Below, piece after piece: positions 1 through 64,000 of a stretch of 64,000 nt of DNA (the first letter of the stretch is position 1; each line of letters begins with the position of its first letter). Below the pieces are notes generated by a model that saw only the letters and a program-made list of their open reading frames with translations, was not told the DNA's origin and ran no database searches. Source of the DNA: Roseibium album (GTDB lineage Bacteria; Pseudomonadota; Alphaproteobacteria; Rhizobiales; Stappiaceae). The position numbers were made by a program, and so were the translations under genes. The stretch covers positions 186,151 through 250,150 of the forward strand of contig CXTY01000017.1 of the NCBI GenBank assembly GCA_001404055.1, given 5' to 3'.

Positions 1-876
1 GACTTTAACGGCCTACCAGCATTTGATGTTCTCAGCCCCGCTGATCAACGGCTGCCGTTTGTTTTCAACTCCCCGCATTCGGGCCGACAATATTCAAAGA
101 GCTTTCTGGCCTCTTCCCGCCTGGATGAAAAGTCCATTCGGCGATCAGAAGATGCTTATGTGGACGACCTTTTCGCCCATGTCGTTCCTTTAGGAGCGCC
201 GCTCCTGCGCGCACATTTTCCCAGGGCCTATCTGGATGTAAATCGCGAGCCGTATGAACTCGACCCCAAGATGTTCGACGGCAGATTGCCTTCTTATGCC
301 AATGTCCGCTCGATACGGGTTGCTGGCGGATTGGGCACGGTTGCACGAATCGTGAGTGAAAATCATGAGATTTACAAACATAAGCTACCTGTCGAAGAGG
401 CGCTCATCAGGGTTGAGGAAATCTACAAGCCCTACCACACGACGCTGCGCAGGCTGTTGGCGCAAACCCATGTCACCTTTGGTCATGCGGTTCTGATCGA
501 CTGTCATTCCATGCCTTCCAGCGTCAAATGTCAGACGACAGACACTCGTCCCGATTTCATTCTGGGTGACAGATACGGCACGAGCTGCAACAGTGACCTG
601 ACCGAATTCGCCTGTTCAGTCCTGAAAAACATGGGTTACAGCGTCAATCGCAATAAACCCTATGCAGGTGGTTTCATCACGGAACATTACGGCAGACCCG
701 CAAGCGGATTGCATGCCCTGCAAATCGAAATCAACCGCGGGCTCTACATGGATGAGACGACGCAAGAACCGACTGCCGGCTTCAGTGACCTCTTTCATAA
801 TCTGAAAGATTTTGCGCGCGAACTGACATCCATGCCTGACGCGGCACTTCCCGCAGATTCAATCGCAGCTGAATAA
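1..876 (+). CDS. N-formylglutamate amidohydrolase family protein (5' partial)
   Basis: The family hydrolyses N-formyl amino acids, classically N-formylglutamate at the end of histidine breakdown, to formate and the free amino acid in the cytoplasm. The open frame runs from the first base of the window, so the true start lies upstream. The motif FNSPHSGRQY near the visible N-terminus and the later LIDCHSMPS are the metal-ligand and active-site blocks of the family. About 291 residues are visible, near the usual full length, so only a short N-terminal piece is missing. No other hut gene is visible, so the exact substrate is open. The TAA stop overlaps the T-run of the opposing sRNA terminator. 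Confidence 0.88.
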   Translation, partial: DFNGLPAFDVLSPADQRLPFVFNSPHSGRQYSKSFLASSRLDEKSIRRSEDAYVDDLFAHVVPLGAPLLRAHFPRAYLDVNREPYELDPKMFDGRLPSYANVRSIRVAGGLGTVARIVSENHEIYKHKLPVEEALIRVEEIYKPYHTTLRRLLAQTHVTFGHAVLIDCHSMPSSVKCQTTDTRPDFILGDRYGTSCNSDLTEFACSVLKNMGYSVNRNKPYAGGFITEHYGRPASGLHALQIEINRGLYMDETTQEPTAGFSDLFHNLKDFARELTSMPDAALPADSIAAE

Positions 877-877
877 A

Positions 878-959
878 AAGAAGGCCGCGCTCAAATGAGG
901 CGGCCCGAAGTCTTGGGAGGAAACGCCCAAGAAGGGCGTATGCGACATTGGATGCCGCA
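878..959 (-). ncRNA. Candidate trans-acting sRNA of the MmgR/suhB (alpha-r8) type
   Basis: An RNA of about 80 nt read leftward. A stem-loop made of 926-931 with 912-917 displays a loop of CGTTTCCT, giving an exposed C/U-rich anti-Shine-Dalgarno stretch. It is followed by a terminator hairpin (900-905 and 896-899 with 883-888 and 890-893, one bulged base) and a T-rich tail at 874-882. A promoter with a 17-bp spacer sits directly upstream. The length, the C/U loop and the position beside an inositol-monophosphatase-family gene fit the rhizobial MmgR/suhB family, whose S. meliloti member is about 77 nt and affects storage granules. The family name is from memory of its consensus; the transcript architecture is visible in the sequence. 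Confidence 0.6.
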
Positions 960-965
960 CTGCAA

Positions 966-994
966 TATATTGCATTGCATCGCACAATTTTCAA
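966..994 (-). promoter_or_regulatory. Sigma70-type promoter of the sRNA
   Basis: On the minus strand a TTGAAA -35 box (989-994) and an AATATA -10 box (966-971) are separated by exactly 17 bp. The predicted start near 959 gives a transcript ending at the downstream T-run after about 80 nt. Confidence 0.5.
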
Positions 995-1130
995 GCCTAC
1001 CGCCTCGAATTTCCGATCAAATTTTGAGCAAACGGTCAGGTTTTCCTGATTCTTTTATTGGCAGAACGGGTTATACAGGCAGCAAATCAAAGCACTGAGC
1101 CGCTTTCCGGTTTCGGCAGAGGAATTAAGA

Positions 1131-1937
1131 TTGATGACACCAGGACCTGTTTCGAGCTCAAACACGTTTGCTCCATTTCTTGACACTTTGGCAGATGCGG
1201 CAAGTGCGGCAATCATGCCGCACTTCCGGCAAACCTTTGCGATCGACAACAAATGGGAAACGGGGTTCGATCCGGTCACGATTGCCGACAAGAATGGCGA
1301 GACCGCGATACGAAAGCTGATCAATGAGACCTATCCGGAACACGGCATTCTTGGGGAAGAACATGGCCCGGAAAATCTTGACGCGGAACACGTCTGGGTG
1401 CTGGACCCGATTGACGGAACCCGCGCTTTCATCACGGGGCTTCCAACCTGGGGAACGCTGATCGGTTTGCGGACACACGGCACGCCCAAACTGGGCATGA
1501 TGATGCAACCTTATGTGGGCGAGCGTTACGGCGGGGACTGTGAAACGGCCTGGTATCAGGGTCCGCTTGGAGAAAGTACGCTCAAGACACGCTCCTGCGC
1601 TCGACTTGAAGAGGCGACTATTTTCACAACGACACCCGCGATTTTTACAAGTGAAGAAAGAGCGGCATTTGATCGCGTGGAAGCAGCTACCCAGCTCTCA
1701 AGATATGGCACTGACTGTTACGCTTACTGCATGGTTGCAGCCGGACATGGAGATGCGGTCATCGAATCCGGTCTGGAGGCCTATGACATCGTTGCCCTTG
1801 TCCCGATCATTGAGGGAGCGGGCGGCGTTATTACGACCTGGACCGGAGGGTCTCCAGCCGACGGTGGGCAAATCATTGCCTCCGGTGACCCGAAGTTGCA
1901 CGACATACTCTTGAGAGAACTCGCCAGGTCGGCCTGA
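1131..1937 (+). CDS. hisN: Histidinol-phosphatase, inositol-monophosphatase fold
   Basis: Dephosphorylates L-histidinol phosphate in histidine biosynthesis; it belongs to the Mg-dependent IMPase superfamily. The metal-binding blocks are GEEHGP (residues 75-80) and DPIDGTRAF (92-100), with a further Asp in EAYDIVALVP near residue 217. At 268 residues it matches alphaproteobacterial HisN. The reading starts either at TTG 1131 or at ATG 1134; the AGAGGA at 1118-1123 is spaced slightly better for the TTG. GTRAFITGLPTWGTLIGL favours HisN over SuhB, but substrate assignment within this superfamily is never certain from motifs. It converges with the next gene. Confidence 0.85.
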   Translation: MMTPGPVSSSNTFAPFLDTLADAASAAIMPHFRQTFAIDNKWETGFDPVTIADKNGETAIRKLINETYPEHGILGEEHGPENLDAEHVWVLDPIDGTRAFITGLPTWGTLIGLRTHGTPKLGMMMQPYVGERYGGDCETAWYQGPLGESTLKTRSCARLEEATIFTTTPAIFTSEERAAFDRVEAATQLSRYGTDCYAYCMVAAGHGDAVIESGLEAYDIVALVPIIEGAGGVITTWTGGSPADGGQIIASGDPKLHDILLRELARSA

Positions 1938-1967
1938 CAATGGCTACCCAGCAAAACGCGCATCACC

Positions 1968-3056
1968 TCAACGTCTGGCCCGCTCCAGTTCCATCTCTGC
2001 TTCATATCCAGGAATAAATGCATCAAACGCTGCCCAGAACTGGTCGCGGAAAACGTCCTTCTCCATCATCAGCTCATGCGATGCACCAGGGATCTCCACA
2101 TAGGCTGCGGCCTTGGTTCTGGACACAAAGTCTTCAATGAGTGGTGTCGACACGATCTGGTCATTGCCTGCGGCAAGCACCAAACATGGCAATTTGATTT
2201 TTGGTCCTGCCTCTCGTTTGCGAAAGGCAAGCATCGTGCGCGCTGCCGCATTCAACCAACCAAGCGTAGGGGCACCAACACCCAACTCCGGCGCAGCATT
2301 GAGAACCTTGTTGAACCGCTCAAAACGGGTCTCGTCGGATGTCTGTCGATTGTTCTCGAAGGCGACGAATATTTCACCGTTTCCTCCTGGAACAAACAAT
2401 CGTCCGAAGCCGAATAGCGAAAAAATCCGGGCAATGGGAAATCCAATTTTCTCAATGATTGCCGAGGTTTTGGCACCCTCCGCCTTCAAGGGTGGACGAC
2501 CGAGAAGACCAAAACTGAGTTTTCGCAAGATCCATCGTCCGGCCGCGGCAAGATCGGGCGCCCAGGCCCCTGAAGGCAAACCGAGCAGCGGTGCCGTCAA
2601 AACGACACGGTCCAGCATGGTCCGAAGCCTCTCGGTGTCCGACATGAGTACAAGTGCGCCGGTTGAATGTGCCAGGGCGAAATGTGGACCCGGATAATGC
2701 GCAAGAGAGACATCTTTCAACACGGTCCTCAGATCGAGCCGGTACTTCCTGAAATTCGAGATATGCCCGCGCTTGGGGTTCCGCGTAACGCGCTGGGAGC
2801 CGCCCTGTCCGCGCCAGTCAAAGGTGACGACGTCAAATCCGCGTGTGCGCAGGTCATCAATCACTTCGAAATATTTTTCAATGAACTCCGCACGACCCTG
2901 CAGAAGCGTAACCGTGCCCTGACGCCTGTTTCCAGCGGCCGGCCAATGGGCAAAACGAATTTTGATGCCGTCCGGCGTAACGGCAAACCCGACCCGTGCT
3001 CCGTCCGGCACGGGATTGTCGGGAAGGTCGATCAGGCTCATGGCATTCCAATTCAC
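1968..3056 (-). CDS. Alpha/beta hydrolase, lysophospholipase (PldB/monoacylglycerol lipase) type
   Basis: A serine hydrolase of the cytoplasmic COG2267 group that cleaves lysophospholipids or monoacylglycerols; the real substrate is unknown. The nucleophile elbow is AHSTGA (Ser about residue 131). The acid is probably the Asp of AGNDQIVS and the His that of GASHELMME. The DWRGQGGS block near residue 80 is typical of the family. Length 362 residues. An in-frame ATG five codons downstream (3041) is an alternative start. It stands alone between hisN and the small secreted protein gene. Confidence 0.82.
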   Translation of the reverse strand: MNWNAMSLIDLPDNPVPDGARVGFAVTPDGIKIRFAHWPAAGNRRQGTVTLLQGRAEFIEKYFEVIDDLRTRGFDVVTFDWRGQGGSQRVTRNPKRGHISNFRKYRLDLRTVLKDVSLAHYPGPHFALAHSTGALVLMSDTERLRTMLDRVVLTAPLLGLPSGAWAPDLAAAGRWILRKLSFGLLGRPPLKAEGAKTSAIIEKIGFPIARIFSLFGFGRLFVPGGNGEIFVAFENNRQTSDETRFERFNKVLNAAPELGVGAPTLGWLNAAARTMLAFRKREAGPKIKLPCLVLAAGNDQIVSTPLIEDFVSRTKAAAYVEIPGASHELMMEKDVFRDQFWAAFDAFIPGYEAEMELERARR

Positions 3057-3205
3057 AATTGCATTTACAGCAAAGATAAAACCTAGCTTTGCAGTTTGAA
3101 AACGCGTGACAACAACTTTTCAGAGCACTTCGAATAACCTGGCGTATCACAATGCCCTTTGACATGAACAAGTGATAACGGGCTTCCCACGCACCGACAA
3201 CAAGC

Positions 3206-3255
3206 TTTGGGCTGGTTCCTCAGGAAACCAGCCCAAACTAGGGTCAGGACCCTAG
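3206..3255 (-). terminator. Two back-to-back hairpins behind the small secreted protein gene
   Basis: Two perfect inverted repeats abut: 3248-3255 with 3238-3245 (8 bp, 2-nt loop), then 3226-3237 with 3206-3217 (12 bp). They follow the stop of the gene ending at 3281 within 30 nt, which suggests transcription termination or 3'-end protection. There is no clean T-run after them, so a classical intrinsic terminator is not proven. Confidence 0.5.
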
Positions 3256-3280
3256 AGACTCGCATGACTAAACCCGGCAA

Positions 3281-3703
3281 TTACCAGCGTGACTGCCAGC
3301 GATTCCTGCGGTGCATTGGACGAATACGGACAATTTGGGCTGTGCGCGCATCAACCACCAAGCGCAGTCGTTTACCCTGCCAGCCTCTCGCTTTCACAAT
3401 ATAGACCGAACCACGTCGATCCAGAATTCTCACCTTGTGAAATCCGCGATGACGCAGGCTGCGGCGTATCTGGCGTGGTCTTAGTTCGTAATACCCCCAA
3501 CCCTGGTCGCGCTGCCACTGACCGTGTCCCCGGCGCATATTCCCTCTGCGGTTATCGATCTGGATAACCGGCGCGGCATGCGATGACTGGTAGTTTCGCT
3601 CTGCAGCCATAGGCGCTGCTGATGCGAATGACGCAAACCCGACAGACGCGAGAAAAATTGCTCCGGCGAGTGGTGCAGAAAGCTTTGATGCTTTGGCAAA
3701 CAT
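3281..3703 (-). CDS. Small basic secreted protein of unknown function, PepSY-like repeat
   Basis: I do not recognise a named gene. The protein of 140 residues begins with a clear signal peptide (LSAPLAGAIFLASVGFASFASA) and should be periplasmic or secreted. The mature part is rich in Arg, Trp and Gln. Its C-terminal half, LRPRQIRRSLRHRGF followed by VYIVKARGWQGKRLRLVVD, has the beta-alpha-beta rhythm of PepSY-like domains common in Rhizobiales exported proteins. The start was set at the ATG directly before the signal peptide; an upstream in-frame extension to 3796 has no signal-like sequence. A tandem hairpin follows the stop. Confidence 0.6.
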   Translation of the reverse strand: MFAKASKLSAPLAGAIFLASVGFASFASAAPMAAERNYQSSHAAPVIQIDNRRGNMRRGHGQWQRDQGWGYYELRPRQIRRSLRHRGFHKVRILDRRGSVYIVKARGWQGKRLRLVVDARTAQIVRIRPMHRRNRWQSRW

Positions 3704-3977
3704 GTTCGTATCTCCCGATGACGCCACCAGCGTTGCGCCGGTGTTGATGTGAAAATGCACCAGGTCGGTTGAACCCAATCGGAAGGAAGCGTTCATGTGG
3801 GGTTCATCTTCAAGTGACGGTCAAAACCACGCGCCTCTTGAAAAGAAAAATCCGAGTTCCCACCTTTGTTGTTGCAGGCGCCAATCTAGGGTCTGCATCG
3901 AAATCCTGTCCCGCCAGTTCGGGGGATATGGATCCAAAATATGTGAAGTATCAGTTGCTCAAAGAGAGGACAGAATC

Positions 3978-4424
3978 ATGCGTCACTTCGACTTTTCTCC
4001 GCTTTACCGGTCATCCGTTGGTTTCGACCGGCTATTTTCAATGCTGGATACGGCCGGCAACGAAACCCCAAGTTATCCACCCTACAATATTGAACGGACC
4101 GGCGAAGACGCCTACCGCATCACGATGGCTGTGGCAGGGTTTGCCGACGCTGAACTGACAGTGGAAGCCAAGGAACACGTTCTATCTATCAAGGGTGAGA
4201 AATCCGACGAAGATGCCGACCGGGAAATTCTGTATCGCGGCATAGCATCACGCACGTTCGAGCGTCGTTTCCAGATTGCCGAACATGTTCGTGTAGAAGG
4301 TGCGACCCTGGAGAACGGTCTGCTGCATGTGGACCTTGTTCGGGAAATTCCTGAAGGCATGAAACCGCGCAAGATCGAAATAACGTCTGGCGCGTCCAAG
4401 CAGATTGAATCCACTGCTCACTAA
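3978..4424 (+). CDS. Hsp20 small heat shock protein (IbpA-like)
   Basis: An ATP-independent holdase that binds unfolding proteins in the cytoplasm for later refolding by DnaK/ClpB. It is 148 residues long with the alpha-crystallin core from YNIERTGEDAYRITMAVAGF to the C-terminal KIEITS. The family signature GATLENGLLHVDL is present, as is the N-terminal RSSVGFDRLFSML. The start is the ATG preceded by AGAGAGGA; the frame is open further upstream but without homologous residues. A strong terminator follows. The gene stands alone, as most alphaproteobacterial hsp20 genes do; no ROSE-type thermometer was worked out here. Confidence 0.92.
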   Translation: MRHFDFSPLYRSSVGFDRLFSMLDTAGNETPSYPPYNIERTGEDAYRITMAVAGFADAELTVEAKEHVLSIKGEKSDEDADREILYRGIASRTFERRFQIAEHVRVEGATLENGLLHVDLVREIPEGMKPRKIEITSGASKQIESTAH

Positions 4425-4457
4425 GGTGACCCCTCCCTTCACCTGAGTAAGCAAGAC

Positions 4458-4486
4458 GGGCGCCTGGAATTCCGGGCGCCCTTTTT
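4458..4486 (+). terminator. Intrinsic terminator of the hsp20 gene
   Basis: A GC-rich 7-bp stem (4458-4464 with 4475-4481) is followed by a T-run at 4482-4486, about 35 nt after the hsp20 stop codon. Confidence 0.85.
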
Positions 4487-4517
4487 CCGGTGACATTTCC
4501 GTCGAGTTTCGAACCAT

Positions 4518-4567
4518 CCCGGATCTGATCCGGGGTCAATGAACGAGACCTCGGCTCAAGGCCGGGG
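4518..4567. repeat. REP-like paired palindrome, copy 1
   Basis: Two palindromes lie 14 nt apart: CCCGGATC at 4518-4525 with 4527-4534, and CCTCGGC at 4549-4555 with 4561-4567 (one G-T pair). A second copy in the opposite orientation lies at 46190-46247. Both copies sit between the 3' ends of convergent genes, the usual place of REP/BIME elements. Confidence 0.5.
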
Positions 4568-4617
4568 AAGCACGTAACAGGATTGTGGTGGCGCGGCATT
4601 CAGCAACATCTGACGAC

Positions 4618-5676
4618 CTAGACTGTCTCTGACAATACCTTCAAAAACGCACCAACGTCCGCATCGGTTGTCGCGAAGCTTGTAACCATGCGCAGGCAGA
4701 CTTCGTCTTCAGCAGGAGCGATATTTTCGGACAGGTCCTTGGCGGTCCATTCGTAAAGTCTGGCGCCTGCCGCCTCCAGTTTTTCAAACTGGCTGCGCTT
4801 GAGGATCGGAAACAGTTCGTTGGCTTCCACCGCCCAGGCAGTACGGCCACCCAGTTCCCGAATACCTTCAGCAAGTCTTGACGCCATAGCGTTGGCATAG
4901 CGGGCGGTACTCAGCCAATTGTCATTTTCAAAGTAGCCGTCAAACTGGGCTGCCACAAAGCGGCTCTTCGAGAACAGATGCCCACCGCGCTTACGGAAAT
5001 ATTCAAAACCCCTGGCAGTATCGAGATCGAAGAAAACGACTGCTTCTGCGCACCAGCATCCGTTTTTGGTTGCGCCGAAAGACAGAACATCGACACCGAC
5101 TTTCCAGGTCATGTCTGCAGGCGAACACCTGAGCGTGGCCAGAGCATTGGCAAAACGAGCGCCATCCATATGAAGCGGCACGGATCGCGCTATCGCGACC
5201 TCTTTAATCGACGCAATTTCGTCCAGGGTATAGATGGTACCGCTTTCGCTCGCCTGACTAATGGAGACAGAGGCGACCTGGCCATGATGGACAACACCAT
5301 CCGGGAAAGCTGCCATAGCCTCTTGAAGCGCAGCAGCCCCAAACTTGCCATCGCCGCCCGGCACACTGACGAGCTTACCACCGCCGGTCATGAACTCCGG
5401 GCAATTACACTCGTCGACCTGAATATGACTACCCTGGTGACAGAAAATGGCGCCTCCGGGCTTGCCGTAAGCTGCCAGTGCAAGCGAATTGGCAGCCGTA
5501 CCGGTTGCCACGAAGAAGACGGCAACCTCGCGCTCGAAAATTTCGTTGAATTTTTGGCTGATGCTGTCTGTCAGCGGATCCGTGCCATAGGCCGGAGCGA
5601 AGCCAGTATTATGGCGGGTCAGCGCCGACATCACCGCCGGAGCCGCACCCGCCCAATTGTCACTTGCGAAGTTCAT
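4618..5676 (-). CDS. ltaE: Low-specificity L-threonine aldolase
   Basis: A cytoplasmic PLP enzyme that splits L-threonine or allo-threonine into glycine and acetaldehyde. At 352 residues it has the usual length. The PLP-binding Lys is in SFGATKNG, and HMDGARFANAL carries the conserved Asp of the cofactor pocket. The N-terminal FASDNWAGAAPAVMSAL replaces the more common RSDT form but is normal for alphaproteobacterial members. It converges with hsp20 across a REP-like element, and it is 45 nt upstream of the DoxX gene on the other side. No operon partner is evident. Confidence 0.9.
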   Translation of the reverse strand: MNFASDNWAGAAPAVMSALTRHNTGFAPAYGTDPLTDSISQKFNEIFEREVAVFFVATGTAANSLALAAYGKPGGAIFCHQGSHIQVDECNCPEFMTGGGKLVSVPGGDGKFGAAALQEAMAAFPDGVVHHGQVASVSISQASESGTIYTLDEIASIKEVAIARSVPLHMDGARFANALATLRCSPADMTWKVGVDVLSFGATKNGCWCAEAVVFFDLDTARGFEYFRKRGGHLFSKSRFVAAQFDGYFENDNWLSTARYANAMASRLAEGIRELGGRTAWAVEANELFPILKRSQFEKLEAAGARLYEWTAKDLSENIAPAEDEVCLRMVTSFATTDADVGAFLKVLSETV

Positions 5677-5721
5677 GAGCCGGTTTAATCAGCTTGGCTG
5701 TCAACCGGCAACCAGTTTCTC

Positions 5722-6306
5722 TTAGTAGTACATTTCCCGCCTGCGATAATAGCGGCCAAACAGCCAGTCCAGCGATATGACGCCCGGGCCTTTCAGCGTC
5801 GGCACCAACAACAGGAAGATCCAGAGCAAGCGGTCGTCAGAAATGATTGCGTATGGCTGGCCGTCAAACAGCATGCCGACTGTTTTCGCATCGGCGCCAT
5901 GACCGGTGATGTCGACGTAGGACATGACAATGATGAAGACAATCATCCCAAGGCTGGCAAAACGCGTAAACAGTCCAACCACGACGAGCACGGGCAAAAT
6001 GAACTCTGCCCAGGTACCGAGCAAGACAGTCAAACCGTATGGGAAGAATGCAATCTGGCTTGTATCGTAGCTAACCTGTTCCATTAGCTTCGGAAACATC
6101 TGCGCATAAGCCCCTGCCGTCGGGGTAAAGATGTTCATCACGTTGCCACCGATCTTCGTCAGTGCGGAATTCCAGAAAAACTGAAGCAAAATCGCGGCGA
6201 AAATGAACCTGGCGGCGAGGCCCAACAGCCAACCGTTGGTCACCCGTTCCAGCGCTCCAAACACAAACGTGTAGAGCCTGACAAAAAATCCGATCAGCAC
6301 ACCCAT
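5722..6306 (-). CDS. DoxX family membrane protein of the bufferin operon (BufD-like)
   Basis: A small inner-membrane protein of 194 residues with about four transmembrane helices, for example FIFAAILLQFFWNSAL, LTVLLGTWAEFILPVLVVVG and FASLGMIVFIIVMSYV. DoxX proteins often accompany DUF692/DUF2063/DUF2282 genes; their job is not settled and may involve redox exchange or assistance in export. It is the last gene of the operon, 42 nt after the DUF2063 gene, with a GGGGG Shine-Dalgarno five bases before the ATG. The context supports the BufD-like name; sequence alone would only give DoxX. Confidence 0.82.
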   Translation of the reverse strand: MGVLIGFFVRLYTFVFGALERVTNGWLLGLAARFIFAAILLQFFWNSALTKIGGNVMNIFTPTAGAYAQMFPKLMEQVSYDTSQIAFFPYGLTVLLGTWAEFILPVLVVVGLFTRFASLGMIVFIIVMSYVDITGHGADAKTVGMLFDGQPYAIISDDRLLWIFLLLVPTLKGPGVISLDWLFGRYYRRREMYY

Positions 6307-6348
6307 AAAAACCCCCTGGTCAATTGCCGGTTTTCTCCGGCTATTGCT

Positions 6349-7146
6349 TTATCCATCATTTTGAAGACCGGTAAAAGCACCGCTTGAAAGACAATCCGAA
6401 AGACAATCGGATAGTGAAAATTCCTGACGTTGCGCCTGCGCTTTCGCGGCGGCATCGCCTAAGGTAACACCTTCAAACAAGGCATTAAGAAATACATCGC
6501 CGCCAGGCCGCAAGAGATAAAGATCCACATCCAGATCCGGGCGGGTAATCAAGACGGCTTGCGATCTGTTGAGGTCGATCTCAATCGCGTTGTCTGTCTC
6601 AAACCTGTTGACGCGCACCAGATCCCAGATCGGCCATGAACTGGCGACGAGACGCGCCGCTGGATGCCTGACAAAGCGCACACGACCCACACAGTCCGGA
6701 TCTGTCTGGCCAAGAAGCGCAGGATCCATGGGCGCTGCGTCTTTCGCATGATAAGCCTGCAACCAGTCCCATTCGACACGGGCAACGTCCGCAAGATAGG
6801 AATATGCTTCCAGCGGTGGAAACGCCTCGATGAAGTCCGCGAACTCAGCACCATACCAGATGAGAACGGGTGATTTTGGCGGGTGCTGCAGAACAAATGC
6901 ACGGGCAAGCGCGCTGAAATACTCTTCGCCGAGCAACGCCTTTATTGCCGGGAAAGTGTGTTCCAATGCCTCACGAAGACTGACAATCACGTTGTTCCGA
7001 TAAACACTGAACCGTTTTGGCGCGTTCAGGCCGTCAGGACCGATCAGTCCTGCTGGCGTGCCAGCTTCCGGATCGAGCAAAGCTCGTCCGAACTCACTTG
7101 TACCAGTTCTTGGAAATGAGATTGGAGCACGCATCTTAGCTTGCAT
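6349..7146 (-). CDS. DUF2063 (HvfC/BufC) partner protein
   Basis: Partner subunit that acts with MNIO (DUF692) enzymes; its N-terminal DNA-binding-like domain is thought to hold the leader of the precursor peptide. The hallmark block is [20 protein letters not shown] with [18 protein letters not shown] after it, followed by the alpha-helical and beta C-terminal domain. The gene overlaps the end of the DUF692 gene: the ATG at 7146 overlaps the upstream stop, and the ATG at 7134 lies one base after it, so translation is probably coupled either way. Near the C-terminus a 12-nt tandem duplication (6386-6409) repeats the residues SDCL. Length is 265 or 261 residues, normal for the family. Confidence 0.85.
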
Positions 7147-8032
7147 GCCTGATGTCTGGGTCTGCATTCCGTCGAAGAACTTGATCGGCAGCCTTTGCTT
7201 CCGAAAGCAGAACCGGCCAGGTCGGAACATCATTGTCCCATTCAATCAGCGTCGGAATTGGCCCAACATGCTGAATGACCTGTTCATAAAGCGCCCAGAC
7301 CGCTTCATCGACTTCCCGGTCATGTGCATCGATCAACAGCGGGCGGTCGGCATCGTCAACGTCTGGTGCGTGACCACCAAGGTGAATTTCACCAACTTCC
7401 TGCATTGGAAATTCGGAAAGATAGGCTTCAGCCGATCTTTCGTGATTGGTGCAGGATACATGAACATTATTGACGTCGAGCAGAAGACCGCAGCCTGTTC
7501 GGCGCGCGATTTCCTTCAGAAACTCCAATTCACTCATCGTGCTTTGTTCGAAGGCAACATAGGTTGACGGATTTTCGAGAAGCATCCGCCGACCGACGAA
7601 CTCCTGCACTTCATCAATGTGATCACACACCCGGTCGAGTGTGGGTTGGTCATAAGGAACCGGTAAAAGGTCGTTGAAATAGGTCACATCATGGGTAGAC
7701 CAGGCCAGGTGCTCGGAAAATAAACCCGGCTCATAACGTTTGTTCAGTGCAGCAAGCCTCTGAAGGTGTTCCTTGTCGAGCGAAGTCTCTCCCCCTATCG
7801 AAAGACCTACACCGTGTAGAGACAGGGGATAATCTTTTCGAATTTCTTCGAGTTGCCGATGCGGCGGGCCACCGGCCCCCATATAGTTTTCCGCATGGAC
7901 TTCGAAAAAACCGACGTCCGCCTTTGTTTCCAGGATTTCAGAAATGTGCTCCGGCTTCAACCCAGCTCCTGCGCGCACCGGAATGGCAGCATCAACGCGG
8001 GAAGACGCTTGGGCGGGGGTTTCTGGAAACAT
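7136..8032 (-). CDS. DUF692 multinuclear non-heme iron oxidative enzyme (BufB-like)
   Basis: MNIO enzymes bind two or three irons in a TIM barrel and oxidatively rewrite cysteines of small peptides; the bufferin members make thiooxazoles. The candidate ligand residues are all present: HGVGLSIGG (His 73), SEHLAWS (Glu 107, His 108), LLENPS (Glu 153), [10 protein letters not shown] (Asp 186, Asn 188, His 191), EIHLGGHA (His 217, His 221), DAHDREV (Asp 235, His 237) and LIEWDND (Glu 264). At 298 residues it has the standard length, and no signal peptide is seen, so it acts in the cytoplasm. It follows the precursor gene after a hairpin-bearing gap and overlaps or abuts the DUF2063 gene. Confidence 0.92.
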
Positions 8033-8063
8033 AGCGCGCTCCTATGGGGAGAACTGGATTTCT

Positions 8064-8117
8064 GGCAGGCGGCAAATCCGCCTGCCCGAAATATCTATCG
8101 TGAAAACGGCAGTTTTC
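8064..8117 (-). promoter_or_regulatory. Two intercistronic hairpins between precursor and enzyme genes
   Basis: Reading leftward after the precursor stop there is a 6-bp hairpin (8112-8117 with 8102-8107) and then a perfect 9-bp GC-rich hairpin (8078-8086 with 8064-8072, 5-nt loop). No T-run follows, so partial attenuation or stabilisation of the precursor mRNA is more likely than full termination. This would raise peptide over enzyme levels. Confidence 0.55.
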
Positions 8118-8128
8118 ATAATGCTGGA

Positions 8129-8428
8129 TTAAGCTTCCGGCAAGTCGCGCTTGAGCTCAGTCAGGGAGCCGTGACGATCACCAGGTACGTCCATGGTCGC
8201 GCAAGTACCTTTGGGCACCAAGGTCCAGGCATTACCCTGATAATCGACAGTTGAAGTACCGGCACACGTTGTACCAGCGCCCGCTTTGCAATCGTTCTGA
8301 CCTTTCAGGGAAACACCGTAGCATTTCTCTTTCGCCGCGGCGTGCGCGGGGACAGTTGTCGACAAACCTGCAACAGCAGTTGCAACGGCACCAGCAACGA
8401 TTGCTGCGGACATAGCCTTATGCTTCAT
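8129..8428 (-). CDS. DUF2282 bufferin-type precursor peptide (BufA-like)
   Basis: A 99-residue exported peptide. Residues 1-30 form a Sec signal peptide ending in AHA. The mature part carries four cysteines at 36, 47, 55 and 76 in the context [22 protein letters not shown] and GTCATMD, which is the pattern of bufferin family 1. In the studied Caulobacter peptides two cysteines become thiooxazoles and the others form a disulfide, giving a periplasmic copper-binding molecule. Here the modification is inferred. The C-terminus has an extra acidic-basic tail after residue 80. A GAGGAG Shine-Dalgarno lies six bases before the ATG. It is the first gene of the operon, as expected of the precursor. 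Confidence 0.88.
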
Positions 8429-8626
8429 TTAAAACTCCTCTGGTCGAACCTTAAATCCAATATAAGCCAACGCTTCGTCGGTGCAGCGCGGCACAGCTTG
8501 TACATGCGCATTTTGGCGATAAATAGGAAATCAAACGCCTGTGACCGTTTTGCGAGCGCGGCTTAACAATCTTTTCTAGCGCAATATTGTTACCCAAAAT
8601 CCACCAGATTAGACCTTTCCGGACAA

Positions 8627-8656
8627 TTGGCACTTTTTGTGCGAAACAATTATAAT
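8627..8656 (+). promoter_or_regulatory. Promoter candidate for gltBD (sigma70, overlapping a sigma54-like site)
   Basis: TTGGCA (8627-8632) and a perfect TATAAT (8651-8656) are 18 bp apart. The same stretch also fits a weak sigma54 -24/-12 site, with GG at 8629-8630 and GC at 8641-8642 exactly ten bases apart, although the -12 box reads GTGC rather than TTGC. Nitrogen genes make a sigma54 reading attractive, but the sigma70 match is stronger. Confidence 0.45.
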
Positions 8657-9033
8657 GGCACGAAGACAGATACGCTCTTGCCCCAGGCGGAGAAATCTGT
8701 CATGTTCGCGCCGCCTGGAATAGGACAGGGATACTGTCCCAATTACTGCGGTGCAGAGACGCACACAACTGTGCACCAGAAGCGGAGAACAGGCTGACCA
8801 CGCGCGGATCCTTCTAAGGGGTTTGCGATGAAGCGGGACGAATAGTTTCGGCAGCGGAGTGTCCGCTGCGTCATTGCGGCGGTTTGTTTTGGTAGGCCGA
8901 CGCGGTAAATACATCGACAGAGCCGGGGCGCGTAAGCCAGGGTTCGCCGAGCCGCATTCTTGATGGAATGCGACCCGAACGAAACCGGACGCTTCAAACC
9001 ACGGTGACACTGGGGTTAACAGTGAGGGCGCAC
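8657..9033 (+). promoter_or_regulatory. Long structured leader before gltB
   Basis: About 370 nt without a convincing gene separate the promoter from the gltB start. It holds four perfect hairpins: 8723-8728 with 8734-8739, 8851-8858 with 8862-8869, 8953-8959 with 8966-8972, and 9008-9012 with 9020-9024. The last one abuts the GAGGG Shine-Dalgarno (9024-9028), so it could affect translation. A 31-codon frame begins at 8702 without a good ribosome site. The rest of the gap toward the bufferin operon (8429-8626) shows nothing I can name. Confidence 0.4.
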
Positions 9034-12000
9034 ATGACGAGAACAGAGCTGACGACCAGCACAGCCATGCAAGCCGGTGAGGTGGACGAAAAAACCACTG
9101 TAACCGCTACACTTGCCGATCGACTGAGCACGGCCGCCGATAAAGGGCTCTACGATCCGTCGCGCGAACACGATGCCTGCGGTGTTGGCTTTGTTGCCCA
9201 CATGAAGGGCGAAAAGTCCCACAAGATAGTTTCTGATGGTCTCCAGGTTCTGGAGAACCTGACCCACCGCGGGGCCGTTGGTGCAGATCCGCTAATGGGT
9301 GACGGCGCAGGGATGCTTGTGCAAATTCCGCATAATTTCTTTTCCGAAGAGCTGAAAAAGGCTGGAACGGACCTGCCGGAGTTCGGGAACTACGGTGTCG
9401 GTTTCATCTTTATGCCGCAGGACGACGCTCTGCGAGCAAAGTGCGAAGAGATTGTCGAACGCGTGATCGAAAAGGAAGGTCAGGACCTGATCGGTTGGCG
9501 TGATGTGCCAGTTGACAATTCTTCCCTCTCCAAGGCGCCCGATATTGCTGCCACCGAGCCGGTCTCCCGCCAAGTGTTTATCAGAAGAGCCAAAGGCGAA
9601 GATCAGGACGCATTCGAGCGTCGGCTTTATGTTCTGCGCAAGGTGATCTCCAACACTGTGCGCGCCGAAACCGATGCAGTCAAAAAAGGCTTTTATATCG
9701 TTTCGATTTCAAGCCGCACGATTGTCTATAAAGGCATGTTCCTCGCCTATCAGCTCGGTGCTTACTATTCCGATCTGAAGGATGAGCGCTTCACGTCGGC
9801 TCTTGCTTTGGTGCATCAGCGCTTTTCCACCAACACCTTCCCATCCTGGGATCTGTCCCACCCCTACCGGATGGTGGCCCACAACGGCGAAATCAACACG
9901 CTGCGCGGCAATGTAAACTGGATGGCGGCCCGTCAGGCTTCCGTTTCTTCTGCCCTGCTCGGTGACCATATCTCCAAGCTCTGGCCAATTTCGTATGAAG
10001 GCCAGTCCGACACCGCCTGCTTCGACAACGCCCTGGAATTCCTGGTCATGGGCGGCTATTCGCTAGCACATGCAGCGATGATGCTGATCCCGGAAGCCTG
10101 GGCGGGCAACCCGTTGATGGATGACAACCGCCGGGCATTTTACGAATATCACGCTGCGATCATGGAGCCGTGGGACGGTCCTGCCGCGGTCGCCTTCACC
10201 GACGGCCGTCAGATTGGCGCAACGCTGGACCGCAACGGTTTGCGGCCGGCGCGCTACATTGTGACAGACGATGACTTTGTCATCATGTCTTCGGAAGTTG
10301 GCGTTCTGCCAGTCGAAGAAGAACGCATTGTCCAGAAATGGCGTCTGCAACCAGGCAGAATGCTTCTGATTGATCTTGAAGAAGGCCGCATCGTTTCGGA
10401 CGACGAGATCAAGCGCCAGCTTTCAACAGCTAATCCGTACAAGGACTGGCTTCATCGTTCGCAGATTGTGCTCGAAGATCTTCCGGGTGTCCGTCAACGC
10501 GCACCCGTTGCAGGCGAAAGCCTGCTCGATCGCCAGCAGGCTTTCGGATACACGCAGGAAGATATCAAACTCCTGATGACCCCAATGGCGACCGTTGGTC
10601 AGGAAGCCATCGGATCCATGGGAACAGATACCCCGATCTCGGCACTTTCTGACAAATCGAAGCCGCTCTACACTTATTTCAAGCAGAATTTCGCGCAAGT
10701 TACCAACCCGCCAATCGATCCGATTCGCGAAGAATTGGTGATGAGCCTGGTTTCTTTCATCGGGCCGCGCCCGAACATCTTCGATCTGAAAGGCCTTTCC
10801 ACATCCAAACGACTGGAAGTGCGTCAGCCTATCCTGACCAATGAAGATCTTGAGAAGATCCGCGCTATTGGTGAAATAGCGGACAATCAATTCTCTGCAA
10901 AAACGCTGGACATTACCTATAACGCCGAAAAAGGCGCCGAAGGTATGGACAGTGCCCTTGAGAAACTGTGTGAGCGAGCCGAGAAAGCCGTCCGCGACGG
11001 TTACAACATCATTATCCTGTCCGACCGTCTGATCAGCCGCTCCCGGATTGCGATACCGGCTTTGCTTGCAACAGCGGCCGTCCACCATCATCTGATCCGC
11101 AAGGGCCTGCGGACGTCGGTTGGCCTCGTGGTTGAGACCGGCGAAGCCCGGGAGATCCATCATTTCTGCGTACTGGCAGGTTATGGCGCGGAAGCGATCA
11201 ATCCGTATCTTGCCTTCGAAACGCTCCTGTCCATGCATATGGAAATGGACTTCCCTGAAGAAGTTGATCAGTTCGAAGTTGTCGAGCGTTACATCAAGTC
11301 CATCGACAAGGGCATCTTGAAAGTCATGTCCAAAATGGGCATCTCGACCTACCAGTCCTATTGCGGTGCGCAGATTTTCGATGCCGTGGGCCTGTCTACT
11401 GATTTCGTCAAGAAGTTCTTCTTCGGCACTGCCACCATGATCGAAGGTATCGGTCTTAAGGAAGTTTCCGACGAAACGGTTCTGCGCCACGCAGAAGCAT
11501 TCGGAGGTGTTGCAATCCTTCAGCGCTCGCTGGATGTTGGCGGCGACTATGCCTATCGCACACGCGGCGAGAGCCACATGTGGACACCTGACTCCATCGC
11601 TACGCTGCAACATGCCGTGCGTTCCAATCTGCCGGACATGTATCAGGCGTTCGCCAGGGAAGTAAACGAAGTTAGCGGACGCTACGCGATCCGGGGTCTC
11701 TTCCGCATCAAGAGTGCTGAAGAAATCGGCCGCACGCCTATCGACATCGACAAGGTGGAATCAGCGGAAAACATCGTCAAAAGGTTCGTAACCGGCGCGA
11801 TGTCCTTTGGTTCCATTTCCCGCGAGGCACATACGACGCTGGCCATCGCCATGAATCAGATTGGCGGCAAGTCGAACACTGGCGAAGGCGGCGAAGAGCC
11901 CGAGCGGTTCAACCCCTTGCCCGACGGTTCGATGAACCCGCGGCGCTCTGCCATCAAGCAGGTTGCCTCGGGACGATTTGGTGTAACAACCGAGTATCTT

Positions 12001-13767
12001 GTCAATTCCGACATGATCCAGATTAAGGTCGCGCAGGGTGCAAAGCCTGGCGAAGGTGGCCAGTTGCCAGGCCACAAGGTCGATGCGGTGATCGCAAAAG
12101 TGCGTCACTCCACACAAGGTGTAGGCCTGATCTCTCCACCTCCGCATCATGACATCTATTCCATCGAGGACCTGGCGCAGCTCATCTACGATCTGAAAAA
12201 CGTCAATCCGAAAGCCGATATTTCGGTCAAACTGGTCTCTGAAGTCGGCGTTGGCACGGTGGCTGCTGGTGTTGCAAAAGCGCGTGCTGACCATATCACC
12301 GTCTCCGGTTATGACGGTGGAACAGGTGCCTCGCCGCTAACTTCGATCAAACATGCCGGTTCCCCCTGGGAAATCGGACTTGCCGAAACTCAGCAGACAC
12401 TGGTTTTGAACGGCCTGCGTTCGCGCATCGCGCTTCAGGTCGACGGCGGGCTGCGGACAGGCCGTGATGTGATTGTCGGCGCGCTGCTTGGTGCAGATGA
12501 ATTTGGCTTTTCGACAGCACCGCTGATCGCGGCAGGCTGCTTGATGATGCGCAAATGCCACCTCAACACCTGCCCTGTCGGTATAGCCACGCAGGATCCT
12601 GTTCTGCGCAAACGTTTCAAAGGCGCTCCGGAGCATGTCATCAACTACTTCTTCTACGTCGCTGAAGAAGTGCGTGAGCTGATGGCAAATCTCGGCGTTG
12701 ATAATCTGGACGACCTGATCGGCCGTTCTGATTTCCTCGACAAGGAAGCTGCGCTTGATCATTGGAAAGCAAAGGGTCTCGATTTCTCCCGCATCTTCTT
12801 CCAACCGGAAGCAAAGCCGGAAGACACGCGCTGGACCAAACGCCAGGAGCATCCGATTGTCGACATTCTCGACCGTCGTCTGATCGCTGCTGCGAAACCG
12901 GCACTAGACAGCAGGGAACCAACGATCATCGACGAGACCATCTGCTCGGTCGACAGGTCAGTTGGTGCCATGCTGTCAGGCGAAGTTGCCAAACGCTACG
13001 GCAACAAGGGCCTCAAAAAACCCGACACGCTCAGGATCAACCTGAAGGGTACCGCGGGGCAGGCCTTTGGAGCCTTTGTATCACGCGGTGTCACAATGGA
13101 TCTTGTCGGAGATGCCAACGACTATGTCGGCAAGGGTCTGGCAGGCGGCAAGCTGATCGTGCGGCCACCGGAAAATTCTCGCATTGTCGCTGAAAACTCG
13201 ATCATCGTCGGCAACACAGTTCTCTACGGTGCGACCGAAGGTGAATGTTATTTCCGCGGCGTGGCCGGTGAACGCTTCGCGGTGCGCAACTCTGGTGCGC
13301 TGGCAGTCGTCGAAGGCGTCGGTGATCACGGCTGTGAATACATGACCGGCGGCGTTGTCGTTGTCATCGGACAGACCGGACGCAACTTTGCAGCTGGCAT
13401 GTCCGGCGGCATTGCATACGTCCTGGATGAAGATGGGTCCTTCGGCACCCGCTGCAACCTGGCAATGGTCGAGCTGGAACCGGTGACCGAAGAAGACGAT
13501 CTTCTTGAGAAGCTTCATCACCATGGCGGTGACATCGAGCACAAGGGTCGCGTGGACCTTTCCTGCGACATGACGCGGCATGACGACGAGCGTCTTCGCC
13601 AGATGCTCACCAAACACATGGAGCTTACCGGTTCAACCAAGGCCAGGACAATCCTCGATGATTGGACAACCTACCGTCCAAAATTCGTTAAGGTAATGCC
13701 AGTCGAATACCGCCGCGCACTTCGGGAAATGGAAGAGCAACGGCTCGGCATGGTCGCCGCCGAATAA
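9034..13767 (+). CDS. gltB: Glutamate synthase (NADPH) large subunit
   Basis: Makes two glutamates from glutamine and 2-oxoglutarate together with GltD. The order is an N-terminal Ntn glutaminase domain, a central domain, an FMN/Fe-S synthase domain and a C-terminal beta-helix. The catalytic cysteine is that of [11 protein letters not shown], residue 49 from the chosen start, so a propeptide of 48 residues must be removed. The [3Fe-4S] cysteines are in [15 protein letters not shown]. The 1577-residue length is normal. ATG 9034 was chosen because GAGGG lies five bases before it; an in-frame ATG at 8968 has no such site. It is followed after 87 nt by gltD. Confidence 0.97.
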
Positions 13768-13854
13768 CCGGCCAACTGAACAAACTGGCTCTCGGCAGCA
13801 CGAAGTTGCCGATTGCAGCCACCTTTAGGACGCATACAGTTTGAGGAGGTCGCC

Positions 13855-15285
13855 TTGGGCAAGGTAACCGGTTTTTTGGAAATCGACAGGCAGGAACAGA
13901 AGTATCAACCTGCATCTGACCGTATTCGCCATTTTCGCGAGTTCACGATCCCGCTGAACGAGCAGGAAGTCACAAATCAGGCAGCGCGTTGCATGGATTG
14001 CGGCATTCCGTTCTGCCACGGCCCGACCGGATGCCCGGTCAATAACCAGATCCCGGACTGGAACGATCTGGTCGTCCAGGGTGACTGGGACATTGCATTG
14101 CGCAATCTGCACTCCACCAACAATTTTCCGGAGTTCACCGGGCGCATCTGCCCGGCACCGTGCGAAGAAGCCTGCACACTTAATCTGGAAGACATACCGG
14201 TCAACATCAAAAGCGTTGAACAAGCGCTTGCTGACAGGGGTTTCGAGCAAGGCTGGATCGTTCCCGAACCCTCCACAACCAAAACCGGCAAGGCCGTCGC
14301 GATCATCGGATCCGGCCCGGCCGGCATGGCTGCTGCGCAACAATTGGCGCGTGCAGGACACACAGTGCATGTCTATGAGCGGGAGCCCAAGGCTGGCGGC
14401 CTGCTACGCTACGGCATCCCAGACTTCAAAATGGAAAAACACTATATCGACCGTCGCGTGAGCCAGCTTGAGGCCGAAGGTGTCACTTTCCACTATGGCG
14501 TCAATGTCGGCGTAACCGACAGCCTGGAAGAACTGGCAGAGCGTCATGACGCGGTGATCCTGTGCGCCGGTGCAGAACGCCCGCGTGATCCGGGTGTCAC
14601 TGGAATGGAGATGGAGGGTTGCCATTGGGCGATGCCATATCTTGTCCAGCAGAACCGACGCGTTGGCGACGAACCGGAAAGCGATGAAGCGCCGATCTGG
14701 GCGGGTGGCAAACATGTCGTTGTTATTGGCGGCGGTGACACCGCGTCCGACTGCGTCGGCACCGCATTCCGCCAGGGGGCACTTTCCGTAACCCAGCTGG
14801 ATATTCGACCAATTCCGCCGCTGAAAGAAGACAAGATGGCTGTCTGGCCATACTGGCCGACAAAATTCCGGACATCTTCTTCACAAGCTGAAGGTGCTGA
14901 ACGGGAATTTTCCGCAGCAACGCTTGGTCTTGTCGGTGAAGACGGCAAGGTCGAAGGCGTAAAATGCGCCCGCGTGGACGAAAAGCGGCGCCCGATTGAA
15001 GGCTCCGAGTTCATTTTACGCGCCGATCTTGTTCTCGCGGCTATCGGTTTTTCCGGCCCATTGCTCGAAACCTATATCGCCCAGGCTGGCGACGATTTGG
15101 AGCTGGATGGCCGTACAAACGTAAAAGCCAACACCGACGACTATAAAACCAGCATGAAAAAGGTATTTGCTGCCGGTGACGTTCGCAAGGGCCAGTCACT
15201 CGTGGTCTGGGCAATCCGTGAAGGTCGTCAGGCTGCCCGATCGGTTGATGAATTCCTGACCGGCTCGACGGATCTGCCACGATAA
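13855..15285 (+). CDS. gltD: Glutamate synthase (NADPH) small subunit
   Basis: Carries electrons from NADPH through FAD to GltB. The N-terminal Fe-S motifs are [17 protein letters not shown] and [15 protein letters not shown] binding is shown by [10 protein letters not shown] and NADPH binding by [11 protein letters not shown]. The start is a TTG preceded by an excellent GAGGAGGT six bases upstream (13842-13849); it gives the conserved N-terminus [12 protein letters not shown]. An upstream in-frame ATG at 13813 would add non-homologous residues. The protein has 476 residues, the family's usual length, and is in one operon with gltB. Confidence 0.97.
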
Positions 15286-15443
15286 AAACTGCACTGCCAG
15301 TGATCTTCGGTGCGGCAACTGCCTCAATTTTTGAAGTCGCGCATCATTGTGAATATCTGCGAACTCCGAGGTCATGCAAGACTTCGGGGATCGCTTAGTC
15401 CGCAACCGCAAGACCGAAAAATTCGGGACGCGAATTCACCGGT

Positions 15444-16724
15444 TCAATCAAACAACAGTCCCTTCGGACGAACCGTGATGGAAATTCGCTCACTGGTTGG
15501 AAGGCTATCGAATAGATTGTCGGGCAACGACCCATGGGGATTTGGGCTTTTGGTGACGGGTGGCACTGTCACGTCCTCGATTGACGTGGCTTCCGCCACC
15601 TCCAGTCGCGGATCATCGACCCGCCCGCGCATGGGCGCCAACGGGTCTCCCTTGACAAAGAAGCGATAAGCCGTGCTGTCAGGGTCGATCTGTTCGTCCT
15701 CTTCACCGCCTAGCAGCAGCGCCTCGGGCGAGGTCGTTCTGCCGGTCAGGACAATAAAATTCGGATCGTCCTCGACCCCTTCAAAGGCCAGCCCCCCATA
15801 CCCACCAAGAAGGCGTGACAACTCACGCTCTACAAAGAATGCTACTTTCCTGTAACCGGCCCATGTGAACCCGATGCGGTTGTTGGTTCTAAGTCGAGCG
15901 TTCTTACCGTCAACGTCCGGACCGAAAGAGGAATAACCGCCGTCTTCGGCCAGGAAAATATCCCAAATATCGACATACCTGACGCGTCGGTCTTCAGCCG
16001 CACTTTGAAAAAATGAGTTCAGTTGGGTAAAATCGATATTGACCAATTCCTCATTGGTTGGCGGCAGCCCCACCCAGACGACGGGCTTTTTTTCCTGCCG
16101 GACAACGCGGACGAGCGCCTCAATCTTTTTTTGGTAAGCTGCCAGCCACTCTGCAGTCATGAATTCAACCGGTGGTTCGCCTGGAAAGGTTTTACCCAGA
16201 TCCTGCTGTCCGATCATGACCACGACGGCCTTAACATCTGCACCGCGGATTTTCGATAACACCTGAGTCGCCCAGTCCGGTGCATTTTCACCTGTAAATC
16301 CCGCCTTGTCTTCGGTTACAGGTTCAACGCGGATTTGCGGCTTTTCTGCAAGTGTGTATTTAAGGCCGTCAGCAACGCCGCGCGCCATTCTGTCGCCGAC
16401 CACCAGAATCAACCCAGCATCGGGGTCTTTCGGCAAACTCTCAAATTTAGGTGGTGCGCCTGCAGGCCGGGTAACCCTTGGCCGCTGTTTCGTCGGTTTC
16501 TTGTTTTTCTTCTTGTTTTGCCCACCAAAGAGCTTTTGCAGAGGCGCAAACGGATTAAACCCCCGGAACGGATTTTGCGCGACAACGAATTCCCCGTTTG
16601 AAGCGTCTTGTGCATATGCGGATGGCCTACCATCGCAAAAAAGGACCAGTGCGAGCACAAAGGCGAGCCAAAGCGGCACGCGTGCCGCTTTCCCGGTTCT
16701 CGTCTTCCGTTGTCGGAATAACAC
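15444..16724 (-). CDS. DUF459 SGNH-like periplasmic protein
   Basis: Belongs to the DUF459 branch of the SGNH hydrolase fold, seen in many Rhizobiales and of unknown substrate. Residues up to about 38 form a signal peptide or signal anchor (LWLAFVLALVLFCDG). A low-complexity linker with KKKNKKPTK follows. The core begins with ILVVGDRMARGVADGL, where the serine of the canonical GDS motif is replaced, continues with VVVMIGQQD, and ends in GFTWAGYRKVAFF. The start is a GTG six bases after AGGAG. It lies 36 nt downstream of the transglycosylase gene on the same strand, which suggests a shared role in the cell envelope. Confidence 0.75.
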   Translation of the reverse strand: MLFRQRKTRTGKAARVPLWLAFVLALVLFCDGRPSAYAQDASNGEFVVAQNPFRGFNPFAPLQKLFGGQNKKKNKKPTKQRPRVTRPAGAPPKFESLPKDPDAGLILVVGDRMARGVADGLKYTLAEKPQIRVEPVTEDKAGFTGENAPDWATQVLSKIRGADVKAVVVMIGQQDLGKTFPGEPPVEFMTAEWLAAYQKKIEALVRVVRQEKKPVVWVGLPPTNEELVNIDFTQLNSFFQSAAEDRRVRYVDIWDIFLAEDGGYSSFGPDVDGKNARLRTNNRIGFTWAGYRKVAFFVERELSRLLGGYGGLAFEGVEDDPNFIVLTGRTTSPEALLLGGEEDEQIDPDSTAYRFFVKGDPLAPMRGRVDDPRLEVAEATSIEDVTVPPVTKSPNPHGSLPDNLFDSLPTSERISITVRPKGLLFD

Positions 16725-16760
16725 TACAGGCTCCTGAATGACCTATTTCTCAGCGCCAGT

Positions 16761-18032
16761 TTAACTGTCCATCTTCAGTCGTGCCAGCAAAACAACTGAT
16801 GCATAGCCATCCGGAACTATCCCGCGGGAGCGCTGATAAGCCCTGATGCCACGCCGGGTGGCTGGACCGATCTTGCCGTCTGCCGCCCCAACCGAAAACC
16901 CTCGACGATTGAGCAAGGATTGCATCTCTGCCGTTTCTGAGCGGCTCAATGGCAAATGTTCCCGCGACCAGTCACCGGCAAGCGGACCACCGCCAATAAT
17001 GCGATCGGACAGGTGACCGACCGCCAGTGCATAGGCCGTCGCATTGTTGTACCGCTTGATGACATAGAAATTTCGTAGCATCAGAAATGCAGGTCCACTC
17101 GCACCTGCAGGAAGCACGAGCACCGCCTTGTCGGACGGACGCGGGAAATCGCGGCCATTCGAACGTCTGAGGCCGAATTTTTTCCATTGTCCGAGCGTCT
17201 TGGTCGTTTCACCATCGGCCAGCTGGTAGTCAAATCCCGCTGGCAACTTGATTTCATATCCCCATGTCTTGCCGGTCTGCCAACCATGTCTTTTCAGATA
17301 ATTGGCGGTTGAGGCAAGAGCATCTGGAATGGATGTCCAGATATCCCTGCGTCCATCTCCAGTGTAGTCCGAAGCATAGGCTTTCCAACTGGATGGCATG
17401 AACTGCGTATGCCCCATAGCGCCAGCCCATGATCCTTCCATGTCCTGGAAACGGACATGACCGGCCTGCACAATACCAAGCGCCGTCACGAGCTCTTTTT
17501 TCCAAAAGCTCTTCCGGCGGGGTGCCGCATAGGCCAGTGTTGCAAGCGCCTGGATGACGTTATGCCGGCCCATGTAGCCGCCATAGTTGGTTTCCATACC
17601 CCAAATAGCCAGCACGGCTTCGCGGTCGACCCCGTAGCGCGCTTCAATATTCTGAAGTATCGGTCCGTATTCCTGGAGCAGTTTACGGCCTTTTTCCACC
17701 CGGTCGTCCGACACTGCGCTGTCCAGATAATCCCAGATCGGTTTCACGAACTCGGATTGCTTGCTCATCAGGCGCAATGTGTCCTCGTCAGGCTGCATGC
17801 CTGTGAAAACGGAATTATAGGTGTTCGTGGAAATTCCAGCCGCTTTTGCCGTCGGCCAGAACCCGCGGATGAACTTGGAAAAGCCCGGATCGGCATATGC
17901 GACAACCGGAGAAAGAATCACGCTGACGGCCAAAGCCACAGCGCACCAAAGATATATGGATTTTGACTTGATTGATTTTCCAAAGGGCAATGTTGTCTTC
18001 ACGTTCATAGTTTGCCGTGCAAAGGTCCGCAT
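16761..18032 (-). CDS. Lytic murein transglycosylase, MltB/SLT_2 family
   Basis: Cleaves peptidoglycan glycan strands to 1,6-anhydro muropeptides in the periplasm. The catalytic Glu is in AIWGMETNYGGYMG, and the substrate block AGAMGHTQFMPSSW is intact. The C-terminal 60 residues form a PG_binding_1 domain (LLNRRGFSVGAADGKIGPAT). A hydrophobic stretch, LWCAVALAVSVILSPVVAYA, is the signal peptide; there is no lipobox. ATG 18032 has an ideal AAGGAGG five bases upstream, so the long N-terminal n-region is real. Length is 423 residues. Confidence 0.9.
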   Translation of the reverse strand: MRTFARQTMNVKTTLPFGKSIKSKSIYLWCAVALAVSVILSPVVAYADPGFSKFIRGFWPTAKAAGISTNTYNSVFTGMQPDEDTLRLMSKQSEFVKPIWDYLDSAVSDDRVEKGRKLLQEYGPILQNIEARYGVDREAVLAIWGMETNYGGYMGRHNVIQALATLAYAAPRRKSFWKKELVTALGIVQAGHVRFQDMEGSWAGAMGHTQFMPSSWKAYASDYTGDGRRDIWTSIPDALASTANYLKRHGWQTGKTWGYEIKLPAGFDYQLADGETTKTLGQWKKFGLRRSNGRDFPRPSDKAVLVLPAGASGPAFLMLRNFYVIKRYNNATAYALAVGHLSDRIIGGGPLAGDWSREHLPLSRSETAEMQSLLNRRGFSVGAADGKIGPATRRGIRAYQRSRGIVPDGYASVVLLARLKMDS

Positions 18033-18107
18033 CGGGGCCTCCTTATGCCCAGGTCCGTGTAGTTACTGCCCCCACCCATCAATGATCTTGTTTTGGTTAC
18101 TGTATCG

Positions 18108-19574
18108 TTAATGCCGGAACCGAAGTCCTGCTTCAATTGAATTTTCGTTATAATCAGCCCCGTCCTGGGAACTGTCGAAGCGGCGATGCCTGTAATTGGC
18201 AGTAAGTGCAACGTTTTGTGTCAATGCGAAGGTCATGCCACCAAAGCCGGTGAGAGTCTTTTCTTCGATCGATACGCCCTGGTAACTGCGGTGACTATAG
18301 CCAAGTCCGGTTTCGGCAACAAATCGGTCACTGAATGCGTGGGCAAGCCGCAGGTCGCCAGAATAGATTACCGAACCGCTCGCGCCATCAATGTCTGTTG
18401 CTTCGAAATTCGTACCTAGACCTGCGGTTACGGTCGTCAACCGGCTCGGCGACCAAACCAGAGAACCGTCCAGAAGGAGACCTGACAAGCTTTCAAGCCG
18501 GTCATCGTCAATGTCCTCGATGCGCCAGCCAACGCCAAGCTCCCCGATGAGCTTCGGTCCCGAGGCAATCGCAAGGCCACCGCGAATCTGGTAACCGTTG
18601 GCATCCCGTTTTTCACACAATACGTCGGTACAAGCCTCGTCAAAACGCCTTAGCAATAGCGCGCCGTCAACAAACGGTGAAAACGTGCTTCCCGTGTTGC
18701 CGTCGAGACGCAACCCAACGGAGTAGACCGTGTTGTCTCTGCCACTCTCGGAGGTACCACCGTCAGAGGTATAGATATTCTTGTCGGCGCCCAGCGATGC
18801 GGTCGCGGCAACAATGCCGATGCTGCGACTGGCATTCAGGCTGCCGGACAATATCTGGACATGGTCTGTACCGGAACTGGACTCCGCACTACCGTCATCT
18901 TCCCTTGAATAGGAATATGCAAGTCCCGCGGTTACCTGCGTCGCCGCACTCACGTCCAAACGAAGATTTGCCGCCGCCGATACTGACCCGTCATTATCGT
19001 CGGAATTATCCGGATACCCTGTATAGGTTCCCCGCAAGGACGCATCAAACTGATGACGTGACCAGTTTGAATTAAGAGCGATATCGGGTGATATACGATA
19101 AAGCCAACCACCTGCTCCACCCGCTGACCGTGCAGTGTTATCCGTCCAACCCGTTGTCATGGTCAGTTGCGGTGTCAGGGTGAACGATCCTAGACGTATC
19201 CCCTCAGGTGCATCGAATGTGGTATCGCCGCCAAAGACACTTTCATCCAGGGCCGGCGCTGTCACCGGCGCCACACGCCGGACTGCGGCGATCCTGTCAG
19301 AAAAAGGACGTATTGGGGCTAAACGGCCGTTAGAACCCAACCCGCTGGATCCGGTCTCGGCTTCAGCCGTGTTCAGTGTGTTTCTCAGTGAATAAACATT
19401 GGACTGCGTTGGATTGACCTGTTCGTTGCGCGCCGCCTGGTCAGAAGTATCAGCTGCATCGAGTGCATCTTCTGGGTCACCGGTGCCACGCAAACCAGAC
19501 GATACCGTTTGCGCGACCGATGGAACGGCCTGCAATACGGCAAGACAGATTGTTAGTTGCAGCAAACGGCGCAT
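18108..19574 (-). CDS. Outer-membrane beta-barrel protein (BBP2-type porin)
   Basis: An exported protein of about 488 residues. The signal peptide is MRRLLQLTICLAVLQAVPSV, with cleavage before AQTVSS. After a disordered region rich in Ser, Thr and Asp, the remainder is made of alternating strands such as FTLTPQLTMTTGWTDNTA and AATQVTAGLAYSYSRED, ending in SIEAGLRFRH as outer-membrane barrels do. It resembles the putative porin BBP2_2 family linked to polysaccharide loci. The start at 19574 gives the clean signal peptide; an ATG at 19607 is in frame but less likely. It is divergent from the KpsF-type gene. Confidence 0.75.
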   Translation of the reverse strand: MRRLLQLTICLAVLQAVPSVAQTVSSGLRGTGDPEDALDAADTSDQAARNEQVNPTQSNVYSLRNTLNTAEAETGSSGLGSNGRLAPIRPFSDRIAAVRRVAPVTAPALDESVFGGDTTFDAPEGIRLGSFTLTPQLTMTTGWTDNTARSAGGAGGWLYRISPDIALNSNWSRHQFDASLRGTYTGYPDNSDDNDGSVSAAANLRLDVSAATQVTAGLAYSYSREDDGSAESSSGTDHVQILSGSLNASRSIGIVAATASLGADKNIYTSDGGTSESGRDNTVYSVGLRLDGNTGSTFSPFVDGALLLRRFDEACTDVLCEKRDANGYQIRGGLAIASGPKLIGELGVGWRIEDIDDDRLESLSGLLLDGSLVWSPSRLTTVTAGLGTNFEATDIDGASGSVIYSGDLRLAHAFSDRFVAETGLGYSHRSYQGVSIEEKTLTGFGGMTFALTQNVALTANYRHRRFDSSQDGADYNENSIEAGLRFRH

Positions 19575-19763
19575 TGAGTCCAAAACCGGTGGAATTCCTG
19601 ATCCCATCCAAACTGAAGAAGGATGGTTAATGCTTCGTTTCTTTTTCGCAAATTGACAGCATGAAAAAACTGACCCGATTTAATCCATTTAATGGATCAC
19701 GGGTTCTTGATCCCAAGCTTGGACTAGCCTAGTGCTAAGCGGTCCCAATAAAGAGAACATATC

Positions 19764-20777
19764 ATGGCAAACCCGCTGCTCGACCAGCAATCAGAAGAAG
19801 ACGCCGCTGCGGCGTCACACTGTCTTGTCTCCGCTGAGCGGACAATGGAAACAGAAATTGCTGGTCTGAGTGCTGTCAGAGCCGCGCTGAAAGATGGTCT
19901 TGCCGGTCCGTTCCAACAGACTTTCGACCTGATTCAGAAAAGCAAAGGCCGTGTGATTGTCACTGGCATCGGCAAAAGCGGGCATATTGGAACCAAGATT
20001 GCCGCAAGTCTCGCGTCTACCGGTACACCGGCGTTCTTTGTACATGCCAGCGAGGCAAGCCACGGTGATCTTGGCATGATCACCGAAAAAGATGTTGTTC
20101 TGGCCCTGTCCTGGTCTGGAGAAACACAAGAGCTTGCGGGTATCGTCAGCTACACTAGGCGCTTTAAAGTTCCTCTTGTTGCCATTACCTCCCGGCTGGA
20201 CAGCACTTTGGGGGGCGCAGCAGACATCGTTCTTAAATTGCCGAGCGTGGCTGAAGCTTGTCCCCATGGTCTTGCACCCACGACTTCCGCACTCATCCAG
20301 CTCGCAATTGGGGATGCGCTTGCCGTGGCCCTCCTGGAAGGCCGTGGATTTACCGCGCAGGATTTCCGCGTCTTCCACCCTGGCGGTCGACTCGGTGCGA
20401 GCCTGAAAACCGCGAAAGACATCATGCATTCCGGTGACCGTCTGCCGCTCGTCGCAGAATCGACGATGATGAGCGAAGGCATCGTCCTGATGACACAAAG
20501 AGGTTTTGGTGTTCTTGGTGTCACGGACGAACTGAATCAGCTCATCGGAATCATTACAGACGGTGACTTGCGCCGTCATGTGTCTTCAAACCTGCTTGCA
20601 AAGACGGCGGGTGAAATCATGACCCAGTCACCGAGGTCTGTAACACGGGATACACTTTCCGCCTCCATTCTGGAGTTGGTCAACAGCCTGTCGATTACCT
20701 CTGTTTTTGTAATCGAAGACGGACGTCCTGTCGGCATTGTCCATCTACACGACCTTCTTCGGATCGGCGCCGCCTAG
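19764..20777 (+). CDS. kdsD: D-arabinose 5-phosphate isomerase, KpsF/GutQ family
   Basis: Converts ribulose 5-phosphate to arabinose 5-phosphate, the precursor of Kdo in lipopolysaccharide. The N-terminal SIS domain contains VTGIGKSGHIGTKIAASLAS and LSWSGETQEL, and the two C-terminal CBS domains begin at KDIMHSGDRLPLV and AGEIMTQSPRSV. At 337 residues it is full length. The position beside a divergent outer-membrane protein fits an envelope role. KpsF, GutQ and KdsD paralogues cannot be separated by motif. An AT-containing hairpin (20806-20813 with 20822-20829) lies 30 nt after the stop. Confidence 0.9.
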   Translation: MANPLLDQQSEEDAAAASHCLVSAERTMETEIAGLSAVRAALKDGLAGPFQQTFDLIQKSKGRVIVTGIGKSGHIGTKIAASLASTGTPAFFVHASEASHGDLGMITEKDVVLALSWSGETQELAGIVSYTRRFKVPLVAITSRLDSTLGGAADIVLKLPSVAEACPHGLAPTTSALIQLAIGDALAVALLEGRGFTAQDFRVFHPGGRLGASLKTAKDIMHSGDRLPLVAESTMMSEGIVLMTQRGFGVLGVTDELNQLIGIITDGDLRRHVSSNLLAKTAGEIMTQSPRSVTRDTLSASILELVNSLSITSVFVIEDGRPVGIVHLHDLLRIGAA

Positions 20778-20932
20778 CCCGAATTCTGGCATCTTGCGGC
20801 ACACTTTTGAGAGAAAATTTGCTCTCAAACGGCAGATGATGAGCGTCATTAGGAATTGATTAGGCTTAACAGACTTAAACTGCACCCAAGTTTTCATTGG
20901 CTTGAAGCCACTAACCTTGGTGTGTGTACAGA

Positions 20933-21700
20933 ATGGATCTGGCGACCCTAATCGGTATTATTGGTGCGTTCGGCATTGTCACGACCGCCATATTTCTTGG
21001 CGGCAGTTTCGGACAATTCGTTGACGTGCCGTCGATGCTGATCGTGATCGGTGGTGGTTTGGCCGCCACATTGATCCGCTTTCAAGTTACAGACATCGTT
21101 TTTGCGTTCATTACCGGTTTCAAGGTTGCCCTTTCCGGCAAGAATGCCAACCCGCGGGATCTTATTTCCGAGATCACCAATCTTGGTGAAATCGTGCGAA
21201 AGTCCGGTCCACTTGGTTTGGAAAACGTAGATGTTTCCGACCCTATACTGGCCAAGGGTGTGCAATATGTCGCCGATGGCTATGAGCTCGATTTCATCAA
21301 GGAATCCATGGAGCGGGAGCGTGATCTGCAGCTCACCCGCCTCTCGGAAGGCAGGCGTGTTTTCAAGGCACTTGGTGATTCTGCTCCGGCTTTCGGAATG
21401 ATCGGAACCCTGGTCGGTCTGGTGCAAATGCTTGCTAACATGGACGATCCTGCAGCGATCGGGCCGTCCATGGCTGTCGCGCTTCTAACAACACTTTACG
21501 GCGCTCTCATCTCCAACATTATCTGTTTGCCGCTCGTCGACAAACTGGACGCTAAATTTGACGTCGATGAACTCAGTCAGACGCTGATCATCGACGGTGT
21601 TTGCCAGATTCGCGAATCCAAAAGTCCAGCGCTCATCAAAGAAATGCTCGTGGCATATCTCCCTGAGAAAGCGCGCGCTGAGATGGCTGACGCAGCTTAA
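20933..21700 (+). CDS. Flagellar stator protein, MotA/PomA type
   Basis: Inner-membrane stator subunit that, with the next gene, forms an ion channel driving rotation. The chosen ATG gives MDLATLIGIIGAFGI, nearly identical in layout to the start of Vibrio PomA; a GTG at 20924 is an alternative. Four membrane helices are visible, as is the conserved GDSAPAFGMIGTLVGLVQML block of helix 3 and SMAVALLTTLYGALISN of helix 4. At 255 residues it is PomA-sized rather than MotA-sized, suggesting sodium coupling. No flagellar structural gene lies nearby. Confidence 0.9.
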   Translation: MDLATLIGIIGAFGIVTTAIFLGGSFGQFVDVPSMLIVIGGGLAATLIRFQVTDIVFAFITGFKVALSGKNANPRDLISEITNLGEIVRKSGPLGLENVDVSDPILAKGVQYVADGYELDFIKESMERERDLQLTRLSEGRRVFKALGDSAPAFGMIGTLVGLVQMLANMDDPAAIGPSMAVALLTTLYGALISNIICLPLVDKLDAKFDVDELSQTLIIDGVCQIRESKSPALIKEMLVAYLPEKARAEMADAA

Positions 21701-21730
21701 CGTATTCCAAATATCGACGGACCCCAGACG

Positions 21731-22585
21731 ATGGCAAGAAAGAAAAAGCAGGTAGGCGGAGGCGCCCCCGATTGGTTGGTCACCTTCGCTGACCTTATGT
21801 CCCTGCTCGTTTGTTTCTTCGTTCTGATCATTTCCTTCTCCATTCAGGACAAGGAAAAGCTTCAGGTTGTTGCAGGCTCCATGCGCGAAGCATTCGGGGT
21901 AAAGGAAACTGCACGTCGCACCGGCATCATCGAAGTCGAAGGCATTCCGATTCGCGACTATATGAAAGACATTAGTCAGGTCGAACAGGATATGAATTCC
22001 GACTTCTCTCAAATTCGTCACGAAAAACGACGGAAACAGGGTCCGGAAGCCAATACGCACGACACACTGGAAGCCGATATCGAAAAACCGCGCCAGTTCG
22101 CAACAGCCGCAGCCTCACTGCGCCAAGCCTGGCAGGAAATGCCGGAAATAACCGAGATTTCCAACAATATCATTCTCGAGGAAACTGAGGATGGTCTGAA
22201 CATCATGCTTGTCGACCAGGATGGTCGCTCGATGTTCCGTGAGGGATCAAAATATCCCTACGAAACAACACGCCGGCTGATAGCAAAAATGGCCCCGGTT
22301 CTCGCTCAAATGCCGAATCGAATTGAGATCACAGGCCATACGACAGCTGGACAGGTCACAACCAACCCCAGCTACACAGGCTGGGACCTTTCAAGTGAAC
22401 GCTCCAATGTTGCCAGGCAGATATTGGCTGAATACGGCGTTCCAAACGATCAATTTTTTTCCGTTGTCGGCAAATCCGATACGGAGCCGTTGTTTCCGAA
22501 CGACCCTTACCTGGCGGCGAATCGGCGGATTGGAATCTTGCTCAAGGCTGAAGAGCCTCCTATTCCGCCGGGCCACAACCCCTGA
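21731..22585 (+). CDS. Flagellar stator protein, MotB/PomB type
   Basis: Partner of the preceding stator protein, 30 nt downstream. It has the short N-terminal cytoplasmic tail ARKKKQVGGG, one transmembrane helix with the ion-carrying Asp in TFADLMSLLVCFF, a plug and linker region, and a C-terminal OmpA-like peptidoglycan-binding domain with NRIEITGHT and NDQFFSVVGKSDTEP. Length is 284 residues. The linker is charged and a little longer than in E. coli MotB. The sodium reading follows from its partner and is inferred. Confidence 0.9.
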   Translation: MARKKKQVGGGAPDWLVTFADLMSLLVCFFVLIISFSIQDKEKLQVVAGSMREAFGVKETARRTGIIEVEGIPIRDYMKDISQVEQDMNSDFSQIRHEKRRKQGPEANTHDTLEADIEKPRQFATAAASLRQAWQEMPEITEISNNIILEETEDGLNIMLVDQDGRSMFREGSKYPYETTRRLIAKMAPVLAQMPNRIEITGHTTAGQVTTNPSYTGWDLSSERSNVARQILAEYGVPNDQFFSVVGKSDTEPLFPNDPYLAANRRIGILLKAEEPPIPPGHNP

Positions 22586-22633
22586 GTTCGCGCTCATTTA
22601 ACGAAAGCAGACTCGCCTAAATCTCAAATGGGT

Positions 22634-23089
22634 CTATTCAACGCGGGCAACTACAAGCCTCACGCCTTCAATGGATTCCACCTTCACCTTGGTTCCAGCC
22701 GGCAAGTCAGGGCCTGTAATTCTCCAGATGGTATCATCTATGGAAAGGTTTCCAGTGCCATCATTCAAAGGCGCGGCAAGCGTGAACTGTCGGCCGATGT
22801 AACGGCTGCCACGTTGATTTAGCCCAGGGTCCCCTTTTTCCGAAGCAAGTTTGAGCATCATGCGCCTGCCGATCAGCAGGCTGACGAGCGAAAGCACCAG
22901 GAACAAGCCGACATGGACCTGCCAGCTAAACCCGAATGCAAGAGCCACGACACCGACAACCATAGCTGACAGGCCGAACCACAAGAAAATGGTACCTGGT
23001 GCGAGGATCTCCAAACCCAGCAGAATAAGCCCCAGTACGAACCAGCTCCAGGGGCCCAGCGCCGCGATGGTCGTTTCTATCAGACTCAC
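22634..23089 (-). CDS. NfeD family membrane protein
   Basis: A short NfeD protein of 151 residues that works with a stomatin-type protein in membrane quality control. Three membrane helices come first ([30 protein letters not shown] and [15 protein letters not shown]). They are followed by a soluble OB-fold domain ending in [17 protein letters not shown]. The gene overlaps the upstream stomatin gene by four bases (ATGA), showing translational coupling. It converges with motB. Confidence 0.9.
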
Positions 23090-24075
23090 TGATTGCCCCC
23101 ATTCGACGAGTTGGTATCCGGAATACGCGAAGCTGACCTGCCTCCTCCGTCATCCTTGCCAAAGGCTTCCTTTGCAATTTCCCCGATACCACTCAAGGAA
23201 CCAAGAAGAGCAGATGTCTCCATGGGTAAAATGAGCGTTTTCTGGTTACGCGATGTCGCCAGTTCCTTGAAAGCTTCAACATATTTGTTGGCAACAAAGT
23301 AGTTGATCGCCTGAACATCCCCGGCTGCAATTGCCGCACTCACCAATTCGGTTGCCTTGGCTTCAGCTTCGGCTGCACGCTCCCGAGCTTCGGCATCCCT
23401 GAAAGCCGATTCACGCCGGCCTTCAGCTTCCAGAATCAGCGATTGCTTTTCACCCTCGGCTTTCAGGATTTCCGATTGCCGCTTGCCTTCTGCTTCGAGA
23501 ATGGATGCTCGTTTTTCGCGCTCGGCTTTCATTTGCCGGCCCATCGCCTCCACCAGATCTCGCGGCGGATTGATGTCCTTGATCTCGATACGCGTAATCT
23601 TGATGCCCCACGGCTCGGCAGCCGCGTCAACAACCTTGAGAATCTTGGCATTGATTTCGTCACGGTTGGACAGCAAGCTGTCGAGGTCCATCGATCCCAT
23701 GACCGAACGGATATTCGTCATGGTGAGATTGAGAATGGCGTTCTGCAGTCCGAGAACTTCGTAGGATGCCCTCGCGGCATCAAGCACCTGGTAGAAGGTA
23801 ACTCCATCTGCCGTCACTGTTGCGTTGTCGCGTGTAATGACTTCCTGCGAAGGGACGTCAAGCACCTGTTCCATCATGTTCAGCTTGTGACCAACCTTGT
23901 CGACAAACGGAACAATGAAGTTCAAGCCCGGTGCAAGTGTTTTTCTGTACCGCCCGAAACGTTCGATTGTGTAATTATAGCCTTGGGGAATGGTTTTGAC
24001 CCCGGCAAAGAATACAAGAATGACCAGCACAACAAGGCCGATCAGAACAATATCAAATCCCGCAAGAGATGGCAT
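23086..24075 (-). CDS. SPFH/band 7 protein, stomatin/QmcA type
   Basis: A membrane-anchored scaffold protein of 329 residues. The N-terminal helix is [17 protein letters not shown], followed by the SPFH domain ([20 protein letters not shown]) and a long Ala/Glu-rich coiled coil (from [17 protein letters not shown] to about residue 250) that drives ring assembly. Proteins of this type associate with membrane proteases and with NfeD, encoded by the next, overlapping gene. The start ATG follows GGGAG by six bases. E. coli QmcA is the nearest named relative. Confidence 0.92.
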
Positions 24076-24286
24076 GGGAAACTCCCTAATAGCTCAAATA
24101 GTGGGCACACTATGCTCTTTTTTGGGGTACTGATCCAGCGCTATTGACGAAAGAAACAGGGGTTCACGCACCCAATAGTAAACAAATTCCAATCACAAAA
24201 GACCAATCGGTACGGCTGTGCGCCAAGCCATCACACATGTAGTGTGCCCTGTCAGAAATTACGAGTTATGGATTGTGGCGCTCAGG

Positions 24287-25405
24287 CTAAATCCAGCCGC
24301 CAAGCTCCCGCCGCACGATATGCGCGATGACATCCATCCCCAGATCGCTGTCATTCAAGCAGGGAATATGGCTGAAATTTTCACCACCATTTTCCTCAAA
24401 TATCTCCCCGACCTCACCGGCAATTTCTTCCAGGGTCTCAAGGCAGTCGGAGACAAAACCGGGATTCATCACTGCGATGTTCTTCACGCCATCCTTTGCA
24501 AGCTGCTCAACTGTCTTGTCGGTGTAGGGCTGCAGCCATTCTTCAGGCCCGAACCGTGACTGAAAAGTCAATTGTAGCTTGTCCTTGCTCCAGCCGAGAA
24601 CATCACGCATCAACCGCGTTGTTTTCATGCAGTGGCAATGATAGGGGTCACCGCGTTTGAAATAAGATTGCGGAATGCCGTGATAGGAGGTCAGAACCAC
24701 ATCCGGCACGAAATCGAGGCCCTCCAGGTGACGCTCGACAGATTTTGACAAGGCAGTCACATAGACCGGATCATCATAATAGGGCGGCACTGTTCGAATG
24801 GCCGGTTGCCAGCGCATTTCCAGCAGAGTCTTGCAAACAACATCGTTCACCGTAGCGGTCGTTGTGGCCGAATACTGAGGGTAAAGCGGAAATACAAGAA
24901 TGCGGTCGCAGCCTGCATCTTTCAGTCCCTTGAGCCTGTCGGGAATGGATGGCTGGCCATATCGCATCGCCCAGTCCACCAACACTTTTCCATCATCCGT
25001 GCCAAGCATTTCTGCAAGCTTGTCCGATTGATTTCTCGTGATTGTGCGAAGCGGCGACTCGTTTTTTTCCTTGTTCCAGATTTCATCATAGGCCTTGCCC
25101 GATTTTCCCGGCCGGGTCATCAGAACGATCCCGTAAAGGATTGGGTACCAGATTGCGCGGGGCCATTCGATTACTCGTTTGTCTGACAGGAATTCCCTCA
25201 GGTATCGGCGCATCGACCAGTAGTCCGTTGCATCTGGCGTTCCAAGATTTACCAAAAGCACACCAACCTTGCCGCCTTTGACGGCGGGATGTTCAGCAGG
25301 GAATTGCTCTTTGTTGAACTCTGCATATTGGTCGGCGGATGGCTGGACAGTCATAAGCTCGGATTTCCCTGGCGATTTCTCATTCTGCTGCATTACATAT
25401 GCCAA
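24287..25405 (-). CDS. hemH: Ferrochelatase
   Basis: Inserts ferrous iron into protoporphyrin IX in the last step of heme synthesis. Metal and porphyrin site residues lie in TSYHGIPQSYFKRGDPY (the active-site His) and NPGFVSDCLETLEEI (the catalytic Glu). The N-terminal VGVLLVNLGTPDA starts the fold near residue 50, so the frame may begin downstream: ATG 25354 and ATG 25393 are also possible, and none has a strong Shine-Dalgarno. The 372-residue length is slightly above average for that reason. It lies downstream of the Liv/acyl-CoA operon but 70 nt away and is probably independent. Confidence 0.95.
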   Translation of the reverse strand: MAYVMQQNEKSPGKSELMTVQPSADQYAEFNKEQFPAEHPAVKGGKVGVLLVNLGTPDATDYWSMRRYLREFLSDKRVIEWPRAIWYPILYGIVLMTRPGKSGKAYDEIWNKEKNESPLRTITRNQSDKLAEMLGTDDGKVLVDWAMRYGQPSIPDRLKGLKDAGCDRILVFPLYPQYSATTTATVNDVVCKTLLEMRWQPAIRTVPPYYDDPVYVTALSKSVERHLEGLDFVPDVVLTSYHGIPQSYFKRGDPYHCHCMKTTRLMRDVLGWSKDKLQLTFQSRFGPEEWLQPYTDKTVEQLAKDGVKNIAVMNPGFVSDCLETLEEIAGEVGEIFEENGGENFSHIPCLNDSDLGMDVIAHIVRRELGGWI

Positions 25406-25475
25406 GTAATCGCCAAGGCCAATGCGGCATAGATCATTCGCGCTAGAATTCCTTTAGAACATCTGACCAGGTTGG

Positions 25476-26714
25476 CTAGCCATATTCACGTTCGTCGGCA
25501 ATGACCTTCCCGTCATTCGGCAGGTTACCGATCGGAACGAGCTCAATATCACCCTTTAACCGGGTCACGTCCCTCAAGGTGGTTGCAACTCTTTCCGAAA
25601 GACCGTTTCCTCGGGCATCCGTTTCTATTGAGAGGGTCATCGTGTCGCTTTCGCCATCTCGGCCAACCGCCAGACGTGCCTTGCACACTTCCGGATGCGC
25701 AGCAACGATCTGAGCAATTTGCGCTGGATCGACAAACATGCCTTTCACTTTGGTTCGTTGATCCGCTCGCCCCATCCATCCGGCAAGGCGCATATTCGTG
25801 CGCCCACAGGGAGACTGCCCAGGAATGATCTTGGAAAGATCCCCAGTGGCAAACCGGATAAGCGGATAAAGGCGATTGAAATTGGTTACAACAAGTTCGC
25901 CAACTTCGCCGTCTTCAACCTGCTCGCCTGTTCCGGGCCGAACGATTTCAACAATATAGTCTTCATTGACCACCATCCCTTCCCTGGCTTCTGTTTCATA
26001 GGCAATCACACCAAGATCCGCTGTTGCGTAACACTGCCCAACCTGGATGCCCTGGTCAGCATATTCCTGACGTAGAGACGGGAACAATGCGCCGCCTGAA
26101 ACCAGTGCCTTTTTGATGGAAGAAGTATCCCGGTTTTGCTCACGCCCCCGATCCAGCAACACCTTGAGATAGTCCGGCGTTCCGACAAATCCTGTTGGCT
26201 TCAGGATCTCAATCGCTTCAACCTGCATGTCCGTGTTGCCAACGCCTGCCGGAAACACGGTACAGCCGAGAGCAATAGCACCCTGATCGAGAATGAAACC
26301 GCCTGGCGTCAGGTGATAGGAAAAGGCGTTCAAAACAATATCGCCTTTGCGGAAACCTGCGGCGAAGAGGCTACGGGCACCATTCCAGGGATCAAGGCCA
26401 GGGGCTTGAGGTTCCCAGATCGGTCCGGGCGACATGAACACACGGGCAGCACCAGACAGATCTCCCGCCAGAAAACCGCCAAAGGGAGGGTTGGCTTTTT
26501 GTCTGTGAAGGAGATCGGATTTCCGAAGAACGTGCAATTTGGCAAGTGCTGAGCGACCCGTAACAGAGCCTAGATCTTGCTCTGCAAGGTGCTCGGCCCA
26601 AGCCTCGGAATTGGCAATGGCATGTGCCAGTAAAGCCGGTAATTTTGCAAATAGATCCCGCTCGCGCTCAGCAGTATCCTGCCGCTCGCGCGTATCAAAC
26701 TGAATGTCGCTCAT
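25476..26714 (-). CDS. PaaK-like AMP-binding protein with a degenerate phosphate loop
   Basis: Resembles phenylacetate-CoA ligases: it has the ANL fold blocks ALGCTVFPAGVGNTDMQVE, VGTPDYLKVLLDRG and YATADLGVIAYE, and a C-terminal domain with GRADQRTKVKGMFVDPAQI. However, the Ser/Thr/Gly-rich ATP loop (usually SSGTTG) reads MSPGPIWEP. It may therefore be a poor ligase or act on a substrate in another way. Length 412 residues against about 430 for PaaK. It is the last gene of the Liv transporter operon, 30 nt after livF, so its substrate is probably the transported compound or a derivative. Confidence 0.8.
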   Translation of the reverse strand: MSDIQFDTRERQDTAERERDLFAKLPALLAHAIANSEAWAEHLAEQDLGSVTGRSALAKLHVLRKSDLLHRQKANPPFGGFLAGDLSGAARVFMSPGPIWEPQAPGLDPWNGARSLFAAGFRKGDIVLNAFSYHLTPGGFILDQGAIALGCTVFPAGVGNTDMQVEAIEILKPTGFVGTPDYLKVLLDRGREQNRDTSSIKKALVSGGALFPSLRQEYADQGIQVGQCYATADLGVIAYETEAREGMVVNEDYIVEIVRPGTGEQVEDGEVGELVVTNFNRLYPLIRFATGDLSKIIPGQSPCGRTNMRLAGWMGRADQRTKVKGMFVDPAQIAQIVAAHPEVCKARLAVGRDGESDTMTLSIETDARGNGLSERVATTLRDVTRLKGDIELVPIGNLPNDGKVIADEREYG

Positions 26715-26744
26715 TGTCGTCTCCGCCTGTTGAAGCCTGCGAAA

Positions 26745-27587
26745 TCAGGCCAGCCAGCGTTTCCTTCGCTTATAGTGTTTTACATTCCGGAACGAGCGAC
26801 GGCCTTCGCCGCCAACGCCCAGATAAAACTCTTTCACATCCTCGTTTTCCCGGAGGGCTTTCGCATCTCCATCCAGGACAATCCGTCCAGATTCTAGGAT
26901 GTAGCCGTAAGTCGCGTATTTCAGCGCCACATTGGTATTTTGTTCAGCCAGCAGGAAGGAGACGCCCTCCTGTTCATTGAGCTGGCGAACAATTTCAAAG
27001 ATTTCTTCCACCAGCTGCGGAGCGAGACCCATGCTGGGTTCGTCAAGCAGGATCATCTTGGGTCGGCTCATCAAGGCGCGCCCGATCGCACACATCTGCT
27101 GTTCACCACCTGACGTATAGCCAGCCTGGCTTTGACGTCTTTCACGCAGACGAGGGAAATAGTTATAGACCATCTCCAGGTCGGCCTTCACAGCGCTGTA
27201 CCCGTCCTTGCGGGTATATGCGCCTGTCAGCAAATTCTCTTCAATGGACAGGTGTCCGAAACAATGCCGGCCTTCCATCACCTGGATACAGCCACGGCGA
27301 ACCAGATCGTTCGGAGACAGAGCCTGAACTTCTTCATTGTCGAACAGGATCTTTCCCTTGGTCACTTCACCGCGTTCCGCACCAAGCAGGTTTGACACTG
27401 CCTTCAATGTGGTCGTCTTGCCGGCGCCGTTTGCACCGAGAAGAGCTACAATTCCGCCTTTCGGTACGGTCAGGGACACGCCCTTCAGCACCAGAATAAT
27501 ATGGTCATAAATGACCTCGATATTATTGACCGACAGGATCGTTTCTGCCGTTTCAACCGCATTTTGTTCTACATCCAGCAATGCCAT
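26745..27587 (-). CDS. livF: Branched-chain amino acid-type ABC transporter, ATPase LivF
   Basis: One of the two cytoplasmic ATPases of the importer. Walker A is LLGANGAGKTTTLKA, the signature region is YTSGGEQQMCAIGRALM (with an unusual TSGGE start) and Walker B is MILLDEPSMGLAP. The start at 27587 is fixed by AGGAGA seven bases before the ATG; upstream in-frame codons add residues unlike the family. At 280 residues it is longer than E. coli LivF because of a C-terminal extension, GEGRRSFRNVKHYKRRKRW. It lies 127 nt downstream of the binding protein gene. Confidence 0.9.
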   Translation of the reverse strand: MALLDVEQNAVETAETILSVNNIEVIYDHIILVLKGVSLTVPKGGIVALLGANGAGKTTTLKAVSNLLGAERGEVTKGKILFDNEEVQALSPNDLVRRGCIQVMEGRHCFGHLSIEENLLTGAYTRKDGYSAVKADLEMVYNYFPRLRERRQSQAGYTSGGEQQMCAIGRALMSRPKMILLDEPSMGLAPQLVEEIFEIVRQLNEQEGVSFLLAEQNTNVALKYATYGYILESGRIVLDGDAKALRENEDVKEFYLGVGGEGRRSFRNVKHYKRRKRWLA

Positions 27588-27713
27588 TCCGCTCTCTCCT
27601 GGGAGGCCCCGCCGCATCCAGAGTGTTTTAAACACTCTGTTGTTTCATTTCCGGACGGCAAGCAATTGTGCACTGCTTGTCGGAAAATCAGATGCGGCGG
27701 AGCAAGCTGCCAA

Positions 27714-29042
27714 TTAGTTCGGGCAGGGTTCCGTACGCGCCGGCCAAGGTGCGTTTTTCTCTGCGTATTCAGCAGCTGCTTTTTCAAGCAGAGGCCGGAC
27801 CAGGTCAGTCATCGGCTCAATCCAGCCGGACGCCTGACGCCATTGCTTACCGTCCCACTCCTGGATGAACACCGGATGGCTACCAGCATGATCTTCGCAA
27901 GTGACTTTCATCGGATGCGCAAAACCAGCAAGACCAAGTTCTTTCAGGCGTGCTTCGTCAAGATCAAGGGCTTCAAGTCCCATACGCATGTCTGCGCCGG
28001 TGATCGCCTTCTTGCCAGTCAGTTCCTGAGCTGTGCGGATGGCTTCGGTGATGATGACAGAGTTGAGAACGCCACGATTGTAGAGCGTGCTCCCAATGGT
28101 TTCCGCATCGGTCGAGGAAAGGCCGGCATCAACGACATACTTCTGAATGTCGTCCAGAGCCGCGAATTCACGGCCAACGCCAGAGAAGTTCATGGCCTTG
28201 TAGCCCTTGGCACCTTCACCGCCGGCAGCTGCATCGTCATCGCCAGCCGACCACCAGACACCAATGAATTTGTCCATCGGGAACCGGATCTTGACAGCTT
28301 CCTTGATAGCAGTCGGGTTCATAGCACCCCAACCCCACATGACCATGTAGTCAGGACGGTCACGGCGAACGTTCAACCACTGCGAGGACTGGTTCTGCAT
28401 CTCGGCGCCAGGCACCGGATATTGCATCAGCTCAAAACCGTATTTTTCGGAAAGCTGTTCCAGAAGCGGTATCGGCTCGCGGCCGTAACCGGCATCAAGG
28501 AAGATGTAACCGATCTTCTTGCCCTTGAGGTTCTCAAGGCCACCTTCCTGCTCACCAATATATTTGATAACCACTGAGGCACCATCCCAGTAAGTGTCCG
28601 GCACATTGAAGATCCACGGGAAGACTGTTCCGTCAGCTGCGGCTGAAAGGCCATACCCCATAGAAAGAACCGGGATCTTGTCGACGCTGGCCTTTGGGAT
28701 CAACTGCAATGTAATACCAGTGGAATAGGGATTGTAGACCAGTGCTCCTTTGCCCTTTGTGGCTTCGTAGCACTCAACGCCTTTTTGGGCGTTGTAACCG
28801 GTTTCACATTCTTCCGTCACCAGCTTGGCGCCACCGATGCCGCCATCACGTTCGTTCAGCATCTTAAGATAGTCATGCATCCCGTTGGCGATGTGAATCC
28901 CGGATCCAGCATAGGGCCCTGTCCGGTAAGTCAGAAGCGGAACGTAATTGGTGTCCTCGGCCTGAACCGCTGTTGTCATGACGCCGGAGAGACCGACCCC
29001 AATCGCAACGGCGGTTCCCAACGCAAGTTGCTTGATGTTCAT
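27714..29042 (-). CDS. Periplasmic substrate-binding protein of the Liv-type transporter
   Basis: A type I periplasmic binding protein of 442 residues. A Sec signal peptide (NIKQLALGTAVAIGVGLSGV, cleavage after VQA) is followed by the Peripla_BP_6 domain, with YVPLLTYRTGPYAGSGIHIA near the mature N-terminus. Two ATG codons stand side by side (29045 and 29042) after GGAGGAG; the second is better spaced. Binding proteins of this branch, encoded with acyl-CoA ligases, are thought to take aromatic or fatty acid-like ligands rather than leucine; this is inference from context. It follows livM after 109 nt. Confidence 0.88.
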   Translation of the reverse strand: MNIKQLALGTAVAIGVGLSGVMTTAVQAEDTNYVPLLTYRTGPYAGSGIHIANGMHDYLKMLNERDGGIGGAKLVTEECETGYNAQKGVECYEATKGKGALVYNPYSTGITLQLIPKASVDKIPVLSMGYGLSAAADGTVFPWIFNVPDTYWDGASVVIKYIGEQEGGLENLKGKKIGYIFLDAGYGREPIPLLEQLSEKYGFELMQYPVPGAEMQNQSSQWLNVRRDRPDYMVMWGWGAMNPTAIKEAVKIRFPMDKFIGVWWSAGDDDAAAGGEGAKGYKAMNFSGVGREFAALDDIQKYVVDAGLSSTDAETIGSTLYNRGVLNSVIITEAIRTAQELTGKKAITGADMRMGLEALDLDEARLKELGLAGFAHPMKVTCEDHAGSHPVFIQEWDGKQWRQASGWIEPMTDLVRPLLEKAAAEYAEKNAPWPARTEPCPN

Positions 29043-29151
29043 CATATTCTCCTCCCATGCGGGTCCCGGCATTACGGTACCGCCAGACCAGTTGCGCCAT
29101 TCCTCACCGGATCGGTCCAAATCCGGATGGCGGGTAAACAGGCTGGTCTTC

Positions 29152-30228
29152 CTAGTAAGGGAATGGCCAGACCCTGAGTTTTTGTTTCGCGATCTGCCAC
29201 AGACGGGCAAACCCGTGCGGCTCGACGATCAGAAAGAAGATGATCAACGCACCGATGATCATGAAAGTCGCGTGTTCAACTGTCTCCGCTGCGATATCGA
29301 AACCAAGTATCCCTGGAACAAACTTGAGGATGACCGGCAGGATCCAGATGAACGCGGCGCCCATGAAAGCGCCACTAAGGCTGCCCAAGCCGCCCAGAAT
29401 AACCATGAACAGGATCTGGAAGGACAGGCGGATTGAATAGGACGACGGCTCGGCGGCATTCAGCCAGAAGAAAACCATCATGGCGCCGGCAACTCCGCAG
29501 ATGAATGATGAAACCGCGAACGCCAACAGCTTGGTTTGCAAAGGGCGAATGCCCATCAGTTCCGCAGCGATATCCATGTCGCGGATCATCATCCAGGACC
29601 GGCCGATCCGGCCGCGTAGAACATTCGCCATCAAAAACGCTATCAGAACTGTGATTCCCAGAACAACAAAGTAGCGGGCAATCGGCGTCGCCTCGGCACC
29701 GGTCACGATAACGCCAAAAACTTCCCGGCGCGGAATTTCGATCGCACCTGAAGCATTGTAATTGTAGAGCCACGGAATACGGATGAAGCACCACTCCAGA
29801 AAGAACTGTGCCGCCAGCGTAGTCACTGCCAGATAAAGTCCTTTGATGCGCAGGCTCGGCAGTCCAAAAACAGCCCCAATCGCCGCCGAGAACACGCCGG
29901 ATACGAGCACCATGAGAATGACATTGGCGTCCGGAAAGATTGTCGTCAGCTTGTAGGCGGCATAGGCGCCAACGCCCATGAACGCGCCGGTGCCGAGAGA
30001 CAATTGTCCGCAGTAACCGGTCAATACGTTCAGCCCGATCGCCGCCAGCGAGAAAACCAGGAACGGGATCATGATGGACGTCAGGAAGAAGTCGTTGGCA
30101 AAGGCAGGGATGAGCACAAAGGCAATCATCAGGATCGCTGCCAATCCCATCCTGTCCTGCAGGATCGGCATGAGTGCCTGATCCGACTTGTAACTCGTTT
30201 TGAATTGGCCAGCTTCGCGATAAAACAT
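29152..30228 (-). CDS. livM: ABC transporter permease LivM
   Basis: Inner-membrane channel subunit of 358 residues with about nine helices. The conserved LNVLTGYCGQLSLGTGAFMGVGAY block near residue 70 identifies the LivM side, as does GLPSLRIKGLYLAVTTLAAQ. The C-terminal ILGGLGSLSGAFMGAAFIW is the ATPase-contact region. It follows livH by four bases, so the two are co-translated. The N-terminal 20 residues, FYREAGQFKTSYKSDQALMP, are hydrophilic and face the cytoplasm. Confidence 0.93.
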   Translation of the reverse strand: MFYREAGQFKTSYKSDQALMPILQDRMGLAAILMIAFVLIPAFANDFFLTSIMIPFLVFSLAAIGLNVLTGYCGQLSLGTGAFMGVGAYAAYKLTTIFPDANVILMVLVSGVFSAAIGAVFGLPSLRIKGLYLAVTTLAAQFFLEWCFIRIPWLYNYNASGAIEIPRREVFGVIVTGAEATPIARYFVVLGITVLIAFLMANVLRGRIGRSWMMIRDMDIAAELMGIRPLQTKLLAFAVSSFICGVAGAMMVFFWLNAAEPSSYSIRLSFQILFMVILGGLGSLSGAFMGAAFIWILPVILKFVPGILGFDIAAETVEHATFMIIGALIIFFLIVEPHGFARLWQIAKQKLRVWPFPY

Positions 30229-30232
30229 GTGG

Positions 30233-31186
30233 TTATATCCGCTCGATGATGCGTTCGCCGAAGAGACCTTGCGGGCGGAACAGAAGGAATATCAGGGCGA
30301 TGATGTAGGCAAGCCAGGATTCGATACCGCCTCCGACCAGCCCTCCCCAGTAGAGTTCACCGATCTTTTCACCAAAGCCAATGATCAGGCCGCCGACAAT
30401 GGCACCCGGGATCGAGGTGAACCCGCCAAGAATCAACACTGGCAAAGCCTTGAAGGCGACAATTTCCAGCGCGAAGGATACGTCCGAACGCGCACCCCAC
30501 ATGATGCCCGTTGCCAGCGCAACCAGGCCTGCCGCGAACCAGACAATTGCCCAGATCTGGTTGAGGGAAATTCCGACGGAAAGTGCCGCCTGGTGATCAT
30601 CCGCAACCGCCCTGAGCGCCCGTCCGATCCGGGTCTTGTTGAAGAAAATGGCGAGCGCCGCCACCATCAAAATGGCGATCACGGCTGCGGCGATATCGAT
30701 GTGTTGCAGAATAACCAGGCCGCGGTCACCAAATTCGAAGGCCGTCGAGCCGGTCGGCAACCCGAGTTGCTCTGTGATCATCTGCTTCGGCTCGCCACCG
30801 AAAACGAATTCGCCGAACCCGATCAGAAAATAGGTCAACCCAATGGTTGCCATCAAAAGGATGATGTCGGGCTGGTTAACGAGCGGCCGCATGACCACGC
30901 GTTCAACACCATAGGCAAGGACGCCCATGACACCGATTGTGAGTATTAGCGCGAGATAAGCCGGCACACCGTTTTCATTCAGACCGACAAGCGTCAGACC
31001 GGCAAACACCACCATGATGCCCTGAGCAAAGTTGAATACGCCGGAGGCCTTGAAGATCAGCACAAATCCCAGCGCTATCAGCGCGTAGAGAATTCCGGCG
31101 ACAAACCCTTCCCACAGAACCTGCAGGAAGAAATCCGGCATCTGGTACATCTGCACGAAGGGATCGATGAAAATGTCGTAGAGCAT
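30233..31186 (-). CDS. livH: ABC transporter permease LivH
   Basis: The second channel subunit, 317 residues with eight or so helices. The family block LYALIALGFVLIFKASGVFNFAQG is near the N-terminus, and LILGGFTSIPGAIVGGLIIG with the Gly-rich turn is near the C-terminus. It lies 15 nt after livG and 4 nt before livM. An extra N-terminal stretch (YDIFIDPFVQMYQMPDFFLQ) precedes the first helix, as in the ligase-linked members of the family. Confidence 0.93.
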   Translation of the reverse strand: MLYDIFIDPFVQMYQMPDFFLQVLWEGFVAGILYALIALGFVLIFKASGVFNFAQGIMVVFAGLTLVGLNENGVPAYLALILTIGVMGVLAYGVERVVMRPLVNQPDIILLMATIGLTYFLIGFGEFVFGGEPKQMITEQLGLPTGSTAFEFGDRGLVILQHIDIAAAVIAILMVAALAIFFNKTRIGRALRAVADDHQAALSVGISLNQIWAIVWFAAGLVALATGIMWGARSDVSFALEIVAFKALPVLILGGFTSIPGAIVGGLIIGFGEKIGELYWGGLVGGGIESWLAYIIALIFLLFRPQGLFGERIIERI

Positions 31187-31201
31187 ATTTTCTCTCCCCC
31201 C

Positions 31202-32029
31202 TTAGTGGCTCACGCCGAGATAAGCGTCGATAACGGCCTGGCTGGCCTGCACTTCTTCCGGCGTTCCATCGGCGATTTTCTTGCCGTAATCGAGCACAAC
31301 GACACGGTCGGAAAGGTCCATGACAACCCCCATGTCATGCTCAATCAAAGCGATCGTTGTGCCGAACTCGTGGTTCACATCCAAAATGAACCGGCTCATG
31401 TCCTCTTTTTCTTCCAGGTTCATGCCCGCCATCGGCTCATCGAGCAGCAGCAGTTCGGGCTCCATGGCAAGTGCGCGACCCAGCTCGACCCGCTTTTGAA
31501 GTCCATAGGGCAAACGGCCCACAGGCGTTTTGCGGATCGCCTGGATCTCCAGAAAATCGATGATGTTTTCAACTTTTCGGCGGTGTTCGATTTCTTCTTG
31601 TTCTGCCGGGCCGCGCCATAGCAATTGCCAGAAGAAGTTCCGATGCATTTTCAAAGAACGCCCGGACATGATGTTGTCCAATGTGGTCATGCCCTTGAAC
31701 AGCGCAACATTTTGGAATGTACGGGCAATTCCCTGGCTCGCAGCTTCATAAGGCTTCATCTTCCGGCGGACTTTTCCGCGCCAGGAGATGGTCCCTTCCT
31801 GGGGATGATAAAACCCGTTGATGACATTCAGCATCGAGGTCTTGCCCGCGCCGTTCGGGCCGATAATTGCCCGAATTTCGCCCTTTTGAATATCGAAGGA
31901 GATATCTGTGATCGCCTTCACCCCGCCAAAGGACAACGACACATTATCCACACGCAACAGAAAATCACGCTCTGTGTTTCCCTCGGCATCCGCCGTTGCG
32001 ATCGTTTTATCCGTTACAATGGCGTTCAT
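31202..32029 (-). CDS. livG: ABC transporter ATPase LivG
   Basis: Cytoplasmic ATPase of 275 residues. Walker A is IGPNGAGKTSMLNVINGF. The signature motif is LPYGLQKRVELGRAL, with LPYGLQ in place of LSYGQQ. Walker B is LLLLDEPMAGMNLEE, and the switch His is in IALIEHDMGVVMDLSD. The gene overlaps the end of the acyl-CoA ligase gene by four bases, so translation is coupled to it. Confidence 0.93.
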   Translation of the reverse strand: MNAIVTDKTIATADAEGNTERDFLLRVDNVSLSFGGVKAITDISFDIQKGEIRAIIGPNGAGKTSMLNVINGFYHPQEGTISWRGKVRRKMKPYEAASQGIARTFQNVALFKGMTTLDNIMSGRSLKMHRNFFWQLLWRGPAEQEEIEHRRKVENIIDFLEIQAIRKTPVGRLPYGLQKRVELGRALAMEPELLLLDEPMAGMNLEEKEDMSRFILDVNHEFGTTIALIEHDMGVVMDLSDRVVVLDYGKKIADGTPEEVQASQAVIDAYLGVSH

Positions 32030-34011
32030 TCGGCAGCCTCCTGAAGACCCTTGCCGGCGTCATGTGCGGTCATGTCACGGATTTCAACAGTCGCTTCGAT
32101 TGTGCCCTTCCGACCATCTTCGAAGGTCACTTCCGTGCGCACGTGTTTCGAAGACGAACCATCATAAAGTGCCTCGATCAACGGCGCGTAGCGGTCTGCG
32201 ATGAAAGTTCTGCGAACTTTCTGGGTCCGCGTCAGTTCCCCGTCATCTGCATCAAGTTCCTTGTGAAGGATCAAAAAGCGCGTGATCTGGGCGCCCGCCA
32301 TCATCGGTTCCTGCGAAAGGTCCCGGTTGACCTGATCGACATGACCTTCCAACATTTTGTAGACGTCCGGATTCGCAGCCAACTCCTGGTAAGAGGCGTA
32401 ATTGACGTTGTTCCGCTCGGCCCAGGACCCAACAGCCGTCAGATCGATATTAATGAATACACCAACCATATCCTGTTCATGGCCGAAGGCGACTGCCTCC
32501 TTGATGTTCGGGAAGAACTTCAACTTGTTCTCGATGTATTTCGGTGCGAACAAGGACCCGCTGTTGAGCTTGCCGACGTCTTTTGCCCGGTCGATGATTT
32601 TCAGGTGACCATTATCGGTGATGATGCCCGCATCGCCCGTATGAACCCAACCATCCGGGGTTTTGGTTTTTTCAGTGGCTTCGTCATTCTTGAAATAGCC
32701 AACGAAAACGCCCGGTGAGCGGTACATGACTTCGCCGTTGTCGGCGATCTTAAGTTCCACATCAGGTGCCGGCTTGCCGACTGTGTCTCCAAAAATCTCG
32801 CCGTCCGGCTGCAGCGTAATGTAAACGCTGGCCTCGGTCTGGCCATAGAGCTGCTTCAGGTTCAGTCCGAGTGCACGGTAGAACTGAAAGATCTCCGGAC
32901 CGATCGCTTCACCAGCGGTATAACCAACCTTCATCCGGGTCAGTCCCATGCGGTTTTTCAAGGGCCCATAGACGCAAAGCTCACCGAGGCGGTAAAGAAG
33001 CCGATCCTTGAGAGCCACCTGTTCACCGTTCAGGATCTTTTCGCCCACATTGCGAGCAACGCCCATGAAATAGTCAAACATGCGGCGCTTGAATTTGCCG
33101 GCATCTTCCATGCGGACCATGATCTGGGTCAGCATGTTTTCAAACACGCGCGGCGGCGCAAAGAAGTAGGTCGGCGCAATTTCAAGCCGGTCGACGTCAA
33201 TCGTGTCCATGCTCTCGGGGCAATTGACGCAATATCCGGCCGTGAAGGCTTGAGCGAGCGAAAAGACATGATCGCCGATCCATGCCATCGGCAGGTAAGC
33301 CAGCACTTCTTCGGTCTCATTCAGCTTGTCAAAAGTATTACCGTTGCGCGCCGAAATGACGAGATTATCGAAGGATAGCATGACGCCCTTAGGACGCCCG
33401 GTGGTCCCGGACGTATAAAGCATTACGGCAACATCAGCGCCTTTGCCGCCAGCAAAGCCTTTTTCCCATTCGCCTGTCAGAGACGCATCTTGGGCAAGCA
33501 GATCGCGGCCTTTTTCCTGAAGTTTCGCATACGCATGCAAGTGGGCATGATCGTAGTCGCGAAGTCCGCGCTCTTCATCGTAGATGATGTCCGTCAGGCT
33601 CGTGACTTCTTCAGAAATGCCCTGCAGCTTGTCGACCTGCTCCTGATCTTCCACGACCGCAAACTTGACCTCGGCATGGCCAAGGACAAAGGCCATTTCT
33701 TCAGCAACCGAATCTGCATAGACAGGAACCGGAACTGCGCCGAGCGCCTGTGCTGCAACCATGGACCAGTAGAGGCGAGGTCGGTTTGCCCCGACAATGG
33801 CGATCTTGTCTCCCGGACCGAGGCCCAGTGATTTCAATCCGATTGAAAATGCGCGAATTTCTTCAAACACCTCGGACCAGGTCCAGCTCTGCCAGATCCC
33901 TAAATCCTTTTCCCGGAACGCTGTCCGGTTTCCGAATACCTTCACATTGTGCAGAAGGATTTTCGGAAAGGTGTCATCCCCACGCAGCGAAGCGCTGGTC
34001 GGCCCTACCAT
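32026..34011 (-). CDS. Long-chain acyl-CoA synthetase, AMP-binding (FadD15-like)
   Basis: Activates a carboxylic acid to its CoA thioester by way of an acyl-adenylate. The ATP loop is MLYTSGTTGRPKGVML, the A5 region is LKQLYGQTEASVY, and the Asp/Arg hinge is in GWVHTGDAGIITDNGHLKII. The catalytic Lys region lies in KYIENKLKFFPNIKEAV. At 661 residues it is in the FadD15/ACSBG size class. It is the first gene of a seven-gene operon with a full Liv transporter, so uptake and activation of an organic acid are probably joined. Fatty acids, aromatic acids or similar are possible; the sequence does not decide. Confidence 0.9.
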   Translation of the reverse strand: MVGPTSASLRGDDTFPKILLHNVKVFGNRTAFREKDLGIWQSWTWSEVFEEIRAFSIGLKSLGLGPGDKIAIVGANRPRLYWSMVAAQALGAVPVPVYADSVAEEMAFVLGHAEVKFAVVEDQEQVDKLQGISEEVTSLTDIIYDEERGLRDYDHAHLHAYAKLQEKGRDLLAQDASLTGEWEKGFAGGKGADVAVMLYTSGTTGRPKGVMLSFDNLVISARNGNTFDKLNETEEVLAYLPMAWIGDHVFSLAQAFTAGYCVNCPESMDTIDVDRLEIAPTYFFAPPRVFENMLTQIMVRMEDAGKFKRRMFDYFMGVARNVGEKILNGEQVALKDRLLYRLGELCVYGPLKNRMGLTRMKVGYTAGEAIGPEIFQFYRALGLNLKQLYGQTEASVYITLQPDGEIFGDTVGKPAPDVELKIADNGEVMYRSPGVFVGYFKNDEATEKTKTPDGWVHTGDAGIITDNGHLKIIDRAKDVGKLNSGSLFAPKYIENKLKFFPNIKEAVAFGHEQDMVGVFINIDLTAVGSWAERNNVNYASYQELAANPDVYKMLEGHVDQVNRDLSQEPMMAGAQITRFLILHKELDADDGELTRTQKVRRTFIADRYAPLIEALYDGSSSKHVRTEVTFEDGRKGTIEATVEIRDMTAHDAGKGLQEAAE

Positions 34012-34398
34012 GTATCGTTTCTTCCCCTAGAACACCCTGCGCCCGGTGGAGCGCAAACAAGATGCTCTTTCATTTCAGAACAGATCAACTTGTCCGTCTT
34101 TACGCGGCACCGCGTGCACACGGGTTGATCTGGAAGGCGCCCCAGTTTTTTCGGGGTCGTTTTCCCATCAGATATGAAACTACCTGCCGAGCGAACCTTC
34201 AACCGCTAATTTGCAGCTGGCTCGCCTGAGGGGCGTCTCATTTCCGATGAAGACAAGCTAGAGGCTGCTATTTTCAGCAATATGATTCAAATATTTCTAA
34301 TTGTGTCGTTTACGCTGCAAGTGCGAATTGCAAATAGGCCTAAAGCGTTTCCAAGCAGAGAAAACGTAAAAATATCTGATATTTTTCAGTAAGTTATA
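34012..34398. other. Intergenic stretch upstream of the acyl-CoA/Liv operon
   Basis: No gene is supported here. The notable item is a perfect AT-rich palindrome at 34368-34386 with 9-bp arms around one base, which may be an operator or the end of the neighbouring pseudogene. A short CCCC/GGGG hairpin lies near 34140-34157. The rest is AT-rich and probably holds the operon promoter. Confidence 0.4.
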
Positions 34399-34776
34399 TC
34401 AACATTCAAAATCAACGTCTGTTTTTTTGAGAGCGACTGCCTTTTGAAGGAATTCATCGATTCGGCTGTTCGCAACCAGCTTGGTCTTGGTGAATCGCAC
34501 ACATCCCTTGCCGACACTCAGGCCTTTCAGAAGTACGCCTTCAGGATCAATTTTCGTCGCATCGCCGACTTAAAGACTGACATAATTGCGTTGCGCATTG
34601 AGATGAAAGAAAAATTCACCATCCAGCGCATACCCGAGCATCTTGTTGTGGATGTGCTCCTTGATTGAAGGTTCCGCGGATTTTATCAAGTTCCGTATCT
34701 GCAATACCTTTTGTCGTCGCCAGTCATCGTCAAGTTGCTCCAGATATTCTTGAGGTGTCTCAGCGCTGTGTTGCAT
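34399..34776 (-). pseudogene. DUF1801 domain protein gene broken by an in-frame TAA
   Basis: The frame starts at ATG 34776 (AAAAGG before it) with MQHSAETPQEYLEQL and reads DUF1801-like sequence to RNYVSL. There a TAA (34570-34572) stands where homologues carry the tyrosine of a YVGD motif. The same frame continues perfectly: VGDATKIDPEGVLLKGLSVG, then CVRFTKTKLVANSRIDEFL, to a TGA at 34399. A single base change of TAT or TAC thus explains the break, and the loss looks recent. The intact gene would give about 125 residues. The small family is found in bacteria and its function is poorly known (YdhG/frataxin-like fold). Confidence 0.75.
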
Positions 34777-34964
34777 TTGCCTTTTCCAAAATCGAACATT
34801 TTGATTGAGCCAAACTGTGTCGAAAATGCAGTTGACGCAAACCGACGAACTCCACTTTAGCGATTGAGACACGATCGCCGCTGCCCCCTATTCAAGCCCC
34901 CTCCACCCTTCGGACTAATTTTACCTTGTTCAGTCTCTTTCCATTTTGATCTAATCTCATTGTC

Positions 34965-36926
34965 ATGGAGGAGACAAAACAGCTCAAAGTGCAACTTGAT
35001 CTGATGCAGGCGGCGCTTGATCACATCAATCAGGGTTTCACGGTTTTTGACCGCGACCTGCGTCTGGTCGCCTGGAACCGTGGTCTCTATGACATGCTCG
35101 ACATGCCGAACGAAATCGTTCAGCGCGGATCTCATCTTGAAGCCTTCATTCGCGTCAATGCTGAGCGTGGCGAATACGGTCAGGGCGACACAGAGGGCAA
35201 GATTGCCCGCCGCATTGAGCGTGCAAAACTGTTCGAGCCTCACTATTTTGAACGCGTCCGACCCAACGGTCAGATCATTGCCGTCTCGGGAACCCCGCTG
35301 CCACAAGGTGGTTTCGTCACGATCTATTCCGATGTGACGGAAGAACGCCGCCGTCAGGAAAAACTGGAACGTACCGTGGAAGAACGGACCCGGGCCCTGC
35401 AGCAAAGCGAAGACTGGCTGCGGCTGGTAACAGATAATATCCCGGCCTTGATCGCCTATCTTGCACCCGGGCCGGTCTTCCGGTTCGCCAACCGGCGGTA
35501 CGCAGACTGGTTCGGACAATCCGTTGCATCGATTGCAGGTCGACCTGCGTCAAAAGTTGTTGGCGCAGAACTGTTCAAGGAACTTGAACCACATATAGAC
35601 CGCGCATTTGAAGGCAACGCCGTCAGTTACGAATACCAGCGACAACGTCCGGACGGTACCAAGGCCTATATGCGCTCAACTCTCATTCCCGACATGACGG
35701 TTGATGGTCGAACACTTGGGATTTTCGTGCTCTCCCTGGATGCCACCGACCAGAAACAGGCTGAAGCGACCCTCGTGCAATCCCAGCGAATGGATGCCGT
35801 CGGCAAATTGACTGGCGGGCTAGCGCATGATTTCAACAATCTTCTGACAATCATGATGGGCAACCTTTTAAGCCTTGGCCGCATGGATACCCCCATTGGC
35901 AAAGAGATGCTTGACGGCAAGCTGAGCCCCATGATGGAGGCCACCAAACGCGGATCTGACCTGATCCAGCGTCTATTGGTTTTCAGCCGCGGCAAGGCCA
36001 TTGATCCGCAGATTGTGTCCCTGGCACAGGTTGTCGCCAACGCCGGCCGGTTGCTCGACGGCTCGCTGCCCTCGACAATCAACTTTGAAACAGAAATCGA
36101 GGACAGCACAATCGCGGCACGGATTGATCCGACGCAGATGGAAACAGCGCTGATCAATCTTGCCTTCAACGCCCGTGATGCGATGCCGGATGGCGGTGAG
36201 CTGAAGATTGTTCTTTCCGATACGTCGCTCGACAAACGAGAAGCAGAAGAGCTTGGAATTCCGCAAGGCCGTTATGCTCGTATTGCCGTTGAAGATACCG
36301 GCAGCGGCATGGACGAGGACACAAGGCTCAAGATCTTCGAGCCTTTTTTCACCACCAAGAATTTTGGCACCGGCAGTGGGCTGGGCCTGTCCATGGTTTA
36401 TGGCTTCATTCATCAGTCGGGCGGTGCCATTCGCGTTAAAAGCAGTGTCGGAAACGGTACTTGCCTTTCGCTTTATCTCCCCTTCAAATCACTTGAAACG
36501 GTGGCAAACAGCGCCGCATATGGATTGAGTCAATCGTCTTTGAAACGTGGAGAAGGAGAACTTCTACTATTGGTAGAAGACGATCCTGATGTGGCAAATA
36601 CCGTGAGCGACCAGCTTCAGGACCTCGGCTACACTGTGCTGCGCGCCGAGAGTGCCGACGATGCCAAGCAACTTGCGCTTGACCTGCCAGAGCTTAAGGG
36701 CGTTCTCAGCGATATCATCATGCCTGGTCAGATCAATGGCCTGGCGTTGGCACGTGAAATCCAGCAAAAAAGAAATGATCTCGGCATTGCACTGATGTCA
36801 GGATATGCTGACTGGTCCGCGCTCGCGGGCCAAGAGGACCAATGTGAATTTCCGGTCTTGGCGAAACCCTTCGCTGACCATCAACTTGCCGAAACCTTGC
36901 AGAAAATTCTTTCCATGAAGACGTAG
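34965..36926 (+). CDS. Hybrid sensor histidine kinase (PAS-PAS-HisKA-HATPase-REC)
   Basis: A soluble sensor kinase of 653 residues without membrane helices. A PAS_7 domain (about 13-125, with GFTVFDRDLRLVAWNRG) and a coiled coil lead to a second PAS domain (about 150-265). The phosphorylated His 288 is in GGLAHDFNNLLTIMMGN. The ATP domain shows EDTGSGMDEDTRLKIFEPF and GTGSGLGLSMVYGF. A C-terminal receiver domain follows with LLLVEDDPDVA and the phospho-Asp in GVLSDIIMPG. The input signal is unknown. The next gene, 9 nt on, encodes its probable response regulator. Confidence 0.93.
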   Translation: MEETKQLKVQLDLMQAALDHINQGFTVFDRDLRLVAWNRGLYDMLDMPNEIVQRGSHLEAFIRVNAERGEYGQGDTEGKIARRIERAKLFEPHYFERVRPNGQIIAVSGTPLPQGGFVTIYSDVTEERRRQEKLERTVEERTRALQQSEDWLRLVTDNIPALIAYLAPGPVFRFANRRYADWFGQSVASIAGRPASKVVGAELFKELEPHIDRAFEGNAVSYEYQRQRPDGTKAYMRSTLIPDMTVDGRTLGIFVLSLDATDQKQAEATLVQSQRMDAVGKLTGGLAHDFNNLLTIMMGNLLSLGRMDTPIGKEMLDGKLSPMMEATKRGSDLIQRLLVFSRGKAIDPQIVSLAQVVANAGRLLDGSLPSTINFETEIEDSTIAARIDPTQMETALINLAFNARDAMPDGGELKIVLSDTSLDKREAEELGIPQGRYARIAVEDTGSGMDEDTRLKIFEPFFTTKNFGTGSGLGLSMVYGFIHQSGGAIRVKSSVGNGTCLSLYLPFKSLETVANSAAYGLSQSSLKRGEGELLLLVEDDPDVANTVSDQLQDLGYTVLRAESADDAKQLALDLPELKGVLSDIIMPGQINGLALAREIQQKRNDLGIALMSGYADWSALAGQEDQCEFPVLAKPFADHQLAETLQKILSMKT

Positions 36927-36935
36927 GAACGAGAC

Positions 36936-37661
36936 TTGCGAACAAGCTCCGCACCGACAGCAAAAAGATTGGTCTTCATTGTCGATGATGAACCGGAAAT
37001 CGGCCAGCTTCTCCTGGAAGCCATGACCCAATTCGGCATCGAGGGACAGGTTTTTTCTACAGCCTACTCAATGCTCGCGGCCCTCAAGGATCAGATCCCG
37101 GACGCCTGCATTGTGGACCTTGGTCTTCCGGATATGGAGGGCATGGCATTGATCAACGAAATTCGGCGGCAATCCTCGGTTCCGATCATTGTTCTTTCGG
37201 CCCGTGGTCACTCAACCGACCGGGTTCTGGGACTTGAGCTTGGTGCGGATGATTACGTCGTAAAGCCTTTCGACCCACGTGAGGTCGTTGCCCGAATACG
37301 GTCGATCTTGCGTCGATCTTCAGATCAGTCGGATCCTGTCCAACAGGTAGAACTTGCAAGGTTCGAAGGTTGGGTCTATCAGCCCTCGTCCCATTGCCTC
37401 ACGTCTCCAGAAGGCGAGGAGACGTTTCTCTCCACTGGAGAAGCAACGCTGCTGGAGGCTCTCCTGCGTGCGCCAAAGCGTGTGCTGACACGCGACTATC
37501 TGCTGGAGCACGGTGGCCGGGACGAAAGCCTGGATCGTTCTATCGATGTGCGCATTTCCCGCATTCGCAAGAAACTCAACCGGAAGAACGAACCCGTCCA
37601 CATCCGAACGATCTACGGGTCAGGCTACATGCTTGCCTGCGAAGTGAAATGGGGCAGCTGA
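36936..37661 (+). CDS. OmpR/PhoB-type response regulator
   Basis: A DNA-binding regulator of 241 residues. The receiver domain has FIVDDEPEIGQ and the phospho-Asp in ACIVDLGLPDMEG, with the Lys in DDYVVKPFDPRE. The C-terminal winged helix includes SRIRKKLNRKNEPVHIRTIY and GSGYMLACE. The start is TTG, eight bases after AGGA and just behind the kinase stop, so the two genes form one operon. The targets are not apparent from the neighbours. Confidence 0.92.
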   Translation: MRTSSAPTAKRLVFIVDDEPEIGQLLLEAMTQFGIEGQVFSTAYSMLAALKDQIPDACIVDLGLPDMEGMALINEIRRQSSVPIIVLSARGHSTDRVLGLELGADDYVVKPFDPREVVARIRSILRRSSDQSDPVQQVELARFEGWVYQPSSHCLTSPEGEETFLSTGEATLLEALLRAPKRVLTRDYLLEHGGRDESLDRSIDVRISRIRKKLNRKNEPVHIRTIYGSGYMLACEVKWGS

Positions 37662-37687
37662 ACGAGAGCAATCTTGTTTCCCTCCAT

Positions 37688-38086
37688 TTATTTGCCACCA
37701 AACAAGGCTTCAAATTCTGACCCGGTAAGCTTTTTCGTCTCGTTTGCAAAAGCGTAGTAATCCGGCTTTTCATCGATGTAGATCTCGGCGCGGAACGGCA
37801 GCCCGGCTTGATCAGCAAATAACCCTATTGGAATTGCGTATATCCCATTGGCATTCGCCAGGTAGAAGAGGTTCGAACCGCACGTGCTGCAAAAGCCACG
37901 GACAACATCTTCCGAAGACGCATATCGGCCAACAGGACCGGTAAAACGTGCTTCTTTGCATGGAACTGACATGAACGGGCCGCCACTCCACTTGCGGCAC
38001 ATGGAACAGTGACAGGCCTGAATGGACGGCATAGCCGTTGCCGCAAAAGTCACTTCACCACAAAGACAGCTTCCATATCGTTCCAT
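37688..38086 (-). CDS. GFA/CENP-V family zinc protein
   Basis: A zinc-binding protein related to glutathione-dependent formaldehyde-activating enzyme; most members are of unknown function. Zinc ligands are visible in GSCLCGEVTF, ACHCSMCRKWSGG and FCSTCGSNLFY. It is about 132 residues long. GGAGG precedes two adjacent ATG codons, and the second (38086) is the better spaced. It is a single gene between the response regulator (convergent) and the TRAP operon terminator. Confidence 0.88.
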   Translation of the reverse strand: MERYGSCLCGEVTFAATAMPSIQACHCSMCRKWSGGPFMSVPCKEARFTGPVGRYASSEDVVRGFCSTCGSNLFYLANANGIYAIPIGLFADQAGLPFRAEIYIDEKPDYYAFANETKKLTGSEFEALFGGK

Positions 38087-38148
38087 CATAGCCTCCAATC
38101 CTGATGTCTGAATATCTAGAGTGACTGCAACTGAACGCCGAGTTCAAA

Positions 38149-38181
38149 CAAAAAAAGCGGGAAGATTACTCTCCCCGCTTT
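38149..38181 (-). terminator. Intrinsic terminator of the TRAP operon
   Basis: Read leftward after the TRAP large subunit gene, an 8-bp stem (38174-38181 with 38154-38161) is followed by a run of T (the A-run at 38149-38156 on the plus strand), 20 nt past the stop codon. Confidence 0.8.
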
Positions 38182-38202
38182 CTCGAATTTTAATCCAGTC
38201 CC

Positions 38203-40869
38203 CTAGAAACTCAAGGAGATATCCCTGTGACCAGCCAGACAGCCTGCGACCTCAAGTGCCATTTCCCTCGGAAGCCGTCGCTGCTGACGCAATCCGATGT
38301 TGTTGATCACCGCAGCATCATAGATCGCGAGCTTCGGCAGAATTTCTGACGCTGCCTTCTGACGCCAGACCAGGTCTTCTTCAAGCGCAGCCAGCGACGT
38401 GTCGATTTCGGCCAGAGCCTCCTCGGCATTCGGCTTTTTGCTGCGCATGATCTTGCGGGCATCAGACAGACCTTTGCGGATATCGCTCGTGCCTTCCGCC
38501 TCACCAACCTTGGAGCGCATTGCGGCAATGGCCGCAACAGCTGCCTTTGGTTCAAGCTGCGGGATCTGCGTTTTCAGAGCTTCGATTTCCGGCTTCAAGG
38601 CAGCAACCTTGTCGGCATCCGCCAGGATAGCTTTCAACTCAAGCAATGGCTCATAGGCCTGATCGACCGTTCGCCGATAGGTCTGACGGGCCTTGTTTTC
38701 GACCTTCTGGATCTTGGAGAATGTATCATAGGTATCTTCCCAGGAAGCAGGGATTTCGGCAATCAGAGCTGCATGCTCTTCTTGCAGCGATTCGATCCTG
38801 GCGCTCGCCCGCTCTCCCTGCTTTTCTGTGTAGATCCCGGTCCCACCAGAACGGTCAACGATCACCTGAAGCTCTTTGATGTGTTCATCAATTCTCCTGG
38901 CGTCTCGCTCAAGTGCACGCACTTCGCGGTGAACCGGTTGGAACTCGCCGGAAACCGCGGCAACTTCGATTTCCGCATCCTTGATCGCCTGCATCTGCGG
39001 CAAAGCTTCCCGGGCTTTTTCAAACCCTTTTGCCATATCCTTCTGCAAGTCCTCCGGCAGGTAACTCATGTCGATACTTTCAGCCGATTGAATGGCCGCC
39101 AGAATGCTGTCGCCATTCTGCTGGAAGTCCTCATGAACAATGGTCTCCATGCAGTATTGCAAACGCGGATTTTTTGGTGGCGGCGCAGTTTCCGAGAGAA
39201 GGGTCGACCGGTTCGGCAGATAGTTCACGAGCTGCGGGTAAAGTCCAACAATACCAAGCGCGAACAACTGCAGACAGATAAAGGCGATCACACCTTTATA
39301 CATGTCGATGGTCTTGACCACCGCCGGAGCAACGCCGCGCAGATAGAAAAGCGCAAACCCGAAAGGTGGGGTCAGGAAGGAGGTCTGGATGTTCAGACCA
39401 ATCATCACACCCAGCCAGACTGCCGTCACATTGGCGGACGGATCTGCCAGCAGGATTGGAGCAACGATCGGAACAACAACCACGGCGATCTCGATGAAAT
39501 CGAGGAAGAAACCGAGGACAAAGATCACCAGCATGACGATCAGGAACTGTGCCCAGAAGCCGCCAGGCAACCCTTGCAGGAAGTCCTTGACCAGCTCTTC
39601 ACCACCAAAGGCACGGAAAGCCGAAGTCAGCATCGCAGCGCCGAGCAGAATGATGAACACCAGGCACGTCGTCTTGGCGGTTTCCACCATCACGCCGCGG
39701 AGCGTGTCTTCAAGTTTGAGCGTACGCCAACCAGACCAGAAAATAGCGATGAGCAACATCGAAACAGCGATAAGAGCCAACACCAGTCCAAGCACGTCTT
39801 GGCTGGAATTAATCAGCTTGATGTTCACCGCGCCAATGAAGCTGATCACCATCGCCAGTCCCAGCAGCGAAAGGATTGCGATGATGGCAGGCGAATAAGC
39901 ACCTTTCTCGCCCTCGCGCAAACGGTAGCCAGCCATGATCATGGCGCCTACGGCACCAATGGCACCGGCCTGGTTGACCGTTGCAACGCCAGCAATGATC
40001 GACCCCAGAACAAGGAAAATCAGTGAAAGTGGCGGCACCAGGGTAATGACAACCTTACCGGCAAACTTGCGGGTGAACGTCCCTTCCTGGTGAACGGCAG
40101 GTGCCGCTTTCGGGTTCATCAGCGCAAACCCGAGGATGAAGAGCATATAGAGACCAACGAGGACCAGTCCCGGAAGGAACGCCCCCAGGAACATCTCGCC
40201 GGCACTTGTCGAAACCACAGAGAAGTCCGATGGCATCGAAAGCTCGCCGGTGCTCGATTTGTAGAGCGTCTGGCGAAGGGATCCTGCCTGATCAACAGCA
40301 CTGGCAAGCTGGTCAGCCAGGATGATCAGAACGATTGACGGCGGGATGATCTGCCCAAGTGTTCCAGATGCAGCGATCGTGCCAGTCGCCAGAGGAACAG
40401 AATAATTGTTGCGCAGCATCGCCGGCAGTGAAATCAAGCCCATCGCAACGACGGTCGCACCGACGATGCCAGTAGTCGCGGCAAGTAGCGCACCCACGAA
40501 GACGACGGAAATGCCAAGGCCACCCGGAACCGGTCCGAACAAACGCGCCATGGTCACCAGCAGATCTTCAGCGATCTTGGACCGCTGCAGCATGATGCCC
40601 ATGAAGACAAATAGCGGGATCGCTATCAGCGTATCTCGCTCAGCTTCCCAATAGATCCCGCGGAAGTTGGTAACTCCTGCGCTGAGCCACTGTCCGGCAC
40701 TGCCATGCGCAAAGTATGCGGCGGCGTCCCCGGCAAACAGATAGCCTGAACCGGCTGCGATACCGATGGTGAGAATTGCAGAGCCTGGAAGGGCGAATGC
40801 GACCGGAAAGCCGGACCCAAGTGCAAACGCCATCAGCACAACAAGAAGAAAAAGGAAGAAGAGTTCCAT
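38203..40869 (-). CDS. TRAP transporter large permease (DctM) with a long coiled-coil tail
   Basis: The sodium-driven transport subunit of a TRAP importer. Residues 1-555 are the DctM membrane part, with GIMLQRSKIAEDLLVTMARL near the N-terminus, ATTGIVGATVVAMGLISLP and TLGQIIPPSIVLIILADQLA. A soluble loop follows the second of these. Residues 556-888 have no membrane helix and are rich in Glu, Lys and Ala with heptad character, as in ERDARRIDEHIKELQVIVD and SARIESLQEEHAALIAEI. Ordinary DctM proteins have about 430 residues. I know no function for the tail. It is the last gene of the operon and reads leftward after the small subunit gene. Confidence 0.88.
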   Translation of the reverse strand: MELFFLFLLVVLMAFALGSGFPVAFALPGSAILTIGIAAGSGYLFAGDAAAYFAHGSAGQWLSAGVTNFRGIYWEAERDTLIAIPLFVFMGIMLQRSKIAEDLLVTMARLFGPVPGGLGISVVFVGALLAATTGIVGATVVAMGLISLPAMLRNNYSVPLATGTIAASGTLGQIIPPSIVLIILADQLASAVDQAGSLRQTLYKSSTGELSMPSDFSVVSTSAGEMFLGAFLPGLVLVGLYMLFILGFALMNPKAAPAVHQEGTFTRKFAGKVVITLVPPLSLIFLVLGSIIAGVATVNQAGAIGAVGAMIMAGYRLREGEKGAYSPAIIAILSLLGLAMVISFIGAVNIKLINSSQDVLGLVLALIAVSMLLIAIFWSGWRTLKLEDTLRGVMVETAKTTCLVFIILLGAAMLTSAFRAFGGEELVKDFLQGLPGGFWAQFLIVMLVIFVLGFFLDFIEIAVVVVPIVAPILLADPSANVTAVWLGVMIGLNIQTSFLTPPFGFALFYLRGVAPAVVKTIDMYKGVIAFICLQLFALGIVGLYPQLVNYLPNRSTLLSETAPPPKNPRLQYCMETIVHEDFQQNGDSILAAIQSAESIDMSYLPEDLQKDMAKGFEKAREALPQMQAIKDAEIEVAAVSGEFQPVHREVRALERDARRIDEHIKELQVIVDRSGGTGIYTEKQGERASARIESLQEEHAALIAEIPASWEDTYDTFSKIQKVENKARQTYRRTVDQAYEPLLELKAILADADKVAALKPEIEALKTQIPQLEPKAAVAAIAAMRSKVGEAEGTSDIRKGLSDARKIMRSKKPNAEEALAEIDTSLAALEEDLVWRQKAASEILPKLAIYDAAVINNIGLRQQRRLPREMALEVAGCLAGHRDISLSF

Positions 40870-40890
40870 ATTAAGCGATCTCGTCAGGCT

Positions 40891-41925
40891 CTATTGTACG
40901 GAGTGGTTTTCGTGGTCCCGGCCGCCCGGCTCGCCGCGAATATCGGCGACGGCATCCAGGAAATAGGACACGAATTGGATCATCATGGTCGTGGCAAACA
41001 CGCCGAGGAACCCTGCCATGAGGTATTTCACATAGAGGCCAAAACCTGCTTGCGTCACTTCATAGGCGAGTATCGGACTGTTGATGATGTTCTGTTTGCC
41101 GCCCAATCCGATCAAGAGGATTACGGCGCAAAGGCTCATGCCGAGCGCTACAGATCCAAAGGCGTTCACATAACCCTTGGTCTTTGACGACATGCCTGCA
41201 TAGAAAACGTCGACACGAACGTGCCCCTCCTCCAGCAAGGTGTATGCACTGGCAAACAGGAACAACGCGGCATACCAGAAGCGGACCAGGTCAGCCAAAA
41301 ACGCCTGCTCGTAGGAGAAGACAAAACGACCGATCACGATCAACAGCTCAGCGACAACAACCAGCAACGCGAGCCAGGTGAAACCGAGGGTTCTCGAAAA
41401 CGCAGCGATGACGAACGACAGACCAATGAGAGGCATATGGACATAGGCGCCCCTGATCCGGGACCTGCCTAAATCATCTGCCATTTCCGAACCGATGATA
41501 TCTGTCAGAAACCCCTCAACCCTCAGGAATGAGATGACGGCATCCACGAGACCAACGATCAAAACCGCGAAAAACGCGGCACGGATCAGGTAGGCATTGA
41601 TCTTGTTGATACGGGCACTGTCCATACGCAAGGTGTTGCTGTTTCGCAGCACATAAGCGACGGCGCAAAGAACAAGCGCCGCATAGAGCGCCAGCTGCAG
41701 CCAGGACCAGAGGATGGGAAGCGACCCGTTTGCGGGACCGCCGTAAACGGGGGCGATTCCGGGCAGGTTTTGCCAGTAGGTCAGGTAATTATTGAGCAGA
41801 AACGCTGTCATGAGTGCGAGCACGATCCAGCCAAACAGGCGAAAAATTCGTGCGCTTTCCGGAGACGCAGTATGACCGGAATTCATGGCAGTCGAGCCGT
41901 CTTGAACGCTGTCCAAGGCCGTCAT
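40891..41925 (-). CDS. TRAP transporter small permease (DctQ type)
   Basis: The small membrane subunit. At 344 residues it is about twice the usual size because several extra helices lie before the DctQ core. The N-terminal IFRLFGWIVLALMTAFLLNN and LALYAALVLCAVAYVL helices are followed by the typical DctQ elements FSYEQAFLADLVRFWYAALF and EEGHVRVDVFYAGM. ATG 41925 has a weak AAGG before it; ATG 41886 is an alternative. It lies 74 nt after the binding-protein gene with a hairpin between them. Confidence 0.85.
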   Translation of the reverse strand: MTALDSVQDGSTAMNSGHTASPESARIFRLFGWIVLALMTAFLLNNYLTYWQNLPGIAPVYGGPANGSLPILWSWLQLALYAALVLCAVAYVLRNSNTLRMDSARINKINAYLIRAAFFAVLIVGLVDAVISFLRVEGFLTDIIGSEMADDLGRSRIRGAYVHMPLIGLSFVIAAFSRTLGFTWLALLVVVAELLIVIGRFVFSYEQAFLADLVRFWYAALFLFASAYTLLEEGHVRVDVFYAGMSSKTKGYVNAFGSVALGMSLCAVILLIGLGGKQNIINSPILAYEVTQAGFGLYVKYLMAGFLGVFATTMMIQFVSYFLDAVADIRGEPGGRDHENHSVQ

Positions 41926-41957
41926 CGTGTCGATGCCTTTTGTCTTTTACATAGAAG

Positions 41958-41983
41958 AAGGGACGGAATTTCTTCCGTCCCTT
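41958..41983 (-). promoter_or_regulatory. Intercistronic hairpin in the TRAP operon
   Basis: A perfect 11-bp stem (41973-41983 with 41958-41968) and a 4-nt loop follow the stop of the binding-protein gene by 16 nt. Such hairpins protect or partly terminate the upstream message, so more binding protein than permease is made. Confidence 0.7.
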
Positions 41984-41999
41984 TGCGAAGCCGTTTGGC

Positions 42000-43100
42000 T
42001 TATTCCGGAATACCCAGAACGCGGTTCCGCTTGTTGGAGTATGCAATGTCGGAAATCGCCATATAGCTGCCGATTTCCTGACGGGCATTGATGAAGCCTT
42101 CAAAGATCTTCTTGGAGAGCGGGGAATGATCCATCGCTTCTTCAAGAACTTCCTGAGCGGCCTCACCGAAGGCATCGTAGATTTCGTCATTGAACTCACG
42201 AAGTTCAACGCCGTGCTCGTTGATCAGACGCTGAAGGTAAACACCATTGTTGGCGTTTGTCTCAGCCATCGTCCGAGCATTTTCTTCGTTACAAGCTGCC
42301 TGAATGATCGCCTGGTCAGTTTTTGACAAGCCTTCGAACCAAGTCTTGTTAAGACCCATGGCGAGCTGAGCACCCGGCTCATGCATGCCCGGGAAGTAGT
42401 AGTACTTGGCTGCTTCGTAGAACTTCATGAAGTAGTCGTTGTAAGGACCAACCCACTCAGTTGCATCAATCGCGCCAGAAACAAGGTTCTCGTAGATCTG
42501 ACCACCAGGAAGAGACACTGGAGATGCGCCGAGTTTCGCCATGACGTCGCCGCCCTGACCCGGAATACGCATTTTCAGACCCTTCAGGTCATCAGCGCTT
42601 TCGATTTCCTTGTTGAACCAGCCGCCCATCTGAACGCCTGTGTTACCGCAAGCAAAGTTCTTCAGACCGAATTCGCCAGCAATTTCGTCCCAGAGTTCCT
42701 GGCCGCCACCGTATTTGATCCAGGCGTCCATTTCGGTATAGGTCAGACCGAACGGCACAGCGGTGAATGCTGCCCAACCCGGATGCTTACCTTTCCAGTA
42801 GTAATCCGCTGCGATGTAAGCCTGCGCATTACCGGATGCGACTTCGTCAAACGAGTCAAACGCACCGACGCGCTCACCAGCAGCAAAGTACTGAACATTA
42901 ATGCGTCCCTCGGTCAGCTCAGCAATACGAGCTGCAAGACGCTGTGCCGGAATACCGAGACCCGGGAAATCCCGCGGCCAGGTCGACACAATCACCATGT
43001 CTGTGGTGCCCTGCGCGATAGCCGGAGCTGCAAGAGCGGACCCGGCAGCAATACCACCAGCGCCAAGGCCAGCCTTTTTGATAAATGAACGACGATCCAT
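42000..43100 (-). CDS. TRAP solute-binding protein (TakP-like DctP family)
   Basis: A periplasmic binding protein of 366 residues. It begins with the twin-arginine signal MDRRSFIKKAGLGAGG, so it is probably exported folded by Tat. The ligand region contains KMRIPGQGGDVMAKLGASP and DATEWVGPYND, the pattern of Rhodobacter TakP, which binds 2-oxo acids such as pyruvate. The ATG follows GAGGAA. An in-frame upstream stretch to 43211 does not look like coding sequence. It is the first gene of the TRAP operon and is divergent from a kinase with a cache domain, which probably senses the same or a related acid. Confidence 0.9.
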   Translation of the reverse strand: MDRRSFIKKAGLGAGGIAAGSALAAPAIAQGTTDMVIVSTWPRDFPGLGIPAQRLAARIAELTEGRINVQYFAAGERVGAFDSFDEVASGNAQAYIAADYYWKGKHPGWAAFTAVPFGLTYTEMDAWIKYGGGQELWDEIAGEFGLKNFACGNTGVQMGGWFNKEIESADDLKGLKMRIPGQGGDVMAKLGASPVSLPGGQIYENLVSGAIDATEWVGPYNDYFMKFYEAAKYYYFPGMHEPGAQLAMGLNKTWFEGLSKTDQAIIQAACNEENARTMAETNANNGVYLQRLINEHGVELREFNDEIYDAFGEAAQEVLEEAMDHSPLSKKIFEGFINARQEIGSYMAISDIAYSNKRNRVLGIPE

Positions 43101-43289
43101 TAGTTTCCTCCCTAAACGGACCTGATATCGGACCGGCGTACACATTTGCACCGATCTCGAGTTATGTCTAGTTGACTGGAGGGGCGGTGCGCTATTCGTG
43201 GTTCTGCGCATCTTCTCAGTAATACTACCCGGTCTCTCGCAAGAGAACTGCGGTTTGATGACCGCCGACGCAATAACAGGGCAAATTCC

Positions 43290-44651
43290 GTGACGTTTAA
43301 GACGAAACTGCTACTCATCACCATTTTGCCGCTGATCGCTGTGTCCCTTTTGATAGGTGGCACGACCTATTACCAATCCCGCCAACTCATCAACGCTGAA
43401 ACAAGATCCGTTGCGCAAAGGGTCCTTGCGGCCAAGCGCCAGGAGATCCGTAACTACGTAAGTCTTGCGCTGACATCTATCGAGCAGATCTACAAGGATG
43501 AGCCAGGCGGGCGCGAAGCCGCACAGACCGAAGTGATGGAAATCCTTCAAAACCTCACCTTCGACCACGACGGCTATTTCTATGTCTATACGCTCGACGG
43601 GACCAACATCGTTCACCCCAAATTGCCGCACCTGGTTGGTGGCAACTGGTGGGATCTTCAGGATGACAACGGCGATTATGTCATCCGAAATCTGATCGAG
43701 GCGGCAAAAAACGGTGGCGGATTTCATCAGTATGTCTGGCACAAACCATCGACGGGAACCGTTGAAGAGAAACTCGGCTACGCGATCCTTTTGGACAAAT
43801 GGGGCTGGATGCTGGGTACGGGGCTTTATACCGACGATATTGCAAGGGAAATCTCGGTTATTCGCCTGGATTTCGCTCGAAGCATCCGGCAGACACTGCT
43901 CGTTACCTTCATGATTACGTTGGCCGCGATCATTATCGCGGGTTCCCTGATCGCGGGCGTGAGGTTTTCTGAGCAGAAATTTGCGGACACGAAGCTGAAA
44001 GAACTGACGAACCGGATTTTTCAGGTACAGGAACAAGAACGCAAACGCGTTTCCACCGAACTCCACGACAGTATTTCGCAGTTATTGGTATCGGTCCGCT
44101 ACGGTGTTGAGATGATACACAGCGAGGCCAACCGGGATCCTGACCTGCAGGCCCAGGCGGCGAAATGCCTGAAGACACTCGATGCAACAATCGCGGAAGT
44201 CAGGCGCATCTCAAGAGACCTGAGACCAAGCGTCCTTGATGATATGGGACTGGCCGCTGCACTTGGCAGTCTCGGCAAGGAATTTCAGAACCAGTCCGGC
44301 ATAACGGTGAACGTTACAGCTGAGCAGTGTCACAGCCGCTTGTCCGAAGGGGCAAAGACTGCACTTTACCGGGTCGTGCAGGAATGCATGACAAATGTCG
44401 CCCGCCATTCCCAGGCAAGCGAAGTCAACATCAACCTGAAAGTCGGACTGCAGGTTCTCGTGCTGAGCGTGGAAGATAATGGTGTTGGTCTGCCCCGGCC
44501 TTTGCCAAAGTCCGGCGGTCTCGGGTTCCGCAACATGCGCGAAAGAATCGAGACCTATGCTGGTAAGCTGATCCTGAGCCGACGCACCTCCGGAGGCACG
44601 CGAATTAAAGTACAAATGCCGCTCGACAACCCGGCAGCAAAAGCGGCATGA
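43290..44651 (+). CDS. Cache-domain sensor histidine kinase, NarL/UhpB class
   Basis: A membrane kinase of 453 residues. Two helices (LLLITILPLIAVSLLIGG and TFMITLAAIIIAGSLIAGV) frame a periplasmic sCache_2 domain with DHDGYFYVYTLDGTNIVHP and ILLDKWGWMLGTGLY. The HisKA_3 domain has the phospho-His in STELHDSISQLLVSV, and the ATPase domain has EDNGVGLP and GLGFRNMRERIETY. The start is GTG at 43290. Divergence from the TRAP operon and a shared 190-bp promoter region suggest it controls that transporter in response to small organic acids. Confidence 0.9.
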   Translation: MTFKTKLLLITILPLIAVSLLIGGTTYYQSRQLINAETRSVAQRVLAAKRQEIRNYVSLALTSIEQIYKDEPGGREAAQTEVMEILQNLTFDHDGYFYVYTLDGTNIVHPKLPHLVGGNWWDLQDDNGDYVIRNLIEAAKNGGGFHQYVWHKPSTGTVEEKLGYAILLDKWGWMLGTGLYTDDIAREISVIRLDFARSIRQTLLVTFMITLAAIIIAGSLIAGVRFSEQKFADTKLKELTNRIFQVQEQERKRVSTELHDSISQLLVSVRYGVEMIHSEANRDPDLQAQAAKCLKTLDATIAEVRRISRDLRPSVLDDMGLAAALGSLGKEFQNQSGITVNVTAEQCHSRLSEGAKTALYRVVQECMTNVARHSQASEVNINLKVGLQVLVLSVEDNGVGLPRPLPKSGGLGFRNMRERIETYAGKLILSRRTSGGTRIKVQMPLDNPAAKAA

Positions 44652-44658
44652 TAACAAG

Positions 44659-45327
44659 ATGACGCCTCACTCACCTTCACCGCACACCATTGATAGACCC
44701 ATTCGGGTTCTACTTGCTGATGACCACGAGTTGGTAAGAGACGGCATCCGTGCCCGCTTGCGAAGGGTGCCGGAACTGGAAGTTGTCGGCGAGGCAACGA
44801 ACGGACGGGACGCCTTGTCGCTGGCAAGGGAATTGCGGCCTGATGTTTTGCTCATGGATGTTTCCATGCCTGTGATGAACGGCCTGGAGGCGGCCATGCA
44901 GATCCGCAAGACACAGCCGGGCATCGCTGTTCTGATCCTGTCAATCTATGACAATCCCGAATATGTGCGCGGCGTCGTCCAGGCAGGCGCACGCGGCTAC
45001 ATACTGAAAGACATTTCTGCAACCGAGATGATCACCGCGATCAAAAGCGTCGCGACAGGAGGATACTATTTCTCCTCAGCGGTTGGACCGACGCTGGTAG
45101 GCGCGAACACATCTGCCCCGGTCGAGGACCCATATGGTCTGACTGACCGGGAGCGCCAGGTGCTCACTGCAGTTGCGAAAGGGCAACCGAACAAGGAAGT
45201 TGCCAAAGAACTTGGTATCAGCGTGCGCACGGTCGAATCACACCGCTTGAACCTCAGAGAGAAAGTCGGCACCAAGAATGCAGCCCAACTCTACAAGGTC
45301 GCCCAGGATCTGGGCTTGCTCGACTGA
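44659..45327 (+). CDS. LuxR/NarL-type response regulator
   Basis: Partner of the cache kinase, 7 nt downstream. Its 222 residues comprise a receiver domain with LLADDHELVRDGIRARL and the phospho-Asp in VLLMDVSMPVMNG, then a C-terminal LuxR helix-turn-helix (LTDRERQVLTAVAKG to NKEVAKELGISVRTVESH). The probable target is the divergent TRAP operon. No clear binding site was found by eye. Confidence 0.92.
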   Translation: MTPHSPSPHTIDRPIRVLLADDHELVRDGIRARLRRVPELEVVGEATNGRDALSLARELRPDVLLMDVSMPVMNGLEAAMQIRKTQPGIAVLILSIYDNPEYVRGVVQAGARGYILKDISATEMITAIKSVATGGYYFSSAVGPTLVGANTSAPVEDPYGLTDRERQVLTAVAKGQPNKEVAKELGISVRTVESHRLNLREKVGTKNAAQLYKVAQDLGLLD

Positions 45328-45398
45328 CCGTTCAACAACCGGATCCGTAGATCCACAACTTCGCCATTTACTCTTCCTCTCTCACCGCAGGCCTCTAC

Positions 45399-46157
45399 AT
45401 GACCAAACCGCTTGTTATGGTAACCGCCGACGTGAAATCCATTGACGGTTTCAACTGGCATGCCGTGATGTCTTCTTATCTTCAGGCAGCAATAAAAGGC
45501 TCGGACGCAATTCCCATGATCCTGCCTTCGCTTGGAGCAGAGCTCGATCTGGATGCAGCACTGGATCAGGTCGACGGCGTTCTGGCGACTGGCTCGCGGT
45601 CAAATGTAAACCCACAGCTTTATGGCCACGATCCGATTGAGGAAAATGGCCCCTATGACCCTGATAGGGACGCAACAACACTGCCGCTCCTTAAACGCGC
45701 AATCGAACGCGGTATTCCGCTCTTTGCGATCTGCCGTGGCATGCAGGAACTGAATGTCGCTCTGGGCGGGACCCTGCTGACCGAAATTCAGGCGCTGGAA
45801 GGAAAGAATGACCATCGCGCACCTACATCGAAGCATCAGGATGAGCGCTTCCGGATTGCGCATCCAGTCGAGGTCACGTCGGGCGGTAGTCTGGACGCAG
45901 CGCTGGGCTCAGAGCCATTTGAAGTCAATTCACTGCACCGTCAGGCAGTTGGCGATCTGGGCAATGGCTTGACGATCGAAGCCTTCGCGGAAGATGGCAC
46001 AATTGAAGCCATTTCTGTCAGGGACAGTCCCGGTTTCGTGCTCGCGACGCAGTGGCACCCGGAATGGTGGGTCATGACAGACAGTCCTTCAAAAAAACTG
46101 TTTGCCGCCTTTGGCAATGCTGCCCGTGACTATCGGCAGAAGCGTCTCGGACTTTAG
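45399..46157 (+). CDS. PuuD-like gamma-glutamyl hydrolase (class I glutamine amidotransferase)
   Basis: Hydrolyses gamma-glutamyl amides such as gamma-glutamyl-GABA in putrescine catabolism. The nucleophile Cys is in FAICRGMQELNVALGG, and the His/Glu pair is in ATQWHPEWW. At 252 residues it is full length. The other puu genes are not nearby, so the exact substrate is uncertain. It converges with the NicO gene across a REP-like element. Confidence 0.87.
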   Translation: MTKPLVMVTADVKSIDGFNWHAVMSSYLQAAIKGSDAIPMILPSLGAELDLDAALDQVDGVLATGSRSNVNPQLYGHDPIEENGPYDPDRDATTLPLLKRAIERGIPLFAICRGMQELNVALGGTLLTEIQALEGKNDHRAPTSKHQDERFRIAHPVEVTSGGSLDAALGSEPFEVNSLHRQAVGDLGNGLTIEAFAEDGTIEAISVRDSPGFVLATQWHPEWWVMTDSPSKKLFAAFGNAARDYRQKRLGL

Positions 46158-46189
46158 CAGTCTTTTTGAGCCTCAACTCACGTGATGTG

Positions 46190-46247
46190 CCCGGCCCTAA
46201 GCCGGGGGTTGATGCATCCAGGGTCGCAGGTCCCGGATCGCATCCGG
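46190..46247. repeat. REP-like paired palindrome, copy 2
   Basis: CCCGGC (46190-46195) pairs with 46201-46206, and CCGGAT (46233-46238) pairs with 46242-46247. It is the same two-palindrome element as at 4518-4567 but in the opposite orientation and with a longer spacer of 26 nt. It again lies between two convergent genes. Confidence 0.5.
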
Positions 46248-46269
46248 AACGTGAATTGACTAAAGTGCC

Positions 46270-48192
46270 TTAGCGCCAGCCCAAAGCGGCGATCAACAGG
46301 GTTAGCCCGAGCAGGAATACTATGGCCGCTCCGAAGATCTCGATAGACCGGTGAATCTTCTGCGCCATCGGGCTGCCCTCACCGAAAAGCCGAACTGCAA
46401 GGTCTTTCGCACCGACCGCGAGACCAGCTAGCAGGGAAACAGTGATGCCGGTTCCAACCGCCATTGCCAGGGTAGATGCAACGCCGGCAGCAACCATCCC
46501 CTGCGACAGGGCAAAAACCAGAACCACCAAGGCTCCGGTGCAAGGTCTCAATCCCACCGCCAGGACAATCGACGCAGCACGCGCCAGCGTGATTTTGCCT
46601 TGAACCATGTCAGGCGTTGGCGCATGAGCGTGACCGCAGGTTGAACACACGCCGTCAGACCCAATGTCGTGGTGATGATCATGGCTGTGTCCATGCGCGT
46701 CATGGACGTGGTTATGGTCATCGTGTGTATGGTCATGTCCGGCTGCACCAGCATATGCAAGCTGCCCGCCACTGATACGGCCGGCAACGCTTGCCAGCAG
46801 CGGTTTTGCGGCTTTTTGCCAAAGCAGCCAACCGCCCAGCGCGGTGATCAAAACATAGGACCCGATTTCAAACCAACGTGCGGTGTCCTGAATCGCAATA
46901 CTGGTCAGATTGAAAGCGATCGCCAGTCCGCCAACAAGTACGATGGCTGTTACAGCCTGGGCAAAAGCAGACGCGAAGGACAGGATAATACCCTTTCGCA
47001 GGGTTTCGTTGTTTGCGACCACATAAGAGGTGATGATTGCTTTTCCGTGGCCAGGTCCTGCGGCATGGAAAACGCCGTAGGCAAAAGACAGCCCCATAAG
47101 CAGCCAGAACGCGTTGGGGTTGTTGCGGAATGAGCGGAGACTCGCAACGAGTTCCTGGTAGAATTGCTTTTGCTTGCGCGCGATCGTTCCGAACACCTGA
47201 TCCCAGACACTCGATTGAGCTGCTTCCTGGCTCGGCGCTTCGATCACGGCAACCGTTTCACGCGTTTCAGCAACAACATCAGCTGCTCTGGATTGTACCT
47301 CGGTCATCCCTTCACTTTGCGCGATCTGAAGGTCTTGCCCGGACACAGTTGGCTGCTCCGTAACTTGTTCTGCAGCTCCAGGCGCGGCAGACGATGCGGC
47401 TTGGGCACCCGCGCAATTTACAATCATCTGGTTGATCTGTGATTCCGCCGCCGATTGCAGTTCCGGCGGCAAGTCACGTTGGTCCGGGCCGATCTGCGCA
47501 AGTGCATAAGCTGTTGCATCATCCAACTGGGGTGGCTCTTTTCGTGTCACCTGGCAGGTTCCAGGTGCATTCACCGTTCCGACGGCGGTGTCTTCCTTGC
47601 CGAACCGGAAATCCACGTAATACGTCGGGTCATAGACATCGAGCGTTATTGCATTGGCAGCGTCACTTGGTTCCTTGAGCGGAAGCGTGAAGTGCAACTC
47701 TAGGAGGTCGACGTTTTTCAGCGGCTCACCGCCATTCATCTGCAAGTCTTCTTGAATGGCTTCGAAATCTTCCGGCTTCATAACCCAGTAGTCGGCAATT
47801 GGGATAGTTGCCACTTCAAGCCAATAATCGGTCGGCGTGCCAAAATCGAATTCAATACGGGTGTTATCGCCAAAGGTGAAATAACCGAAGTCCGCCATGC
47901 TCTCGATATTGACGTCGGCCAGTTCACTCAACTCTTCGCGCGAATAGATACCATCCTGGTTCTTGTCGAAACCCTGGATCGCGAATGCCGTGAATGCATC
48001 ATCAAAACGGAAGACATGATTGACCGCAACCGCTTCCCCATCGTCGTCAAATACAAGCGCAGAGCGCGCTTCCACGAACACATGCGGATGCGCAATTGCA
48101 CCAATCACCGAAACAAGAAGCAGCCCGAAAACAAGGCCCGTCCACCCTTGAATCTTAAGAAACAGGTCAGGAAAATTGCGCACGAAGATCAT
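46270..48192 (-). CDS. DUF1007-NicO (RcnA-like) nickel/cobalt transporter fusion
   Basis: A membrane metal exporter or importer of 640 residues. The N-terminal half is a periplasmic DUF1007 domain behind a signal-type helix (GLVFGLLLVSVIGAIAHPHV). It contains an EF-hand-like loop, DKNQDGIYSREE. The C-terminal half is a NicO/RcnA domain with FHAAGPGHGKAIITSYVVAN and RPCTGALVVLVFALSQG, interrupted by a His-rich cytoplasmic loop (HDHTHDDHNHVHDAHGHSHD) and CSTCGHAHAP. The start at 48192 gives the signal helix, and a palindrome lies just upstream. The metal (Ni, Co or Zn) cannot be told from sequence. Confidence 0.88.
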   Translation of the reverse strand: MIFVRNFPDLFLKIQGWTGLVFGLLLVSVIGAIAHPHVFVEARSALVFDDDGEAVAVNHVFRFDDAFTAFAIQGFDKNQDGIYSREELSELADVNIESMADFGYFTFGDNTRIEFDFGTPTDYWLEVATIPIADYWVMKPEDFEAIQEDLQMNGGEPLKNVDLLELHFTLPLKEPSDAANAITLDVYDPTYYVDFRFGKEDTAVGTVNAPGTCQVTRKEPPQLDDATAYALAQIGPDQRDLPPELQSAAESQINQMIVNCAGAQAASSAAPGAAEQVTEQPTVSGQDLQIAQSEGMTEVQSRAADVVAETRETVAVIEAPSQEAAQSSVWDQVFGTIARKQKQFYQELVASLRSFRNNPNAFWLLMGLSFAYGVFHAAGPGHGKAIITSYVVANNETLRKGIILSFASAFAQAVTAIVLVGGLAIAFNLTSIAIQDTARWFEIGSYVLITALGGWLLWQKAAKPLLASVAGRISGGQLAYAGAAGHDHTHDDHNHVHDAHGHSHDHHHDIGSDGVCSTCGHAHAPTPDMVQGKITLARAASIVLAVGLRPCTGALVVLVFALSQGMVAAGVASTLAMAVGTGITVSLLAGLAVGAKDLAVRLFGEGSPMAQKIHRSIEIFGAAIVFLLGLTLLIAALGWR

Positions 48193-48203
48193 CCACCAAG
48201 AAA

Positions 48204-48220
48204 ATGTAACATGTTTACAT
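48204..48220. promoter_or_regulatory. Palindromic operator candidate before the NicO gene
   Basis: ATGTAA (48204-48209) and TTACAT (48215-48220) are exact inverted repeats around a 5-nt centre, starting 12 bp upstream of the start codon. A dimeric metal or TetR-type repressor would fit this layout. It does not match the RcnR G-tract site or the usual Zur box. Confidence 0.45.
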
Positions 48221-48432
48221 GACACAACTGCCAGTCTCTGACCAGAAAAGACGGCAGCATGATGACATGAGCAGGTTTCGCAACGCAAAACTGTTGAGAA
48301 ATGATTTTTAGATAAAACGATCAATATTGGAACACATGTTCCGATTTCTGGTGGAAATCGAGGAAAAAGAAGACAAAACTCTCGTTATCGAGCGTAAAAT
48401 ATTTGCAACGATAACAACTGACAGAGCCGACC

Positions 48433-49506
48433 ATGAACGCCTTGCACACTTCTGTTCATCACAGCGCTGTTTTCGATCATCCTGAAATGGGAGAGCACGA
48501 AAATATCGTCTTCGTTCAGGACAAGGAAACTGGCCTGAGCGCAATCATCGCAGTCCACGATACAACATTGGGACCTGCCCTCGGCGGCTGCCGCGTCTGG
48601 CCCTATGAAACACCAGGCCACGCCCTGACAGATGCGTTGCGCCTGTCCCATGGCATGACCTACAAGAACTCTTTGGCCGGACTAGACCTCGGTGGCGGCA
48701 AGGCAGTGATCATTGCCGATCCGCGCAAGGATAAGTCCGTTGAGTTGATGGAAGCCTTTGGCCGCCACGTCGAGCGTCTTGCCGGTACCTACATCACCGC
48801 AGAAGATGTCGGCGTCTCTCCTGATGACATGGAAGCTGTTGCCAGGCATACGGAACATGTTCGCGGCACCAGCGACACCGGGCTTGGAGACCCTTCACCC
48901 TATACCGCTCTCGGCGTTTTTGAGGGCATCAAGTCATCCGCAAGGCACGTTTTCGGCAGCAGTAACCTGCAAGGCAAAAAGATATCTTTGCAGGGCCTGG
49001 GACATGTTGGTTTTGATGTTGCAAGACAACTCCACGAAGCCGGGGCCGATCTGACTGTTTCCGACATTCATGTTCCTGCCGTTCTTCGGGCAATCGAAGC
49101 TTTTGCAGCAACAGCGGTTGATCCGGCCGAAGCGCATATGGTCGACGCTGACATTTTCGTCCCTTGTGCACTAGGTGCAGGATTGAATGCCAGAACCATC
49201 CCGCAAATTCAGGCCCGCATCGTTGCCGGTGCAGCAAACAACCAGCTTCAAACGCCAGCTGACGGTATTGCGCTTAAAAAGCGGGGTATCCTTTATGCAC
49301 CGGACTACGCCATCAATGCAGGCGGGGTCATCTCGATTGCCCTTGCGAAACCAGGCGGCTGTGACACCAAAGTCAGGGAAAAGACAATTGCAATCGGTGA
49401 AACCCTGACAGCTATCTTTGACCGTGCCAAACGGGAAGAAGCAACACCAGAACAGATCGCGGACAGGATGGCCGAGGAGAGGCTGTCTAACGCAAACAGC
49501 GTTTGA
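48433..49506 (+). CDS. Leucine dehydrogenase-like amino acid dehydrogenase
   Basis: An ELFV-family enzyme that reversibly deaminates branched-chain or aromatic amino acids to 2-oxo acids with NAD. The substrate domain shows GPALGGCRVWPYE and the catalytic Lys in GLDLGGGKAVI. The Rossmann domain shows LQGLGHVGFDVARQLHEAG. Length is 357 residues, as in leucine/valine dehydrogenases. It is a single gene, divergent from NicO and ended by a strong terminator shared with the convergent TetR gene. Leu, Val and Phe specificity cannot be separated here. Confidence 0.87.
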   Translation: MNALHTSVHHSAVFDHPEMGEHENIVFVQDKETGLSAIIAVHDTTLGPALGGCRVWPYETPGHALTDALRLSHGMTYKNSLAGLDLGGGKAVIIADPRKDKSVELMEAFGRHVERLAGTYITAEDVGVSPDDMEAVARHTEHVRGTSDTGLGDPSPYTALGVFEGIKSSARHVFGSSNLQGKKISLQGLGHVGFDVARQLHEAGADLTVSDIHVPAVLRAIEAFAATAVDPAEAHMVDADIFVPCALGAGLNARTIPQIQARIVAGAANNQLQTPADGIALKKRGILYAPDYAINAGGVISIALAKPGGCDTKVREKTIAIGETLTAIFDRAKREEATPEQIADRMAEERLSNANSV

Positions 49507-49534
49507 CAAAAAAACAACTGCCCGTCCTGAACGG

Positions 49535-49565
49535 AAAACGGCGGCTGGGGCCGCCGTTTTTCTTA
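49535..49565. terminator. Bidirectional intrinsic terminator
   Basis: An 11-bp stem (49535-49545 with 49550-49560, 4-nt loop) has an A-run on its left arm and a T-run on its right, so it can stop transcripts from both the dehydrogenase gene and the opposing TetR gene. Confidence 0.9.
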
Positions 49566-49588
49566 TAATTCAAGCTGTTTTTCAAGCT

Positions 49589-50152
49589 TCAGGAAAACTG
49601 TGTTTCGTTGGCTTCCTTGAACAGCCGGCGCACCGCTTGTTTGGCGTCCTCAACGGCTGTTTCACCCATTTCTGCATAGCAGGCCGTGACGCCTTCGTGC
49701 AGCAGATACAATGATGTCGCAAAGGCTTTCTTGCCGCTGAGCTCGCCAAAGAAATTCAGTAGCTCACCCTTATGCCGTTTGACCGTTGCTTCGATCCCGG
49801 CGCTGTCAGGATTGGCGGCGAGCGCCTGCCGGAAGAAACACTCTTTGCCTGCGGTCATACGCATCCAGCCACCCAGCTTGTCAAACAGCTGCTCAGCTGC
49901 CGCCAAACCCGGCTCTTTCACCCCATCACGCACATATTTGAGATAACGGCGATGCCTGTACTCCAAGGCACCCAGGATCATGGCTTCCTTGGAGGGAAAA
50001 TGACGGTAGAGCGTGCGCATGCTGACGCCAACGCCGGCCCGAAGTTCAGGAACGCTTGGTTCGGCAAAGCCTCTGCTCCAAAAAACCTTTTCCAGGCCAG
50101 CAGCAATTTGATCTTGAGCATCATCCATTCCGGAACTTTGGAATGCATACAT
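49589..50152 (-). CDS. TetR family transcriptional regulator
   Basis: A repressor-type protein of 187 residues. The N-terminal helix-turn-helix reads EPSVPELRAGVGVSMRTLYRHFPSKEAMILGAL; the C-terminal ligand domain is not of a class I can name. It converges with the dehydrogenase gene. An imperfect palindrome, TGTTACTTACA (50165-50175), lies 13 bp upstream of the start and may be its own operator. A second in-frame ATG is eight codons inside (50128). Confidence 0.88.
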   Translation of the reverse strand: MYAFQSSGMDDAQDQIAAGLEKVFWSRGFAEPSVPELRAGVGVSMRTLYRHFPSKEAMILGALEYRHRRYLKYVRDGVKEPGLAAAEQLFDKLGGWMRMTAGKECFFRQALAANPDSAGIEATVKRHKGELLNFFGELSGKKAFATSLYLLHEGVTACYAEMGETAVEDAKQAVRRLFKEANETQFS

Positions 50153-50269
50153 TGAATTTGCAAGTGTTACTTACATCTAAACTTAATGCACGCGTTCAAC
50201 TACAAATATTCAAGCGCAGAAATAATCAAAATCCGGCTAATTACTCGTAAAACAAGGGCGACACAGCCC

Positions 50270-51169
50270 TCAACAATCAGGTTGCCCAGCCCCGTACCAT
50301 TCGACGAGAAAATCAACAAAGGCACGCACTTTTCCGCTCAAGTGCCGCCGGTGCGGGTAAACCGCATGAATGCCTCGTATCGGCTCTTCGAACTTTTCCA
50401 AAAGCACGACCAGATTTCCAGCCGCGACATCGTCTTGAACGAAAAAGAGGGGCGTTCTGAGGAAGCCCAGATGACAACGCGCGGCCTCCCGTGCCGCCGC
50501 AGCGCTGTTCACCTCCAGCGGCCCCCTCACGGTGACAGACAATTTTTCGCCGTCGTTCTGAAAGGCCCAGTTCTGTTTGAACCGATAATTGGTGTCGATG
50601 ATGCAAGGTCTGGAAGCAAGGTCTGCAGGAACCTTCGGCTCTCCGTGTTTTTCTATTGTCTCGGGGCTTGCCACTAAAACGGTGCGGAACGGAGCAATCT
50701 TGCGGGCGATCAAACTGGAGTCTTCCAGCTCTGTCACCCTAACCGCAAGGTCGAAACCTTCTTCAACAAGATCGACAATGCGGTCCTCGAGGCGAAGATC
50801 CAGGACGATGTCCGGGTAACGAACGAGGAAGTGCATCATTGCCCGGTTCAAAATATCATCACCCATGGACCGTGGCGCGGAGACACGAAGGCGGCCCCTT
50901 ACTTCCTGGTGCGACGATTGAACCGAGGTCTGCAGATCTTCGATCCGCTGGAGGATCTCAACCGCCTCCTTGTAATACGCCCCGCCAACTTCAGTGAGAG
51001 AGACCTGCCTAGTCGTCCGGTTCAACAAGCGAACACCAAGCTCGTCCTCGAGTTCACCGACATATTTGGAAACCAGCGCCTTGGACCGCCCCATTTCACG
51101 GGCAGCGGCAGAAAACCCGTTTGATTCCACAACTTGAATGAAGCAGCGCATGCGCGTGATTGCGTCCAT
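50270..51169 (-). CDS. LysR family transcriptional regulator
   Basis: 299 residues with the N-terminal LysR helix-turn-helix (NGFSAAAREMGRSKALVSKYVGELEDEL) and the co-inducer-binding domain (RLRVSAPRSMGDDILNRAMM onward). It resembles the large CrgA/AaeR-like subgroup with the LLNRTTRQVSLTEVG block. No divergent target is apparent: upstream lies the DUF2937 gene on the same strand. Its targets are unknown. Confidence 0.9.
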   Translation of the reverse strand: MDAITRMRCFIQVVESNGFSAAAREMGRSKALVSKYVGELEDELGVRLLNRTTRQVSLTEVGGAYYKEAVEILQRIEDLQTSVQSSHQEVRGRLRVSAPRSMGDDILNRAMMHFLVRYPDIVLDLRLEDRIVDLVEEGFDLAVRVTELEDSSLIARKIAPFRTVLVASPETIEKHGEPKVPADLASRPCIIDTNYRFKQNWAFQNDGEKLSVTVRGPLEVNSAAAAREAARCHLGFLRTPLFFVQDDVAAGNLVVLLEKFEEPIRGIHAVYPHRRHLSGKVRAFVDFLVEWYGAGQPDC

Positions 51170-51283
51170 CCGGTTTCCTTCCCGCTCCCGCGATTCACTT
51201 ACTGATTGCTTACAGTATTTTTACATGGAGAGCCAAAAGGTGGCAGCTGCGCAGTTCGCTGAAGCGTCGAGCGTGAGATGCAT

Positions 51284-51784
51284 TCAGCTTTTTGCAATTC
51301 TCCGACGACGGCCTAGCCATGCGATTCCAAACAAAACCCGCATGATCAGCAACCCTGCAAGCGCGCCGAAACCGGCACTGGCAAGTCCGACAGGCGTAAC
51401 AGGTATGGCAGGCTCATAGTCTTTGGCTGTCGCCTGCGCCAATTGGGGGTCGACCCCGCGCATAAAAATCATCAACCGCGCGAACGGTCCTGCTGTTTGC
51501 AGCTGTTCCTGCTGCTGTTTCAGATGAACCAGACGCTGATCAGCATTCGCCATGCTATCTCCGCGTGCCCTGATGAACGGGTCGCCAGACGACTTTTGTC
51601 GTGAGATGGCTTCGGTTATCGAAAGTCCGTATTGAGCGGCGTCTTTGCGGAAATCAGCGAGGATCTCTTCGAGTGCATCAATGGCACCGCCCAGCCTTTG
51701 CCGGTACTGCTGCGAGAACTCCGGCAACTGCGACGTTGCCGTTCCGCTCAGCACCATGACAATCAACAACAAGACCCGCGCCAT
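51284..51784 (-). CDS. DUF2937 membrane protein
   Basis: A 166-residue protein of unknown function. It has a cleavable or anchoring N-terminal helix (RVLLLIVMVLSGTATSQ), an alpha-helical periplasmic segment with QQYRQRLGGAIDALEEILAD, and a C-terminal helix (GLASAGFGALAGLLIMRVLF) followed by RRRR. The start ATG is a few bases after AGGAGGAG and 8 nt from the end of the WD40 gene, so the two are probably co-transcribed with the COG0523 gene. DUF2937 proteins are widespread in proteobacteria without an assigned role. Confidence 0.78.
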   Translation of the reverse strand: MARVLLLIVMVLSGTATSQLPEFSQQYRQRLGGAIDALEEILADFRKDAAQYGLSITEAISRQKSSGDPFIRARGDSMANADQRLVHLKQQQEQLQTAGPFARLMIFMRGVDPQLAQATAKDYEPAIPVTPVGLASAGFGALAGLLIMRVLFGIAWLGRRRRIAKS

Positions 51785-51792
51785 CTCTCCTC

Positions 51793-52770
51793 CTAGTCTT
51801 CAAGACTGATGATGCCGGCTTCAGCGGCTTCGGTCCCAAAGGCCAGCCGCACGCCGTCGCGATCCCAGCCCATGGTGCTAATCGGCGCATTACCAGGCCG
51901 CCGCAACAAAACTTCCGCATTGTCGTTAAAACGGCACATCATGATCATGCCGTCCTGATAGCCAACTGCAACAACGTCTTCTTTCGGATGGCAGGAAACT
52001 GCCGTTACCTGCGCATCACTACGCGCGCCGAGCTGCAATGGCGACTGGCCCATGGGCCCGGTCTTGCCGAAAAACGGCCATAAAATCGCAGCGGGGGCAC
52101 CTGATGTTGCCAGATACTTGCCTTTAACTGACCAGCTGAAGGACTTCACCTTGGCCGGGTAGCCAGTCATGCGCATGTCCTGCGTGTCAGACAGCCGCCA
52201 GCCATGGAGTGCATTTTCCTGCATCGCCGTGACCAGATATTTTCCATCAGGCGAAAAATCGATACCCAGATGCGCGCCCTTCCAGGAAAGCTCAACTGGG
52301 GTCCCATCCGTGCCTGCCCACCAAAGCGTCGCACCGTCATAACGCGACACCGCAAGTCGCATTCCCTTGGGCGCGAACGCAAGGCCGCCGACGGCGCGCT
52401 CATGCGCGAACTCTTTTTCCCGCCCATCACCCATTCGAACCCACGCCGTGCGCCCGCTGGCAAATGCGATAGCGCCCGAAGGGCCGGTCGCAATCAGATC
52501 GATCCACTTGCGGGGACGTTCGGCAAGGAGTTCGTGCGAACCATCTGCTCCACTGGAATAGATACAGCCATCATCTCCAGAAGTGACGAGGCTGTTTCCA
52601 TCTTGAGCGGGTTCGGCAGCAAGCAGACCAGCCTTATGCGGCCGGCTTTTTTGAACACCCTGCCCTGAAAACAGGATCTCGCCCTCGCCGGTCGCGAAAT
52701 AGGCACATTCTTTCAAAAAGCCGGAGCGAACGACAAAACCGTCCACTTTCACGGGAACAACTGTCGGCAA
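51793..52770 (-). CDS. WD40 repeat protein next to a COG0523 GTPase
   Basis: A soluble seven-bladed propeller protein of 325 residues with repeats such as GDDGCIYSSGADGSHELLAE, LGIDFSPDGKYLVTAMQENA and AVSCHPKEDVVAVGYQDG. No signal peptide is seen, so it is cytoplasmic. The start is TTG 52770, eight bases after an AAGGA that overlaps the stop of the COG0523 gene, so translation is coupled. WD40 proteins of this type accompany COG0523 metallochaperones in alphaproteobacteria; a role in handing zinc to a client is inferred from the pairing only. Confidence 0.82.
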   Translation of the reverse strand: MPTVVPVKVDGFVVRSGFLKECAYFATGEGEILFSGQGVQKSRPHKAGLLAAEPAQDGNSLVTSGDDGCIYSSGADGSHELLAERPRKWIDLIATGPSGAIAFASGRTAWVRMGDGREKEFAHERAVGGLAFAPKGMRLAVSRYDGATLWWAGTDGTPVELSWKGAHLGIDFSPDGKYLVTAMQENALHGWRLSDTQDMRMTGYPAKVKSFSWSVKGKYLATSGAPAAILWPFFGKTGPMGQSPLQLGARSDAQVTAVSCHPKEDVVAVGYQDGMIMMCRFNDNAEVLLRRPGNAPISTMGWDRDGVRLAFGTEAAEAGIISLED

Positions 52771-52781
52771 GTCTCAAATCC

Positions 52782-53846
52782 TTATTGCGCGGCACACGCC
52801 TGAAAACTGTCTCTCAAGACATCCCAATTCAGATCCCGGCCAATGAAAACCAATCGGCTTTCGCGGGCTTCATCTTCTTTCCAGTCGCGCTGGTGATCGC
52901 CTTCAACGATCATGTGCACGCCCTGAATCACATAGCGTTGCGAATCTCCCTTGAAAGCCATAATGCCTTTCATGCGCAGGATGTTAGGCCCTTGCACCTG
53001 AGTGACCTGATTGATCCAGGGGAAGAACATATCCGGGTTAAGCTCGCCCGCGGTCAGTGAGATGCTTTTTACAGAATGCGGATCTTCTTCGTGATGATGG
53101 TGGCCGTGCCCATGATCATGATGGTCGTGATCGTGGTCATGGTCATGGTCGCAATCCGGACTGCATTCATGAGCATGGTGACCATGCTCCAGGAAATGCG
53201 GGTCAAGAGACAGAATACGATCCAGATCAAAGGCACCGCGATCCAGTACCTTGGCAATCTCAATCTCGCAGCGCTCGCTGTGATGCAGAACAGCGTAAGG
53301 ATTGATGGCCCGAATGCGCGCCTCGACGTTCGCAAGCTCATCCGGTGTGACAAGATCGGTCTTGTTGATCAAAATCACATCGGCAAAGGCTACCTGGTCT
53401 TCGGCTTCTTCGGTGTCTTCAAGGCGCTGAAGAACATGGCGCGCATCGACAACGGCAACGACGGCATCCAGCTTCGCGGACGCCCTGACATCATCATCCA
53501 TGAAAAAAGTCTGGGCAACGGGCGCCGGATCGGCCACGCCTGTCGTCTCAACAATAATGGCGTCAAAGGCGCCTTTGCGCTTCATCAGGTTCTGGACTGT
53601 GCGGATCAGATCACCTCGCACGGTGCAGCAAATGCAGCCATTGTTCATTTCAAATATTTCTTCATCGGACTCGACCAACAGGTCGTTATCGATGCCGATC
53701 TCACCAAACTCATTGACGATTACCGCGTAACGCTGACCGTGGTTTTCCGTCAGAATACGATTGAGTAGTGTGGTTTTTCCCGCCCCGAGATATCCCGTCA
53801 GAACTGTGACTGGGATCTGGGTCTGGACGTCCTGTGTCGCAGACAT
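52782..53846 (-). CDS. COG0523 (CobW/ZigA-like) GTPase, putative zinc metallochaperone
   Basis: A G3E-family GTPase of 354 residues. Walker A is [12 protein letters not shown], the metal-binding motif is [12 protein letters not shown] (CxCC), G3 is ETTGVADP, and the base-specificity motif is NKTD. Before the CobW_C domain lies a His-rich stretch with [20 protein letters not shown] and the cysteine in [10 protein letters not shown]. Such proteins allocate zinc to client enzymes, mostly under zinc starvation. It is the first of a probable three-gene operon with the WD40 and DUF2937 genes. No clear Zur box was found before it. Confidence 0.9.
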
Positions 53847-54075
53847 CTAACAATATCCTGGCATGCTGATTTCAATTGCGCCTGCATGGGTGCCGGCCTC
53901 TGGCGCGAATATAAGCACAACAAGGGCACTTTGGGAGATGCGGCAGGAAATTTCCTGCAGTGATCCCGCGTTCAGTGCGCAATGCCGAACCGTTTCATCC
54001 AATTCTATCCTTTTCAAAACGGCACCAAAGGTTCTAGCTTCACGTCTATTCACTGCCAGAGCATGGGAGCTATCA

Positions 54076-55254
54076 ATGCTGCAGACAATCTCCGGATTTG
54101 ACCGCATAGGAGAAGAGAACGCCTTTGCCGTTCTGGCGCGTGCGACCGAGCTTGCTGACCAGGGCAGGGATATTATCAATCTTGGCATCGGCCAACCTGA
54201 TTTCAAAACCCCTGAGCACATTGTAGAAGCCGCAATCAAAGCGCTTCGGGATGGACATCACGGTTATACGCCTGCAACAGGTATCGCTCCCTTGCGGGAA
54301 GCTGTTTCAGCCGACCTTTTGAAACGTCACGGTGTGGAGACCGATCCCGGGAATGTTCTTATCGTGCCCGGCGGCAAGGTCACCATGTTCATGGCAATTC
54401 TGATGTTCGGTGAGCCCGGCACTGAGATCCTCTATCCTGATCCCGGTTTTCCGATTTACCGCTCCATGATCGAATTTACGGGTGCCCAACCTGTTCCGGT
54501 TCCCATCCGCGAAGAAAACGATTTTGCCTTCTCTGCCGAAGAAACGCTTTCTCTCATCTCGGAAAAGACCCGCCTGCTGATCCTGAATTCTCCGGCGAAC
54601 CCGACAGGCGGTGTCACACCACGATCTGAAATCGAAAAACTGGTTTCAGGCCTTGAGCAGCACCCCAATGTTGCCGTCATGTCCGACGAAATCTATTCGC
54701 AAATGACTTATGACGGCATGGAGCATGTCTCACTATTGAAATTCGAGTCACTGCGCGACAGGCTCATTCTACTTGATGGCTGGTCCAAGACCTACGCCAT
54801 GACAGGTTGGCGTATGGGCTTCTCTGTCTGGCCGGATGCGTTGATTGACAAGGCCAGAAAACTTGCGGTGAATGCATGGTCCTGCGTCAACGCGCCGGCG
54901 CAATTTGCCGGACTTGCCGCGTTGACAGGCCCTCAAACCGCGGTCCGGGACATGGTCAGGGAATTTGATGCCCGCAGGCAGGTCATCGTTGAAGGGTTGA
55001 ACGCGATCGACGGCGTTTCCTGCAGAACGCCATTGGGGGCATTTTATGCGTATCCCAACATCAAGAACACAGGCTGGAAAGCAAAACCCCTGGCCTCAGC
55101 TCTTTTGGAAGACGCGGGCGTCGCGATCATCGGGGGACCCGACTTCGGAGTATTGGGTGAAGGCTATGTAAGGCTGTCCTATGCAAACTCTACCGCAAAC
55201 ATAAAGGTTGCTTTGGGCCGCATTCACTCTTTTTTGGCGCAAGGCACTCCGTAA
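54076..55254 (+). CDS. Class I/II (aspartate-type) PLP aminotransferase
   Basis: A fold-type I aminotransferase of 392 residues. The PLP Lys is in GWSKTYAMTGWRMGF, the substrate Asn region in LNSPANPTGGV, and the C-terminal Arg in YVRLSYANS. The start ATG has GGGAG seven bases before it and gives the conserved N-terminus LQTISGFDRIGEENAF; upstream in-frame codons to 53863 are not homologous. It is divergent from the COG0523 gene. The substrate is not determined by motif: aspartate, aromatic or branched-chain amino acids are possible. Confidence 0.9.
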   Translation: MLQTISGFDRIGEENAFAVLARATELADQGRDIINLGIGQPDFKTPEHIVEAAIKALRDGHHGYTPATGIAPLREAVSADLLKRHGVETDPGNVLIVPGGKVTMFMAILMFGEPGTEILYPDPGFPIYRSMIEFTGAQPVPVPIREENDFAFSAEETLSLISEKTRLLILNSPANPTGGVTPRSEIEKLVSGLEQHPNVAVMSDEIYSQMTYDGMEHVSLLKFESLRDRLILLDGWSKTYAMTGWRMGFSVWPDALIDKARKLAVNAWSCVNAPAQFAGLAALTGPQTAVRDMVREFDARRQVIVEGLNAIDGVSCRTPLGAFYAYPNIKNTGWKAKPLASALLEDAGVAIIGGPDFGVLGEGYVRLSYANSTANIKVALGRIHSFLAQGTP

Positions 55255-55388
55255 TTTCGTCGATTTTGTTAAACGAGAGAATCAAATATCAATAGGATTG
55301 AACCACTATTGATATTCATTGCCACCTTCCCCTACGTACGCTTTTTATTAAACCTTTGTAGTATTCAATACCATGGGATGACGAAGCG

Positions 55389-57572
55389 GTGGGACAACGG
55401 GCTGGTATGGTTGAGTGCATTACTCTTGATCTGAAGCAATCGTTCGACGAATTGAACGAATGCGTGCTGATCACCAATTCCGACCGGATCATTGTTTTTG
55501 TCAATAAGGCCATGGAAAAGCTTCTACATGTGGCCCGAAAAGATCTCTTAGGCTACACCACCGCTCGCTTTTTTGCCGACTCCGAACAATTTGAAAAAAT
55601 GGGCGAACTTTATCAAACGCCTTCAGATCAGCGGCACCGACAAGCCTATGCCCTCGAACTCGTTCTTGGAGACGGCACGACAACTTCTGCAGAAGTCGTT
55701 AGCGCACCTTTGTTCGACTCCGAACACAAGCTCAATGGCCTGCTTTTTTTTGCGCGTGACGTCAGCGAGCGGAAAGCACTTGAAGAACAGATCAGCGACA
55801 TCGCATACACACTTGAAGATGCACTTGATGCCATCTCTGAAGGCTTTGCGATTTATGACAGCGATGACCGCCTCGTTCTATGTAATGACAACTATCGCGA
55901 AATCTATGCCCATTCCGCGCCTGCGATGTTTCCCGGAAACAGTTTTGAAGACATCTTACGTTTCGGCCTAAGCAAAAACCAATATGACACTGGCAACCTG
56001 AATGATGAAGCTTGGCTTGCGAAGCGCCTTGAAAAACACCTTGCCGCCGAAGGAGAAATGATTGAACAACAGCTGGAAGATGGCCGCTGGCTGCGGATTT
56101 CGGAAACCCGCACCAAACGTGGTGGAATCGCGGGAATTCGGGCCGATATTACCGAACTGAAGGATGCAAGGGCACAGGCCGAACTGGCATTTAAAAACCT
56201 ATCACTGATGGCCGACAATGTCTCTGGAAGCATTAGCGAGGTTGACACCGACGGTAGGTGTGTCTTCATCAACAAGACCGGATGCGACTGGTTCAACGGC
56301 ACCAACGATGAATTGATCGGCACGCGGCTTCGAAACAGGTTTCCTTGGAAGGAAAGAGAGATCGTTCGGCGCATCTTTGAACGTGCCAAAGAAGGTAAGA
56401 AGGTATGTGAGGAAGCCGTCTTTCATTTTCCTGACGGCGTTAAGCGTGAATGCCAGTTCGATTGCAATCCCCGTTTCAACGAGGATGGAGGTGTCGACGG
56501 CTTGGTGGTGATGATTTCGGATATTACGGACCGAAAGAAAACCGAACGGGCGTTGGCCGAGCTTTACACAATCACATCAACCAGGGAACTTAGTCACAAG
56601 GAAAAGATCACTGAAATACTGCGTCTGGGTTGCGAACATTTCGATCTGGAACTCGGCATCATCAGCCATATTGTCGGCGATGAATACACGATCACCCAAG
56701 CTCACAGTCCAAACGATGAATTGTTGCCCGGGACTGTTTTCACCCTCGGGGACACTTACTGCGCCAGAACACTTGAAGCCGACAAACCGCTCGCAACCGT
56801 GGAAGCGGCAAATTCGGAATTCGCCGAACACCCCTGCTATGAAATCTTTGCGCTGGAAAGTTATATAGGCGCACCCTTGCTGGTTGACGGTATTGTGCAT
56901 GGTACAATCAATTTCTCCTCACCAAAATCGCGCAAACGCCCCTTCACCTCGGCCGATATTCAAATGGTGCGACAGTTCGCGGACTGGATCGGCCATGAAA
57001 TTGCGCGCCAGCATGATCATCAGGCATTAATGGATGCGAAGAACGACCTGGAAAGGGTCGCGAGCATCGACGACCTGACGCAAGTACTCAACCGGCGTGC
57101 GTTTTTGGAGCGGGCAAATGCCGAAATACACCGGCACCGTAGGGAGAAGACCCCGTTTACGGCCGTCATGATGGATATTGATAGATTCAAGCAGATCAAC
57201 GACCGGCATGGTCATGCCATTGGGGACGAAGTGCTCCGGAGATTTGCCAATTCAGTCAGAGGCACGTTACGGGTCGCCGACATTTTCGGGCGGATTGGCG
57301 GCGAAGAATTCTGCATGATCCTTTGCAATACCAACATTGACGAAGCCATGTCGATCTGCGAAAGGCTGCGCCAAAAAATCAGCGCCGACTGTCATCTTGA
57401 TCAACTCAAACGATCGGTGACATGCAGCATGGGCCTAGCAACCCCGGCGCGTGAAGACGTTGTATTTTCGACGCTGATGCAAAGAGCCGACGCTGCGCTC
57501 TATCAAGCCAAAGCCACGGGCCGGGACAAATGCGTCCCCTTTTCAGTAGCACTTGACCCTGTCGGCTCGTGA
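55389..57572 (+). CDS. Diguanylate cyclase with PAS and GAF sensors
   Basis: Makes cyclic di-GMP. Order: PAS (about 15-130), PAS_7 (about 135-260, with DAISEGFAIYDSDDRLVLCN), a third PAS (about 265-390), a GAF domain (about 400-550, DTYCARTLEADKPL) and a GGDEF domain with the active site RIGGEEF. The inhibitory RVAD sits five residues before GGEEF, so product feedback is likely. There is no EAL domain. It has 727 residues and no membrane helix. The start is GTG 55389 or ATG 55407, neither with a good Shine-Dalgarno. It is a lone gene. Confidence 0.92.
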   Translation: MGQRAGMVECITLDLKQSFDELNECVLITNSDRIIVFVNKAMEKLLHVARKDLLGYTTARFFADSEQFEKMGELYQTPSDQRHRQAYALELVLGDGTTTSAEVVSAPLFDSEHKLNGLLFFARDVSERKALEEQISDIAYTLEDALDAISEGFAIYDSDDRLVLCNDNYREIYAHSAPAMFPGNSFEDILRFGLSKNQYDTGNLNDEAWLAKRLEKHLAAEGEMIEQQLEDGRWLRISETRTKRGGIAGIRADITELKDARAQAELAFKNLSLMADNVSGSISEVDTDGRCVFINKTGCDWFNGTNDELIGTRLRNRFPWKEREIVRRIFERAKEGKKVCEEAVFHFPDGVKRECQFDCNPRFNEDGGVDGLVVMISDITDRKKTERALAELYTITSTRELSHKEKITEILRLGCEHFDLELGIISHIVGDEYTITQAHSPNDELLPGTVFTLGDTYCARTLEADKPLATVEAANSEFAEHPCYEIFALESYIGAPLLVDGIVHGTINFSSPKSRKRPFTSADIQMVRQFADWIGHEIARQHDHQALMDAKNDLERVASIDDLTQVLNRRAFLERANAEIHRHRREKTPFTAVMMDIDRFKQINDRHGHAIGDEVLRRFANSVRGTLRVADIFGRIGGEEFCMILCNTNIDEAMSICERLRQKISADCHLDQLKRSVTCSMGLATPAREDVVFSTLMQRADAALYQAKATGRDKCVPFSVALDPVGS

Positions 57573-57816
57573 TTCAACCTGACATTTAGATGAAGCTGCT
57601 GTTTTTCTCAGATATTGCAAGCGCCTAATGTCGCCTCCAAGCGCATCTTTGCCGCTCTTTGACGGAATACCCTACAAGTGCGACAGTACCGTTAAGACGG
57701 GCGGAGCGGTTTACAGCAAAAGTAAAAACAAAATTCCATTATTGCAGAACCCTTCGCTGCAAAGCATCTGCGGCAAGATCATCATCTATTCTTGCTGATA
57801 GATCAGGGAGGGAAAA

Positions 57817-58230
57817 TTGTTCAATAAAATACTCATTCCAATTGATCTAACCCATGCTGATAAACTGGAAAAAGCTGTTTCGGCAGGAGCTTACTTGGCA
57901 AAAAACAACAACTTGCCAGTGGTATTCGCGGCCGTAACCTCCACTGTTCCGGGATCGGTGGCGCACACACCTGACGAATTTAAAGCCAAGCTGGACGCCT
58001 TTGCTGCTGCACAGGCCACGAAACACGGCATCACGGCGGCAGCCCATGCCATCATCGTCAATGATCCGGCAATTGACCTTGAAGACGGTCTCCTGAAGGC
58101 CGTTGACGAGACAGGCTCGGACCTTGTCGTTATGGCGACACATATTCCAAATCTGGCTGATCAACTCTGGCCTTCAAACGGCGGACGTGTTGCCAGCCAC
58201 GCGGAAGTATCCGTTTTCCTCGTCAGATGA
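57817..58230 (+). CDS. Universal stress protein UspA family
   Basis: A nucleotide-binding stress protein of 137 residues. It begins FNKILIPIDLTHADKLEKAV and ends with GRVASHAEVSVFLVR, which has the V-x-VR end strand of the family; the ATP-binding G-2x-G-9x-G(S/T) element is weak here. The start is TTG after AGGGAGG. The gene ends 31 nt before the BCCT carrier gene on the same strand, a pairing that suggests osmotic-stress coupling. Confidence 0.85.
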   Translation: MFNKILIPIDLTHADKLEKAVSAGAYLAKNNNLPVVFAAVTSTVPGSVAHTPDEFKAKLDAFAAAQATKHGITAAAHAIIVNDPAIDLEDGLLKAVDETGSDLVVMATHIPNLADQLWPSNGGRVASHAEVSVFLVR

Positions 58231-58261
58231 CGCCATTTTCCGAATCGAAAGGAACGCTCCC

Positions 58262-59899
58262 ATGAGCGACAGCACACCCGATCAGGGCATTCGTTCTCCG
58301 GAAGGAGATGCCAATGTCATCGACACCGATTACGAGATTGGCCAGCACAATATTGAAACCAGGGTGGGGCCCTTCAACCTTGACATACACAATCCGGTTT
58401 TTCTTGTTTCAGGACTGACTATCGTTGCATTTGTCTTTCTGACACTCGCTTTCCAGAACGAAGTCGGACCCGTTTTTGATGCCCTGCGAAAGTGGCTGAC
58501 GTCAAACCTGGACTGGTTCTTCATCCTCTCTGGAAACGTGTTTGTTGTTGTTTGCTTTGTGCTGATCGTGAGCCCTTATGGCAAAGTCCGGATTGGTGGC
58601 AAGGATGCCGAACCGGATTATAATTACTTCGGCTGGTTTGCGATGCTTTTTGCCGCCGGCATGGGGATTGGCCTCATGTTCTTTGGTGTTCTTGAACCGG
58701 TCTACCACATGGCCTTTTCAGAACCTGTTGGTGTACCGTCGCCCTTTGATGCAGATGGCAATCTGATCGCAGAGAATGTGGCGGCAGCAAAGGCCATGGG
58801 CATGGCGGCAACCATCTTCCATTGGGGACTGCATCCCTGGGCCATCTATGCCGTTGTGGCCCTGGCGCTTGCGCTGTTCTCCTTCAACAAGGGTTTGCCG
58901 CTGACAATGCGTTCGGTTTTTTACCCGATTTTCGGGGATCGCACTTGGGGCTGGCCGGGTCATATCATTGACATTCTCGCCGTCTTCGCGACCTTGTTCG
59001 GCCTTGCAACGTCCTTGGGCTTTGGTGCGCAACAGGCAAACGCTGGTCTCGAGTTCGTCTTTGGAATTCCGGTCAGCAATACCGCGCAAGTCGTGCTTAT
59101 CATCGCCATTACGGCAGTCGCCCTGATTTCGGTCCTCAGAGGCCTCGACGGCGGCGTGAAAGTGCTGTCGGAAATCAACATGGTGATTGCCGCGCTCCTG
59201 CTGGTATTCGTGATTGCAGCTGGACCGACAGCAACCCTGATTTCCGGTTTCTTCTCCAATCTTTCAGCTTACGCGCAGGAGGTTATTCCCCTTTCGATGC
59301 CTTTCGGACGGGAAGATGATGGCTTCCGGCAGGGATGGACGTCCTTCTACTGGGCCTGGTGGATTTCATGGTCGCCATTTGTCGGCATGTTCATTGCCAG
59401 GGTCAGCCGTGGGCGTACCGTACGTGAATTCGTGATTTGCGTTCTGATCATCCCGACACTCGTCTCGGTCTTGTGGATGACGGCCTTCGGTGGCACCGCG
59501 ATTGAACAGGTCCTGTCTGACACCGGCAGCCAGGTGCGTGAACACGTGATCGTCAATTACAGCCCGGAACTGTCGCTGTTCGGCATGCTGGCAGACCTGC
59601 CCATGGCCTCGATCACGTCCTTTATCGCGATCGTCCTGGTGATCGTCTTCTTCGTGACGTCATCGGATTCAGGCTCTCTCGTGATCGACACCATTACCGC
59701 TGGCGGCAAGGTCGATGCGCCTGTCTCACAGCGCGTATTCTGGTGCACGTTTGAAGGACTGGTTGCCATTGCATTGCTGCTTGGTGGTGGCCTTGGCGCC
59801 CTGCAGGCAATGGCGGTTTCGACGGGGTTTCCGTTCACGATCGTTCTGCTGCTGGCTTGCTATGCAATCTTCAAGGGGCTCAAGGACGAGCCCCGCTAG
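58262..59899 (+). CDS. BCCT family betaine/choline/carnitine transporter
   Basis: An inner-membrane sodium-coupled transporter of 545 residues and twelve helices. The glycine stretch is GMGIGLMFFGVLEP, as in sodium symporters such as BetP, and the substrate Trp box is SFYWAWWISWSPFVGMF followed by SRGRTVREF. The ATG at 58262 comes after GAAAGGAACG. The N-terminal tail, about 45 residues, is acidic; the C-terminal tail is short. Osmoprotectant uptake is the likely role. It follows uspA and ends at a strong terminator shared with the convergent LacI gene. Confidence 0.92.
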   Translation: MSDSTPDQGIRSPEGDANVIDTDYEIGQHNIETRVGPFNLDIHNPVFLVSGLTIVAFVFLTLAFQNEVGPVFDALRKWLTSNLDWFFILSGNVFVVVCFVLIVSPYGKVRIGGKDAEPDYNYFGWFAMLFAAGMGIGLMFFGVLEPVYHMAFSEPVGVPSPFDADGNLIAENVAAAKAMGMAATIFHWGLHPWAIYAVVALALALFSFNKGLPLTMRSVFYPIFGDRTWGWPGHIIDILAVFATLFGLATSLGFGAQQANAGLEFVFGIPVSNTAQVVLIIAITAVALISVLRGLDGGVKVLSEINMVIAALLLVFVIAAGPTATLISGFFSNLSAYAQEVIPLSMPFGREDDGFRQGWTSFYWAWWISWSPFVGMFIARVSRGRTVREFVICVLIIPTLVSVLWMTAFGGTAIEQVLSDTGSQVREHVIVNYSPELSLFGMLADLPMASITSFIAIVLVIVFFVTSSDSGSLVIDTITAGGKVDAPVSQRVFWCTFEGLVAIALLLGGGLGALQAMAVSTGFPFTIVLLLACYAIFKGLKDEPR

Positions 59900-59912
59900 C
59901 CATGACCAAAAA

Positions 59913-59937
59913 AACAGGGCGGCAAAGCCGCCCTGTT
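59913..59937. terminator. Terminator hairpin between BCCT and LacI genes
   Basis: A perfect 11-bp stem (59913-59923 with 59927-59937, 3-nt loop) flanked by A on the left and TTATTT on the right; it can serve both convergent genes. Confidence 0.85.
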
Positions 59938-59953
59938 ATTTCTGCAGATTAAT

Positions 59954-61042
59954 CTAATCCGACAACTTCGGCGCCAAACGCACGCCGGGTGGCGGCGTGC
60001 TCTCTCGAACCACCAGCTCCGGTTCGATAACAATCGGCGTATTGGGCACCCTGTCACCGGCAATCTGCCGCAACAGGGTCAGAGCGGCCAGACGGCCGAT
60101 CTTGTCCGGTTGATTTGAAACCGACGTCAGAGCGGGTGTCCGTGCATCGGCCCCGTCAATGTCGTCATAGCCGGTAATTGCCATATCAGGGCCCGGCTCC
60201 ACGCCTGCCCGGCGGAACGTCGTCATCAGGCCAAACGCCACCAGATCATTGAAGCCGACAATTGCCGATGGACGGTTCTCGGCCTCCAGGATCTTCGGAA
60301 CAGCAGAGCGCCCATCAGCCTGTGTCATCATTTCCGGCAGATCAATCTGCTTGTCCGGATCAATTCCAGCTTCGTCCAGCGCCTGCCGCCAGCCGGCGTT
60401 TCGCAGACGTCCGGTTGAGCTTTCTCTTCGGCCACCAACCATGGCAATGTCGCTGTGTCCCTGCGCAATAAGATGCTTGGTTGCCTGATAGGTACCGGCA
60501 AGGTCGTCACCGCGCACACAAGGTGCCCAAACGCCTGGCACTTCCCTGGCAACAAGGGTCACGGGAATTCCCTGGTCCACAAGTCGGTTGATTTCTTCTG
60601 CCGAAGTCCCAACGGATGGACACACGATCAGACCGTCGGCCCGGTGCTGGAGCAAGGTGTTCACAAACGCCCGTTGGCGTTTCACGTCATCGCGGTGGTT
60701 ACAGATGAAAATCATCTGCCCCTGCTCTTCAAGCACATCTTCAAGCGCTGAAAACACTTCAGCAAAATAGGGGTTCAGAATGTCATGGACCGCAACACCA
60801 ACAATCTGGCTGCGCGCGGTACGCAAGGAAGCAGCGGAACGGTTATAAATATAGCCGATTTCTTCTGCTGTCTGTTTGACCTTTTCGCGCGTTTCCTCAG
60901 CAACCAGAGGGCTGTCTCTCAAGGCAAGAGAGACCGTCGCCGTGGAAATTCCTAGTTGATCGGCGATATGTCCAAGCGTGAGCCGTTTTCCAGGCTTCAG
61001 CGGCATGCCCGGTGAGGACGTGGATCCGTTGTCTTCAGACAT
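59954..61042 (-). CDS. LacI family transcriptional regulator
   Basis: 362 residues. The N-terminal LacI helix-turn-helix reads LGHIADQLGISTATVSLALR and the hinge NRSAASLRTARS; the sugar-binding-like Peripla_BP domain follows with GRLRNAGWRQALDEAGI and VVRESTPPPG near the end. The first 18 residues are a Ser/Gly/Pro-rich tail. It is convergent with the BCCT gene, so control of that gene is not implied by location. Ligand unknown. Confidence 0.9.
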   Translation of the reverse strand: MSEDNGSTSSPGMPLKPGKRLTLGHIADQLGISTATVSLALRDSPLVAEETREKVKQTAEEIGYIYNRSAASLRTARSQIVGVAVHDILNPYFAEVFSALEDVLEEQGQMIFICNHRDDVKRQRAFVNTLLQHRADGLIVCPSVGTSAEEINRLVDQGIPVTLVAREVPGVWAPCVRGDDLAGTYQATKHLIAQGHSDIAMVGGRRESSTGRLRNAGWRQALDEAGIDPDKQIDLPEMMTQADGRSAVPKILEAENRPSAIVGFNDLVAFGLMTTFRRAGVEPGPDMAITGYDDIDGADARTPALTSVSNQPDKIGRLAALTLLRQIAGDRVPNTPIVIEPELVVRESTPPPGVRLAPKLSD

Positions 61043-61334
61043 TCACTATTCTCAATTACCACAGCTGGAAATGGATAGACCCTTATAGCCTTGCGACACC
61101 CAGTTAAACAGATAATTGTTCAAATTGAGGCCCGCACATCAAAACGAACCAAGAAGATAAGACTTTAGTTGCAGGGCGTAACCACAGAGCGGTGAAATCC
61201 GATAACCAGTGCTTTTGCACTCACAAGTGGGCGGTTCCGATCGTTCAAAAGATCTCCACATCACAGGCGTCTCCCGATTGCTGAAACCTCATTTCACCCT
61301 GCAAGCCGGGTCATGAGGCATCATTTGCGTGGAA

Positions 61335-61859
61335 CTAACGACTTTGCGGGGCGGAATCGTCAAACTCTTCTCTCAGATTGACGACAACTCGCCTGTTCTG
61401 AGATTGGCAGGTGATCTCATCGCAATCTGTCACAGGACGCTCGATCCCATATCCCTTGGTCCACAAACGTTTCGGTGACACACCGAGCTTGACCAGCTCT
61501 GCCATGACAGCATCTGCGCGCTTCGTGGATAGATTCTTCTCTTTGCTTTCGCTGCCACCGTCATCGGCATGACCCTGGATTTTCACGACCCACTTTTTAT
61601 TGTTCTTGAGCCAATTCGCTTGATTGACGACGGTCATGCGCGCTTCGTCGGTTACAACGGCCGAGCCCTTGTCGAAATAGACCCGGCGTCCGACATTGAC
61701 GATGAACTCTTCTTCCGAGCCGGCAGACATGTTTTCAAAACCGGTTGCAGGTGCGTTGGTGACGTCTGGCGACGACAAAGTACCTGCACTGTTGCAGCCG
61801 GTCAGGCCAACGGTACAAATCAAGGCAAATATTGCATTCCGGCCCAAACGGCCATTCAC
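61335..61859 (-). CDS. OmpA-domain lipoprotein (Pal-like)
   Basis: A peptidoglycan-binding outer-membrane lipoprotein of about 174 residues. The lipobox is TVGLTGCNSAG after the hydrophobic NAIFALICTVGL. The OmpA C-terminal domain shows YFDKGSAVVTDEARM, KIQGHADDGGSESKEKNLST and KGYGIERPVTDCDE, ending QSQNRRVVVNL. The start was set at a GTG (61859), which gives a short lipoprotein signal and removes an overlap with the L,D-transpeptidase gene that any start further upstream would create. No tol genes are near, so it is an extra Pal-like protein rather than Pal itself. Confidence 0.8.
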   Translation of the reverse strand: MNGRLGRNAIFALICTVGLTGCNSAGTLSSPDVTNAPATGFENMSAGSEEEFIVNVGRRVYFDKGSAVVTDEARMTVVNQANWLKNNKKWVVKIQGHADDGGSESKEKNLSTKRADAVMAELVKLGVSPKRLWTKGYGIERPVTDCDEITCQSQNRRVVVNLREEFDDSAPQSR

Positions 61860-61915
61860 GTTACCCAAGGAAAGCCCCCAATCCTTCTGGTTAGAAAAAC
61901 ACGCAACTGCAGGCA

Positions 61916-62560
61916 TCAACCCGCGCTGGCACCAAGATGCTCGAGCACCAGAACTGCCGTTCCTTTCGGACAACGCTGGTAAAGGTCAATCACGTCTTCC
62001 GGGAACATGCGGATGCAGCCACTGGAAACATCGTGGCCGATGCTCCAGGGTTCGAGAGTGCTGTGCAACCGATACCCAAGATCGCCACCATTTCGGTAAA
62101 GATAAAGAGCCCTTGGTCCCAGCGGATTGTTCGCTGCTCCGCCTTCAACTCTTCGCGGCAGATCCGGTTGACGCTTGAGCATCTCGGGTGGCGGCACCCA
62201 ACGCGGCCAAAGCGCTTTCCGGTCAATCCGTGCGCGTCCGTACCACTTGAAGCCTTCCTTACCGACACCGACGCCATAGCGCAAAGCGGTATTGTTTTCC
62301 CAGATCCAGTAAAGGAAATGGTTGGACGTATCGACCACAACAGTGCCAGGAGGTTCCGGTGAAAAATACTTCACCATCTGACGCTGCCAGACTGGTTTGA
62401 TTTTCTTGAAGTTGGTGCGTCGGTACTGAAAACCGTTGTCTGGATGATAGCCGTTGAAATAGGCATTGGCCGCTGCACTTGCCTGCGCAAACTGCGGAAT
62501 GAGGAGTGTACCAGCGGCGGCTGTCGCTCCTCCCAAAAACTTACGGCGGTTGAGTTCCAT
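61916..62560 (-). CDS. L,D-transpeptidase (YkuD), Tat-exported
   Basis: Cross-links or anchors peptidoglycan peptides in the periplasm. The catalytic motif is HDVSSGCIRMFPEDV (His and Cys of the HxxxSxGCxR pattern) near residue 175. The N-terminus is a twin-arginine signal, NRRKFLGGATAAAG, so it is exported folded. GGGAG lies eight bases before the ATG. 214 residues is typical. The OmpA-like lipoprotein gene lies 57 nt downstream, on the same strand, so both envelope genes may share a transcript. Confidence 0.92.
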   Translation of the reverse strand: MELNRRKFLGGATAAAGTLLIPQFAQASAAANAYFNGYHPDNGFQYRRTNFKKIKPVWQRQMVKYFSPEPPGTVVVDTSNHFLYWIWENNTALRYGVGVGKEGFKWYGRARIDRKALWPRWVPPPEMLKRQPDLPRRVEGGAANNPLGPRALYLYRNGGDLGYRLHSTLEPWSIGHDVSSGCIRMFPEDVIDLYQRCPKGTAVLVLEHLGASAG

Positions 62561-62694
62561 TTGACTTCTCCCAAAACAGGCTGGTGATCGACATCATCAG
62601 CTGTCTAACGCCAGCCCGCATTAAGAATGAAATCGGGTTGGCGCGTCAACCTCTTCGCGCGCATGATCTCCAAATCATTCGTTTGATCCAAGTG

Positions 62695-63600
62695 CTAAAT
62701 GCCCTTAACGCGCTCGCGGTAAAGAATATAGAGCCCTGACCCGACAACAATGGCAGATCCCACCAAAGTTGAGAGTGTGGGTAGATCGGCAAAAATCAGA
62801 AATCCAAGAGCGATCATCCAGACAATCTGAATGTACATGAACGGAGCCAGAACGGGCGCCGGTGCAATTCGGTGTGCCATGATGAAAAGGAAATGCCCGC
62901 CAGCGCCAAATGCACCTGTTGCAAGCAAAAGAACCCAGGTCCAGAGGTCCTGAGGCATTACCCAGACGGACAAACCTGCAGGTGCCATGGCCACGCAGGC
63001 CACCAGTCCTGAAATGAGCAACATGCCAGCTGAGCTGTCAGTCGCGGTCAGTTGTCTGGTGAGCAGAGCGTAAAGCGCATAAAAGGACATGGCAGCAACC
63101 GAATACATTGCCGCCCAATGCATCCCTCCGACGCCCGGCTGGGTGACAACGAGGACGCCGATGAAGCCAACAATAATTGCAGCCCATCGGCGAATGCCTG
63201 CCCATTCTCCCAACATCGGGCCGGCAAGGGCCGTGATAACGAATGGCGCGGCAAACATGATGGCCGTGGTCTCCGCCAGCTGCAGATACCGAACCGCCAG
63301 AAAATTGAACACCGTGGTACCGAGCAGGCAGAAAGCTCGCACAACCTGAAGAACCGGCCGCCTTGTCTTGAGAAGTGAAGGCGATTTCCAGACCTGGAAA
63401 ATGACTGCTGCCAGCAGCACATGGCTGACGAAACGCATCCAGACGATCTGCAGGGTCGGCAGACTGGATGACAGGTATTTCGCGATGGCATCAAGAACCG
63501 AAAAACTCAGGACCGCCAGGACGATCAAACCAATACCCGCGATTGGCGCGGCTGAAACGTCTGGTCTGCTGAGACCACGTTCTTGACTGTCTTGTGCCAT
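62695..63600 (-). CDS. EamA/DMT superfamily transporter
   Basis: An inner-membrane exporter of the drug/metabolite superfamily with ten helices. The first EamA domain spans LIVLAVLSFSVLDAIAKYLS to about residue 150, and the second the rest, ending VGSAIVVGSGLYILYRERV. The ATG at 63600 has AAGG eight bases upstream; the frame could also begin at TTG 63603. 301 residues is the normal size. Substrate unknown. It is divergent from the ogt-type gene. Confidence 0.9.
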   Translation of the reverse strand: MAQDSQERGLSRPDVSAAPIAGIGLIVLAVLSFSVLDAIAKYLSSSLPTLQIVWMRFVSHVLLAAVIFQVWKSPSLLKTRRPVLQVVRAFCLLGTTVFNFLAVRYLQLAETTAIMFAAPFVITALAGPMLGEWAGIRRWAAIIVGFIGVLVVTQPGVGGMHWAAMYSVAAMSFYALYALLTRQLTATDSSAGMLLISGLVACVAMAPAGLSVWVMPQDLWTWVLLLATGAFGAGGHFLFIMAHRIAPAPVLAPFMYIQIVWMIALGFLIFADLPTLSTLVGSAIVVGSGLYILYRERVKGI

Positions 63601-63729
63601 CAAAGCGGCCTTCTTCGAATTTCATCCACGGATGAATAGTCAGAAACCCAGGCAGTGCCCTTCAGGAAACGCCGGATTGAGATAAAGTCGGCAACCTGAA
63701 ACACAGACTTTGAAGAAGTCGGGACGGAT

Positions 63730-64000
63730 ATGCCGATAACGGAAATTGAGACGTGGTTGGGACGCCTGTCTATCGTAGAGAATGACGGCGCGATCACTCA
63801 CTTACACTGGAACGGGGCCCCGAGCCAAGAAGAAACGCCATTGCTGAAGGAAGCTGGCAAACAGGTACGCGCTTACCTGGATGGTCAACTCAAGAATTTT
63901 GACCTGCCCCTGGCGCCAAAAGGCGGAGAGCTTCACCAGGCAGTTTTCAAGGCGATGCTGGCCATCCCTTACGGTCAAACCAGGACTTATGGAGATCTTG
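63730..64000 (+). CDS. ogt: Methylated-DNA-protein cysteine methyltransferase (3' partial)
   Basis: Repairs O6-methylguanine by taking the methyl group on a cysteine. The visible 90 residues begin MPITEIETWLGRLSIVENDG, and the domain start HQAVFKAMLAIPYGQTRTYG is the family's DNA-binding helix region. The catalytic PCHRV block lies beyond the window edge. The gene is divergent from the EamA transporter. Confidence 0.9.
   Translation, partial: MPITEIETWLGRLSIVENDGAITHLHWNGAPSQEETPLLKEAGKQVRAYLDGQLKNFDLPLAPKGGELHQAVFKAMLAIPYGQTRTYGDL

Follow-up and report, generated by a model that had tools for sequence, protein, structure and literature searches.

The bufferin operon of Roseibium album is an ordinary and complete bufferin-1 set of a known kind, as judged from profiles, gene order and enzyme subfamily, and the fresh point is its control region, the part for which no published description was found. 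A conserved element with the family consensus GTMAC-N6-TTGATTTCC-N2-TTKAT lies in front of bufA and, going by the distribution of sequences across genomes, probably governs transcription through a regulator whose gene lies elsewhere in the genome, and not through a neighbouring SigF-NrsF (ECF16) pair. The window analysed, i.e. the whole stretch of 64,000 nucleotides, belongs to a genome of 5.99 Mb, and the features of concern are as follows.

8519..8545, minus strand: conserved upstream element GTCAC-N6-TTGATTTCC-N2-TTTAT, candidate operator or promoter
8428-8129, minus strand: bufA, bufferin-1 precursor, 99 aa (DUF2282 profile, conservation)
8032-7136, minus strand: bufB, MNIO (DUF692) bufferin maturase, 298 aa (Pfam, NCBIfam, 3bww alignment)
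about 7146-6349, minus strand: bufC, partner protein with DUF2063 and RRE-type domain (Pfam, structure model)
6306-5722, minus strand: doxX, DoxX-family membrane protein, 194 aa (Pfam, family loci)
4618..5676, minus strand: ltaE-like gene, Beta_elim_lyase, threonine-aldolase type (Pfam), a conserved neighbour

The earlier note on this DNA had claimed a complete four-gene bufferin-type operon, and both parts of that claim stand: the minus strand carries all four genes, each passing its Pfam cut-off, and a DUF2282 precursor, a BufB-type MNIO, a DUF2063 plus RRE-type partner and a DoxX protein follow one another in the order of transcription bufA, bufB, bufC, doxX, which is the canonical bufferin-1 order. 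Genes, families, order and conservation were read directly from the sequences, and the fold of BufC from its predicted structure. The genome contains a single DUF2282 match and a single MNIO match, and the closest named relatives of BufB, among the matches listed, are from Roseibium/Labrenzia. A profile search located a DUF2282 precursor in 72 of the 87 family genomes (counting the present one) and, across the class, in 100 of 289 sampled genomes; the 15 family genomes without bufA comprise 13 of the 14 members of a single genus (g7), together with two assemblies broken into 680 and 980 contigs. Since all four genes are consecutive on one strand in each of the 71 other family loci, the four-gene set is not a product of chance. 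Similarly, bufA, bufB and bufC are present in all of the 80 named loci among the BufB matches listed, and doxX in 69 of them (E 0.01). The identity of the operon, and its mode of action as a bufferin-1 system, can be given with high confidence.

Residues 33-81 of BufA match Pfam DUF2282 (PF10048) with 88.9 bits against a cut-off of 22.4, and the peptide accordingly passes the profile comparison that had been proposed as a check. Residues 1-30 appear signal-peptide-like by eye, with a lysine-rich start, a hydrophobic stretch and AHA before residue 31. The 99-residue peptide has its cysteines at C36, C47, C55 and C76, as previously noted, and these are invariant in all 71 intact family peptides (that of the window plus 70 others, the frameshifted precursor of genome G003, locus L103, being left out of the family peptide counts) and in all 29 class peptides examined, which represent the best-scoring loci of 100 class genomes as opposed to a random draw. 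The three family peptides of L100-L102 are longer by seven residues beyond C76. The C-terminal tail of BufA ends RDLPEA. The earlier note had regarded the tail after residue 80 as a difference from the Caulobacter peptides, and it proved to be a feature of the lineage: the motif RD(L/N/V/M)P occurs within the last 12 residues of all 71 intact family peptides, and the idea of a peculiarity confined to one peptide was rejected. If N is accepted as well at the second position, 6 of those 29 class peptides have the motif; the GSL directly before it is more widely shared than the motif itself. A sequence search of the PDB with BufA returned no match, and the structure model (pLDDT 69) was judged too weak for a fold search or a disulfide check.

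The maturase BufB scores 358.7 bits against Pfam MbnB_TglH_ChrH (cut-off 25) and 392.5 bits against NCBIfam MNIO_BufB (NF050167; cut-off 310), and aligns with the solved MNIO 3bww with an E value of 1.6e-39. Ten His, Asp, Glu or Asn positions in common with 3bww, the putative iron ligands (H73, H108, E153, D186, N189, H217, D235, H237, E264 and D266), are invariant across all 72 aligned BufB sequences, comprising that of the window and those of 71 of the 80 named loci listed. BufC matches Pfam DUF2063 (PF09836) with 93.7 bits against a cut-off of 27.2. A sequence search of the PDB with BufC (E 0.01) found no match; its structure model (pLDDT 94) matches TglI (8hci, 8hi7) and NGO1945 (3dee), these being the only three chains with E <0.001, and the modelled protein agrees with how PME-type 1 partners are described in print, with DUF2063 and an RRE-type domain. 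Alternative starts for bufC lie at 7146, 7134 or 7167, and the overlap of bufB and bufC reported at first sight depends on the choice, amounting to 11 bases with the ATG at 7146 and vanishing with the ATG at 7134. The DoxX match is barely over its threshold (26.0 bits against 23.6).

Related peptide groups fit less well. The EGKCG-repeat captophorins (oxazolin, fontiphorin) likewise employ an MNIO with a DUF2063 partner and are expected to contain 5-thiooxazole, but they carry EGKCG repeats, whereas BufA here is a DUF2282 precursor with four cysteines and lacks EGKCG. The operon falls outside the EGKCG/oxazolin group, the profiles of which remain below their cut-offs (HvfB 232.2 of 360 bits, HvfC 51.4 of 142 and HvfX 27.4 of 80). 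BufA scores 23 bits against the bufferin-2 profile Cu_RiPP_BufA2 (NCBIfam), where 60 are required, and Buf2 peptides are described as having mostly six cysteines (PMC12452194) as opposed to the four observed here.

Bufferin chemistry, export and copper binding in this organism would be as in published homologues. BufA would be made with a Sec-type signal that doubles as leader; the signal peptide is mentioned as being used for recognition in bufferin biosynthesis (PMC13419390, citing a 2026 paper). A BufB-BufC complex in the cytoplasm would then oxidise C47 and C55 to 5-thiooxazoles, after which BufA would be exported, the signal removed, and the outer C36 and C76 closed into a disulfide. The mature form would retain about 69 residues and bind excess copper in the periplasm, with DoxX assisting the bufferin system and transcription set by the upstream element through a regulator encoded elsewhere. 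According to a figure legend, only the central cysteines of Buf1 are modified, the first and last forming a disulfide (PMC12452194, Fig. 3 legend). The earlier proposal that the cysteines become thiooxazoles is therefore retained for C47 and C55, the expected targets, but not for C36 and C76, the expected disulfide, and by analogy two thiooxazoles rather than four should be formed. It is unlikely that the precursor is instead unmodified or otherwise modified and that the operon counters not copper but another stress (gold, chromate, cadmium or oxidants). The Legionella gig operon is described as responding to gold as well as copper (PMC5413113), and the SigF targets of C. crescentus to chromate and cadmium (PMC3511200); against this, all characterised MNIO-PME1 systems are stated to install 5-thiooxazole and generally to bind copper, with the argument that this heterocycle is widespread among MNIO-PME1 products (PMC13097082), and BufB here passes the bufferin maturase cut-off.

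The bufferin-1 operon of Caulobacter vibrioides (CCNA_03363-03366; CC3254-CC3257) has the same DUF2282/DUF692/DUF2063/DoxX order, a likeness drawn from its published descriptions (PMC3511200, PMC8224329). In C. crescentus the operon is described as driven by SigF from GTAACC-N16-CGAA and restrained by NrsF (PMC3511200), and as copper-induced (PMC8224329). Unlike in Caulobacter, neither these genes nor the promoter were found here: a profile search of the genome that carries the window revealed no NrsF, a close SigF homologue is absent from it (the best ECF sigma factor being 30% identical to an operon-linked sigma factor of Nitrobacter), and no SigF-type promoter GTAACC-N16-CGAA occurs within one mismatch between bufA and gltB. 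The window operon thus lies outside the SigF-NrsF (ECF16) bufferin subtype, and because the switch is missing, copper induction cannot simply be transferred from Caulobacter. A homologous four-gene operon in another alphaproteobacterium, S. meliloti (SMb20530-SMb20527), is described as a target of RpoE7-EcfR7; it is ECF16-controlled and divergent from rpoE7, unlike the Roseibium operon (PMC6180224). Since reporters of the S. meliloti operon are described as giving no response to H2O2, cadmium or chromate (PMC6180224), a response to metals is not universal.

Only one of the 87 family genomes, G084, has NrsF. The gene lies about 3 kb from bufA together with an ECF sigma gene, and GTAACG-N16-CGAA precedes bufA, where the element is absent (7 mismatches); of five proteins scanned from the same genome (L251), one is an ECF sigma factor and four are without a match. 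BufB (57%) and DoxX (28%) of G084 resemble those of the window less than any others in the family do, and its BufC (35%) also ranks near the bottom (that of L045 being 34%), which suggests that this bufferin locus was acquired separately.

Among 43 Roseibium genomes (the present one and 42 of the 43 other bufA-bearing ones) the space before bufA aligns poorly except for one block, which is the element; in the window its 5' end lies 117 bases ahead of the bufA start. The window site matches exactly, whereas chance predicts 0.01 sites in the window even when three mismatches are allowed. When scored as a 20-base pattern with up to three mismatches, the element was present in 70 of 72 family genomes at 99-150 bases ahead of bufA, with an exact match in 43. 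By comparison, 72 shuffled upstream regions all had at least five mismatches, so that none fell within three, and the same minimum of five held for all 28 scorable upstream regions from the class. The two family loci that fail are that of G084 (L044) and L100, the latter with five mismatches, as poor as the shuffles, and also without NrsF.

Whole-genome searches at up to one mismatch gave a match in 53 of the 87 family genomes. All 43 exact matches in these 87 genomes sit before bufA; the matches away from bufA number six, each with one mismatch, as against six for a reversed-pattern control. The present genome has one exact site. A wider regulon was considered and rejected: at two mismatches this genome has five sites compared with four for the reversed control, and no second target can be claimed. 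Among the open-access literature matches listed, no paper deals with the element or with bufferins in Roseibium.

The gene for a putative regulator is not apparent nearby. Of the window's flanking proteins, five were scanned, revealing an alpha/beta hydrolase, HSP20, Beta_elim_lyase and glutamate synthase, with no family assigned to 3281-3796; five from the family loci L249, L250 and L252 comprised MCP, DUF459/GDSL and Beta_elim_lyase, and no regulator gene was present among these ten proteins. An Rfam search at gathering thresholds matched only suhB.

The element may be a tandem operator of the OmpR/PhoB type, with half-sites GTMAC, TTGAT and TTKAT placed 11 bases apart and activation from the -35 side, a plausible reading to which we would give somewhat less than an even chance. 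The period of 11 is apparent in the site table, and the genome has 20 Trans_reg_C matches, 19 of them above the cut-off; yet no such regulator is present among the scanned flanking proteins, the nearest being 29 kb off, the half-sites are not identical, and the genome has no second strong element site. More tentatively, the element could be the promoter of another ECF sigma factor, with a -35 GTMACR, a 16-base spacer and a -10 TTKA, having diverged from a common origin with the ECF16 promoter GTAACC-N16-CGAA. GTMAC does resemble the -35 described for SigF and RpoE7, with the same 16-base distance to TTKA (PMC3511200, PMC6180224), but the most conserved run, TTTGATTTCC, would then fall inside the spacer, and the genome lacks both the cognate ECF16 sigma factor and NrsF. 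Moreover, exact GTMAC is found in none of nine non-Stappiaceae loci with exact TTGATTTCC (four have ATAAC), although these loci were picked by the core, and the figure shows only that GTMAC is looser. That the element belongs to the divergent gltB, which adjoins in 68 of 71 family loci, is highly improbable: L045 and L046 keep a site with three mismatches before bufA where gltB is not adjacent, and the element is therefore assigned to bufA; the core also precedes bufA in loci of other families, and none of the 15 bufA-less family genomes has a match at up to one mismatch.

The favoured reading, in which a regulator encoded elsewhere acts on the element in place of SigF-NrsF, was examined further across the 80 named loci listed. 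The exact TTGATTTCC core occurs within 200 bases before bufA in 22 of them, and a sigma or NrsF gene occurs in the fetched flanks of 32, these being flanks of 3.5 kb, from which a more distant sigma gene would escape, with L149 lacking upstream DNA. No locus has both, and 26 have neither (22 without and 4 with the ltaE-like gene). A SigF-type promoter, at up to one mismatch, precedes bufA in 14 loci, none of which has the core. With the 15 Stappiaceae loci left out, sigma or NrsF genes accompany 0 of the 9 loci that have the core as opposed to 32 of the 56 that lack it (Fisher p 0.002, with no correction for descent). The zero overlap is inflated, since shared ancestry explains much of it: on a BufB tree of 72 sequences the core needs at least eight changes, three of them forced by well-supported branches.

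The ltaE-like gene starts 45 bases after doxX in the window, and in 64 of 71 family loci it lies on the same strand after an alignment gap of 43-203 bases; in the other seven it is absent from the 904-1278 bases after doxX. It adjoins bufA upstream in eight listed non-family loci (L150, L151, L165, L179, L184, L197, L202 and L204), and none of the 24 named loci listed that have the gene has a sigma or NrsF gene nearby. A requirement for ltaE as an operon member was rejected, as the seven family loci without it keep the four genes, and six of them (L044 being the exception) keep the element within three mismatches. The gene is a conserved neighbour and a candidate member of the operon.

The chances appear about equal, for and against, that there are at least two types of bufferin-1 control: the known ECF16 SigF-NrsF type, and a second in which a trans-acting, non-adjacent regulator reads a one-per-genome GTMAC-N6-TTGATTTCC-N2-TTKAT site, usually with a threonine-aldolase-type neighbour, in Roseibium and several other Hyphomicrobiales lineages. 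This second type may answer a signal other than that sensed by NrsF.

The control element is the part of the finding worth following up. With a single strong site per genome it offers a clean bait with which to find the missing regulator, and the element renders testable the questions of what induces bufferins without SigF-NrsF and whether the signal remains copper. The operon itself, a nearly fixed trait in a common family of marine bacteria, extends the map of copper-buffering peptides.

The bufA gene of the window is preceded by a conserved element, of which a single strong site is present per genome.

8519-8545, (-) strand, conserved element upstream of bufA

In relatives, by comparison, a SigF-type promoter occupies the position at which the window's bufA has this element. 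A sigma-70-like promoter match (11/12) was also noted at 8627-8656 (+), upstream of the divergent gltB, and such matches were not enriched in this region over shuffled sequences (2 versus 2.5). A suhB/mmgR small RNA was matched through Rfam at 868-944 (-), with a score of 67.2 bits.

An OmpR-type response regulator, the DNA-binding domain of which lies at about 37413-37634 (+), 29 kb from bufA, is a candidate for the regulator sought for the bufA operon; this domain is one of 20 such matches in the genome.

In locus L103, from family genome G003, the bufA frame shifts inside the DUF2282 region and then continues into the bufB frame, indicating either a broken gene or a sequencing error. In L100, L101 and L102, BufA has seven additional residues between C76 and the tail, and L100 also lacks the element upstream of bufA.

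Immediately 3' of doxX is a further gene.

4618-5676, (-) strand, threonine-aldolase-type gene

This gene is found on the upstream side of bufA in eight other named loci, and is retained after doxX in 64 of the 71 family loci.
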